Below, piece by piece: positions 1 through 39,743 of a stretch of DNA of 39,743 nucleotides (the stretch's first letter is position 1; each line of letters opens with the position of its first letter). The stretch lies in assembly GCA_026709365.1 (NCBI GenBank), contig JAPOTD010000116.1, positions 1 through 39,743 on the forward strand. Reading direction: 5' to 3'. The position numbers were made by a program, and so were the translations under genes. The notes beneath the pieces are model-generated. The model was not told where the DNA came from and did no database searches. It saw only the letters and a list, made by a program, of their open reading frames with translations. The DNA comes from Gammaproteobacteria bacterium. Its GTDB lineage: Bacteria; Pseudomonadota; Gammaproteobacteria; Pseudomonadales; Azotimanducaceae.

Positions 1-152
1 AGGCTCTTGCCGAACCGCCGGGGACGGGACAGGAAGAAGTGCTTGCCGTCGCCCAGGAGGCGTTCGATGTGGGGCGTCTTGTCCACGTAGTAGTGGCCGT
101 CCTCCCGAACCTCGCGGAAGGTCTGGATGCCTATGGGCAGCCTGCGCTTCAT
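1..152 (-). CDS. AAA-ATPase-like / PD-(D/E)XK nuclease family protein, N-terminal 50 residues only (runs off the left edge)
   Basis: The minus strand starts with ATG at 152 behind a strong Shine-Dalgarno stretch (GGGAGGGG about 6 bases upstream) and stays open to base 1. The visible peptide begins [12 protein letters not shown] and contains [13 protein letters not shown] and [12 protein letters not shown]. The YVDKT box followed by RPRRFGKS, a Walker A variant, is the hallmark N-terminus of the predicted AAA-ATPase family (Pfam AAA-ATPase_like, PF09820). This family normally carries a C-terminal PD-(D/E)XK nuclease domain, which would lie outside this window. A second member of the family is present at 28259-30040. 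The cellular role is unknown; members are usually accessory and multicopy. The family call is firm; completeness cannot be judged. Confidence 0.85.
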
Positions 153-311
153 GGCCACCCCTCCCGTGCGCAAGCCGCAGCGCCCGAACTTTCCGGCTGG
201 CACCCCATCATCCGCCTAACATACCACTTCTTGGCGGAGCTCCTTGCGCCAGTTCGATGTTGGTCGGACCGGTCTGCTCGGCGGGCTGTTGGAACCCATG
301 GCCCCGTGAGG

Positions 312-1298
312 TTAGGGATTTCCCAACTCCGGATACGGGATCAGCATCGTGGCTTGGTCCTTGCGGCGAGGCGGGTGGCGGGGCAACTCAGGGGCCAGCT
401 TCAACAAGCTGTACAGCGCCTTGAGGTCGGCGGGCCCCAACTCGGCGAATCGCCCCCGCGGCAGCGTTGCGGGCAGGACGACGGGGCCGAAGCGCACGCG
501 CTTGAGGCGGCTCACGGTCAGGCCGGCGCGTTCAAACAGCTTGCGCACGGCGCGGTTCCTGCCGTCCATCAAGGCAACGTGGTACCAGTGGTTGCGGCCC
601 TTGCCGTCGTAGTAGCGGAGGTCCGTGAAGGCGTAGCGCTCGCCGTCGATCACCACCCCGTCGATGAGCCGCTGCATCCAAGCGTCATCCAGGCGTCCGT
701 AGGCGCGCACGGCGTACTCCCGGTCGAGCCCGGTGGATGGGTGCATCATGCGGTGGGCGAGGGCGCCGTCATTGGTCAGCACCAGCAGCCCGGTGGTGGC
801 GATGTCAAGGCGGCCCACGGCAATCCAGCGTCCTTGGCGCAGGCGGGGCAGGCTGTCGAACACGGTGCGGCGGCCTTCCGGGTCGCGGCGGGTGCAAACC
901 AGGCCTTCCGGCTTGTTGAGGACCAGCACTCTGGAGGTGCCGGGACGCTGGCCGGAGAGCGGCTTGCCATCGAGCGCGATGGCGTCACCCGGCTCGACGC
1001 GCTGGCCCAATCGCGCGGGCGTCCCGTTGACGGACACGCGGCCATCGGCGATCCATTGCTCGATTTGGCGCCGCGAGCCGTGGCCCATCTCGGCCAAGGC
1101 CTTGTGCAGCCTGGGGAGCCCCTGATCAAGTCCTAGAAGCTCAGAGCGGCCTTCGGGCTGGGCTGGCAAAGCACGACGACGAGCAGTGGCATGCCCCTCC
1201 ACGGAAGGAGGCGCAACGCGGCCAGCGCGTCCCGCAGACGCTCCCGAAGGGCGCTTCACGGCGCCTGCCTGTCCGGTTCGGCTGCGCTTGCGAGTCAT
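312..1298 (-). CDS. rluB: 23S rRNA pseudouridine(2605) synthase RluB
   Basis: This 328-residue protein of the RsuA/RluB/E/F pseudouridine synthase family converts a uridine in helix 90 of 23S rRNA (U2605 in E. coli) to pseudouridine. An S4 RNA-binding domain spans about residues 62-108 (LPRLHKALAEMGHGSRRQIE onward). The catalytic block VGRLDIATTGLL puts the nucleophilic Asp at residue 165, and the C-terminal MDGRNRAVRKLFE motif is present. An Arg/Ala-rich extension of about 55 residues precedes the S4 domain, as in many RluB proteins. The start is supported by a very good Shine-Dalgarno (GGAGAGGGGAG) just upstream. It is the last gene of the trpS-scpA-scpB-rluB block, 112 bp after scpB. RluE or RluF are less likely because of this gene context. 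Confidence 0.93.
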   Translation of the reverse strand: MTRKRSRTGQAGAVKRPSGASAGRAGRVAPPSVEGHATARRRALPAQPEGRSELLGLDQGLPRLHKALAEMGHGSRRQIEQWIADGRVSVNGTPARLGQRVEPGDAIALDGKPLSGQRPGTSRVLVLNKPEGLVCTRRDPEGRRTVFDSLPRLRQGRWIAVGRLDIATTGLLVLTNDGALAHRMMHPSTGLDREYAVRAYGRLDDAWMQRLIDGVVIDGERYAFTDLRYYDGKGRNHWYHVALMDGRNRAVRKLFERAGLTVSRLKRVRFGPVVLPATLPRGRFAELGPADLKALYSLLKLAPELPRHPPRRKDQATMLIPYPELGNP

Positions 1299-1410
1299 CG
1301 GCTCCCCTCTCCGGCCCCAATTCCGTCATCGGGCCGTGAAGCGCTGCGCGAACGGGACTTGATCACAGGCTCCCCAAGCGCTTGCCGGAGCGGCGCGTCG
1401 GCCATCGCAG

Positions 1411-2124
1411 TCAGTCCCGGGCAGTGGGTAGCTGCACCACTTCCGCGAGCGCAACCGCCTCAACAGCGCTCGGCTGGGATTCGCCCTCCCCGGTCTCGGC
1501 TGCCGAGCCGCCATCGCTTGCGTTGGCCGGTTGCTCATTCGCGATGGGCTTGGCCAATTGCCCGAGCTCCCGTTCAATCTTGCGCTCGATTTCCTCAAGC
1601 GGGGGCAAGTCGTCGAAGCTGCGCAGGTTGAAGTAGTCGAGGAAGCCCCGTGTGGCGCCGTAGAGATTCGGGCGCCCCGGCGCTTCCCGCTGGCCGACCA
1701 CGCGAATCCAGCCCCGCTCCAGCAGGGTGCGCAGAATGTTCTGGCCGACCGCCACCCCCCTGACGGACTCGATGTCGGCGCGGGTGACCGGCTGGCGGTA
1801 AACAATCAAGGCCAGGGTCTCCAGCAGGGCGCGGCTGTAGCGGGGCGGCTTCTCCTCCCACAGGCGGCTGACCCAGGGGCTCAAGCCTTGACGAATCTGA
1901 AAGCGGTAGCCCGAGGCCACTTGCCTGAGTTCGTAGCCGCGGCCTTCGGCCTCTTCGGCCAACGTGGCCAAGGTGTCCCGAATTTGCTTGCGGCCCGCCT
2001 CGGGGTCGAGCTCGCCCGGCCTGAACAGCGCCGCCACGCGGTTGACGGACAGCGGTTCGGCGGCGGCCATCAAAGCCGCCTCGACGATGCGCTTCAACTG
2101 GTCCGCGTCGAGCTGCGCGTTCAT
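1411..2124 (-). CDS. scpB: Segregation and condensation protein B (ScpB)
   Basis: A 237-residue ScpB, the paired winged-helix subunit that dimerises and binds the kleisin ScpA in the SMC-ScpAB condensin complex. The N-terminus NAQLDADQLKRIVEAALMAA begins the first winged helix. The conserved ALLETLALIVYRQPVTRADIE and EAPGRPNLYGATRGFLDYF segments belong to the second. The tail after about residue 195 (EQPANASDGGSAAETGEG) is low-complexity, probably disordered and not conserved. The ATG overlaps the scpA stop by 4 bp (ATGA), which indicates translational coupling and roughly fixed stoichiometry with ScpA. An smc gene is not in the window and is expected elsewhere. Confidence 0.93.
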   Translation of the reverse strand: MNAQLDADQLKRIVEAALMAAAEPLSVNRVAALFRPGELDPEAGRKQIRDTLATLAEEAEGRGYELRQVASGYRFQIRQGLSPWVSRLWEEKPPRYSRALLETLALIVYRQPVTRADIESVRGVAVGQNILRTLLERGWIRVVGQREAPGRPNLYGATRGFLDYFNLRSFDDLPPLEEIERKIERELGQLAKPIANEQPANASDGGSAAETGEGESQPSAVEAVALAEVVQLPTARD

Positions 2125-2936
2125 GGCGGCTCAGCGGGAACCGCTTCGCTGGCCGCGCGCAGGTAGATGGGCGCAAACGGCCCGCTTTGGGTCAACTCGG
2201 CCATGCCCTCGCGCAGCAGTTCGGTGATGGCCAGAAAAGTGACCACCACGCCCGCCCGTCCCTCCTCCGGCTTGAACAGCTGGGTGAACGGCACGAACGC
2301 CTTGGCTTGGTTGAGCGCCGCCAGCACGTTGGCCATGCGGCTGCGCACCGACAGCGGCTCCTGGCGCACGGCGTGGTGTTGAAACGCCTGGGAGCGGCGC
2401 ATGACGTCCACCAAGGCGGCCAGCACCTCCCGCAGGTCCACTTGCGGGTGGGCGCGTTCGCGGACCCGCTCCGGGCGTTCCGGGCTCAAGGGGAAGATGT
2501 CCCGCTCCATGCGCGGCAAATCGCCGATTTGGCGCGCCGCCGCCTTGATGCGCTCGTAGTCCTGCAGGCGCTCGATGAGCGCCATGCGCGGGTCGTCCTC
2601 CTCCTCGGCATCCTCCTGGCGCGGCAACAGCAGGCGCGACTTGATCTCCGCCAAGGTGGCGGCCATCACCAAGTACTCCCCGGCGAGGTCCAGCTTGAGC
2701 TCCACCATCAGGTCGATGTAGCCCATGTACTGGTCGGTGATCTCGGCGACGCTGAGCTCGAGCAGGTCGAGGTTGCGGCGCCGAATCAGGTAGAGCAGCA
2801 GGTCAAGCGGCCCCTCGAAGGTCTCCAAAAACACCACCAGGGCGTCCGGCGGTATGTAGAGATCCGCAGGCAGCTTATCGACCGCCTGGCCATCGACGAT
2901 GGCAAGCGCCTCCACCGACTTGGAGTCGGCGCTCAT
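2121..2936 (-). CDS. scpA: Segregation and condensation protein A (ScpA), kleisin
   Basis: A 271-residue kleisin that bridges SMC heads and recruits ScpB, acting in chromosome compaction and segregation. The diagnostic ScpA N-terminus is present: FLETFEGPLDLLLYLIRRRN followed by LDLLELSVAEITDQYMGYI at about residues 37-75. The helix EYLVMAATLAEIKSRLLLP comes next, then an acidic linker (DAEEEDDP), and finally a C-terminal winged helix (VVTFLAITELLREGMAELTQ). The gene overlaps trpS upstream (ATGA, 4 bp) and scpB downstream (4 bp), so the three genes are translationally coupled. This trpS-scpA-scpB order is common in proteobacteria. Confidence 0.94.
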   Translation of the reverse strand: MSADSKSVEALAIVDGQAVDKLPADLYIPPDALVVFLETFEGPLDLLLYLIRRRNLDLLELSVAEITDQYMGYIDLMVELKLDLAGEYLVMAATLAEIKSRLLLPRQEDAEEEDDPRMALIERLQDYERIKAAARQIGDLPRMERDIFPLSPERPERVRERAHPQVDLREVLAALVDVMRRSQAFQHHAVRQEPLSVRSRMANVLAALNQAKAFVPFTQLFKPEEGRAGVVVTFLAITELLREGMAELTQSGPFAPIYLRAASEAVPAEPP

Positions 2937-4147
2937 TGATGCGCAATCCGCATGTTGGCGCGCACGTCGTCAAGGGTTTCCCGTGCGAGGCTCCGAGCCT
3001 TCTCCGAACCCTCCTGCAGGACGCCGCGCACCAAATCCGGCTGCTCCTCGAACGGCCGGGCCCGTTCGATCATCACCGCCTGCTCGGCGTTGATGGCGTC
3101 TATGAGGGGCGCTTTGCAATCCACGCAGCCGATGCCGGCGCTGCGGCAGCCCGCCGCCGCCCAATCCAGGGTGGCGGGATCGGAGTAGATCCGGTGCAGG
3201 CTGTACACGGGGCAGTTGCCCGGCTCGCCGGGATCGCTGCGGCGCACCCGGGCCGGATCGGTCTTCATGCCCCGCACCTTGCGCGCCACCGCATCGGGCG
3301 CCTCGCGCAGGGAGATGGTGTTCCCATAGGACTTCGACATCTTCTCGCCGTCGAGCCCGGGCACCTTGGGTTGCTCGGTGAGCAGCGCCTCGGGTTCCGG
3401 CAGTATGGTGCGCCCGCTGCCCTCAAGATAGCCGAGCAGTCGCTCGCGGTCGCCGGCCGACAGGTTCCGCTGCTCGGCCAGCAAAGCGCGCCCGCGGGCC
3501 AAGGCCTCGCCATCGCCTTGCTCCAGAAAGGCCTTGCGCAGGCCACCGTAAAGCCGCGAGGCCTTGCGCCCGATCTTGCGCAAGGCGGCTTCGCAGCGCG
3601 CCTCGAAATCAGACTCCCGGCCAAAGAGGTGGTTGAAGCGGCGGGCGATCTCCCGGCAGAGCTCCACGTGGGCGACCTGGTCCGCGCCCACCGGCACGCC
3701 GCCGGCCCGGTAGATCAGGATGTCCGCCGCCTGCAGCACCGGGTAGCCCAGAAAGCCGTAGGTGGCCAAGTCCCGGTCGTTCAGCCGCGCCTGCATGTCC
3801 TTGTAGCTCGGCGCCCGCTCGAGCCAACTGACGGGGGTGATCATCGACAGCAGCAGATGCAGCTCAGCGTGCTCGGGCACCTTGGATTGGATGAAGATGA
3901 CCGCCGCCGAAGGGTTGACGCCCGCGGCCAGCCAATCCACCACCATGTCGAAGCTGTGCCGCTCAAGCTCGCCGGTGTCGTCGTAGCCGGTGGTGAGCGC
4001 ATGCCAATCGGCGACGAAGAAGCAGCATTGATGCTCCTGCTGCAGCGCGACCCAGTTCTTGACCACGCCGTGGTAGTGCCCGAGATGCAGCCGGCCGGTG
4101 GGCCGCATGCCGGAAAGCACCCGTCTGCCCGTGCCCTCAGAGCCCAT
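2933..4147 (-). CDS. trpS: Tryptophanyl-tRNA synthetase (TrpRS)
   Basis: A class I aminoacyl-tRNA synthetase that charges tRNA-Trp with tryptophan. The HIGH-type motif is RLHLGHYHG near residues 19-27, and the KMSKS loop is GEKMSKSYGN near residue 268. At 404 residues it is longer than the E. coli enzyme. It carries the insertion ending in a Cys pair (GIGCVDCKAPLIDAI) that is seen in the longer TrpRS form of many gamma- and betaproteobacteria. I chose the ATG at 4147; an in-frame GTG nine bases upstream (4156) is possible, and neither has a clear Shine-Dalgarno. Its stop overlaps the scpA start. It lies 139 bp downstream of yciO on the same strand, so co-transcription from the yciO promoter is plausible. 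Confidence 0.95.
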   Translation of the reverse strand: MGSEGTGRRVLSGMRPTGRLHLGHYHGVVKNWVALQQEHQCCFFVADWHALTTGYDDTGELERHSFDMVVDWLAAGVNPSAAVIFIQSKVPEHAELHLLLSMITPVSWLERAPSYKDMQARLNDRDLATYGFLGYPVLQAADILIYRAGGVPVGADQVAHVELCREIARRFNHLFGRESDFEARCEAALRKIGRKASRLYGGLRKAFLEQGDGEALARGRALLAEQRNLSAGDRERLLGYLEGSGRTILPEPEALLTEQPKVPGLDGEKMSKSYGNTISLREAPDAVARKVRGMKTDPARVRRSDPGEPGNCPVYSLHRIYSDPATLDWAAAGCRSAGIGCVDCKAPLIDAINAEQAVMIERARPFEEQPDLVRGVLQEGSEKARSLARETLDDVRANMRIAHQ

Positions 4148-4286
4148 GCGGCGCACTTTGGGATGCAGGCGCCCCGCCTTGGCTTGGGGTTGCGGAGCTC
4201 GCTCGGTTGATCATCTAGCCAGATTCCACGGATGGGAGAGCCGTCGCCGGATGCGGCGTTCGGGAAAGTATGGCCACAGCGTTGGC

Positions 4287-4898
4287 CTATTGCAATTTTC
4301 CGGCGCCTTCGCGAACGACCGTCGGCGGATCGCCGTTGAGGTCAACCACCGTGGTGGGCTCGATGCCCGCATGGCCGCCGTCGAGGATCAGGTCCACGCC
4401 GAGCTCGAACGCCTCGCGAATGGCGTCGGCATCCGTGTGGGGCGCCTCCTGCCCCGGCAAGCGCATGGTGGTGGTCATCATGGGTTCGCCCAGCGCCTCA
4501 ATCAGGCCCAAGGCAATCGCGTTGCCGGGCACCCGCAAGCCGATGGTCTTGCGCTTCGGATGCACCAGGCGGCGCGGCGCCTCGCGGGTGGCCGGCAGCA
4601 GGAAGGTGAACGGCCCCGGCGTGTGCCGCTTCAGGACTCGATAGTTGCGGTTGTCCACCCGGGCGTACTTGGATATTTCCGACAGGTCGCGGCAGCACAG
4701 GGTGAAGAAGTGCCGGTTGCCGAGTTGGCGCAGCCGCCGCATGCGGTCGAGCGCCGCCTTGTCGCCGATTTGACAGCCCAGGGCGTAGGTGGTGTCGGTG
4801 GGATAGACCACCAACCCACCGGCGCGCATGATCCTGGCGGCACCCTCGAGGAGCCGCCGCTGGGGATGGGAGGGATGCAGGACGACGTACTGGCTCAT
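4287..4898 (-). CDS. yciO: YciO family protein (Sua5/YciO/YrdC dsRNA-binding fold)
   Basis: A 203-residue member of the Sua5/YciO/YrdC fold. It has the conserved GGLVVYPTDTTYALGCQI block near the N-terminus, TPGPFTFLLPATREAPRRL in the middle, and LILDGGHAGIEPTTVVDL near the end. The fold binds ATP, threonine and bicarbonate in TsaC/Sua5, which make threonylcarbamoyl-AMP for tRNA t6A. YciO itself does not replace TsaC in E. coli and its role is poorly defined. The ATG at 4898 (MSQYVVLHPSHPQRR) gives the usual YciO length of about 205 residues. The frame is open for 41 more codons upstream, but that stretch overlaps a repeat-like palindrome and looks non-coding. A TATAAA-like -10 lies about 10 bases before the start. 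Confidence 0.88.
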   Translation of the reverse strand: MSQYVVLHPSHPQRRLLEGAARIMRAGGLVVYPTDTTYALGCQIGDKAALDRMRRLRQLGNRHFFTLCCRDLSEISKYARVDNRNYRVLKRHTPGPFTFLLPATREAPRRLVHPKRKTIGLRVPGNAIALGLIEALGEPMMTTTMRLPGQEAPHTDADAIREAFELGVDLILDGGHAGIEPTTVVDLNGDPPTVVREGAGKLQ

Positions 4899-4954
4899 CG
4901 GCGCTTTATACCCAAACGACGCAGCGTTTGCGCGAGTCAGGTTCGAGATGTTTC

Positions 4955-4979
4955 TGGACCCGCACAGGGCGGGAGTGAC
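4955..4979. repeat. Small REP-like palindrome upstream of yciO
   Basis: CTGGACCCGCACAGGGCGGGAGTGAC: CCCGC and GCGGG pair around a 5-base loop, flanked on the minus strand by GTCACTCCCGC. This resembles the widespread proteobacterial GTCATTCCCGC...GCGGGAATCCAG intergenic repeat. Only one copy was noticed in this window. Confidence 0.4.
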
Positions 4980-5020
4980 ATCAACGGCTGAGTCGCTGCG
5001 GGAAATCACTTTTTCGAGCA

Positions 5021-5050
5021 TTTGGACCGCTTCAATCTCGAAGGTCCAAA
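5021..5050. terminator. Hairpin downstream of the SNF2 helicase gene
   Basis: TTTGGACC (5021-5028) and GGTCCAAA (5043-5050) form a perfect 8-bp stem, extendable by TTC/GAA pairs past a 2-base bulge. It lies 80 bp after the helicase stop (minus strand) and 120 bp upstream of yciO. There is no T-run, so termination strength is uncertain. Confidence 0.4.
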
Positions 5051-5131
5051 CAAGTTAACCCTTATGGGCGGGACGCCCTCGATCCAAGGTCTGGCTGGAG
5101 CGGCTGGCTTGCCAGCATCAGATGGGTTCCG

Positions 5132-8100
5132 TTACGTCATCGGCTGCCGCAGCAGTTCGAGCAGCTCCTCCGCATTCAGCCGCGCCGGCGCGTCGGCGTC
5201 CTGCAGCAGGCGGTCGGCCAAGTCCTTCTTGTGGTGGTGGAGTTCGACGATTTGGTCCTCTATGGTGCCCTTTGCCACCAAGCGGTAGATGGTCACCGGA
5301 CGGGTCTGGCCGATGCGGTGGGCGCGGTCCGAGGCCTGGTCCTCCACCGCCGGGTTCCACCACGGGTCCATGTGGATGACGTAGTCGGCGGCGGTGAGGT
5401 TCAGGCCGGTGCCGCCGGCCTTCAGGGAGATCAGGAACAGGTCGCCCTCGCCGGCTTGAAAGGCGGCAACGCGCTTGGCGCGGGCCTTGGCGGGAGTGCT
5501 CCCGTCGAGGTACTGGTAGGGGATGCCGGCTTCGCGCACGGCCTCCTCCAGCAGCTTCAAGTGGGTGACGAATTGGGAGAAGACCAGCACTTTGTGGCGG
5601 TTCTCGCGCAGTTCCTCGATCAGCTCCCGGAACATCCTGAGCTTGGCGCTCTCCGGTGCGCCGGCCTCGCGCACCAGCTTCGGGTTGCAGCAGGCCAGGC
5701 GCAGGCGGGTGAGATGGGCCAGCACCTCCAGGCGGCGCGAGCCTTCGCCCTGGTCGTCGCTCGGCGCGACTTCCAAATCCTCCACCGCCCGCTGCCGCAG
5801 CGCCTCGTACAGGGCCGCCTCGTTGGGCGACATCTCCACGTGCAGGGTGATCTCGGTGCGTTCCGGCAGGTCGTCGAGCACGTCGGCCTTCAGGCGGCGC
5901 AGCATGAAGGGCGCAATCAGGCGCCGCAGGCGGCTGCGGGCGTCGGTGTTGCCGCCGCGTTCGATGGGCGATGCGAAGTGGCGCCGGTAGTGCTCCAAGG
6001 AGCCGAGCAGGCCCGGGTTGATGAAGCTGAACAGCGAGTGCAGGTCGATCAGGTTGTTCTGAATCGGGGTGCCGGTGGTGATCAGGCGGAAGTCCGCCTG
6101 CAGCCGCCGCACCGCCTTGGCCCGTTTGGTGGCGGGGTTCTTGATGGCTTGCGCCTCGTCAAGGACGGCGCTACGCCAGGGCACTGCGGCCAGCTTGTCA
6201 ATGTCGTTCTGCAGCAGGCCGTAGCTGGTCACCACCAAGTCGAAGGGGCCAAGGTCGTCCAACTGTTCGCCGCGCGATGCGGCCGCGCCGCCGTATGTGG
6301 CCACCTTCAAGGTGGGCGCGAAACGGCGCGCCTCGTCGATCCAGTTGGCCACCACCGAGGTTGGCGCCACCACCAGCGCCGGGCCGTCCGGGGCCCGGTG
6401 CAGCAGCAGGGCCAGGGTCTGCACCGTCTTGCCAAGGCCCATGTCATCGGCCAGGCAAGCGCCCGCACCCCATTGGCTGAGACGCGCCAGCCACTCGTAG
6501 CCTTCCCGTTGGTAGGGGCGAAGGTCCGCCTGCAAGGTGCTGGGCAGGGCCGGATCGAAGGCTTGGGCTTCGTCGAGCCGGCAGCGCTGCTCGCGCCAAG
6601 CGGCATCGGTGCTCACCTGGGCGTCGGCGATGAGCTCGTCCAAGGCCAGCGTCGCCAACGGATGCATGCGCACAGCATCGCCGGCCGCGGGTGACGAGAG
6701 GCTGCGCAGGTCATCCAGCTGGCGGCGGAAGGCGCTGCTGAGCGCCAGGAATCCGCTCTCGCCCATCTTCAGGAACCGGGAACCCGGGTTTTCGTCAAGC
6801 AACGCGAAGATCTGCCGCAGGGTCAAGGCCTCGCGTTCGTCAAAGCGCACCTCGCCGGATGCGGAGAACCAATCGGCGGCCCGCTTGATGGAGAGGTTCA
6901 GGGAGGCGCTGCTGGCTCGGGCGACGATCTTGAACGGCTCACCCTGCGGCCATAGGCAGCGGGCCTGGGCGGCGTTGAGCTGCTCCAGCAGCGTCAGGCA
7001 GTCCTGCGGTTCGCTTAGGGCCAGGCTCCAGTCGCCCGCCTGCCCGGCGTCGATGCCGCGCAGCATGGGGCAGCTATCGATGAGCGTCTCGGCCGCCTCG
7101 CGTTCCGCCGCCAAGCTGCGCTGTGCCCGCACCGTTGCGTCGTTCTGCACGGCGAACACGGTGGCGCTGCCCGCGCCCGGGCTCAGGTAAATGGCCGACT
7201 CCGGGACCGGCTCCACCAACAGATCGACGGTCAAGCCGTCGCCAGTGGGCTCCAGGCGCAGCCAAGGGTTGGGGTCGGCTTCGACTTCGGGAGCGCCGGA
7301 GTCCTCGCCGGCGGCGCTTTGCACCTGCACGTCGCCAGCCAGCGCAGTAACCGCCTCGAAGAACCGTCCGCGGGCACCGGTGGGCAGGCTTAGGCCCTCC
7401 GCGGGGATGATGGCGCGCAAGTGCCGATGGCTGTCGGAGAGCTTCCACACTTCGTAGCGGGTGGCGCTGATCGTTTGGCCGACGTAATCCACGTTCACGT
7501 CCTCGGCGTGCGGCTCAAGCCGCACCCGGGCGCCGCCATCGGGGGCTTCGTCAATGATCAGTTCTGGCTCCCGGCGCATGACCTGCACCGGTGTGTGGCC
7601 CATCAGCAATTGGGGATGGCCCGCCAGCGCATGCAAGGCGCCCCAGCCAACTTGGTAGTCCGACCGCTCCCAGTAGCCGGCTCTATCAAAGGCGGCAATG
7701 GCGGCGTGGTCCTGCTCCGTCAGGCCGTCGAAGTCCTCGGCGGAGTGGCGCAGGCGCCAAAGCGGCACCACGCGGCCCTTGGTCCAGTTGCCGGTCTTGC
7801 CCAGGCGCTGCTCCCTGGGCGCGATGGTCGGCGGGCCGTTGGGGTTGGTGCGCTCTACGCTCCACACGAGGCGCCGCCGCTTCCGCGGGCCATCGCCTGA
7901 CGTCTTGCGGGCCTTGGCCGCCAAGCCCTCCAAGGCCCTTAAGGAGTACTCCCAATCCGGCAGGGGGTCGCCCGCCGTGCAGAGGCTGACGGTACCCAAT
8001 TGGCTGTGCAGCGCTTCGCTGGTTTCGCCGGCTCGCTCCGCGGCCTTGGCGCCGAACAGCTCCGGCTGCCGCCGGATCGACGTGCAGCACTCCGCTTCGA

Positions 8101-9307
8101 CCCACCAGTAGCCATTGGTTGCCGCCAGATCGGCCAGGCGCCAGCGGCTCTCGGCGTCGTGCGCCCGCGTCAGGTCCGGCACCCTTAGCCAAGGATCGCT
8201 TAGCGCGATGCAGAGCTGGTTGATTGCGGGCGCGGGATGCCAGCCGACGTGGCCCTTGTGCCGTTGCAGGCGCGACGCCGCCGCGGCGATCACCACCCGG
8301 CGCAGGTTTTGGTGCTCAGTGAGCGACTCGCTGATGCGCAGCAGGCGGTCCAGCTCCCCGGCAGGCGCTAATTCGCTGCTGCGCACCCAAGCCAGCAGGG
8401 CTAGCGGAAAGGTGCGGTGCGGCGGGAACAGGTTGCGCTTGCGGGTGCCGATCCGCTCGGCCGCCAGCGCCGCCTCGATGTGGCCGCTGGCGGCCTCGTC
8501 GTCCCCGCGCAAGGTGGCGACCAAGGCATGGGCGCTGGCGTGCGCCGTGCGGATGGCCTTGCGTTCCTGGGCGGCAGCGGGCAATTCGTCGAACAGGACG
8601 CAAGCCTCGTCCAAGCGGCCTTGGAGGATGTGGATGAAGGCCACCTCAGCAACGTGCTCGGCTGGATCGGCGCTGTGAGCTTGGCATGCCGCCAGCGCGG
8701 CGGCTGGCGCCTGCAGGGTGTCGATGACCTCGCCGAGTACGCCGGCGATGGCCTGGTCGCGATGCTGCTCCGGAATTCGAGCCACGAAGGGAATGCCCAG
8801 CGGATGGCCCAGAAAGCTCCAGTGGCGGGGATGATCGACCGCCAGCGCATCGATCAATTGAAACTGCTCGGCAGCGACGCACCACCGCAGCTGGGTCTGC
8901 TTCCAAGTCTCGATGCTGGCGTACGCGTAGTGTCCCGGGCGCTGGAAGTGCTCGGTCAGCGGCGCCAGATTGCCCGCTTGATGCGCGGCTAGGGTGAGTT
9001 CCAGGCAGTACTCGTCATAGGCCACAACCCCCCGGTAGTGGACCTGAGCCACCCATCCGTACTCGCGCAGTTCCCGATTGGCCCGCTTGATGGTTTGTAC
9101 GCCGGCGAAGCGGCCGTTGCACATGACTTGCGCCCGGCGCAGCAACGAGGCCACCAGATCCTGGGACATCTCGTAGGGATGGGCGACGCCGTAAACCTGG
9201 GCCGCCAGTTGGGCTTCGGGCGACAGCTCGGCGTAGGCTTTGGTGGGCTGGAATTGGAACTCCACAGTGGGAGAGCAGGATAATGTGCGGCGCTGCCCGC
9301 TGTCCAT
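5132..9307 (-). CDS. SNF2-family helicase with a long N-terminal repeat-rich extension
   Basis: A 1391-residue protein whose last 470 or so residues form a complete SNF2 (Swi2/Snf2) ATPase. Walker A is LADDMGLGKTVQT near residue 955, the Walker B variant is VLDEAQAIKN near 1049, and motif III is LITTGTPIQNNL. The second RecA lobe ends with GGTGLNLTAADYVIHMDPWWNP and the motif VI block QASDRAHRIGQ near 1327. The first 900 residues have no catalytic motif I recognise; residues about 200-290 look like a TPR-type helical solenoid. Such proteins translocate on double-stranded DNA and remodel DNA-protein complexes; the target here is unknown. It starts 13 bp after a small unknown gene and sits at the end of a toxin-antitoxin unit, suggesting a defence or stress link. 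A weak Shine-Dalgarno (AGGTGA) precedes the ATG. Confidence 0.85.
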   Translation of the reverse strand: MDSGQRRTLSCSPTVEFQFQPTKAYAELSPEAQLAAQVYGVAHPYEMSQDLVASLLRRAQVMCNGRFAGVQTIKRANRELREYGWVAQVHYRGVVAYDEYCLELTLAAHQAGNLAPLTEHFQRPGHYAYASIETWKQTQLRWCVAAEQFQLIDALAVDHPRHWSFLGHPLGIPFVARIPEQHRDQAIAGVLGEVIDTLQAPAAALAACQAHSADPAEHVAEVAFIHILQGRLDEACVLFDELPAAAQERKAIRTAHASAHALVATLRGDDEAASGHIEAALAAERIGTRKRNLFPPHRTFPLALLAWVRSSELAPAGELDRLLRISESLTEHQNLRRVVIAAAASRLQRHKGHVGWHPAPAINQLCIALSDPWLRVPDLTRAHDAESRWRLADLAATNGYWWVEAECCTSIRRQPELFGAKAAERAGETSEALHSQLGTVSLCTAGDPLPDWEYSLRALEGLAAKARKTSGDGPRKRRRLVWSVERTNPNGPPTIAPREQRLGKTGNWTKGRVVPLWRLRHSAEDFDGLTEQDHAAIAAFDRAGYWERSDYQVGWGALHALAGHPQLLMGHTPVQVMRREPELIIDEAPDGGARVRLEPHAEDVNVDYVGQTISATRYEVWKLSDSHRHLRAIIPAEGLSLPTGARGRFFEAVTALAGDVQVQSAAGEDSGAPEVEADPNPWLRLEPTGDGLTVDLLVEPVPESAIYLSPGAGSATVFAVQNDATVRAQRSLAAEREAAETLIDSCPMLRGIDAGQAGDWSLALSEPQDCLTLLEQLNAAQARCLWPQGEPFKIVARASSASLNLSIKRAADWFSASGEVRFDEREALTLRQIFALLDENPGSRFLKMGESGFLALSSAFRRQLDDLRSLSSPAAGDAVRMHPLATLALDELIADAQVSTDAAWREQRCRLDEAQAFDPALPSTLQADLRPYQREGYEWLARLSQWGAGACLADDMGLGKTVQTLALLLHRAPDGPALVVAPTSVVANWIDEARRFAPTLKVATYGGAAASRGEQLDDLGPFDLVVTSYGLLQNDIDKLAAVPWRSAVLDEAQAIKNPATKRAKAVRRLQADFRLITTGTPIQNNLIDLHSLFSFINPGLLGSLEHYRRHFASPIERGGNTDARSRLRRLIAPFMLRRLKADVLDDLPERTEITLHVEMSPNEAALYEALRQRAVEDLEVAPSDDQGEGSRRLEVLAHLTRLRLACCNPKLVREAGAPESAKLRMFRELIEELRENRHKVLVFSQFVTHLKLLEEAVREAGIPYQYLDGSTPAKARAKRVAAFQAGEGDLFLISLKAGGTGLNLTAADYVIHMDPWWNPAVEDQASDRAHRIGQTRPVTIYRLVAKGTIEDQIVELHHHKKDLADRLLQDADAPARLNAEELLELLRQPMT

Positions 9308-9320
9308 GTGTGGTCGTCAC

Positions 9321-9710
9321 CTACCGAGGCGAGCCGAGGGCGAGGCTTGTGGGCATCGAGCCGACGGCGACTGGGAAAATCGCCCTGATCCAGTCCGTTT
9401 CCGGGATGCGCTCGGCGGCGTGGTCGCGGTCGCGCTCCCGCCCGTAGTCCCACACCCGCCACAGGAAGAACGAGGCGTTGCGCAGAATGGTCCAGGGTGG
9501 CCCGTTCCACCACACGCACAGCGCCACCCGCCGCGACTCGAGCGTCATCGGCAGCGGATGATAGGCGGGCGGCTGCCAGTTTCCGCCAACGAAACGAACA
9601 TCCGGGCAGGGGTCGTAGCCGAGCCGAGCCACCGTGTCGCGGCTACCAATCCGCGTTCGGAACGCGGTGCTGGTCAGGCGGGAGCGATCGGCGAAGACCG
9701 GGCGTCTCAT
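9321..9710 (-). CDS. Small hypothetical protein between the RES toxin and the SNF2 helicase
   Basis: A 129-residue ORF that I do not recognise. It looks genuinely coding: third codon positions are rich in G and C as in neighbouring genes, a GGGAG Shine-Dalgarno lies just before the ATG, and it fits tightly between flanking genes (33 bp after the RES toxin, 13 bp before the helicase). The middle is unusually aromatic (CVWWNGPPWTILRNASFFLW, then RVWDYGRERDRD), which would suit a hydrophobic core or a small binding domain. No signal peptide or clear membrane helix is visible. The last 15 residues (TSLALGSPR end) look less protein-like. It could instead be a fragment of a larger gene. Confidence 0.5.
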   Translation of the reverse strand: MRRPVFADRSRLTSTAFRTRIGSRDTVARLGYDPCPDVRFVGGNWQPPAYHPLPMTLESRRVALCVWWNGPPWTILRNASFFLWRVWDYGRERDRDHAAERIPETDWIRAIFPVAVGSMPTSLALGSPR

Positions 9711-9743
9711 GTCGGCTCCCGGCCTTGCGCGGGCGGAGCGTGG

Positions 9744-10247
9744 TCAACTCAGCCCCATACGATTCTCGTCGTCTATCAGCCTGACTTTGCGGGGCAATTT
9801 GCTGTCCCACTGCCAGAGCACAAGATTGACGTCTTGTTCAGTTGCGCCAAGCGCATAGCTTCCAACCCGCATTCCAGCGAAACCAGAAGTCATCAGGCGG
9901 TCTGCGAGCGCTTGGGAGGCGGGCACCTTGCCGGAGAACATCTCATCACGCCAAGTTGGGCAGTCGATTTCGAGTTGGTCAACCGCCTGAGTTGCCCGTT
10001 CATTGGGATCCAGTGCGTCGAAAACCGGACTGATGTCCACTTCGTAGGCGCACAGCACCAAGGGCTGCATCCGCCGAAAGTAGGGGCTGACCTCTCTCGC
10101 GGCGGTCGCGGATGAAAAGGACAGGTACATGGTCGCAACCCCGAGCCGGTTGAATCGGCCTCCCCTACGCCGAGCTCCTTCCCCAGACAGCGGCGTCCAC
10201 GCCCAGCGCGGGTCGTGCGCCCGATAAACCACCGCTCGAAGATGCAC
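9744..10247 (-). CDS. RES-domain toxin (type II toxin-antitoxin, predicted NAD+-degrading)
   Basis: A 167-residue RES-domain protein. Characterised RES toxins hydrolyse NAD+ and are held inactive by a cognate Xre/DUF2384 antitoxin. The family signature is visible: YRAHDPRWAW near the N-terminus, GGRFNRLGVATMYLS with the conserved Arg at residue 31, then Ser43 and Glu52 in SFSSATAAREV. These are the Arg, Ser and Glu region that names the domain. A later LVLWQWDSKLPRKVRLID matches the usual C-terminal strand of the family. Translation starts at GTG (10247). The gene lies 14 bp downstream of the antitoxin, the standard antitoxin-first order. Confidence 0.88.
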   Translation of the reverse strand: MHLRAVVYRAHDPRWAWTPLSGEGARRRGGRFNRLGVATMYLSFSSATAAREVSPYFRRMQPLVLCAYEVDISPVFDALDPNERATQAVDQLEIDCPTWRDEMFSGKVPASQALADRLMTSGFAGMRVGSYALGATEQDVNLVLWQWDSKLPRKVRLIDDENRMGLS

Positions 10248-10261
10248 TTTTCCGCTGGACG

Positions 10262-10612
10262 TTAGGCGTAGCCGCCATCAAGCACTTGGTCCAGATACGC
10301 GTGAACCCCGTCTGCCTTGCCGTCTCGAACAAGCTGGGATGGCGTCATGTCCGCGAACCCGGGCAATGGCTCGGAGCGGAACCACGCATAGGCCACAAGT
10401 GCCGACCCCACTAGGCCTTCCACGCGGTTGAGAATTTCCAGCATCTGCCGCAGCCGCGTTTGCGTCTTGGGTGCGCCAATGCGGGAGGCCCGGGAAAGGG
10501 CGTCCCGGCTCAACCCCAATGTATGCGCGATTTCCGCTTTGGTGGTTCGCAGCTCCCGCGCCACGGCATTGGGCGAGAAGCCGACCTCGGTAGCGAGTTC
10601 CTGAATCTGCAT
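10262..10612 (-). CDS. Xre/MbcA/ParS-type antitoxin (DUF2384), partner of the RES toxin
   Basis: A 116-residue antitoxin with an N-terminal helix-turn-helix (AEIAHTLGLSRDALSRASR) and a C-terminal MbcA/ParS/Xre toxin-binding domain (MLEILNRVEGLVGSALVAYA, then FADMTPSQLVRDGKADGVHA). It neutralises the RES toxin encoded immediately downstream and, by analogy with RES-Xre pairs, represses its own promoter. The ATG at 10612 leaves a leader of about 28 bases from the predicted start site; an in-frame GTG at 10624 is the alternative. The operator-like palindrome at 10658-10678 overlaps the -35 box and fits autoregulation. Confidence 0.87.
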   Translation of the reverse strand: MQIQELATEVGFSPNAVARELRTTKAEIAHTLGLSRDALSRASRIGAPKTQTRLRQMLEILNRVEGLVGSALVAYAWFRSEPLPGFADMTPSQLVRDGKADGVHAYLDQVLDGGYA

Positions 10613-10646
10613 GTCTGAACTCACGAAAAATTACAAATTATTCGTC

Positions 10647-10678
10647 ATAATATGTGTGTGTTTGGTGAAGTCAAACAC
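10647..10678 (-). promoter_or_regulatory. Promoter with overlapping palindromic operator for the antitoxin-toxin-helicase unit
   Basis: On the minus strand a -35 box TTGACT (10669-10674) is followed after 16 bp by a -10 box TATTAT (10647-10652), the best sigma-70 promoter seen in the window. A perfect 7-bp inverted repeat, GTGTTTG / CAAACAC with a 7-bp centre (10658-10678), covers the -35 box and part of the spacer, the usual place for a repressor site. The HTH antitoxin encoded just downstream is the obvious candidate to bind it. The region is clearly more AT-rich than its surroundings. Confidence 0.65.
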
Positions 10679-10700
10679 TATCGACGTCCTTGCGATTGGG

Positions 10701-11336
10701 CTAATCCCCCACTTTCTCCTTGAACTCGCACAGATCCTCGATCACGCAGGCCCCGCACCTCGGCTTGCGGGCCATGCAGATGTAGCGGCCGTGCAGGATC
10801 AGCCAGTGGTGGGCGTCCTTGAGGTAGGGCCTTGGAATCCAGCGCACCAGCCGATCCTCCACTTCGCGCACGTTCTTGCCGGGGGCGATGCGGGTGCGGT
10901 TGGCGACGCGGAAGATGTGTGTGTCCACCGCCATCGTCGGCTGGCCGAAGGCGGTGTTGAGCACCACGTTGGCGGTCTTGCGGCCGACGCCGGGAAGCGC
11001 TTCCAAGGCCGCGCGGTCGGCGGGCACTTCGCCATCGTGTCGCTCAATGAGCAGCTTGCAGGTCTTGATGACGTTCTCGGCCTTGGTGTTGAACAGGCCA
11101 ATGCGCTTGATGTAGCCCTTCAGCCGTTCGACGCCGAGGGCGGCTAGGGCGGTGGGGGTGTTGGCCACCTTGAACAGCGGGCCGGTCGCCTGGTTGACGC
11201 TGACGTCCGTGGCTTGGGCGGACAGCATCACCGCGATCAACAGCTCGAAGGGCGTGTCGTAGCTTAGTTCCGTGGTCGGCTTCGGGTTTTCAGCCTTCAG
11301 CCTCTCGAAAACCTGAGTTCGTTTTTCCGTGTTCAT
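10701..11336 (-). CDS. nth: Endonuclease III (DNA glycosylase/AP lyase)
   Basis: A 211-residue base-excision repair enzyme that removes oxidised pyrimidines and cleaves the abasic site. The helix-hairpin-helix LPGVGRKTANVV carries catalytic Lys120, and VDTHIFRV carries Asp138, the same numbering as E. coli Nth. The C-terminal [4Fe-4S] loop CMARKPRCGACVIEDLC has the full C-x6-C-x2-C-x5-C spacing. The ATG at 11336 aligns with the E. coli start and lies inside the 3' end of rnfE (47-bp overlap). Position after rnfE is the standard gammaproteobacterial arrangement. Confidence 0.96.
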   Translation of the reverse strand: MNTEKRTQVFERLKAENPKPTTELSYDTPFELLIAVMLSAQATDVSVNQATGPLFKVANTPTALAALGVERLKGYIKRIGLFNTKAENVIKTCKLLIERHDGEVPADRAALEALPGVGRKTANVVLNTAFGQPTMAVDTHIFRVANRTRIAPGKNVREVEDRLVRWIPRPYLKDAHHWLILHGRYICMARKPRCGACVIEDLCEFKEKVGD

Positions 11337-12030
11337 TTGAGTCCGTTCCAATTGGAGGTTGGGGCGATAGGCGGTTGCGCAGGCCGTTGCCCAGTCCCAG
11401 CAGCAGGCCCGCAATGATGAAGGCGCCAGGCGGCAGCAGTGCCATCAGGAAGGGTGCGCTGCCGAAGCCGAGATCGATTCGCCAAGCCGCGGCCGCGGGG
11501 CCGAGCAGGTGCTCCATGCCCGCCAGCAGGGTGCCTTGGCCGAGGGCCTCGCGCACGCCGCCCAAGGCGATCAGGGCGATGGCGAAGCCGGTTGCGGTGC
11601 CCAGCGCATCGAGACAGGCCCGCCACGGCGGCTGGCGGCTGGCGAAGGCCTCCATCCGGCCGAGGATCATGCAGTTGGAGACGATGATCTGCACGAACAG
11701 CGCCACGCGCAGATAGAGCTCGAAGGCGTAGGCCTCCAGCAACAGGACGCTCAACGTGGTGAAGGTGGCGATCACCAGCACGAAGCAGGGCAGCCGGACT
11801 CGATTCGGAATCCAAGCCCGCAACGTGGAGATGGCCAGTGCCGAGCCGAGCATCACGAAGCCGCTAGCCAAGGCCAAGCCCAAGGCATTGACCAAGCTGT
11901 TGCTGACCGCCAGGAGGGGGCACAGGCCCAGCAGTTGAATCCACGCCGGATTGCGTCGGATGGCGGCGTCGGCAAACGTGCCGCCTGCGGCAGCGTTCGT
12001 GCCATCGGTAGTGGTGTCCGTGCCGTTCAT
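11290..12030 (-). CDS. rnfE: Rnf electron transport complex subunit E (RnfE/RsxE)
   Basis: An integral membrane subunit (246 residues) of the Rnf/Rsx ion-translocating electron transfer complex in the inner membrane. It is recognised by RRNPAWIQLLGLCPLLAVSN near the N-terminus, SNCMILGRMEAFASRQPP in the middle and GGVREALGQGTLL, with about six hydrophobic helices. RnfE pairs with RnfA and the two together hold the membrane iron-sulfur centre. The ATG overlaps the rnfG stop (ATGA). A Thr/Gly/Ala-rich stretch of about 20 residues precedes the first conserved residues. The 3' end runs 47 bp into nth, so rnfE and nth are translationally linked. Confidence 0.93.
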   Translation of the reverse strand: MNGTDTTTDGTNAAAGGTFADAAIRRNPAWIQLLGLCPLLAVSNSLVNALGLALASGFVMLGSALAISTLRAWIPNRVRLPCFVLVIATFTTLSVLLLEAYAFELYLRVALFVQIIVSNCMILGRMEAFASRQPPWRACLDALGTATGFAIALIALGGVREALGQGTLLAGMEHLLGPAAAAWRIDLGFGSAPFLMALLPPGAFIIAGLLLGLGNGLRNRLSPQPPIGTDSNEHGKTNSGFREAEG

Positions 12031-12530
12031 GGCGCGTTCGGCGCCGCAGGCGGCCCGGTCCTTGGGCCGAGCATTTGCCGGACGCCGCGCTTCACCGCTT
12101 CGCTGGTGATGGTGGCACCGCTGACGGCATCCACTGCAAGCGGCGGGGTGTTGGCAAAGCGGCGCATCCAAGGACTCCTGTCGATGTCGATGAAGTCGCC
12201 GAGGCCGGGGGTCTCCCGATGTTCAGCCACCCGGGCGCCCAGCAGCCGCCCGTCGTTGCCGAAGGCCGCCAGCAAGTGGATTGTCCCGGCGTAGCCTTGG
12301 ATCTCGGACCGCTTGAGCCAAATGCCCCCCGGCAGATCGACTTGGTCCCCCTGCCATGCCAGGCCCGTGGGGTCGAATGGGTGGCCGACCAACTGGTGCG
12401 CGAGTTGCCAGAGGTGGCGTGACCGATTGGCCTCGATGGCCGGTTCAGTCAACGCATGGACGCCAGCCAGCAGCAGGCCGCAGCCTAGGCCGATGACGCT
12501 GATGCCAAGCACCGGACGCAGCGTCTTCAC
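12027..12530 (-). CDS. rnfG: Rnf complex subunit G (RnfG), FMN-carrying, unusually short
   Basis: The periplasm-facing flavoprotein subunit of Rnf, anchored by one N-terminal helix (LGISVIGLGCGLLLAGVHAL). The covalent FMN attachment motif is DAVSGATITS near residues 134-143, and the conserved EHRETPGLGDFID block is present. At 167 residues it is about 40 shorter than typical RnfG, with a compact segment between the helix and the EHRETPGLGD block. It starts at GTG (12530), which overlaps the rnfD stop (GTGA). Reading further upstream in the same frame would run through rnfD, so that extension is rejected. Confidence 0.9.
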   Translation of the reverse strand: MKTLRPVLGISVIGLGCGLLLAGVHALTEPAIEANRSRHLWQLAHQLVGHPFDPTGLAWQGDQVDLPGGIWLKRSEIQGYAGTIHLLAAFGNDGRLLGARVAEHRETPGLGDFIDIDRSPWMRRFANTPPLAVDAVSGATITSEAVKRGVRQMLGPRTGPPAAPNAP

Positions 12531-13444
12531 GGTGACTTCCAAAGGGACTGCCCCCTGAATCCCTGTCGAAAGGCCCGGTCGACAAGCGGCGTTGCGGCGT
12601 TGGCAATCAGCACCGCGAAGGCGATGCCGTCCGGATAGCCGCCCCAAGCGCGGATGACGAAGGCGATGGTCGCCGTGACGCCGCCGAACAGCCACTGTCC
12701 GGGCCAGCTGCCGGGGTGGGTCACCGGATCGGTGATGACGAAGAACGCCGCCAGCAGAGTGCCGCCCGACAGCAAGTGGAACAGCGGCGGTCCGGCCCCC
12801 GATGAGCTGCCGCCATCGTTGAAGACCAACGCCAGGGCGGCCAAGGTGACGAGAAAGGCCGCGACCACCCGCCAAGCGATCAGGCCGCGCAGCATGAGCC
12901 AAAGGCCACCCGCGGCGAACGCCAAGCTGGCCTGCTCCCAAGCCCGGCCGCCGAAGTGGCCAAAGGCGGGGTTTTGGCGGAAGGCTTCGGCCACGGTCAG
13001 CCCATCCCGGTACTTGAGCGCCGTCAGCGCCGTCGCGCCGGTGTGTCCGTCCACCAGCGGCGGCCAGGCGCCCATGGCCAGCGGATAGCAGACCAGGGCG
13101 ATGGCGTACCCGGCCATGGCCGGGTTGAAGATGTTGTGGCCCAAGCCGCCGTAGAGTTGCCGGGCCAGCAGAACCGCGCCAACCGTGGCGACGGCGACCG
13201 TGTGCCAAGCGGCGGCGGGCGGCAGCGCCAAGGCCAAGATCAGGGCCGTCAGGGTGACCGAGCCGTCGGCTAGGTCGGCGGGCCGCTGCCGCGCCTTGGC
13301 CGCAGCCCAGTCGAGCGCGCAGGCCAGTGGCCAAGCGATGGCGATGTTGCGCAGATGGCCGCTGCCGAAATGAACGCTGAGCACCGCCAAGCCCGGCAGC
13401 AGCGCTGCGCTGACCGACCACATGATGCGGCCCGTGCCGCTCAC
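12527..13444 (-). CDS. rnfD: Rnf complex subunit D (RnfD), FMN-carrying membrane subunit
   Basis: A polytopic membrane subunit of 305 residues, somewhat below the usual 330-350. The flavinylation motif GHTGATALTALK places the FMN-bearing Thr near residue 138, and LYGGLGHNIFNPAM is another family block. FHLLSGGTLLAAFFVITDPV and AWGGYPDGIAFAVLIANAA are typical C-terminal RnfD helices. The start is GTG at 13444, overlapping the rnfB stop; an ATG seven codons later is possible. In the usual operon rnfC separates rnfB from rnfD; here rnfD follows the fused rnfB-C' gene directly. Confidence 0.93.
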   Translation of the reverse strand: MSGTGRIMWSVSAALLPGLAVLSVHFGSGHLRNIAIAWPLACALDWAAAKARQRPADLADGSVTLTALILALALPPAAAWHTVAVATVGAVLLARQLYGGLGHNIFNPAMAGYAIALVCYPLAMGAWPPLVDGHTGATALTALKYRDGLTVAEAFRQNPAFGHFGGRAWEQASLAFAAGGLWLMLRGLIAWRVVAAFLVTLAALALVFNDGGSSSGAGPPLFHLLSGGTLLAAFFVITDPVTHPGSWPGQWLFGGVTATIAFVIRAWGGYPDGIAFAVLIANAATPLVDRAFRQGFRGQSLWKSP

Positions 13445-14331
13445 CAGGGGCGGCCGTTGCCGCTGGCCAGGCGTCGTGCCCGGCGGTCACGGGCGTCCGA
13501 CTGCTCCGCTTGCAGGCGGGCGTTGCGGGCGTCGAAGCGCGCTTTGGCAGCGGTGGCTTGGGCTTGGCGATCATCTCGGACCCGCAGCTCGCGCTTGGCG
13601 GCGCCGAACAGATGCGCTAACGGGATGCCGCTCGGGCAGGCGCGGTCGCAGAGGCGGCATTCGATGCAGTGATCCAAGCCGGCATCCGCAGCGCCGTTCA
13701 GTTGCCCTCCCCGGATCAATCGCACCAAGTGCTGCGGCGCTAGGGATTGGGGGCACTCCGGTTCGCAGCGGTTGCAGCCGATGCAAGGCGCACTCGCATC
13801 GGGCGGAACCGCCCGGATTGGGGATGCGCCGCCCGCGACGGCGGTGGGCATTTCGACCAGTTCGATGCAGTCCACGGGGCAGGCGGGCAGGCAGAGTTCG
13901 CAGCCCGTGCATTGGCGCTCGACCACCGTGTGCATGAAGCCGGATGCACCGACGATGGCGTCCACCGGGCAGGCGTCCAAGCACAGGGCGCAGCCGATGC
14001 AGTCCGGCTCCCGAACGCGGGCGACGGCCGGCTTGGGCTCAAGGGGTATGGCGCCATCCTCCCGGCCCAGCAGCGCCTTGAGCGCTGTGAAGGTCTCCTG
14101 GCCGCCCGGCGGGCACAGGTCCAAGGGCGCGCCCTTGGCGAGCGCTTCCGCGTAGGGGCGGCAGCCGGGGTGGCCGCATTGCCCGCATTGCGTTTGCGGC
14201 AGCAGCGCGTCGATGGCGTCGATCAGGCCGTCGTCGTTGGCCGGCAGCCGCGAATGCGCCCAGGTCAAGGCGAGGCCCGCGATCAGGTTCAGGCCGGCCA
14301 GCAACCCGGCGGCGATGAGCATGGCGGTCAA
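13441..14331 (-). CDS. rnfB: RnfB fused to the C-terminal ferredoxin module of RnfC
   Basis: A 296-residue protein, about 100 longer than ordinary RnfB. Residues 1-25 form the membrane anchor. C49, C52, C57 and C73 form the RnfB Fes domain. Two ferredoxin motifs follow at C111/C114/C117/C121 and C141/C144/C147/C151, completing a normal RnfB. After a short linker, residues 183-290 match the end of RnfC instead: C183/C186/C189/C193, then SLAPQHLVRLIRGG, C222/C225/C228/C232 with SGIPLAHLF, and the Arg/Ala-rich tail AKARFDARNARLQAE. The RnfC N-terminal NADH/FMN (Complex1_51K-like) and SLBB domains are absent, and no other rnfC lies in the window. The frame is continuous and overlaps rnfA and rnfD at both ends, so this is unlikely to be a simple sequencing error. 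Confidence 0.9.
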   Translation of the reverse strand: MTAMLIAAGLLAGLNLIAGLALTWAHSRLPANDDGLIDAIDALLPQTQCGQCGHPGCRPYAEALAKGAPLDLCPPGGQETFTALKALLGREDGAIPLEPKPAVARVREPDCIGCALCLDACPVDAIVGASGFMHTVVERQCTGCELCLPACPVDCIELVEMPTAVAGGASPIRAVPPDASAPCIGCNRCEPECPQSLAPQHLVRLIRGGQLNGAADAGLDHCIECRLCDRACPSGIPLAHLFGAAKRELRVRDDRQAQATAAKARFDARNARLQAEQSDARDRRARRLASGNGRPW

Positions 14332-14903
14332 TCGAGTCCCGCGAAGCCGAGGAAGCCGAGGCTCATCAGGCCCGCCGTCACCAGGGCGATGGGCGCCCCG
14401 GCGAAGGCCCGGGGCAGGTCGGCGCCCTCAAGGCGCTCGCGGATGGCGCTGAACATCATCATCACCAAGCTGAATCCGGCGGCTGCGCCGACGGCGAAGA
14501 CGATGGCGCCGGGCAGGGACAGGCCTTCGCCGGCCACCAGCAGTGCCACGCCGAGCACCGCGCAGTTGGTGGTGATGAGCGGCAGGTAGAGGCCGAGGCT
14601 GCGATGCAGTAGCGGGCTGGCGGAGCGCAGGTAGAGTTCGGTGAACTGCACCACGCTGGCGATCACCACGATGAAGACGATGATGCGCAGCCACTCCAAG
14701 CCCAGGGGCGCCAGCAGGGCGTGGTGGATGAGGTGGCAGGCGATCGCCGCCAAGGTCAGCACGAAAGTGGTGGCCAAGCCCATCGCCAGCGCCGGGGCGA
14801 AGCTCCTGGTCACGCCCAGGAACGGGCACAGCCCCAGGAATTGGGCCAGCACGAAGTTGTTGACCAGCAGGGCGCCGACGAGGATCAGGGCGAGGTCAGC
14901 CAA
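14328..14903 (-). CDS. rnfA: Rnf electron transport complex subunit A (RnfA/RsxA)
   Basis: A 191-residue, six-helix inner-membrane protein. Family blocks are LLVNNFVLAQFLGLCPFLGV near the N-terminus and LGLYLPLITTNCAVLGVALL in the middle, each carrying one of the Cys residues that ligate the intramembrane iron-sulfur cluster shared with RnfE. The end FAGAPIALVTAGLMSLGFLG is also typical. It begins 10 bp after the metG stop, so metG and the rnf genes are probably co-transcribed. The stop overlaps the rnfB start by 4 bp. Confidence 0.95.
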   Translation of the reverse strand: MADLALILVGALLVNNFVLAQFLGLCPFLGVTRSFAPALAMGLATTFVLTLAAIACHLIHHALLAPLGLEWLRIIVFIVVIASVVQFTELYLRSASPLLHRSLGLYLPLITTNCAVLGVALLVAGEGLSLPGAIVFAVGAAAGFSLVMMMFSAIRERLEGADLPRAFAGAPIALVTAGLMSLGFLGFAGLD

Positions 14904-14913
14904 GGCGATCGCC

Positions 14914-16929
14914 TTACTTGACGTCCATCCCGGGCTTGGCGCCGGCGTCGGGGCTGAGCAGGAAGATGTGCTCGCCGCCCGGCCCGGCGGCGAGAATCAT
15001 GCCCTCCGAGGTGCCGAAACGCATCTTGCGCGGCGCCAGGTTGGCGACCACCACCACCAGCCGATCGATGAGGTCGGCTGGATCATAGGCCGACTTGATG
15101 CCCGCCATAACCTGCCGGCGGTCATCGCCGAGGTCCAGCTGCAGGCGCAGCAGCTTGTCCGCCTTCGGCACTGCCTCAGCTTCGGCGATGCGCGCCACCT
15201 TAAGCTGCACCTTGGTGAAGTCCTCGATGTCGATGAGCGCGGGCCCCCGGTCCTCGCCGTTGGCAGCCTCTGCGGAATCCGCTTCCGGCTGCGGCTTGGA
15301 GGCCTCAACGAGGCGATCGACCTGCTTTTGGTCCATGCGCGTCAGCAGCGCCTGGTAGGCGTTGATGCGCCCGCCGAGCAGCGGTTGGTCGATGTCGGAC
15401 CAGCGCAGCGGGCCCACGTTGAGAAACTTGGCGACCGCCTCCGACAGGGAGGGCAGGATCGGCGCCAGGTAGATGGCGAGGATGCGGAACAGGTTGAGGC
15501 CCAAGCTGCACACCGCCTGCACCTCGGCTTGGCGACCTTCCTGCTTGACCAGCTTCCAAGGTTCGCGCTCGGCGATGTATTGGTTGGCGAGGTCGGCCAG
15601 GGCGGCGATCTCCCGCACCGCCCTGGAGACCTGTCCTGCCTCGTAGCATTCGGCGATGGACTCGGAGGCCTCCGCGAACCGGCGCCATAAGGCTTCGTCG
15701 GCCAGCTTCGGGGCCAGTTCGCCGTCGAAGTTGCGGGTGATGAACCCGGCGCAGCGGCTGGCGATGTTGACCACCTTGCCCACCAGGTCGGCGTTCACCC
15801 GCTGCACGAAGTCCTCGAAGTTGATGTCGTAGTCGTCAACCGTGCCGTTGAGCTTGGTGGCGAAGTAGTAGCGCAGATACTCCGGGTTCAGGTGCTCAAG
15901 GTAGGTCGAGGCCTTGATGAAGGTGCCGCGGGACTTGGCCATTTTGGCCCCTTCGACGGTCACGAAGCCGTGGGTGTGGATGCGGGTCGGCTTGCGGAAG
16001 CCGGCCCCTTCGAGCACCGCTGGCCAAAAAAGGGCATGGAAGTTGACGATGTCCTTGCCGATGAAGTGGTGCAGCTCGGTGTCGGATCCAGCCTTCCAGA
16101 AGTCGTCGAAGTCCAAGTCGCCGCGGGCGTCGGCCAGGTTCTTGAAGCTGGCCATGTAGCCCACTGGCGCATCCATCCAGACATAGAAGTACTTGTCTTG
16201 GGTGCCCGGAATCAGAAAGCCGAAGTACGGGGCGTCTCGGGAGATGTCCCAAGGCTTGAGGCCGTCGTCCAGCCATTCGGCGAGCTTGTTGGCCACTTCC
16301 GGCTGCACGGCGCCGCTGCGGGTCCAGCCCTTGAGCATGTCGCTGAATTGGGGCAGATCGAAGAAGTAGTGCTCGGACTGCCGAACCACCGGCTCCGCTC
16401 CGGAAACCAGCGACCGGGGCCGGCCCAGTTCGGTGGCGTCGTAGGTGGCGCCGCAGGCATCGCAGTTGTCGCCGTACTGGTCCGCCGCGCCGCAACGCGG
16501 GCAGTCGCCCTTGACGAAGCGGTCGGCCAGGAACAGGCCGCGCTCCGGGTCGTAGAGCTGGGCCACGTCCCGGGTGAAGATGCTGCCCTGCTCGCGCAGC
16601 CGGGCGAAGACCAGTTCCGACAGCGCGCGGTTCTCCTCGGAATGCGTGGAGTGGTAGTTGTCGTGCGCAATGCCGAAGCCGGCGAAGTCCCGCATGTGCT
16701 CCTGGCGCATCGCTTCGATGAGCTCCTCCGGGGCGACGCCAGCCTGCTCGGCATGGAGCATGGTGCCGGCGCCATGGGTGTCGTCGGCGCAGACGTAGAG
16801 GCACTCATGGCCGCGCAGCTTTTGGAAGCGCACCCAGATGTCGGTCTGGATGTGCTCCAGCATGTTCCCCAAGTGAATGGAGCCGTTGATGTAGGGCAGG
16901 GCGCTGGTGACCAAAATGCGGCGTTTCAT
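14914..16929 (-). CDS. metG: Methionyl-tRNA synthetase with C-terminal tRNA-binding domain
   Basis: A 671-residue class I synthetase that charges initiator and elongator tRNA-Met. The HIGH-type motif is [12 protein letters not shown] at residues 17-28. A zinc knuckle [17 protein letters not shown] lies near residues 142-158. The KMSKS loop reads [10 protein letters not shown] near 328. The last 110 residues ([20 protein letters not shown] onward) are the Trbp111-type tRNA-binding/dimerisation domain. The ATG at 16929 ([13 protein letters not shown]) matches the family start; 14 extra in-frame codons upstream are not conserved. It is divergent from mrp and followed by rnfA, as in pseudomonads. 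Confidence 0.96.
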
Positions 16930-17001
16930 CGGCAGGGGCGCGGCTGGGAGCGATGGCGCACTATACCCCAAGAGAATTACTGGAACCCGATTCGCTAAAG
17001 T

Positions 17002-17016
17002 GGCGCGGAGTTTCGC
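17002..17016. repeat. Half copy of the dispersed GGAGTTTCGC palindrome
   Basis: The 15 bases GGCGCGGAGTTTCGC... here repeat almost exactly at 31355-31369, where they form the left arm of a perfect palindrome. Here the right arm (GCGCAACG) is degenerate. It lies in the metG-mrp divergent intergenic region. Confidence 0.4.
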
Positions 17017-17065
17017 GTGAGCGCAACGTCAACGCGCCTGCGGAGCGGGCGCGCCGGGGTATGGA

Positions 17066-17071
17066 TATAAT
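17066..17071 (+). promoter_or_regulatory. Probable -10 box of the mrp-dcd promoter
   Basis: A perfect TATAAT lies 41 bp upstream of the mrp ATG in an otherwise GC-rich divergent intergenic region, preceded by a TG pair two bases away. No good -35 box is visible at the expected distance, so this may act as an extended -10 promoter or need an activator. Confidence 0.45.
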
Positions 17072-17111
17072 GCGCCACCGCACCTGAGCGATTGGGCCAT
17101 GCCCCTGTCCC

Positions 17112-18134
17112 ATGAGAGTTGAGCAATTCAAAGACCCCTATCTGGACCGGACTTGGGGCGAACTGGGCGTGCGCGCGCTGTCCAGCGGGCAGCGGGTTTC
17201 CGCCACCTTGGGCTATCCGGCGGCGGGAATGGCGGCGTCCTTGGCGGAGCGTCTGGCCAGCTTTCTCGGTGCGCCGAGCATCGAGTTGGACTTGAGCTTC
17301 AAGGCGCCGTCCGGGCGCGGCTTCGGCCAGGTGAAGCACCTCATCGCCGTCGCTTCCGGCAAGGGCGGGGTGGGGAAATCCACCACCGCGGTCAATTTGG
17401 CCTTGGCCTTGGCGCGGGAAGGCGCCGCCGTGGGCTTGCTGGATGCCGACATCTACGGGCCGAGCCAAGGAATGATGCTTGGGGTGGCCTCGGGCAGGCG
17501 TCCGGAAGTGAAGGACGGCAAGTTCTTCGTGCCCGTCAAGGCGTGGGGCCTGAAGGCCATGTCCATGAGCTTTCTGGTCGATGAGAACACCCCGATGGTC
17601 TGGCGCGGCCCCATGGCGACCGGCGCCTTGCAGCAGCTGCTGGGCCAGACGGATTGGGGCGCGCTGGACTACCTTGTCGTCGATATGCCGCCGGGCACCG
17701 GCGACATTCAACTCACCCTGTCGCAAAAGGCGCCGGTCAGCGGCGCGGTGATTGTCACCACCCCCCAGGACATCGCCCTGCTCGATGCCCGCAAGGGGAT
17801 TGAGATGTTCCGCAAGGTCGATATCCCGGTGCTGGGGGTGGCGGAGAACATGAGCTTCTTCACCTGCCCCCAGTGCGGTGGGCGCAGCGAGGTGTTCGGC
17901 GGCGGCGGCGGCGAGCGGGTGGCGGCCGAGTTCGGCGTGCCCCTTCTGGGCCAACTGCCCTTGGCCCCGGACATCCGTGAGCAGGCCGATGGCGGCCGGC
18001 CCACGGTGGCGGCGGATGCGGAGTGCGCCACCGCCCTACTGTACCGGGACTTGGCCCGCCATGCGGCAGCCCGCATTTGGGCGCTGGATGCCGCTGGCGA
18101 GCCTGCCACCACCATCAGCATGAGCGAGGATTGA
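17112..18134 (+). CDS. mrp: Mrp/ApbC iron-sulfur cluster carrier ATPase
   Basis: A 340-residue P-loop NTPase of the Mrp/NBP35 family that binds and delivers [4Fe-4S] clusters to apoproteins. A short N-terminal domain (residues 1-70) precedes the deviant Walker A GKGGVGKS at 83-90. [10 protein letters not shown] and [10 protein letters not shown] are the switch and Walker B blocks, and the cluster-bridging CxxC is C252/C255 (TCPQCGG). Divergent orientation to metG is conserved across gammaproteobacteria. The stop overlaps the dcd start (TGATG), so the two are coupled. The N-terminal MIP18-like part is shorter than usual and begins directly at [12 protein letters not shown]. Confidence 0.94.
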
Positions 18135-18697
18135 TGACCATCAAGTCCGACCGCTGGATCAAGGCGATGGCGGCCAAGGGCATGATCGAACCCTTCGAGC
18201 CGGCCCAGGTGCGCGCCGGCGAAGCCGGCAAGGTGATCTCCTACGGCGTTTCAAGCTACGGCTACGACGTGCGCTGTGCGCCCAGCTTCAAGGTGTTCAC
18301 CAACATCAACTCCGCCACCGTCGATCCCAAGGCGTTCGATGAGCGCAGCTTCGTCGATGTGCAGGGGCCGGTCTGCATCATCCCGCCCAACTCCTTCGCC
18401 TTGGCCTCCACCGTCGAGTACTTCCGCATTCCGGCGGACGTGCTGACCATTTGCCTCGGCAAATCAACCTACGCCCGCTGCGGCATCATCGTCAACGTCA
18501 CGCCCCTGGAGCCGGAGTGGGAGGGCAACGTGACCTTGGAGTTCTCCAACACCACCACCCTGCCAGCCAAGATCTACGCCAACGAGGGCGCGGCGCAGAT
18601 GCTCTTCCTGCAATCGGATGAGCGTTGCGAGGTGTCCTACAAGGACCGGGCCGGCAAGTACCAAGGCCAGCGCGGGGTGACGCTGCCCCGGCCCTAA
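18134..18697 (+). CDS. dcd: dCTP deaminase
   Basis: A 187-residue trimeric enzyme that deaminates dCTP to dUTP, feeding dTTP synthesis. The active-site block [19 protein letters not shown] (Ser111, Arg115) and the general base Glu136 in [10 protein letters not shown] are intact. The tail [14 protein letters not shown] is the flexible nucleotide-binding lid. Length equals that of pseudomonad Dcd. The ATG overlaps the mrp stop. Convergent to a Uma2 remnant, with the stop codons overlapping by 4 bp. Confidence 0.96.
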
Positions 18698-18975
18698 GGC
18701 TCCGCCCGCTGCCGGGCCAGAAGCGCCTCCAATCCCGCGATGCGGGCCTCCGCAGCGCGCTGGCGCTCCTCAGCCGCTCGGCGGCAGGCGATCTCCGTCG
18801 CTGTCCGCGCGGCACCGACTCGTTGGGTGCGCAGCAGCTCGTCGTGGGTGGGCAGATCCTTGCCGGTGGCCGGGTCCATCAGCCGCACTTCCTTCCCGAA
18901 CTGGCGGAACGTCAGCCCCAGCACCTCGCTGTGCAGCGTCCGGGCGCCGCCGTGCCGCTGCGTGGCCAATTGCAC
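18694..18975 (-). pseudogene. Remnant of a Uma2-family (DUF820) nuclease gene, C-terminal end only
   Basis: This frame encodes LHSEVLGLTFRQFGKEVRLM followed by DPATGKDLPTHDELL and a coiled-coil tail (ARTATEIACRRAAEERQRAA...). This is the standard C-terminus of many Uma2-family PD-(D/E)XK proteins, where it follows the nuclease domain. The nuclease domain itself, with its catalytic Asp/Glu/Lys, is missing: upstream lie only 31 bp and then the purM stop. The first possible start is GTG at 18975. It is therefore most likely a 3' fragment left after deletion. A short functional coiled-coil protein cannot be excluded. Confidence 0.6.
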
Positions 18976-19006
18976 GTAAGCCCTTTCGGGGAAGTGTCGG
19001 GATCGC

Positions 19007-20056
19007 TCATGGACGCACTCTCCGAGCGTTGAAGCCTAGAACCAACTCCCCGGACTGCGGTGGAGTGTGGGCGGGCACGATCTCGCCGATGCGGAAGACG
19101 CGCTCGCCCTGGGCCGCAAGCTGCCGCATCGCTGGTTCGGCCTCGTGGGCCGGCACGCAAAGCACGAAGCCGATGCCGCAGTTGAAGGTGCGCAGCATCT
19201 CGGTCTCCTCGATGCCGCCGGCTTGCTGCAGCCAACTGAAGATGTCGGGCCGGTTCCAGGCGTCAAGACGGACCCGTGCCGCCAGATCGTCGTTCGCCAG
19301 CATGCGGGGCAGGTTCTCAAGGAAGCCGCCGCCGGTAATGTGGGCCATGCCGCGCACGTCGGCTTCGGCGAGCAGGGCCTGCACCGGGCGGGCGTAGATG
19401 CGGGTCGGCGTCAGCAAGGCTTTGGTGAGCGTGGCGTCGTTGGCCAGCCCCTTGTCCTGGAGGATGCGCCGGATCAAGGCGTAGCCGTTGGCATGCGGAC
19501 CGCTTGAGGCAAGGCCCAGCAGGGCGTCGCCGATTTCTATGCGGGCGCCGTCGATGATGCGGTCCCGCTCGGCCAAGCCGACGCAGAAGCCCGCCAAGTC
19601 ATAGTCGCCGTCTTGGTAGAAGCCGGGCATTTCCGCAGTTTCGCCGCCGGCCAAGGCGCAGCCGGCCAGCCGGCAGCCGGCGGCGATGCCCTTGATGACG
19701 GCCTCGGCCACCTCCACGTCCAGCTTGCCGGTGGCGTAGTAGTCAAGGAAGAGCAAGGGTTCGGCGCCGCAAACCAGGACGTCGTTGGCGCACATGGCCA
19801 CCAGGTCCTGGCCGACGCCGCCGTGCTGCCCGCAGTCGATGGCGAGCTTGAGCTTGGTGCCCACCCCGTCGGTGCCGCAGACCAGGACGGGGTGCCGGTA
19901 GCCTGCGGGCAGTTCGCTCAGAGCGGCAAAGCCGCCGAGATGGCTCAACGTCTCCGGGCGGTGGGTGGCGCGGCAGGCGGGGGCGATTCGCTGCACGAGT
20001 TCGTTGCCGGCATCGATGTTCACGCCTGCGGCGCGATAGGTCAGCCTGTTGCTCAT
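19007..20056 (-). CDS. purM: Phosphoribosylformylglycinamidine cyclo-ligase (AIR synthetase)
   Basis: A 349-residue enzyme of purine synthesis converting FGAM to AIR with ATP. Family blocks are LVCGTDGVGTKLKLA (ATP/substrate loop), DLVAMCANDVLVCGAEPLLF, CALAGGETAEMPGFY and GMAHITGGGFLENLPRM. The start MSNRLTYRAAGVNIDAGNEL is canonical. An imperfect 12-bp palindrome lies between this start and the divergent DUF2066 gene. purN, which commonly follows purM, is not downstream; the place is taken by a Uma2 remnant. Confidence 0.96.
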   Translation of the reverse strand: MSNRLTYRAAGVNIDAGNELVQRIAPACRATHRPETLSHLGGFAALSELPAGYRHPVLVCGTDGVGTKLKLAIDCGQHGGVGQDLVAMCANDVLVCGAEPLLFLDYYATGKLDVEVAEAVIKGIAAGCRLAGCALAGGETAEMPGFYQDGDYDLAGFCVGLAERDRIIDGARIEIGDALLGLASSGPHANGYALIRRILQDKGLANDATLTKALLTPTRIYARPVQALLAEADVRGMAHITGGGFLENLPRMLANDDLAARVRLDAWNRPDIFSWLQQAGGIEETEMLRTFNCGIGFVLCVPAHEAEPAMRQLAAQGERVFRIGEIVPAHTPPQSGELVLGFNARRVRP

Positions 20057-20067
20057 GGCGACAGTTT

Positions 20068-20093
20068 AACCGGATTGCTCCGAGCAATCGGTT
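20068..20093. promoter_or_regulatory. Inverted repeat between purM and the divergent DUF2066 gene
   Basis: AACCGGATTGCTC (20068-20080) and GAGCAATCGGTT (20082-20093) pair over 12 bp with one bulged G around a single central C. It sits 12 bp upstream of the purM ATG and about 120 bp from the gene on the other strand. Position suggests an operator or a leader hairpin for purM. It does not match the PurR box. Confidence 0.4.
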
Positions 20094-20140
20094 AGAATCG
20101 ATGCCCTGCGCAGAACGTTCCATGTGGCGGGACGACAATA

Positions 20141-20200
20141 CACTAGGTAGAGAAGCTCCAAGTAGGGAAGCACTAGGTGGAGTAGGGAAGCACTAGGTGG
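20141..20200. repeat. 20-bp tandem duplication upstream of the DUF2066 gene
   Basis: The unit AGTAGGGAAGCACTAGGTGG occurs twice, head to tail and identical, at 20161-20180 and 20181-20200. A third partial copy of its second half (CACTAGGTAG) is at 20141-20150. The array ends 14 bp before the ATG at 20215, so copy number would alter the leader and the spacing of the translation start region. Confidence 0.8.
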
Positions 20201-20214
20201 AAAGGTGCGCCTTC

Positions 20215-21348
20215 ATGCAGTTTAGACTCCTTATTGGGGGTGCTGCCGTGTTCGGATTGGTTTTGGCGACCAACCCTGCCCGTGCGGCAGCCCCCGGCTT
20301 CTACGAGGCGGAAGTTGAGGTGGCGAATCAGTCCGCCGCCGCACGGCGCAGCGCGGCGCGAGTGGGACTCGAGCGGGTGCTGATCCGCTTGAGCGGCACC
20401 GCGCCGTTGCCGGCGGAACCGGTGCTGCGGCAAGCGCTGAGCCAACCGGAACGCTACTACGACCGCTATCTCGTCGTGGCTGATGATCGCCTCAAGCTGT
20501 TCTTCACGCCATCCGCCCTGATGGAATTGATCGACCGGGCCAAGCTGCCGCTGTGGCCCCTGCGCCGTCCGCCCGCCATCGCTTGGCTGGCACTGGAGGC
20601 GAACGGCGCGCGGCAGATCGTTCGCGGGGGCCATCCCCTCGCGGCGGCGTTGGTGGCCGAGGCCCAGCGACGGGGGTTCGAGGCGCGCTTGCCGCTAATG
20701 GATCTGCGCGATCAACTGCGGGTGCAGCCAGCGGTGGTGTGGGGTCGCTCCAGCTTGGTTCTTGCCGAGGCATCGCGCCGTTACGGCGCCGAAGCCGTGC
20801 TGATCGGCCGCTTGCGGCAGGACGCTGACGAGCGGTGGTCCGGGGAGTTCGCGTATTGGCAGGGCAGTGACGAATTCACTCTCCAAGTGAACAGCCTGGA
20901 CTTCCCCCAAGCCGGTGCTGCCGGAGCCGGCTTCTTGGCCAACGCCATCGCCAGCCGTGACGCCATTGCCTGGCGTCCCACCGAGGTCACGTCATGGGTT
21001 GTCGGCGGCATCGAGTCACCGCTGCACTATGGCGCCCTGTTGCGCCACCTCGCTGGTCTGGAGTATCTGAAGGGTGTGGCGGTGGTCGGCTTGCATCAAG
21101 ACCGGCTGGACATCCAAGTGAGCAGCCGAGCGGAAATGGGCCGCCTCTTAACGCTCCTGCAAGCCGATGGCCGGTTGGCCGGGCCGGCTCCGGGCGCACG
21201 GGCCAACCGATTGACTTGGCGCGGCGCGGACCTTGAACGCCCGCTGGCCGGCCAGCGACTGCCTCTGGACGCACTCGCTCAGTGGTCAAGCGGTCAAGCC
21301 AGCCGAAGCGATGACCACCCACCCACCCAGCCCGTCGGCAACCCGTGA
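20215..21348 (+). CDS. DUF2066 domain-containing exported protein
   Basis: A 377-residue protein of the DUF2066 family, function unknown, conserved in gammaproteobacteria between purM and hda. The N-terminus MQFRLLIGGAAVFGLVLA is a signal peptide ending near NPARAAA. It is followed by the family start FYEAEVEVANQSAAARRSAA and the YYDRYLVVADDRLKLFFTPS region. The later RYGAEAVLIGRLRQDADERW segment is also typical. I chose ATG 20215 because it begins the signal peptide; an in-frame GTG 18 bases earlier lies inside the tandem repeat. The stop overlaps the GTG start of the next gene. Confidence 0.85.
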   Translation: MQFRLLIGGAAVFGLVLATNPARAAAPGFYEAEVEVANQSAAARRSAARVGLERVLIRLSGTAPLPAEPVLRQALSQPERYYDRYLVVADDRLKLFFTPSALMELIDRAKLPLWPLRRPPAIAWLALEANGARQIVRGGHPLAAALVAEAQRRGFEARLPLMDLRDQLRVQPAVVWGRSSLVLAEASRRYGAEAVLIGRLRQDADERWSGEFAYWQGSDEFTLQVNSLDFPQAGAAGAGFLANAIASRDAIAWRPTEVTSWVVGGIESPLHYGALLRHLAGLEYLKGVAVVGLHQDRLDIQVSSRAEMGRLLTLLQADGRLAGPAPGARANRLTWRGADLERPLAGQRLPLDALAQWSSGQASRSDDHPPTQPVGNP

Positions 21349-21917
21349 AGCTCTCCCATCTGCCCAATGGCATCACCCTGCTGCGCATCCTGCTGGTAGC
21401 GCCGATCACTTGGCTGCTTTGGCAGATGCGCTACCCCGAGGCGCTGGTGCTCATGGCCGTCGCCGGGGCTTCGGATGCCGTGGACGGCGTCTTGGCGCGA
21501 CGCTTCGGCTGGGGTACTGAATTCGGGGCTTTCGTGGACCCGTTGGCCGACAAGGTGATGGTGGTGGCGCTGTTTCTGGCGCTGACCTTCCAAGGCGTGA
21601 TCCCGTTGTGGCTGGCCGCGGTGGTCGTGGGCCGGGATGCGGTCATACTGACCGGAGCAGGCGTCTATCGGCTGTGGTTCCACGAGATATCGATGTCGCC
21701 AACCATGATCAGCAAGGCCAACACCGCCGTGCAGATCGTCGTTCTCCTCTTGGTGCTGTTCGGACTGTGCGGTTTCGGCGCGGCCAGCGATCTGGCCCTG
21801 AGAGCGGCGGATCCTTGGTGCCTTTACTTGGTGGCGGGCCTAAGCGTGGCTTCGGGCGTTGACTACGTGGTCACTTGGAGCCTGAAGGCTTGGCGCAACA
21901 AGCACCCGGTCCCCTAG
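21345..21917 (+). CDS. CDP-alcohol phosphatidyltransferase family membrane protein
   Basis: A 190-residue integral membrane enzyme with the complete CDP-alcohol phosphotransferase signature DG-x2-AR-x8-G-x3-D-x3-D (SDAVDGVLARRFGWGTEFGA, then FVDPLADK). It belongs to the PgsA-like group that attaches an alcohol such as glycerol-3-phosphate to CDP-diacylglycerol. About five hydrophobic helices are seen. The GTG start overlaps the DUF2066 stop (GTGA). Located between DUF2066 and hda it is probably the conserved paralogue found in this block and not the main pgsA, which usually neighbours uvrC. The acceptor substrate is not certain. Confidence 0.85.
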   Translation: MKLSHLPNGITLLRILLVAPITWLLWQMRYPEALVLMAVAGASDAVDGVLARRFGWGTEFGAFVDPLADKVMVVALFLALTFQGVIPLWLAAVVVGRDAVILTGAGVYRLWFHEISMSPTMISKANTAVQIVVLLLVLFGLCGFGAASDLALRAADPWCLYLVAGLSVASGVDYVVTWSLKAWRNKHPVP

Positions 21918-21921
21918 AGCA

Positions 21922-22602
21922 ATGCATCAACAACCCCTGCCTTTTGTCGCTGCGGAGGGCCGCACCTTCGCCAACTACGTCGTTGGCGGCAACGGCGATC
22001 TGGTTGACCGGCTGGTGCGGCCTGGCGATGGCTTTGCGGCGCTCTGGCTTTGGGGGCCGCCGGCGTCGGGCAAGTCCCATCTGGCCCATGCGGCCTGTCA
22101 CTGGCAGGTCGGCCTCGGCGCCAAAGCGGCCTATGTGCCCTTGGCCTCCACCCCCGAGGATCCGGAAGTGCTGCATGGCCTTGCCGGCTACGACTTGGTG
22201 GCGCTTGACGATTTGCCGCATTGGTTGGGGCGCATCGACTTGGAGCGGGCGCTGATGGGCCTCTATCAGGGGCTGGTGGCCAGGGGCCATTGCCTGCTGG
22301 TGGCGGCGGGGCGGCCCGCCGCCGCCATGGGCTTTGCCTTGGACGACTTGGCTTCCCGCTTGCGCGCGGCCTCGTCTTGGGAGGTCCGGGAACTGGATGA
22401 CGCCGGCAAGGGGCAGGTGCTCGCCGATCGGGCGCGTCAGCGCGGGCTTGAGGTGCCGCGGCCGGTGCTGGACTTCTGGTTCGCTCGACGGGAGCGCGCG
22501 CTGTCCCGCCTGCTGGACGACTTTGAGCGCTTGGATCGGGCGGCTTGGAACGAGCAACGGCGGTTGACGGTGCCCTTGCTGAAGCAGGTGCTCGACCTGT
22601 AA
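21922..22602 (+). CDS. hda: DnaA regulatory inactivator Hda
   Basis: A 226-residue AAA+ DnaA homologue that, bound to the DNA-loaded sliding clamp, stimulates ATP hydrolysis by DnaA and prevents re-initiation. The N-terminal clamp-binding motif is QQPLPF. Walker A is GPPASGKSHL, Walker B is LVALDDLPHW, and the arginine-finger region LASRLRAASSWEVRELDD follows. It lacks the DnaA domain IV. The start is 4 bp after the preceding stop, and its stop shares one base with the next start (TAATG). Confidence 0.92.
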   Translation: MHQQPLPFVAAEGRTFANYVVGGNGDLVDRLVRPGDGFAALWLWGPPASGKSHLAHAACHWQVGLGAKAAYVPLASTPEDPEVLHGLAGYDLVALDDLPHWLGRIDLERALMGLYQGLVARGHCLLVAAGRPAAAMGFALDDLASRLRAASSWEVRELDDAGKGQVLADRARQRGLEVPRPVLDFWFARRERALSRLLDDFERLDRAAWNEQRRLTVPLLKQVLDL

Positions 22603-23678
22603 TGAAGGTGGTCTTCACCGGCGGCGGCTCCGCCGGCCACGTTCTCCCCGCCGTGCCGGTGATGCGCGCCCTGCGGGCTCGGGGCGCGGAGCTGGCCTAC
22701 ATCGGCCGGGCGAACGGCGCCGAGGCGGACTACTTGGCCGGTGAGGACGTGGCCTACCACGGCATCGCCTCGGGCAAGCTGCGGCGTTACTTCTCCTGGC
22801 GCAACGCCACCGATGCGTTCTCGGTGCTGCGCGGCCTGTGGCAAAGCCATCGGCTGCTCGGCCGGTTGCGGCCGGACGTGATCTTTTCCAAGGGCGGCTT
22901 CGTGAGCTTTCCCGTGGTGTTGGCCGGCTGGCTGCGGCGAATACCCGTCATCGCCCATGAATCGGACGTATCGCCGGGCCTCGCCAATCGTCTGGCCATG
23001 CCCTTCCTCAGCGTCCTGGCCACCAGTTTTCCAATTGCGCGCCCGCGCATGCTGCGCGGGGGGCTCATCCATTGCGGATCGCCGGTGCGTCCCGAGCTGC
23101 TGAGCGGGGATCCGGCCCGGGGACGGGAGCGGGCCGGCGCATCGGCAGGCGTGCCGCTGGTGCTGGTGACCGGCGGCAGCTTGGGCGCTGAGTCCTTGAA
23201 CGCCTTGGTTCGCCAAGCCGCTCCGCAGCTGGTGAAGCATTGCCACTTGGCGCATGTCTGCGGCCCAGGCAAGGCCGTGCCTTTGGTTTTGCCCGGCTAC
23301 CGGGCGTTTGAGTTCGTGGCCGAGGGCTGGGGCGACTTGCTGGCGGCGGCCGATGCCGTGGTCTCCCGAGCCGGTGCCAACGCCCTTTTTGAATTGCTCG
23401 CCTTGGGCAAGCCGAACCTGCTGGTTCCTTTGCCGAAGACGGCCAGCCGCGGCGACCAAATCGAGAACGCCGACTACGCGGAGCGGGCGGGCTACAGCCT
23501 AGTGATCCCGGAAGAGGACTTGAACGCCCCTCGGCTGGCTGAGGCGGTCCAGGGCCTGCTGGCCGAGCGCGACCAATGGACTGACCGACTGGCCGGATTT
23601 CAGGCCTTGCCGACGGTGGACATTCTGGCTGACGCCATCGCCCGCTTGGGCGGACTCAGCGTTCCGACTCGCGAGTAG
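22602..23678 (+). CDS. murG: MurG-like UDP-GlcNAc:lipid I N-acetylglucosaminyltransferase, Firmicutes-like type
   Basis: A 358-residue GT28 glycosyltransferase of the MurG family, which adds GlcNAc to lipid I to make lipid II at the inner face of the membrane. Motifs are FTGGGSAGHVLP, IASGKLRRYFSW, IFSKGGFVSFPVVLAG, IAHESDVSPGLANRLA, LVTGGSLGAESLN, and SRAGANALFELLALGKPNLL with SRGDQIENADYA. The SGKLRRYFSW, HESD-x-xPGLAN and SRGDQI blocks resemble the staphylococcal/clostridial form and differ from the E. coli form. The gene lies outside a dcw cluster, directly coupled to hda. It may be a second, transferred murG paralogue or this lineage's only one. An uncharacterised MurG-like role is possible. 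Confidence 0.8.
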   Translation: MKVVFTGGGSAGHVLPAVPVMRALRARGAELAYIGRANGAEADYLAGEDVAYHGIASGKLRRYFSWRNATDAFSVLRGLWQSHRLLGRLRPDVIFSKGGFVSFPVVLAGWLRRIPVIAHESDVSPGLANRLAMPFLSVLATSFPIARPRMLRGGLIHCGSPVRPELLSGDPARGRERAGASAGVPLVLVTGGSLGAESLNALVRQAAPQLVKHCHLAHVCGPGKAVPLVLPGYRAFEFVAEGWGDLLAAADAVVSRAGANALFELLALGKPNLLVPLPKTASRGDQIENADYAERAGYSLVIPEEDLNAPRLAEAVQGLLAERDQWTDRLAGFQALPTVDILADAIARLGGLSVPTRE

Positions 23679-23687
23679 TTGGGTTTT

Positions 23688-23710
23688 AGGAGCCTGCGCT
23701 GCAGGCTCCT
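23688..23710. terminator. Hairpin between convergent murG-like gene and serine protease
   Basis: A perfect 10-bp inverted repeat AGGAGCCTGC / GCAGGCTCCT with a 3-base loop lies 9 bp after the murG-like stop and 35 bp from the stop of the convergent protease gene. A run TTTT precedes it on the plus strand, so for minus-strand transcripts it is followed by AAAA. There is no clear U-tract, so it may act as a two-way mRNA 3' end structure more than as a classic intrinsic terminator. Confidence 0.5.
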
Positions 23711-23745
23711 CGGCGCAAAGTCACTCTTGTTCGCGGGCTGGTGCG

Positions 23746-26286
23746 CTATTCCCGCTCAGTCAGGTCGTTGATCGTTGACAGGTTGGAAAGCTGCCCCGCA
23801 GGCCCCTCCAGCAGGCTCATCACTCGAATCTCGGCATCGGAGGTGATGAAGAGCTGCCACTTGCCGGCCCCATCGCCCAAAGCGCCGGTCAGCCCGGCGC
23901 CGGAATCGCCGGACTCCAGCTGTTCGGCGGTCAGCGTGACGGTCGCCCATGGCGGCACACGCACGCGCGCCAGGCCCTTCGGCGATGCCTTGCCTTGGTC
24001 GTCGCGCCCGTCGATGAGCACGTTCACGCCGTAGTCGTGCGGGTTGATCAGGCGCAGCAGGCTGCGTTGGCGGGCGTTGCTGGCAGGGTTGAAGAAGATG
24101 ACGTTGTGGGCCTTGCCGGGGCTGCCCACGAGGTCGTGCAGGCCGGTCACGAACCCATCGGCCGTGCGCAGGTAGGCTTGGGGCCTGATGTCCAAGGATG
24201 TGCTGAGTGTTAAACGCCAGTTGCCCTTGCCGTCCCCCAAGCCGCCGGAGAGTGGCTTGGCCTCATTGCCACGCTCCATGTCGGAGGAGTTCAGATGAAT
24301 CGCTTGGCGGTTTTCCAAAGCCACCCGGATCGGTCCGTAAGGCTCGCCCGCATCGTCGCGAGCGGCTATGCGGACGATGCCGCTGTTGGGTGATCGGTTG
24401 ACGATGCGCAGGAAGCTTTCGCGGCGGCTGTCGCCGTCGGCGAGGAACAGCGGCACGACGTGGGCGACCAAGGTGCCGGGCGTGAAGTCAACCAGCAGGG
24501 TGTAGGTGCCTGCCACCCGGCTGTCGAAGCCCTTGACCTCAATGTAGTAGGTGCCGGGAGCAACCTTTTTGTCGATGCGGAAGTTGCTGCCCCGGCCGCG
24601 GTCGTCGTCGCTGAAGATGCTGGCCCCGTCGGCGTTCAGCAGGGTGCCCCGGGTGTCGGTGCTGCCCTCGGTTTGCACGGTGACGGTGCCGGACTCCAAG
24701 ATTTCAAACTCGAAGATGTCCGTATCGCCGGCCGTCAGGCTGCCTGTGGTGACGGAGCCAAGCGCCACCAAGGTGGCGCCTGCGACCGAGCCGCCGTGGT
24801 CGTCGCCGGCAGCGCTTGCATCCGGCTGAAGGTAGGGTTGCGCATAGGGCAGGAAACGGTCGAAGCGCCCGAAGTAGTTTGCCGCACAGTTGTCGTCAGG
24901 GCCGCCGGAGAGCACGCCGATCAGGCGATTGTCCGAACCGCTGGCAAACAGGCCGGCGCCGCTGCTGCCGCCGATCAGCGCCCCTTGCGTGACGTCAACC
25001 TCGTAGGCGTCAACCTGCTGGTCGTCGGCATCGGTCAGGATGGTGGTCACGGCCCGCTTCAACTGCCCTTCGGCCCACTCCTTGCGGCCGCCGGCAGGAT
25101 GGTGCACGGACTCAACGGCCTCGCCCGCCTTGCCCCCTTCGGTGGACCACGTCTTCCAGCAGATGGCAGTGTCGGGCACGCGCTTGCGCAAGCGCAGCAG
25201 GCTGTGGTCGGAGGCGGAGTGGCTGACGAGGAGGTCCGCACCGCCCCGGTAGGCGGCGTATCGGGCGCTCCGCCCAGCGCTGCCGCAGCCCGCCGATTGG
25301 TCATGCCACCAAGCCTCCAAGGACTCCGCCGCGGATTGGGAGGCGATGCAGTGGTGGGCGGTCAGGAGGTGGCTGTTGGCCAGCCGGGCTTGGGCGTCCC
25401 GATGGTCGTTGATGGTGGTTGCCGTGCAGGTGTAGGAGTTGCCGTCGGATCGGGTGAATCGGATGCGCACCGTGGCGGTCCTGGAGCAGCTTGGGGTGCT
25501 GGCGCAGGCGACCTCAACGGCTTGGCAGGCGCTGGCGTTGCTGGAGGATGCCGCTGGCTGCGAGACCGTGGATTGGATGTTGGAAATCTGCGCCACCCTC
25601 AGCGACAACTCGGCAAGCGCCGCCGCGCTGGGCAGGGTGATTTCGACGCCCAGGATGCTGCCAGCCACGCTGGGTGACCAGATCAAGGGCTGCGCATCGC
25701 CAACCGACGGTTCGCCGGCGCCGACCTTGGCTTTGACGCGGCCTTGGGCGGGGAGGAAGTCGTTGCGCTCGTAGGGTTCGAACCGCTGGCTGGCATCCGT
25801 GGGGCTGAAGAAGCGCACCGCCGCGCCCTCGGGCAGGCCGCCCTCAAGGCCGATGCGCAGGGCCTTGGCGTCCGGCGCGGTGACTTGGAACGCGGCCACC
25901 AAACCGCCGCCGGGTGCGGGGTTCCATTCCAGCAGCGTGCTGAGTTCGCCTTGGTAGGCGTCGGGCACCGCCTGCCCCACGCCGACCAGCGTCGGGCCGC
26001 GCCGATTGCCGCCAATGGCCACGCGCTGCGCCGCTGACAGCGCGGGGGCGCGGATGTCCAGCAAGTTTGCGCCGCGGTAGTCCTGTTGCAACGCCGACGC
26101 AGCTGAAGGCGCGTTTGCGGCTTGGACGGAGAGGTCGATGGCCTCATCGGCCAGCCCTCCCGCTGCGCCGGAGGCGCTGGCCGCCAGCAGCGCCAAGGCC
26201 ACCAGCAAGGGCTGAAGCCAATGCGGCAATTGCCGTGCTGGCCGCGCACCATCGCCGGTCCGGCGGGTCAATGTCTTACAACTCAT
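23746..26286 (-). CDS. Secreted trypsin-fold serine protease with PPC domain and C-terminal repeat domains
   Basis: An 846-residue exported protein. A signal peptide (LQPLLVALALLAASASG) ends near residue 43. A lysyl-endopeptidase-like protease domain has its triad near His311 (LLTAHHCIAS), Asp358 (SASDHSLLRLR) and Ser439 (LIGGSSGAGLF), with several Cys for disulfides. Residues about 498-605 form a pre-peptidase C-terminal (PPC) beta-sandwich (DTDIFEFEILESGTVTVQTE onward). Residues about 612-846 hold two related repeats with SFLRIVNRSPNSGIVRIAA and SLLRLINPHDYGVNVLIDG, a domain often attached to secreted proteins. The ATG at 26286 is chosen because upstream the frame is open only antisense to ssb. 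It is divergent from ssb. Confidence 0.82.
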   Translation of the reverse strand: MSCKTLTRRTGDGARPARQLPHWLQPLLVALALLAASASGAAGGLADEAIDLSVQAANAPSAASALQQDYRGANLLDIRAPALSAAQRVAIGGNRRGPTLVGVGQAVPDAYQGELSTLLEWNPAPGGGLVAAFQVTAPDAKALRIGLEGGLPEGAAVRFFSPTDASQRFEPYERNDFLPAQGRVKAKVGAGEPSVGDAQPLIWSPSVAGSILGVEITLPSAAALAELSLRVAQISNIQSTVSQPAASSSNASACQAVEVACASTPSCSRTATVRIRFTRSDGNSYTCTATTINDHRDAQARLANSHLLTAHHCIASQSAAESLEAWWHDQSAGCGSAGRSARYAAYRGGADLLVSHSASDHSLLRLRKRVPDTAICWKTWSTEGGKAGEAVESVHHPAGGRKEWAEGQLKRAVTTILTDADDQQVDAYEVDVTQGALIGGSSGAGLFASGSDNRLIGVLSGGPDDNCAANYFGRFDRFLPYAQPYLQPDASAAGDDHGGSVAGATLVALGSVTTGSLTAGDTDIFEFEILESGTVTVQTEGSTDTRGTLLNADGASIFSDDDRGRGSNFRIDKKVAPGTYYIEVKGFDSRVAGTYTLLVDFTPGTLVAHVVPLFLADGDSRRESFLRIVNRSPNSGIVRIAARDDAGEPYGPIRVALENRQAIHLNSSDMERGNEAKPLSGGLGDGKGNWRLTLSTSLDIRPQAYLRTADGFVTGLHDLVGSPGKAHNVIFFNPASNARQRSLLRLINPHDYGVNVLIDGRDDQGKASPKGLARVRVPPWATVTLTAEQLESGDSGAGLTGALGDGAGKWQLFITSDAEIRVMSLLEGPAGQLSNLSTINDLTERE

Positions 26287-26317
26287 GCAGAGAATCGCCG
26301 TAGGTTTCACCCCATCA

Positions 26318-26346
26318 ATAATATAGACTCCCCAACCTGACTTGAA
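26318..26346 (-). promoter_or_regulatory. Possible promoter of the serine protease gene
   Basis: On the minus strand a -10-like TATTAT (26318-26323) lies 17 bp downstream of a weak -35-like TTCAAG (26341-26346), inside a short AT-rich island. The predicted leader of about 25 bases reaches the protease ATG at 26286. The -35 match is poor, so confidence is low. Confidence 0.35.
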
Positions 26347-26353
26347 CCTGAAT

Positions 26354-26445
26354 GCACTGCTGGCAAAAGAGCACTGCTGACAATCACCTAACGGGAAGCA
26401 CTGCCGAGAAACAGCACTGCTGACAAAAGCACCACTGACAAAAGG
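26354..26445. repeat. Degenerate short tandem repeat in the ssb leader
   Basis: Five related units built on GCACTGCTGACAAAAG are found at 26354-26370, 26371-26387, 26398-26413, 26414-26428 and 26429-26445, each 15-17 bp. Units 1, 2 and 4 are closest; units 3 and 5 differ at two to four bases. The array ends 15 bp before the ssb ATG and immediately before its Shine-Dalgarno (GGAAGGGA). Confidence 0.75.
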
Positions 26446-26460
26446 ACGGAAGGGACTCTC

Positions 26461-26946
26461 ATGGCGCGAGGCATCAACAAGGTCATTCTCATCGGCAATC
26501 TGGGCCGGGATCCGGAGACCCGCTACACCCAGTCCGGGGCGCCGGTCGCCAATTTCAGCGTGGCGACTTCGGAAAGCTGGAATGATCGCCAGACCAATGA
26601 ACGGCAGGAGCGCACGGAGTGGCACAACGTGGTCTGCTTCGCCCGCTTGGCGGAAATTGCGGGGGAGTACTTGCGCAAGGGCTCCAAGGTGTACATCGAG
26701 GGCAGCCTGCGCACTTCCAGCTGGGAGAAGGATGGGCAGACCAACTACCGCACGGAGGTCATTGCCCGGGAGATGCAGATGCTCGACAGCCGCGGCGGCC
26801 AGGACGGCTACCGCCCTTCCGGGCAGGACGGCTATCGATCCGGCGGCGCCAACGACGGCGGTCCCGGCCCGTTGCCCAGCCGCCGCAACGAGCCCACCGT
26901 GGTGGACGGCGCCGCCGACGATCTGGAGGACGACATCCCGTTTTGA
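26461..26946 (+). CDS. ssb: Single-stranded DNA-binding protein
   Basis: A 161-residue SSB that coats single-stranded DNA in replication, repair and recombination. The OB fold covers about residues 1-110 ([60 protein letters not shown]). A Gly/Gln/Pro-rich linker follows and the acidic tip is DDIPF, the protein-interaction tail. A Shine-Dalgarno (GGAAGGGA) lies 6-7 bases before the ATG. The leader carries a short tandem repeat, and a strong hairpin begins at the stop codon. In E. coli ssb is divergent from uvrA; here a protease gene takes that place. Confidence 0.96.
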
Positions 26947-26983
26947 TGGGGCGCCAAGCGTCTTCGACGCTCGGCGCCCCATC
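26945..26983. terminator. Strong hairpin at the end of ssb
   Basis: GATGGGGCGCCAAGCG (26945-26960) pairs with CGCTCGGCGCCCCATC (26968-26983), a 16-bp stem with one mismatch and a 7-base loop, starting within the ssb stop codon. No T-run follows on the plus strand, so it may need Rho or simply protect the 3' end. Confidence 0.55.
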
Positions 26984-27129
26984 AATGCTCAATGACTCGG
27001 ATGCCTTGACGGACGCCAGCGCAGCCCTGGCGCCCGCACTGCTGACGGGCCTCGGATTGGCTTTTCCGTGTGGGACGGGGGCTGCATCCGCGACGACGAG
27101 AACGATCGGATCATCGGCTGGCCATGCGG

Positions 27130-27765
27130 CTAGCGTCCGTCAGGCGCAATTGAAAAATTGAGTTTCGCCGCTGACCGGTAGGCGGTGCGGCTGGTCATGC
27201 GGCGGGCGTACTCCGCGAGGCTCGGCGGCAGTTCAATGCCGCAGGCTTGGCCCCAGGTGAGGCAGCTGGTGAGCATGATGTCGGCGCCGGTGAAGCCGCC
27301 GCCAACCAAATGCGGATGGTCCCGAAGGCGATGGTCGGCGAAGGCGAGCTGCTTCCGGAACCCGTCGATGGCGGCCTCCACAGCGGCAGGCGCCTCGCCG
27401 TAGAGGTGGGCTAAGTCGATGTGCTTGCGCAGGATGTAGAGGGTGTGGGCGTCAAGCTCCATCTGCACGTAGGAGAGCCACTCGTTGTACTGCGCCCGCA
27501 ACTGGGTGCGGGGCGGCGGAACCAGACCGGCTTCGGCACCGTGGGCGTCGCCCAGGTAGGTGACGATGGCGGCGCTCTCAGTCAGTACGAAGCGGTCATC
27601 GACCAGCACCGGCACCTTTTCCTTGACGTTCAGCGCCCTGAACTCGGCGCCTTGGGTCTCGCCGGTGCGCGGGCCGATGAGCTTGGGTTCGTAGTCCAGC
27701 GCCAACTCGTGGGCCATCCAGTGGGCGCGCATCGTGCGGGTGGTGGCGCCGCCCCAGATTTGCAT
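27130..27765 (-). CDS. Glutathione S-transferase family protein
   Basis: A 211-residue cytosolic GST-fold protein. The N-terminal thioredoxin-like domain includes MQIWGGATTRTMRAHWMAHE, and VPVLVDDRFVLTESAAIVTY contains the cis-Pro and the glutathione-binding Glu-Ser pair. The alpha-helical C-terminal domain starts near residue 85, and FTGADIMLTSCLTWGQACGI is its family motif (N-capping region). Substrate cannot be inferred. The ATG at 27765 overlaps the stop of a 31-codon frame (TGATG) created by a tandem duplication. The last codons overlap an arm of a long-range inverted repeat (27007-27142). Confidence 0.88.
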   Translation of the reverse strand: MQIWGGATTRTMRAHWMAHELALDYEPKLIGPRTGETQGAEFRALNVKEKVPVLVDDRFVLTESAAIVTYLGDAHGAEAGLVPPPRTQLRAQYNEWLSYVQMELDAHTLYILRKHIDLAHLYGEAPAAVEAAIDGFRKQLAFADHRLRDHPHLVGGGFTGADIMLTSCLTWGQACGIELPPSLAEYARRMTSRTAYRSAAKLNFSIAPDGR

Positions 27766-27887
27766 CACGGCCCCATGTCGATTTCAGTCTCCTCGACGCC
27801 CGGCGTTTTGCGCCACAACCCCATGTCGATTTCAGTCGCCCCGACCCCCGACATTTGCATCACAGTCCCATGTCGATTTCAGTCGCC
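27759..27887. repeat. Triplicated ~48-bp segment spanning a monooxygenase/GST gene junction
   Basis: The core CCATGTCGATTTCAGTCGCC occurs at 27821-27840 and 27868-27887, with one change at 27773-27792. Each core is accompanied on its left by TTTGCATCAC or a variant (from 27759, 27807 and 27854), giving periods of 48 and 47 bp. The rightmost core is the true 3' end of the monooxygenase gene and the leftmost TTTGCATCAC is the start of the GST gene, so the junction itself has been multiplied. Confidence 0.85.
27765..27860 (-). CDS. Possible 31-codon ORF created by the junction duplication
   Basis: Within the triplicated segment a frame runs from ATG (27860, overlapping the monooxygenase stop as TGATG) to a TGA that overlaps the GST start, again as TGATG. 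The predicted peptide contains the monooxygenase C-terminus twice (GATEIDMGL and EETEIDMGP). It has no known family. It may be translated by termination-reinitiation and serve only to keep the downstream gene coupled. I see no independent Shine-Dalgarno. Confidence 0.3.
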   Translation of the reverse strand: MQMSGVGATEIDMGLWRKTPGVEETEIDMGP

Positions 27888-28162
27888 TCATAAAAGCGGG
27901 CGCTCACCGCCTTCGGCGGGTGGGCCTGCATGGCGGCTTGGAAGGTGGCCATGTGCGGAGTGGCGAAGTGCGCCTGCAAGGCAGCCTTGGTGGTCCATCG
28001 CTCGGTGATGCGGATGGCGCCGGGATTGGCCAGCTCCACGCTGAAGGTGTAGTCCTCGCAACCTTGCTCCTCCAAGGTGGCGTCTTGCATGGCTAGGATG
28101 GCGTCCTTGAGCGCGGCCACCGTCTCCGGCGTCGCCTCGATCCGGGCATTGACGACGATCAT
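27860..28162 (-). CDS. Antibiotic biosynthesis monooxygenase (ABM/YgiN-like) family protein
   Basis: A 100-residue dimeric ferredoxin-like-fold protein of the ABM family, which includes YgiN quinol monooxygenase. Family features are MIVVNARIEATPETVAALKD, EEQGCEDYTFSVELANPGAI, ERWTTKAALQAHFATPHMAT and the final AVSARFYEA strand. The ATG at 28162 has an excellent Shine-Dalgarno (AAAGGAGA, 7 bases away), which rules out the longer frame upstream. It precedes the GST gene on the same strand and was probably once directly coupled to it. Substrate is unknown; an oxidative-stress or quinone role is a guess from neighbours. Confidence 0.85.
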   Translation of the reverse strand: MIVVNARIEATPETVAALKDAILAMQDATLEEQGCEDYTFSVELANPGAIRITERWTTKAALQAHFATPHMATFQAAMQAHPPKAVSARFYEATEIDMGL

Positions 28163-28258
28163 GGTTGGTCTCCTTTGGCTGATGGGAATGGTCCAAGGCA
28201 AGGTTAACGGATTGCGGGGGCGGTTTTCGCCTAGGCATTGTAGTCTGCGGGCTCGGGT

Positions 28259-31132
28259 TCAATCAGCCGGGTGGCGCGGGCTTGCGCCGGGCGGCGCTCC
28301 GGCTTCGACGGCGCTGCAGTGGGCCATCTCCCAGCCGTGGAAGACGATGGCAAGGCCGGTGAAGCGCACTTTGGGGAATTGCCGCGCCAGCCGCGCGTCG
28401 GCGAGGTAACGCCGTAGCTGGTCCTCCGCCGTTCGCGCTGTCGCCGCGATGCGCGCCCTGTCGGCCACCTGTCCCCGCTTGAAGTACTTCAATTCGATGA
28501 CGTAGCCGTGGCGGATGTCCGGGTGGCGGGACAGGACCGGCTCCAAGCAGATGTCCGCGTAGCCCTTGGCCAGTTCCCTGTCGGTCTGGAACGCGAAGCA
28601 CTCGGTCACGTTGAGGTAGGCGGCCAGGAAGCCTTGGACAACCTTCTCGCCTTGGATGTAGTCGCGGATGCCCGTTTGCCGGGCGATGGCGTCCTTCAGG
28701 CAGTCCATCACCGGTCGCCACGCGCCTTGGTAGGCCATGTCGTGGATGGCGTTGGCCAGATGCACGAGGTCCACGGAGAACAGGTCCACGTCCCGGTAGG
28801 CGTCGCGCAGGTAGCTGTACATCAGGCGCCGGACGGTCTGGTTCGGAATGCCGAGCCGCGGGCGGCCGCCCCGCGTTCCGCGAATGCTCAGCAGGCCGAA
28901 GTGGTGGAGCAGGGAGAGGAAGTTCTCGCGTTGGCCCAAGCGCTCCAAGGGGAAGCCGCTGCTGACTTCGCTGTCCGCTGAGCCTTCGCCGATGAGGTGG
29001 CGCAGCAAGTCGAAGTTGCCGTTGAGCTGCCGGTTCACGGTGAGCAGATGGCGTAGCTTGCCGTAGTCGATGCGCACGTTGTGGTCGATGAGTTCCCGTG
29101 GCCCTTCGCCGTTGTTGATGAGTGCCTTGACGTAGTAAAGGACCATGTCGGTGTTGTAGATGTCGGCACTTTCGTCCTCGGTGAAGCGATAACCGTTGTA
29201 CCACTCGCGCATCACGCCCAGGATGGCCTCGGGTCCCCGCCTCACCGCGCCGGCTTCCTCATAGGTCTCGAGGATTTTGCGGACCTCCGCCTCGGTGAAG
29301 CCCAGCATTTCGTTGAAGCGACTGTCGAGGCTGATGTTGGCGCCGATGTTGAAGCCACTGGTCACGTCGTCCATGGTGATCGGGGACACCCCGGTGACGA
29401 ACAGCCGTTCCACCGCGCCGCCGGCGGTGCCGGCCTTGAGAGTGGCGAAGAAGCTGCGGTAGAAGCCGCTTCCGTGGGTGAACGAGCGGTAGGCCTCAGC
29501 CCCCCGGTGGGCGAGCACGGTGTTGGCGAAGTTGTCGTACTCATCGATCAGCACGTACAGCGGAAAGCCTTGGTCGGTGGCGTGCTCAAACAGTGCGCTA
29601 AGCCGTGCGGTGATGGACGGGAAGGACAGGATTTGTTGGGTGGCTGCACTGGAGAACAAGTCCGGATTGCGCTGCAGGGTGCCTCGCAGCTTGATCTCGC
29701 AATACATCTCGAAGCGCTCCTGCAGGGTCTCCGGCGCATCGTCGAACGCCGAGAAGTCAAAGCGCAGGATGACGTACCGGTTGCGGTTGGCGGTCGGCTC
29801 CCGCCCGATGTCCGTGCCGCCGAAAAGCGTCTCGAAGCGTTCCCTGCGGCCCCGGTCGTAGTAGTTCTCCAGCACCGAAACCCAGAGGGACTTGCCGAAG
29901 CGCCGGGGCCGGATCAGGAACGCGTAGCGCTCGCTCTCCAGCGCCCTGATGAAGCGGGTCTTATCCACGTACAGGCTGCGCTCCCGCCGCATCAGGGCGA
30001 AGTCGGACCAGCCGTAGGGGATGGGCGGTGGGGTGGGCATGGGGCAAGCCGGATTCCGCAATTTGGGCGCAGCGAGCCGGGGCTTCAGGCGTCTTCCAAC
30101 AGGGCCAGCAGGTCGGAGAGCATCGCATTCGATGATCCATCCCGCCGCCTGAGCAAGCCGTTCCGGCCGGTCAACGGCACCTAGCCGCTCCGCGAACCGA
30201 TCGGCGGCTGCCGCATCGAACTTGCGTTCGACCATCGAGGCCAGCAGCGCGCGCTGCTCGGCAAGGCCTTGGCGGCGCGCTGACTCAAACCCTGCTTGGC
30301 GCCCCTCCTTGCGCCCGTCCTGAAGGCCGCCCTCGCGTCCCTGCATCACGCCTTGCTGGTGCGCCCATCGCCGATGGGCGCTCAACTGGGGGTCGTCGTC
30401 CGGGCCGGTGCCCTCCTGCCGTCCCAGCAGCCGTCCCAACCGCACCAGCTCCCTGAGCGTCCCCTCCGAGATCCGCTCCTCGTTCAGCGCCCTGTGGATC
30501 GATGACGCCTTCCAGTAGGGGAAGGCCACGCTGGCTTGGACCTCCTTGTAGCTACCTTCCTCAAGCCGGTGGATCCTCAGCCCCGGATGGACCTTCTTGG
30601 GTCGGCTGCGCGATGGCTTGTCCGGCGTCTCCACCCAAACCTCCGGGAAGCCCCAAGCCGCGTAGAGCCCCAGCTTGGCGCGGCGCACGTCGGTGGTGTG
30701 GTCCACCTCAAGCACCACGTCCGGCAGCGGGTCGGAGCCGATCACCACGGCGTCGCTGTCGGTTGCGCTGCGGAAGGGCTTGGGGTTCAGGTAGATGGTC
30801 TGGTCGGCGCACATGATCTTGCTGGGCCTGCCCCGCAGGTCGCGAACCATCAGGAAGGCGTGGCCGTAGCAGCGCACCCGGGCGCCGCGCTCCTGGGACA
30901 GGCGGCTGAGCAGTTCGGCCAGCACGCTGCAGGGCGCCTCATGGGTGAAGGTGGCCCCGTCACGGAGCACCCAAGCGGTGTTGAAGCGGGCGTCCCAGTA
31001 CTCAATGCGCCCGTCGTGGCGGAGCAGCTGTGGCCAGGTCATCGGGACGCGGTCGCAGTTGGGGAAGTCGAACTCCGGCGCTTCGGCTGAGCCGGGCTTG
31101 GGTTTCGGGCTGGCTGACCGAGCTTGGGCCAT
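28259..31132 (-). CDS. Uma2-family nuclease run together with an AAA-ATPase-like/PD-(D/E)XK protein (957-residue fused ORF)
   Basis: Residues 1-340 are a Uma2 (DUF820) PD-(D/E)XK nuclease domain with LPDVVLEVDHT (Asp138, Glu142), Lys153 and EVWVE, then a helical tail (LASMVERKFDAAAADRFAER). Residues 365-957 are a separate family: YVDKTRFIRALES, Walker A-like [10 protein letters not shown], then a C-terminal PF08011-type nuclease with HGYVIELKYFKRG. Between them lies a 25-residue linker rich in Pro/Arg. Reading one frame over at 30085-30127 gives a natural Uma2-like ending (AMLSDLLALLEDA then stop). The second protein also has its own ATG at 30040. The most likely history is two genes joined by a 1-bp frameshift. 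A Shine-Dalgarno (AAGGAGAG) precedes the start at 31132. Confidence 0.8.
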   Translation of the reverse strand: MAQARSASPKPKPGSAEAPEFDFPNCDRVPMTWPQLLRHDGRIEYWDARFNTAWVLRDGATFTHEAPCSVLAELLSRLSQERGARVRCYGHAFLMVRDLRGRPSKIMCADQTIYLNPKPFRSATDSDAVVIGSDPLPDVVLEVDHTTDVRRAKLGLYAAWGFPEVWVETPDKPSRSRPKKVHPGLRIHRLEEGSYKEVQASVAFPYWKASSIHRALNEERISEGTLRELVRLGRLLGRQEGTGPDDDPQLSAHRRWAHQQGVMQGREGGLQDGRKEGRQAGFESARRQGLAEQRALLASMVERKFDAAAADRFAERLGAVDRPERLAQAAGWIIECDALRPAGPVGRRLKPRLAAPKLRNPACPMPTPPPIPYGWSDFALMRRERSLYVDKTRFIRALESERYAFLIRPRRFGKSLWVSVLENYYDRGRRERFETLFGGTDIGREPTANRNRYVILRFDFSAFDDAPETLQERFEMYCEIKLRGTLQRNPDLFSSAATQQILSFPSITARLSALFEHATDQGFPLYVLIDEYDNFANTVLAHRGAEAYRSFTHGSGFYRSFFATLKAGTAGGAVERLFVTGVSPITMDDVTSGFNIGANISLDSRFNEMLGFTEAEVRKILETYEEAGAVRRGPEAILGVMREWYNGYRFTEDESADIYNTDMVLYYVKALINNGEGPRELIDHNVRIDYGKLRHLLTVNRQLNGNFDLLRHLIGEGSADSEVSSGFPLERLGQRENFLSLLHHFGLLSIRGTRGGRPRLGIPNQTVRRLMYSYLRDAYRDVDLFSVDLVHLANAIHDMAYQGAWRPVMDCLKDAIARQTGIRDYIQGEKVVQGFLAAYLNVTECFAFQTDRELAKGYADICLEPVLSRHPDIRHGYVIELKYFKRGQVADRARIAATARTAEDQLRRYLADARLARQFPKVRFTGLAIVFHGWEMAHCSAVEAGAPPGASPRHPAD

Positions 31133-31358
31133 GGGATTGCCTTGACTCTCCTTACGGGACTGTCATCGTACTCCCGGCGCTTGGCGAAGCCAACGACTCG
31201 CTTCAACATGGGGCCAACGAGCGCCGAGGGTAGCGTCAGCGAAACTGCATCGGACCGAAGGTCCACCCCGACCGTCAAGCGACCATCAGGCCGTGTGGGC
31301 GCATCCGTGCATGTTCGGGCTCAGGGACATGTCGGAATCTGGCCTAAGCGGCTAGCGC

Positions 31359-31381
31359 GGAGTTTCGCGCAGCGAAACTCC
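31359..31381. repeat. Dispersed palindrome GGAGTTTCGC/GCGAAACTCC, best copy
   Basis: GGAGTTTCGC (31359-31368) and GCGAAACTCC (31372-31381) form a perfect 10-bp stem with a 3-base loop. Outer bases GCGC...CCGC can pair further. Degenerate copies occur at 17002, 32770 and 39259, all intergenic, so this is a REP-like element more than a gene-specific terminator. Confidence 0.65.
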
Positions 31382-31404
31382 ATCCGCGACCATCAGGTCG
31401 CGCA

Positions 31405-31436
31405 TTGACTCAAAAACTGTTTTTAATTACAGTTTT
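31405..31436 (+). promoter_or_regulatory. Promoter-like region with inverted repeat upstream of the radical SAM gene
   Basis: TTGACT (31405-31410) is followed after 17 bp by a weak -10 (TACAGT). An inverted repeat AAAACTG / CAGTTTT (31413-31436, 10-base AT-only centre) covers the spacer and the -10, as an operator would. The gene's Shine-Dalgarno GGAGAGG lies just downstream. Confidence 0.4.
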
Positions 31437-31457
31437 CGCTCTTGTTGGAGAGGCGTC

Positions 31458-32552
31458 ATGGCTGTTGGGGACGGCAAGGATTCGCAGGCGGCGCCCGCGG
31501 TTCACAAGGGTCGCGGCGCCACCCTGAACCCCGGGAGCCGCTATCTGGACACCGCCTCGGTGCCGGTGGACGATGGCTGGGACCTGCGTGATGAGCCGGA
31601 TCCCGCGCCCGCCACCGAGTTCCTCCCGGACCGCACGGTGCGCCTGATCACCCGCAACGCCTCCCCGGACGTGCCCTTCGATCGCTCCATCAACGCCTAC
31701 AAGGGCTGCGAGCACGGCTGCGTGTACTGCTTCGCCCGGCCCACCCACGCCTACCTGGACCTCTCGCCGGGTCTCGATTTTGAAACCAAGATCTTCTACA
31801 AGACCAACGTGCGGGAGCGGCTCATGGATGAACTCAGCGCCCCGTCCTACCGCTGCCGCCCCATCGCCATGGGCACCAACACCGATCCCTACCAGCCGGT
31901 CGAGAAGCGGCTGCGCATCACCCGCGCCGTTCTTGAGGTGGCCGCCGAGTGCCGCCATCCAGTCAGCATCGTCACCAAGAACGCCCTGGTGCTGCGGGAC
32001 CTTGACCTGCTGGAGGACTTGGCGGGCGACGGCCTGGTGTCGGTGATGCTCAGCATCACCACCTTGTCGAACGCGCTCAAGGTCAAGCTGGAGCCGCGCA
32101 CCGCCAGCCCCTCGGCGCGGCTTCGGGCGGTGGCGGGCCTGCACGGGCGGAACGTGCCAGTGGGCGTCCTGGTGGCGCCCATCATCCCGTTCATCAACGA
32201 CCACGAAATCGAGGCCATCGTCGAGCAAGCCGCGGCTGCGGGCGCTGCGGTGGCGGGCCACACCCTGATTCGCCTGCCGTTGGAGATCAAGGCGCTGTTC
32301 GAGGCTTGGCTGGCGGAGCACTGCCCCCTGAAGGCCAAGCGCGTCATGGCCGCCATCCAAGACGCCCATGGCGGCAAGGCCTACAATTCGGCGTGGGGGG
32401 AGCGCATGCGCGGCAAGGGGCCGTTCGCCGACCTGCTGGCGGCGCGCATGGCGGCGGCGCGCAAGCGGCACGGCTTGGCTGGCAAGCGCCTGCCGCCGCT
32501 GCGCACCGACTTGTTCCGGCCGCCTCGGGGCGGACAGATGTCGCTCTGGTAA
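31458..32552 (+). CDS. PA0069 family radical SAM protein
   Basis: A 364-residue radical SAM protein. The cluster motif CxxxCxxC is C84/C88/C91 (YKGCEHGCVYCFARPTH). The surrounding blocks AIAMGTNTDPYQPVEKRLRI, VSIVTKNALVLRDLDLLE and VAPIIPFINDHEIEAIVE define the PA0069 / SplB-related family. SplB repairs spore photoproduct; the role of PA0069-type proteins is not established. The family core begins near residue 16 (HKGRGATLNPGSRYLD). A good Shine-Dalgarno (GGAGAGG) precedes the ATG. The C-terminus LPPLRTDLFRPPRGGQMSLW is typical, so the gene is complete. Confidence 0.9.
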   Translation: MAVGDGKDSQAAPAVHKGRGATLNPGSRYLDTASVPVDDGWDLRDEPDPAPATEFLPDRTVRLITRNASPDVPFDRSINAYKGCEHGCVYCFARPTHAYLDLSPGLDFETKIFYKTNVRERLMDELSAPSYRCRPIAMGTNTDPYQPVEKRLRITRAVLEVAAECRHPVSIVTKNALVLRDLDLLEDLAGDGLVSVMLSITTLSNALKVKLEPRTASPSARLRAVAGLHGRNVPVGVLVAPIIPFINDHEIEAIVEQAAAAGAAVAGHTLIRLPLEIKALFEAWLAEHCPLKAKRVMAAIQDAHGGKAYNSAWGERMRGKGPFADLLAARMAAARKRHGLAGKRLPPLRTDLFRPPRGGQMSLW

Positions 32553-32612
32553 GCTGCCCCTTCGGCGCATGGGTGCAAACCTGACCGCTTGCTGGCAAGC
32601 GCATTCCAAAAG

Positions 32613-32691
32613 CCCAATCGAGGGCGGGAAACTCGCTCCGAGGGAACCCGCGCCGGGCATAATGAACTGAAGGTTCGCACCCTCGATTGGG
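32613..32691. repeat. 12-bp perfect inverted repeat with 55-bp centre
   Basis: CCCAATCGAGGG (32613-32624) and CCCTCGATTGGG (32680-32691) are exact inverse complements, bounding 79 bp just after the radical SAM gene. It could be a small mobile-element-like unit or a long hairpin at the mRNA 3' end. Confidence 0.6.
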
Positions 32692-32769
32692 TAACGGAAG
32701 GTGGATTTGCTCCAAAATGAGAATCGCTGCGGCGCGAACGTGCGCCTTCGGCGCGTTTCGGTTCGCATT

Positions 32770-32793
32770 GGAGTTTAGCCAGCACGAAACTCC
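32770..32793. repeat. Degenerate copy of the dispersed GGAGTTT palindrome
   Basis: GGAGTTT (32770-32776) and AAACTCC (32787-32793) form a 7-bp stem; the centre (AGCCAGCACG) has diverged from the best copy at 31359. Confidence 0.5.
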
Positions 32794-32816
32794 TTTCCGG
32801 CGGGCATGATTCCTTA

Positions 32817-32866
32817 GGTCGAGGGCGACCCGCCCCTCGGACGGCGCACAGCGCCGTTCCTCGACC
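32817..32866 (+). promoter_or_regulatory. Possible structured leader of the symporter gene
   Basis: An outer stem GGTCGA/TCGACC (32817-32822 with 32861-32866) encloses two hairpins: GGGCG/CGCCC (32823-32835) and ACGGCGC/GCGCCGT (32841-32857). The fold ends 45 bases before the ATG. It matches no riboswitch I know. Confidence 0.35.
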
Positions 32867-32911
32867 GGATGAAAGTTCCGCGGGATTCGGTGGAAGAAGA
32901 AGGGGAGATTG

Positions 32912-34477
32912 ATGGATCTGACCAGTTGGTCTTGGCTGTTTCTGGTCTTCTACATCGGCTTGATGATCGCCTTCGGCGTGTTGGGCCGGGCGCGGGTGAA
33001 GAGCGCCGACGACTTCGCCACCGCCCGCAATGCCTACGGCCCGCTGTTCCTGGCCTTCGCCTTCGCCGCCACCACGGCCAGCGGCGCCACCTTCGTGGGC
33101 TTTCCCGGCATTGCCTACGACAACGGCATGGTGGCCGTGTGGTCGGTGTTTCTCTACCCCATCGGCGTTTACATCGGCGTTCTGGTGTGCCTCAAGGTGG
33201 TCAGCACCAGCGGCCATCAGTTCGGCAACCGCTCCATCCCCGAATACTTGGGCAGCCGCTACCTCTCCGACGGGATGCGCATCATGGTGTCCCTGTTCTC
33301 GCTGCTGCTGTTCTTCTACTTGGCGGGGCAGTTGGTGTCGGGCATCGTGATGTTCGAGCTGATGCTGGGCGTGCCCTCGGAATGGGCGCTGGGCATCACC
33401 GCGGTCGTGCTGATGGCCTACGTGGTGCTGGGCGGCGCCCATGCCGACATCCTCACCGATGGGGTCCAAGGACTGCTCATGGTGGTCATCGCCGCCGTGC
33501 TGGTGGTCATGTTCCTCACCGGCTTCGGGGTCGAAGGGGGCTTGGGCGGCATGGTGGACAACCTGCGCGCCCAGGATGCCAACTTGGTGGGTTGGCTCAA
33601 CGAGGAGTCGGTGCTCTACCATTCCTGGTGGTCGGTGCTGGCGGTGCTCCTGGCGCACATCCCGTTGGGCATGCTCCCGCACATCGGCAACAAGCTGTGG
33701 GCCCTTGAGAAGCCAAGCGAGCGCCGCCGGTTCATCAGCTTGGCGTTCACCTTCGGCCTCACCTTGGGCATGCTGGGGTTGGGCGGCCTCCTGGCTCGGG
33801 CGATACTCGGCGATGCGCTCACCGCACCGGACGCCACCAGCAACAGCGCCTTGGCGCTGCTTTTCATTGAGCTGTTTCCAGCTTGGCTGGCAGCGCTGAT
33901 TGGCGTCGGCATTCTTGCTGCGGTCATGTCCACCGCCGATGGCTTAGTGGTGTCGAGCTCGCAGATCATCGCCAACGACCTCTATCGGCTCAGCTACGTG
34001 CCCCGGTTTCAGCAGCGCCTCAGCGCGGCGGAGGTGGATCGGCGGGTGCTGGCCATCAGCCGCATCGCCACTGTGGCGGTGATGGTGATCTGCACCCTCA
34101 TGGCGTGGCTGCTGATGGACCGCAACGTGGCGCTGATCGTCTGGATCGGCACTGGCGGCATGATGGCCGCCTTTGCCGGCCCGCTGGTGGTGGGCTCAGT
34201 CTGGCGCGGGGTGACCCGAGCCGGTGCGCTGGCAGGCTTGATTGGGGGCGCTGCGGTCTTTTCCATCACCCACGGCGCCGTCATTGATCCCGATTGGTTC
34301 GATCCGGGAGCGCTGCGCCAAGCGACCCTGTGGCTGCAGCGCGAGGCAGGCAACCCTTGGTCGTGCGCCACCATGGGCGAGATCGTTTCCGTGGCGTTGA
34401 CCTGGGGCGTCTCCAAGCTGACCCGGCCGCTGCCGGGTGAGCATCTGGAGCGCTTGTTTGGAACGCCCGCCGATTGA
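32912..34477 (+). CDS. Sodium:solute symporter (SSS) family transporter
   Basis: A 521-residue inner-membrane secondary transporter of the SSS family (PF00474), which couples Na+ entry to solute uptake. About 13 hydrophobic helices are seen. Family features include the early Na+/substrate helix (FAFAATTASGATFVGFPGIA), NRSIPEYLGSRYLSDGMRIM, YVVLGGAHADILTDGVQGLL, and ALIGVGILAAVMSTADGLVV with SSSQIIANDLYR. The substrate cannot be told from sequence; pantothenate, proline, urea, sugar and acetate carriers all occur in this family. Start ATG 32912 follows AGGGGAG by 4-5 bases. Its end is convergent with an orphan hicB, 39 bp away. Confidence 0.92.
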   Translation: MDLTSWSWLFLVFYIGLMIAFGVLGRARVKSADDFATARNAYGPLFLAFAFAATTASGATFVGFPGIAYDNGMVAVWSVFLYPIGVYIGVLVCLKVVSTSGHQFGNRSIPEYLGSRYLSDGMRIMVSLFSLLLFFYLAGQLVSGIVMFELMLGVPSEWALGITAVVLMAYVVLGGAHADILTDGVQGLLMVVIAAVLVVMFLTGFGVEGGLGGMVDNLRAQDANLVGWLNEESVLYHSWWSVLAVLLAHIPLGMLPHIGNKLWALEKPSERRRFISLAFTFGLTLGMLGLGGLLARAILGDALTAPDATSNSALALLFIELFPAWLAALIGVGILAAVMSTADGLVVSSSQIIANDLYRLSYVPRFQQRLSAAEVDRRVLAISRIATVAVMVICTLMAWLLMDRNVALIVWIGTGGMMAAFAGPLVVGSVWRGVTRAGALAGLIGGAAVFSITHGAVIDPDWFDPGALRQATLWLQREAGNPWSCATMGEIVSVALTWGVSKLTRPLPGEHLERLFGTPAD

Positions 34478-34520
34478 GGAAGCGCGGCGTGCAAAGATAC
34501 TTCGGCGCAGTCCGTTTCAC
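34478..34520 (-). pseudogene. Possible hicA remnant (first ~14 codons)
   Basis: The GTG at 34520 overlaps the hicB TGA, the usual hicB-hicA coupling, and begins VKRT, close to the common HicA N-terminus. Nothing after it resembles HicA, and the region ends at the symporter stop. The match is only four residues, so this is weak. Confidence 0.25.
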
Positions 34521-34711
34521 GCCACCGCCAAGTCCGCCACTCGTCGGATTCCAGGCAAGGTGCCGCTGGTTAGGTCGGCGTATAAGTCACGCAGATGGAC
34601 CTGAAGGTCATCAAGGGTGTCTCCTTGGGTCCAGTAGTCCGGGAAGTCTTCAAGATAGCCCAGCCAAGCGCCATCCTCTTCCCAGTAAACGATTCTTGTT
34701 GTCGTCGGCAT
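34517..34711 (-). CDS. HicB-family antitoxin (orphan)
   Basis: A 64-residue small HicB-like protein: TTRIVYWEEDGAWLGYLEDF, PDYWTQGDTLDDLQVHLRDL and YADLTSG are the partial RNase H-like fold of HicB antitoxins. A GAGGA Shine-Dalgarno lies 6 bases before the ATG. HicB normally precedes or follows HicA, an mRNA interferase. Here a GTG overlapping the hicB stop opens VKRTAPKYL..., which resembles only the first residues of a HicA and then runs into the opposite strand of the symporter 3' end. So hicA looks lost and the antitoxin is alone. Confidence 0.8.
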   Translation of the reverse strand: MPTTTRIVYWEEDGAWLGYLEDFPDYWTQGDTLDDLQVHLRDLYADLTSGTLPGIRRVADLAVA

Positions 34712-35042
34712 GGTGATTCCTCAAGCTGCGTTCTGCTCAGCCCCCGCAAACCTAGTATAGCCGGGACGAGACTTCAACACCTCGCCTGCAGCCTTGAGTA
34801 CAGTGACCTTAGTCGCTTCCGACGAGCCATTTGGGGCGGGATTCTTGGCAATGGAGATGTGGATTCCTCGCACTAAGGCTCTGTATTTCTCGCACTAAGC
34901 GGCTGCATTTCTCCAATTGAGCGACTGCATTGCATGGATATCGAGCTGGCCAGACGATTGCTGGGCCAGCGCAGCGCGAAGCCTCCGACTGCTGTAGTCT
35001 GCCGAAAGAGCCTTGGGCGGCAATGAGCGGTTAACATAGGGC
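34712..35042. other. 331-bp intergenic region between hicB and nadE
   Basis: No gene is supported. The only notable content is a 22-bp threefold tandem repeat at 34864-34929. No clear sigma-70 promoter is visible for nadE. Confidence 0.5.
34864..34929. repeat. 22-bp tandem repeat, three copies
   Basis: Three contiguous units (34864-34885, 34886-34907, 34908-34929) of about TTTCTCGCACTAAG + GCTGCA. Units 1 and 2 differ at about 4 of 22 bases; unit 3 differs more in the middle. Every unit ends CTG(C/T)A. The period is exactly two helical turns, which would place any bound protein on one face. Confidence 0.75.
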
Positions 35043-36989
35043 ATGGACAGCGCCGTTGACTTCGCCGAACTGGGTTTTCTCCGGGCCGCTGGAGTGTCGC
35101 CGAAGGTGCGCATAGCCGACCCTTTGGCCAACGCGCGGGAAGTCGTCGGTCATCTTGAGGCGTTGCATCAGGCCGACGTCTCGGTGGCCTTGTTTCCCGA
35201 GCTGGGCTTGACCGGCTACACGGCGGAAGACCTCTTTTTCGATGCCAGCCTGCTCAAGGGCGCCCTTGAGGCGCTGGCCCTGATCGTCGAAGCCCAGGTG
35301 CCCGTTGTCGCCATCGTGGGCCTGCCTTGGCGCAGCCCGGACGGTCGCCTCTTCAATTGCGCCGCCGTTGTCGGCGATGGCCAGGTCGCCGGCTTGGTGC
35401 CCAAGACGGCGTTGCCCAATCACGGCGAGTTTTACGAGCGGCGCTGGTTCGCCTCCGGTCGGGGCGTTGACTTGGAGGTCGATTCAGGCTTTGGCGCGCT
35501 GCGGCTGTGCCCGAACCAACTCTTCCGGCTCGGTGGCTGCCGCTTCGCCGTGGAGCTGTGCGAAGACCTTTGGTCGCCGCAGCCGCCGGGCGCCGTCCAC
35601 AGCTTGGCGGGGGCGGAGCTGGTGCTCAACCTCTCGGCCAGCAATGAACTGGTCAGCAAGGCGGACTATCGCCGCGACCTCGTGCGCATGGCCAGCGGCG
35701 CTTGGGTGTGCGGCTACCTGTATGCGGGCGCCGGCGTTACGGAATCAACCAAGGACTTGGTTTTTGGCGGCCACCTGCTGGCTGCTGAGAACGGCGTCCT
35801 GCTCGCCGAGAGCGAGCGCTTCGGATTGAATGGCGCTGAACTGATCGTGGACTTCGACTTGGAGAGGCTCCGCCATGATCGGATGCAGAACAAGACCTTC
35901 GCCGATTCGCCGCGGCCCGAAGGCCATCGATCCACCCCGGTTGTCTTCGCGCCGCCGCGCCTGACGCGATTGCGGCGCGCCCCCGACCCGCACCCCTTCG
36001 TGCCGAAGGACGAGGCGGTCTTCAATGCCCGAGCTCGGGAAGTCCTCGCCATTCAGAGCGCGGGCCTAAGCCGACGCATGCGCGGCGCGGGGGCCGAACG
36101 CCTGGTGCTCGGCACCTCGGGCGGGCTCGACTCCACCTTGGCGCTTTTGGTCTGCTTGGATGCCCTTGAGCGGTTGGGCCTGCCCACGGAAAACCTCAAT
36201 GCCTTGTCGCTACCAGGGCCGGGCACCTCGGAACACACCCGCACGACGGTGGCGCAATTGGTCGCCGCCACCACCATCAGTTGGCGCGAAATCTCCATCT
36301 CCGAACTGGTCTGCGAGCAGCTTAGGCAGCTCGCCCACGAGGCCCGCAACGATGTGGTGTTTGAAAACGTGCAGGCCCGGCAGCGCACCCAGATGCTGTT
36401 CAACATGGCTAACAAGACTGGCGGCTTGCTGGTCGGCACTGGCGACCTTTCCGAGCTGGCGCTCGGCTGGTGTACCTACAACGCCGACCACATGGCCAGC
36501 TACAACGTCAACGCCGGGGTGCCCAAGACCTTGGTGGCCTACCTGATTCGCTGGTACGCCAGCCACCGGGCCGACGCGGCCTTGGCCGAAGCCCTGCAGC
36601 GGGTACACGACACGCCGATTTCCCCTGAACTGCTGCCTCCGGAAGATGGGGACGGCGGCATCAGCCAAAGGACCGAGTCCATCATCGGCCCCTTCGAGCT
36701 GCACGACTTCTTCCTTTACCACTATGTCCGGGGCGGCGCCGCGCCGGAGAAGATCGCCGCCTTGGCGGGCTTGGCCTTTGCCGAGCGCTATGGGCGCCCG
36801 GAGGTGAAGCGCTGGCTGAAGGTCTTTTTTCAACGCTTCTTCGGCCAGCAGTTCAAGCGCACCACGTTGCCCGCCGGGCCGAAGGTGGGCACCGTCAGCC
36901 TCTCGCCCCGAGGCGATTGGCGGATGCCCGACGAAGCGGAGGCCGCAAGGCTGATTGCCGCCATCGATGGCCTGCCGGACAACCATTGA
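35043..36989 (+). CDS. nadE: Glutamine-dependent NAD+ synthetase
   Basis: A 648-residue two-domain enzyme making NAD+ from nicotinate adenine dinucleotide with glutamine as nitrogen source. The N-terminal nitrilase-type glutaminase has its triad at Glu53 (FPELGLTGY), Lys121 (VPKTALPNHGEFYERRWF) and Cys173 (VELCEDLW). The C-terminal synthetase has the pyrophosphatase loop LGTSGGLDSTLAL at residues 356-368, and LLVGTGDLSELALGWCTYNA follows. Length matches the long actinobacterial/proteobacterial form; the short ammonia-dependent E. coli form lacks the first domain. The ATG is preceded only by a weak AGGG. Confidence 0.95.
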   Translation: MDSAVDFAELGFLRAAGVSPKVRIADPLANAREVVGHLEALHQADVSVALFPELGLTGYTAEDLFFDASLLKGALEALALIVEAQVPVVAIVGLPWRSPDGRLFNCAAVVGDGQVAGLVPKTALPNHGEFYERRWFASGRGVDLEVDSGFGALRLCPNQLFRLGGCRFAVELCEDLWSPQPPGAVHSLAGAELVLNLSASNELVSKADYRRDLVRMASGAWVCGYLYAGAGVTESTKDLVFGGHLLAAENGVLLAESERFGLNGAELIVDFDLERLRHDRMQNKTFADSPRPEGHRSTPVVFAPPRLTRLRRAPDPHPFVPKDEAVFNARAREVLAIQSAGLSRRMRGAGAERLVLGTSGGLDSTLALLVCLDALERLGLPTENLNALSLPGPGTSEHTRTTVAQLVAATTISWREISISELVCEQLRQLAHEARNDVVFENVQARQRTQMLFNMANKTGGLLVGTGDLSELALGWCTYNADHMASYNVNAGVPKTLVAYLIRWYASHRADAALAEALQRVHDTPISPELLPPEDGDGGISQRTESIIGPFELHDFFLYHYVRGGAAPEKIAALAGLAFAERYGRPEVKRWLKVFFQRFFGQQFKRTTLPAGPKVGTVSLSPRGDWRMPDEAEAARLIAAIDGLPDNH

Positions 36990-37019
36990 CCCGCTCCTGA
37001 AAACCCCTTGGAAACCGCC

Positions 37020-37934
37020 ATGCGCCTTTGGATGACTTTTGCCGCCCTGCTGTTCTCCCCCTTCTTAGCTGTTGCGTCGGAGGCTCCCTACTGCGGGGAT
37101 GAGGGCGTTTGGATTCAGATACTTGGGGCCGGCGGCCCGGAGCTGCACGATGGCGCCGCCGGGCCGAGCTACTTGCTGTGGATCGACAATCGAGCGCGTC
37201 TGCTCATTGACACCGCGCCTGGGGCATCGGCGCGCTTTGACGAGGCGGGCGCCGCTTTCGAGGACCTTGACGCCATTGTCTTCAGCCAGTTGAGCGCCAA
37301 TCACGCGGGGGACTTCCCGGCTTTCATTGACGGCTCGCGGTTTCACAGCCGCACCCGGTCCCTGCCGGTGTTGGGTCCGCAGGGCGGCTCATCAATCGGC
37401 GTGTCGGCCTTTGTCGAACGGCTGATCGGCCCCGACGGCGCCTACCCCGAACTGGCCGACTTCCTTAACGTTCAGTCAAGAGGTGGCTACCGGCTGAGCG
37501 TGCGCGGCGTGCCCGCCACCGGGCGGCGGCGTTGGGCGCGCTTTGGCAACGAAGCCCTGCAGTTGGCCGCCATGCCGGTGCATCACGGCAGCGTGCCTGC
37601 CTTGGCTTGGCGGGTGGAGACCCAAGGATTCGCCGTGGTCTTCGCCGGGGACTTCTCCAACCGCAAGAACGTCATGGCTGAATTCGCCGCGGATGCCGAC
37701 GCCCTGGTGGTGTCCCATGCCGAGCCCGAGCATGCTCGGGGCGAAGCCCGTGACCGCCACGTCACGCCCAGCCAGATCGGCCGCATCGCCGAGCAGGCGG
37801 CCGCCCGCATGGTGATCCTGGGCCACCGCATGAACCGCACCCGAGGCCGGGAAAGCCAGAGCCGGGAAGCCATCGAAGCCCACTACAGCGGCGCGTTGAT
37901 CTTTGCGGACGACTTGGAGTGCTGGGGGCTATAA
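37020..37934 (+). CDS. Exported metallo-beta-lactamase-fold protein with degenerate metal site
   Basis: A 304-residue protein with an N-terminal signal peptide (LWMTFAALLFSPFLAVASEA). The fold is recognised from ILGAGGP near the start, then LLIDTAPGAS and LDAIVFSQLSANHAGDFPAF, and later FAVVFAGDFSNRKNVM and ARMVILGHRM. This is the RNase Z/arylsulfatase-like branch. The usual metal motif HxHxDH reads Q90-L-S92-A-N94-H95, so three of four ligands are replaced. The later His (PVHHGS), Asp (GDFSN) and His (LGHRM) remain. It may bind one metal or none. It starts 30 bp after nadE and is probably co-transcribed. An in-frame TTG at 37008 is the alternative start. Confidence 0.75.
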   Translation: MRLWMTFAALLFSPFLAVASEAPYCGDEGVWIQILGAGGPELHDGAAGPSYLLWIDNRARLLIDTAPGASARFDEAGAAFEDLDAIVFSQLSANHAGDFPAFIDGSRFHSRTRSLPVLGPQGGSSIGVSAFVERLIGPDGAYPELADFLNVQSRGGYRLSVRGVPATGRRRWARFGNEALQLAAMPVHHGSVPALAWRVETQGFAVVFAGDFSNRKNVMAEFAADADALVVSHAEPEHARGEARDRHVTPSQIGRIAEQAAARMVILGHRMNRTRGRESQSREAIEAHYSGALIFADDLECWGL

Positions 37935-37935
37935 T
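37930..37935 (+). promoter_or_regulatory. Probable -10 box of the bTHX gene, overlapping the upstream stop codon
   Basis: A perfect TATAAT covers the TAA stop of the preceding gene, 51 bases before the bTHX ATG, in a GC-rich context (GGGGGCTATAATCC). No good -35 box is seen, so the call is tentative. Confidence 0.4.
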
Positions 37936-37985
37936 CCCGCGCTCTTCATCGCAGGGCAATTTGACGATGCACAGAGGCAGCAACC

Positions 37986-38102
37986 ATGGGTAAGGGTGAC
38001 CAGCGCACTAGGCGCGGCAAGATCGTGCGCGGCACTTTCGGCGTCCGCCGGCCGAAGAAGCGCAAGCCCGACGCGCAGCAGGAGGAACGGCGGCGCCGCT
38101 AA
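37986..38102 (+). CDS. 30S ribosomal protein bTHX
   Basis: A 38-residue, extremely basic protein: [20 protein letters not shown] then [18 protein letters not shown]. The MGKGDxRTxRGKIxRGT(F/Y)G-xxRPKK pattern is the Thx family, a small peptide that sits in the head of the 30S subunit and stabilises it. It is below the usual ORF length cut-off. A -10 box just upstream suggests its own promoter. A GAGG sequence serves as a weak Shine-Dalgarno. Confidence 0.9.
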
Positions 38103-38230
38103 GTCGCGAGTCGTTGGAGCCAAGCGGGATGCCTCGGCTTGAGTGCGTCCCACCCCCGCTTTCGAATCAGGCTCTGGCTCTGAACCCCACAAGCCGCTTG
38201 GCCAAGGCAACCAAGCACTTTGAGATTCCG

Positions 38231-39139
38231 CTAACGCGGATGGAACACTTCGTCGAGGGTTCCGGCATCAAGCACGTTGTCCGCCCAATTCTCGAGGTCG
38301 GTTGCCGATGCCCCTCCGAGACGCCTGTCAACCAGCGGCGGCAGCGCGCCGAACCGCCGGCGCAGCTGTCGCTCGAGGACCGCGCGCTCGCCGTCGACGC
38401 GACCTTCCACGCGGCCCTGCTGTCTTCCCTCTTCGCGGGCGCGCTGATTCAGTCCCACTATCATTGCGCTCTCCTCGGGATGCTGTTCCCGGTAGCTTCG
38501 ACGCTCATTGTCGCTGAGGTCGGCGTAGATGTCGATGAAGTCGATGTACTTCTCAAGCCGGTTCGGATCTTGTTCCAAGTCCAACAGCCCGCGAACCGCG
38601 CTGGCGTATGCCTCCAGCCTGCCACCGGCCGGAACGCGCATGTTCGGCAGGTTCACCCGCGCCACAAGGTTGTTGCTGTTGAGCCAATCCGCTGCGGGCA
38701 TGTCGCCGAGCGCGCACACCAAGTAGTTGAACCTTAAGTACTCTCGCCGTTCCGTTCCGAGCGTTAGCTGCCCCGGGGCCGCGCCGGAGCGCAGGAATAC
38801 CACCACCGGCACCAACCGGCGGGTACCGAACAACTCGGCGAGGTCGGCGCAGTAGTGAACGAGCCGAAGCGGCGAGAACCGCAACGGGTCGGACTCCTCC
38901 TCGACAGCGAAAAGAACCGCCTCGCGTCTGCCGTCGGTCCACTCGGCGAGCAGCGGCACGTCGAGTCGCCTGTAGCGCCCGCTGAGTTTTGCCTGCAGCT
39001 GCTCCTCGCGCACCGGGACGATGCGCACGTCGTCATCCGGCCGCGGCGCCTCCTCCGGCGCGAAGAACTCAAGCGCCTCGTTCGGATAGTCAACGATGAG
39101 GTTCTTGAAGTTTTGGTCGTGGCTGAGCTTGCCAGCCAT
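38231..39139 (-). CDS. DUF4351 domain-containing protein (Rpn/PD-(D/E)XK-like)
   Basis: A 302-residue protein. Residues about 1-160 look like a PD-(D/E)XK-type core (YRRLDVPLLAEWTDGRREAV, then LFAVEEESDP), with Asp and Glu-x-Glu in place of the classical Asp and Glu-x-Lys. The C-terminus LERQLRRRFGALPPLVDRRL followed by GGASATDLENWADNVLDAGTL is DUF4351. Related proteins are multicopy, often called Rpn-like nucleases, with unclear function. The ATG at 39139 gives MAGKLSHDQNFKNLIVDYPN, the usual family start; a GTG 39 bases upstream is less likely. Gly/Arg/Glu repeats (EEGRQQGRVEGRVDGE) form a charged linker. Confidence 0.82.
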   Translation of the reverse strand: MAGKLSHDQNFKNLIVDYPNEALEFFAPEEAPRPDDDVRIVPVREEQLQAKLSGRYRRLDVPLLAEWTDGRREAVLFAVEEESDPLRFSPLRLVHYCADLAELFGTRRLVPVVVFLRSGAAPGQLTLGTERREYLRFNYLVCALGDMPAADWLNSNNLVARVNLPNMRVPAGGRLEAYASAVRGLLDLEQDPNRLEKYIDFIDIYADLSDNERRSYREQHPEESAMIVGLNQRAREEGRQQGRVEGRVDGERAVLERQLRRRFGALPPLVDRRLGGASATDLENWADNVLDAGTLDEVFHPR

Positions 39140-39258
39140 GCTGCTTCCCGCTGTGGATTTGGGGATAGCATTGGCCACAGGCCTTGCTTCAGGCTACGGC
39201 CAATCGCTGAGAGCGCTGTGGGAGATCCGCCCGACTGCGTGACCTGAAGGCCGCGTAG

Positions 39259-39282
39259 GCGGTTTCGCTAGCGTGAAACTCC
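39259..39282. repeat. Degenerate copy of the dispersed GGAGTTTC palindrome
   Basis: GCGGTTTCGCTAGCGTGAAACTCC here matches the minus-strand form of the element at 31359; the arms GTTTCGC and GCGTGAAAC pair with one bulge. Confidence 0.5.
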
Positions 39283-39361
39283 TGTTGAACCACTTGGCTT
39301 GGGCATGGAGGCGCGGTTTTTGTGGTTGACTTCCGCCTGCTGTGGGTGCAAAGTGGATCGC

Positions 39362-39497
39362 GTGTAACCGATTCCGCTGACTGCCCGTATGTCGGGTCAG
39401 TCGCTGAATACAACAGCCCCAACTCGGCCGACGGGTAGCTCCCGGAGGCGCGGCGAACAGGCGACGCCCGTCCACTAGTCAGTGGGAGCGGTTACAC
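39362..39497. repeat. 136-bp element bounded by 21-bp imperfect inverted repeats
   Basis: The left end (39362-39382) and the inverse complement of the right end (39477-39497) agree at 18 of 21 positions: GTGTAACCG is identical, then three mismatches are scattered over six bases, then CTGACT is identical. The interior can form smaller hairpins. It is either a MITE-like unit or an attC-like recombination site; neither is proven. Confidence 0.6.
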
Positions 39498-39549
39498 ATG
39501 GCCCGACGCCGCGCCGTTGGGGAATGCTGAATTTTGTGAGTTAGTAAGA

Positions 39550-39743
39550 ATGAACAAGAGATCTTGGGTAGCCTTGATTGCCTTCGGGCTGCTTTCCGCC
39601 TCCTCGGCTTTGGCGCAGCCGGCGTTTTTCACTCAAACCGCTTTTGCGCCAAAGTTTGCGGAGGAGTACTTTGGCGAGGGCAAGCAGAGGGGGGTTATGC
39701 TCAGCAGTTTGCCCTTAGCAGACAGGGCGTTGGTCGAATTGGC
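39550..39743 (+). CDS. Exported protein of unknown function, N-terminal 64 residues (runs off the right edge)
   Basis: The ATG at 39550 opens a frame that continues to the window end. It begins with a clear Sec signal peptide: NKRSW, then VALIAFGLLSASSALA, with a probable cut before QPAFF. The visible mature part (FFTQTAFAPKFAEEYFGEGK and onward) matches no family I know. It starts 53 bp after the 136-bp inverted-repeat element. No strong Shine-Dalgarno is seen. Confidence 0.65.
   Translation, partial: MNKRSWVALIAFGLLSASSALAQPAFFTQTAFAPKFAEEYFGEGKQRGVMLSSLPLADRALVEL

Follow-up and report, generated by a model that had tools for sequence, protein, structure and literature searches.

Rnf is understood as a ferredoxin:NAD+ pump. 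The closest described relatives of the operon reported here are the proteobacterial Rnf/Rsx complexes (RnfABCDGE), such as Rnf1 of A. vinelandii and Rsx of E. coli. In the solved Rnf structures, electrons are reported to run from ferredoxin to the FeS domain of RnfB, the RnfA/E cluster, the flavins of RnfG and RnfD, and then the clusters and FMN of RnfC, whose ferredoxin domain takes them from the riboflavin of RnfD (PMC9588780, PMC11889175). The same two sources place the clusters of RnfB and RnfC 25 Å apart in C. tetanomorphum and more than 30 Å apart in A. woodii. The arm of RnfD is described as buried in RnfC in C. tetanomorphum (PMC9588780), and in A. vinelandii the long C-terminal helix of RnfC is described as touching RnfB and RnfH (PMC12174285).

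Several related systems are relevant to the loss of NAD chemistry. NqrA of Na+-NQR is presented as a precedent for the loss of NAD/FMN function from RnfC in evolution (PMC4014512); it is reported to have kept the fold and lost the clusters (PMC12174285), the reverse of what is seen in the window, and NqrF is unrelated to RnfB. The Rnf of Methanosarcina acetivorans is likewise reported not to use NAD(P), but it is archaeal, has a separate RnfC and involves cytochrome c (PMC4023990). The NQR/RNF-like partial systems also represent a rearranged subset of Rnf/Nqr modules; they differ in that their membrane domain, which resembles RnfD, is joined to an NAD-binding one and accompanied by an RnfG-like protein, and NAD(P)H is proposed for them (PMC8238504). 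No description of an RnfB–RnfC fusion was found in the part viewed of the open-licence literature searched.

An rnf operon encoding such a fusion is present in the window, by which we mean the whole analysed stretch of 39,743 nucleotides from contig JAPOTD010000116.1 of a gammaproteobacterium of the Azotimanducaceae. Apart from rnfC, its gene order is that of proteobacterial Rnf/Rsx, including the neighbouring nth found in the E. coli record. The families of RnfA, RnfD, RnfG and RnfE are common to both, as are the FeS domain and two ferredoxin motifs of RnfB and the ferredoxin domain and C-terminal helix of RnfC. Unlike in the proteobacterial complexes, the N-terminal, FMN/NADH and SLBB parts of RnfC are missing, what is left of RnfC (RnfC') is carried on RnfB, and RnfD and RnfG are shorter.

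The rnf operon and its fusion protein

All the genes lie on the minus strand, in the order metG, rnfA, rnfBC', rnfD, rnfG, rnfE, nth, as established with family models, or for metG by reading the frame. The features are as follows.

14914..16971, minus strand: metG, the 5' neighbour, outside the complex; assigned from the translated frame, no family model
14328..14903, minus strand: rnfA, membrane subunit; TIGR01943, 243.9 bits (cut-off 229.3), and PF02508
13441..14331, minus strand: rnfBC', RnfB (transmembrane helix, FeS domain, two 4Fe-4S motifs) followed by the RnfC 2x[4Fe-4S] domain and C-terminal helix
13843..14322, minus strand: RnfB portion, covering the first 160 or so residues of the ATG form; TIGR01944, PF04060 and PF14697
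13588..13788, minus strand: RnfC-derived ferredoxin domain, about residues 179–245; RsxC profile 362–473 and Foldseek
13444..13587, minus strand: RnfC C-terminal helix and Arg/Ala tail, about residues 246–293; predicted helix and dN/dS
12527..13444, minus strand: rnfD, 305 aa; TIGR01946, 265 bits (cut-off 207.05)
12027..12530, minus strand: rnfG, 167 aa; PF04205 (FMN_bind) with the flavinylation motif SGAT; TIGR01947, 80.8 bits, below its cut-off of 102
11290..12030, minus strand: rnfE, 246 aa; PRK12405, 239.4 bits (over 184); TIGR01948, 196.1 bits (below 213.4)
10701..11336, minus strand: nth (endonuclease III), the 3' neighbour, outside the complex; PF00730 and PF10576

The membrane and flavin core (RnfA, RnfD, RnfG and RnfE) is thus encoded in a single operon, with rnfG and rnfE scoring below the TIGR01947 and TIGR01948 cut-offs. 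RnfA contains both cysteine motifs of the AE1 [2Fe-2S] type (LCP and TNC), and RnfE, the second AE1 half, also has both; the 3' end of its gene overlaps the start of nth. RnfD carries the FMN threonine (TGAT) and the asparagine (GGLGHNIFNP) and aspartate (TDP) of the riboflavin site, and its N-terminal arm is short (5.7 codons). The gene order given by the first-pass annotation, with 4-bp overlaps at the junctions, is found in the sequence: TTGA between rnfA and rnfBC', GTGA between rnfBC' and rnfD, GTGA between rnfD and rnfG, and ATGA between rnfG and rnfE. The first of these overlaps requires a TTG start for rnfBC'.

The rnfBC' gene is a single open frame without a stop from 14331 to the TGA at 13441, coding for 296 residues from the TTG or 293 from an ATG at 14322. 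In the TTG form, the NCBIfam rnfB model TIGR01944 covers residues 2–165 (199.6 bits, cut-off 68.7). Downstream, only the ends of the RnfC profiles are matched: RsxC PRK05035 on residues 176–287 (profile 362–473 of 556; 90.8 bits, below the whole-protein cut-off of 345) and TIGR01945 rnfC on residues 178–251 (profile 360–433 of 435; 55.1 bits, below 245.95). A sequence search of the PDB retrieved RnfB (8ahx_B, E = 2.3e-29, query 10–157) and RnfC (8ahx_C, E = 7.7e-14, query 116–282) of A. vinelandii. Pfam recognizes the FeS domain (PF04060) and Fer4 domains, and its scan of the fusion gave no RnfC_N, Complex1_51K or SLBB match. The 293-residue form has 21 cysteines: four in the FeS domain, 16 in four CxxCxxCxxxC motifs and one other. 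Those of the RnfB portion are residues 46, 49, 54, 70, 108, 111, 114, 118, 138, 141, 144 and 148, and those of the RnfC' domain 180, 183, 186, 190, 219, 222, 225 and 229 (ATG form).

The predicted structure contains a transmembrane helix (residues 2–25) and a long helix (235–288), with a block at pLDDT 91–98 up to residue 290, and its top Foldseek match is RnfC of A. vinelandii (8rbq_C, E = 7.4e-4). Because overall confidence is low (mean pLDDT 75, pTM 0.40, residues 109–149 below 50), the domain arrangement of the model is not interpretable.

The RnfB of the window therefore has its transmembrane helix, FeS domain and ferredoxin motifs, and the RnfC 2x[4Fe-4S] domain is there too; an RnfC with RnfC_N, Complex1_51K (FMN/NADH) and SLBB domains is not. 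The profile and PDB matches bear out the proposal that a complete RnfB is followed, in one protein, by the ferredoxin motifs and tail of RnfC. By descent, and in the way it would work, the complex of the window is an Rnf, but it lacks one defining feature of the ferredoxin:NAD+ oxidoreductase, the NAD/FMN module of RnfC.

No RnfC_N match exceeds the cut-off in the genome assembly to which the window belongs (3.70 Mb in 144 contigs, 95.7% complete) or in four congeners, one of which, G216, is a single contig. A full-length rnfC elsewhere, the check suggested with the original claim, was accordingly found in none of the five. The only RnfC_N match of the window's own genome is below cut-off (20.9 against 25.6 bits) and falls in a frame that we take to be the biotinyl end of the oxaloacetate decarboxylase alpha subunit, judging from its translation. 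Taken alone, the assembly in 144 contigs leaves room for a missed rnfC; for the genus this is very unlikely, since five of its genomes, all with the fusion, have no RnfC_N match over cut-off. Together with the Pfam scan, these searches confirm that the N-terminal, FMN/NADH and SLBB parts of RnfC are missing. The loss of the known NADH/FMN site is supported as a deduction, and we regard the fusion of RnfB to the tail of RnfC with loss of the NAD site as near certain.

The recruitment of a separate NADH module, which had also been suggested, found no backing. None was seen in the operon, and the single Complex1_51K match of the genome lies in a frame beside NuoD and NuoE that, from its translation, is presumably NuoF. 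All nine own-genus genomes searched have one strong 51K match (E about 1e-50; in the window's genome, the NuoF-like frame), and seven of the nine have a second, weaker one. Of these seven second copies, the one examined (G216) is immediately followed by a gene for the alpha subunit of a formate dehydrogenase.

Distribution and origin of the fusion

The family sample consisted of 100 genomes from a larger group (G000 included), and loci were fetched for those with matches; they were scored on stop-to-stop frames with HMMs seeded from the E. coli K-12 Rsx proteins. RnfB is fused to the tail of RnfC alone in 50 of the 100 genomes (in G158 the locus is split across two contigs), representing 19 of 37 genera and including all five own-genus genomes. 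The survey of relatives advised in the first-pass annotation thus recovered the same fusion in half of the genomes, and this recurrence argues for more than chance. One further genome (G177) codes for RnfB fused to both the 51K part and the tail, in 499 residues; there the RsxC model is matched from 121 to 473 and 51K exceeds the Pfam cut-off, with a weak SLBB match from the custom HMM only. A separate RnfC is present in 27 genomes, often diverged or shortened (that of G166 is partial, at a contig edge), and a separate tail-only RnfC in four. The remainder comprises one RnfC cut by a contig edge (G171), one genome with rnfB and an rnfD-like frame without rnfC (G167), three with another type of Rnf only (G146 from its fetched locus, G204 and G222 from match tables) and 13, incomplete genomes among them, that lack any noteworthy rnf match.

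Beyond the family, an order-level sample of 145 genomes added one fusion from another family (G137, at a contig edge), and a class-level sample of 369 genomes at least five more from four further families (G451, G331, G373, G348 and G329). Among the best 80 loci from a scan of named genome contigs, nine are fused, all from metagenome-assembled genomes; the hosts of the fusion belong to a group known mostly from environmental DNA.

An RnfC_N match over cut-off occurs in 12 of the 51 fused genomes of the family. Three of these (G170, G184 and G235) have, besides the fused locus, a complete Rnf operon of a different type. In seven (G145, G162, G178, G201, G209, G226 and G227), and for a further match of G184, the RnfC_N match shares a contig with an NqrF match and is for that reason probably NqrA. 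The remaining two are G211 and G212.

A phylogenetic tree was calculated from RnfA, the RnfB core and RnfD (98 rows, 612 columns, RnfC columns excluded; quick LG+G4, no bootstraps). Mapped on this tree, the fused state requires 12 changes by parsimony, at least five of them forced by starred branches, and the AU test rejects a tree in which the 51 fused rows of the family are kept together against the other 31 (p = 2.7e-53). A separate 51K-bearing RnfC (L155), a fusion that keeps 51K (L164) and two tail fusions (L127 and L130) coexist in one genus (g124). Because these states occur side by side there, fusion may have preceded deletion in this genus. In another genus (g100), the N-terminal part of RnfC was lost without fusion. 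Flavin/NADH motifs have diverged in many of the family's separate RnfCs, while both cluster motifs are present in every family row printed; some of these RnfCs have no RnfC_N or SLBB match. From these sequences we infer that the hold on NAD chemistry may have loosened early in the history of the family, with repeated deletion of the flavin module afterwards.

Constraint on the fused complex

The cysteines of the fusion were compared in an alignment of 44 of the 50 fusions (L104, L110, L111, L127, L130 and L132 left out). All 16 ferredoxin cysteines and the FeS cysteines 46, 49, 54 and 70 are invariant, at a mean column identity of 36 per cent. Of 51 fused frames (L175 and 50 from the family), all but L132 have the four ferredoxin motifs; L132 has replaced ferredoxin cysteines. 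The RnfB FeS pattern is found in 47 of the 51; of the misses, L104, L127 and L130 keep the cysteines and L111 ends at a contig end. For the other subunits of fused loci, the two cysteine motifs are present in 46 and 47 of 49 RnfA and in 45 and 45 of 46 RnfE, the flavinylation threonine in 44 of 47 RnfG, and the threonine, asparagine and aspartate in 45, 48 and 49 of 50 RnfD. At the level of motifs, ligands for the [2Fe-2S] cluster, both covalent FMNs and riboflavin are therefore kept in the window and in 90–98% of the fused loci scored. Eleven misses were inspected: four are truncations at contig edges, in six the residue is kept off-pattern, and one is real, a replaced cluster cysteine in the RnfA of L095.

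In the six pairs among four own-genus genomes, dN/dS is 0.07–0.16 for RnfA, 0.08–0.27 for the RnfB core, 0.12–0.25 for the RnfC' ferredoxin domain, 0.24–0.41 for its helix tail, 0.12–0.16 for RnfD and 0.11–0.18 for RnfE. The linker of the fusion (11–14 codons) has a dN of 0.30–1.39 in own-genus pairs. ApbE, the flavin transferase that attaches FMN, is encoded in five of five own-genus genomes. NqrF, a feature of Na+-NQR, is over cut-off in none of these five, against 58 of the 100 genomes of the family sample; RnfD and RnfG are therefore likely clients of ApbE, as far as gene content can tell. These patterns of conservation make it highly probable that function has been maintained in the lineage of the window.

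The short RnfD and RnfG had been read as signs of a remodelled complex. The shortening is real, but it extends throughout the family, including members that keep a separate RnfC, and does not mark remodelling. Measured from stop to stop, RnfD has a median length of 312 where the family locus is fused (49 loci), 318 where it has a full RnfC (16) and 351 in 70 others, and the corresponding values for RnfG are 179 (47 loci), 183 (14) and 215 (70). We therefore rejected subunit length as a mark of the fusion. The same holds for the RnfD arm, the median of which is 7.7 codons in 59 fused loci (four duplicates included: L204/L126, L207/L284, L209/L101 and L224/L133) and 19.7 in 87 with a full RnfC, these being unscreened distances with a few contig or frame outliers. 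Short arms also occur in 13 of 28 other family rows, and a comparison of independent pairs gave no significant link between arm and fusion, the pairs being too few for significance at 0.05; arm loss was accordingly set aside as specific evidence.

Proposed electron path and alternative explanations

The known mechanism allows no hydride chemistry at an RnfC that has lost its FMN and NAD site, and the complex probably works with a partner other than NAD(H). In 50 fusions, the median distance between the second and third ferredoxin motifs is 41 residues, a spacing with which the linker could leave both cluster sets in their native places. Electrons would then keep a U-shaped path through the RnfB clusters, the [2Fe-2S] cluster of RnfA/E, the FMN of RnfG, the FMN and riboflavin of RnfD and the clusters of RnfC', and this path would be coupled to ion movement. 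Passage through RnfC' is suggested by the invariance of its cysteines; NqrA, the Nqr relative of RnfC, is reported to hold no cofactors (PMC12174285). Deprived of the two-electron, hydride-handling module, the RnfC' clusters would exchange single electrons with a soluble carrier such as a second ferredoxin or a flavodoxin, which is the simplest reading as it also accounts for the invariant cysteines. The result would be an ion-coupled ferredoxin:one-electron-carrier oxidoreductase, with electrons leaving or entering at RnfC'; in principle, an ion gradient could lower the potential of the electrons delivered to RnfB. On the available sequences, we consider the case for an NAD(H)-independent Rnf-type redox complex exchanging electrons at RnfC' with a one-electron carrier to be evenly poised, and that for electron exit through RnfC' to such a carrier to fall just short of this. 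Reduction of SoxR, the client of E. coli Rsx, is an unlikely role in the own genus, where SoxR has no match in five of five genomes (it is over cut-off in 11 of the 100 of the family); RseC, an accessory protein, does not reach its cut-off in any of the five.

The main rival, which we hold to be unlikely, is stepwise decay, in which the NAD module was lost first and other subunits followed, ending in an orphan RnfB(-C') polyferredoxin near nth; the fused form would be a reduced, non-pumping stage such as a membrane-tethered ferredoxin. Graded states of Rnf do exist within this one family, as do the diverged FMN/NADH motifs of many separate RnfCs and the 13 genomes without an rnf match of note. 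In the four g100 genomes with fetched rnf loci, neither rnfA nor rnfE flanks the separate tail-only RnfC, and G167 has rnfB and its rnfD-like frame without rnfC. Loci with rnfA and the fusion but no rnfD, rnfG or rnfE in the fetched flanks are known from G145 (L107) and, outside the family sample, from L208, L210/L286 (one contig) and L287. L288 is an orphan fusion without a transmembrane helix, flanked by nth but by no other rnf gene. Pseudomonas L264 has an orphan RnfB, presumably NCBIfam PRK06991, which is a ferredoxin protein near nth as in the window; it differs in that its FeS domain is not preceded by a transmembrane helix, the part of its sequence inspected shows no ferredoxin motifs of RnfC, and no other rnf genes were found at the locus. 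Decay is at odds, however, with the invariant cysteines, with the low dN/dS of RnfA, the RnfB core, the RnfC domain, RnfD and RnfE in the own genus, with the retention of ligand motifs in most of the loci scored, with the complete operon of the window and with the spread over 19 genera.

Less probable still is a different exit, whereby RnfC' no longer carries electrons out and these pass from RnfG to a periplasmic acceptor or from RnfD to quinone, making the complex a ferredoxin dehydrogenase that feeds the respiratory chain, like the Rnf of M. acetivorans or Nqr. Transfer from RnfG to cytochrome c is proposed for the M. acetivorans complex, reported as not using NAD(P) (PMC4023990), and NqrB is reported to reduce quinone (PMC12174285); but the latter source describes a quinone site that uses N-terminal helices absent from RnfD, the N-terminus of RnfD is short here, and invariant RnfC' cysteines would be needless. 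A reading of the operon's frames brought no cytochrome to notice. NAD(H) might instead be served in trans by a separate module (NuoF-like, the diaphorase of a formate dehydrogenase or an unrecognised reductase) docking on RnfC'. The NuoF-like frame and the second 51K match of seven of nine own-genus genomes offer candidates, but the single 51K match in the window's genome, the fact that no candidate was seen in the operon and the location of the second copy of G216 beside a formate dehydrogenase gene make this quite improbable. An assembly error or frameshift joining rnfB to a broken rnfC could be imagined for a genome in 144 contigs; with one continuous frame, and the same architecture in single-contig G216 and 50 of 100 family genomes, we consider its probability negligible.

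The fullest form of our preferred reading, exchange with a one-electron carrier at RnfC', is a tentative and rather doubtful one: a repeatedly evolved NAD(H)-free Rnf acting as an ion-gradient-coupled ferredoxin:ferredoxin (or flavodoxin) oxidoreductase, with both ends of the path on one polypeptide; it would link two pools of one-electron carriers as a transformer of redox potential. If true, repeated loss of the NAD site with the rest of the predicted path kept would show the ion-coupled core to be usable with other carriers. The members of the family with a separate, diverged or fused RnfC, with or without the flavin domain, would be natural experiments in how Rnf and Nqr swap input and output modules in evolution, and operons of this kind should not be annotated as NADH-linked.

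Loci with part of the membrane core

In the genus g100, the fetched loci of four genomes (L166, L167, L169 and L170) carry operons in which rnfB and rnfD occur together with a tail-only rnfC and an rnfG whose match is weak; rnfA and rnfE were not found in the fetched flanks. The loci L107 (genome G145), L208, L286 and L287, the last three from outside the family sample, contain rnfA together with a fusion of RnfB to the ferredoxin tail of RnfC, and no rnfD, rnfG or rnfE was found in their fetched flanks.

Unusual frames in other rnf loci

The second Rnf operon of genomes G235 and G170 includes a frame of 1,510-1,557 aa with pyruvate:ferredoxin oxidoreductase domains, flanked by rnfB and rnfC:

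L181 (G235), 6247-10776: frame with pyruvate:ferredoxin oxidoreductase domains
L182 (G170), 6609-11279, (-) strand: frame with the same domains

The fused frame of locus L132 has replaced cysteines in its second ferredoxin motif (one frame; genome 73% complete). These replacements may represent either decay or a sequence error.

L132, 6042-6956, (+) strand: RnfB-RnfC tail fused frame

The neighbourhood of nth

The 3' end of rnfE and the start of nth share about 47 bp in different frames in the window (11290-11336). Beside nth lie two adjoining genes, which by their domain matches look like a RES-Xre toxin-antitoxin pair:

9744-10247, (-) strand: RES-domain protein
10262-10624, (-) strand: Xre/MbcA/ParS-type antitoxin domain protein

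An orphan RnfB frame (375 aa, stop to stop) is present in Pseudomonas sp. ICMP 561 (L264), at a locus that includes nth. It is devoid of a transmembrane helix ahead of the FeS domain, and no further rnf genes were found within 12 kb. At L288, nth comes directly after an RnfB-RnfC tail fusion:

L288, 5982-6899: RnfB-RnfC tail fusion
L288, 6889-7563: nth

No transmembrane helix was seen ahead of the FeS domain of this fusion and no other rnf genes were found in the flanks of the locus; the L288 protein is probably a soluble orphan form.
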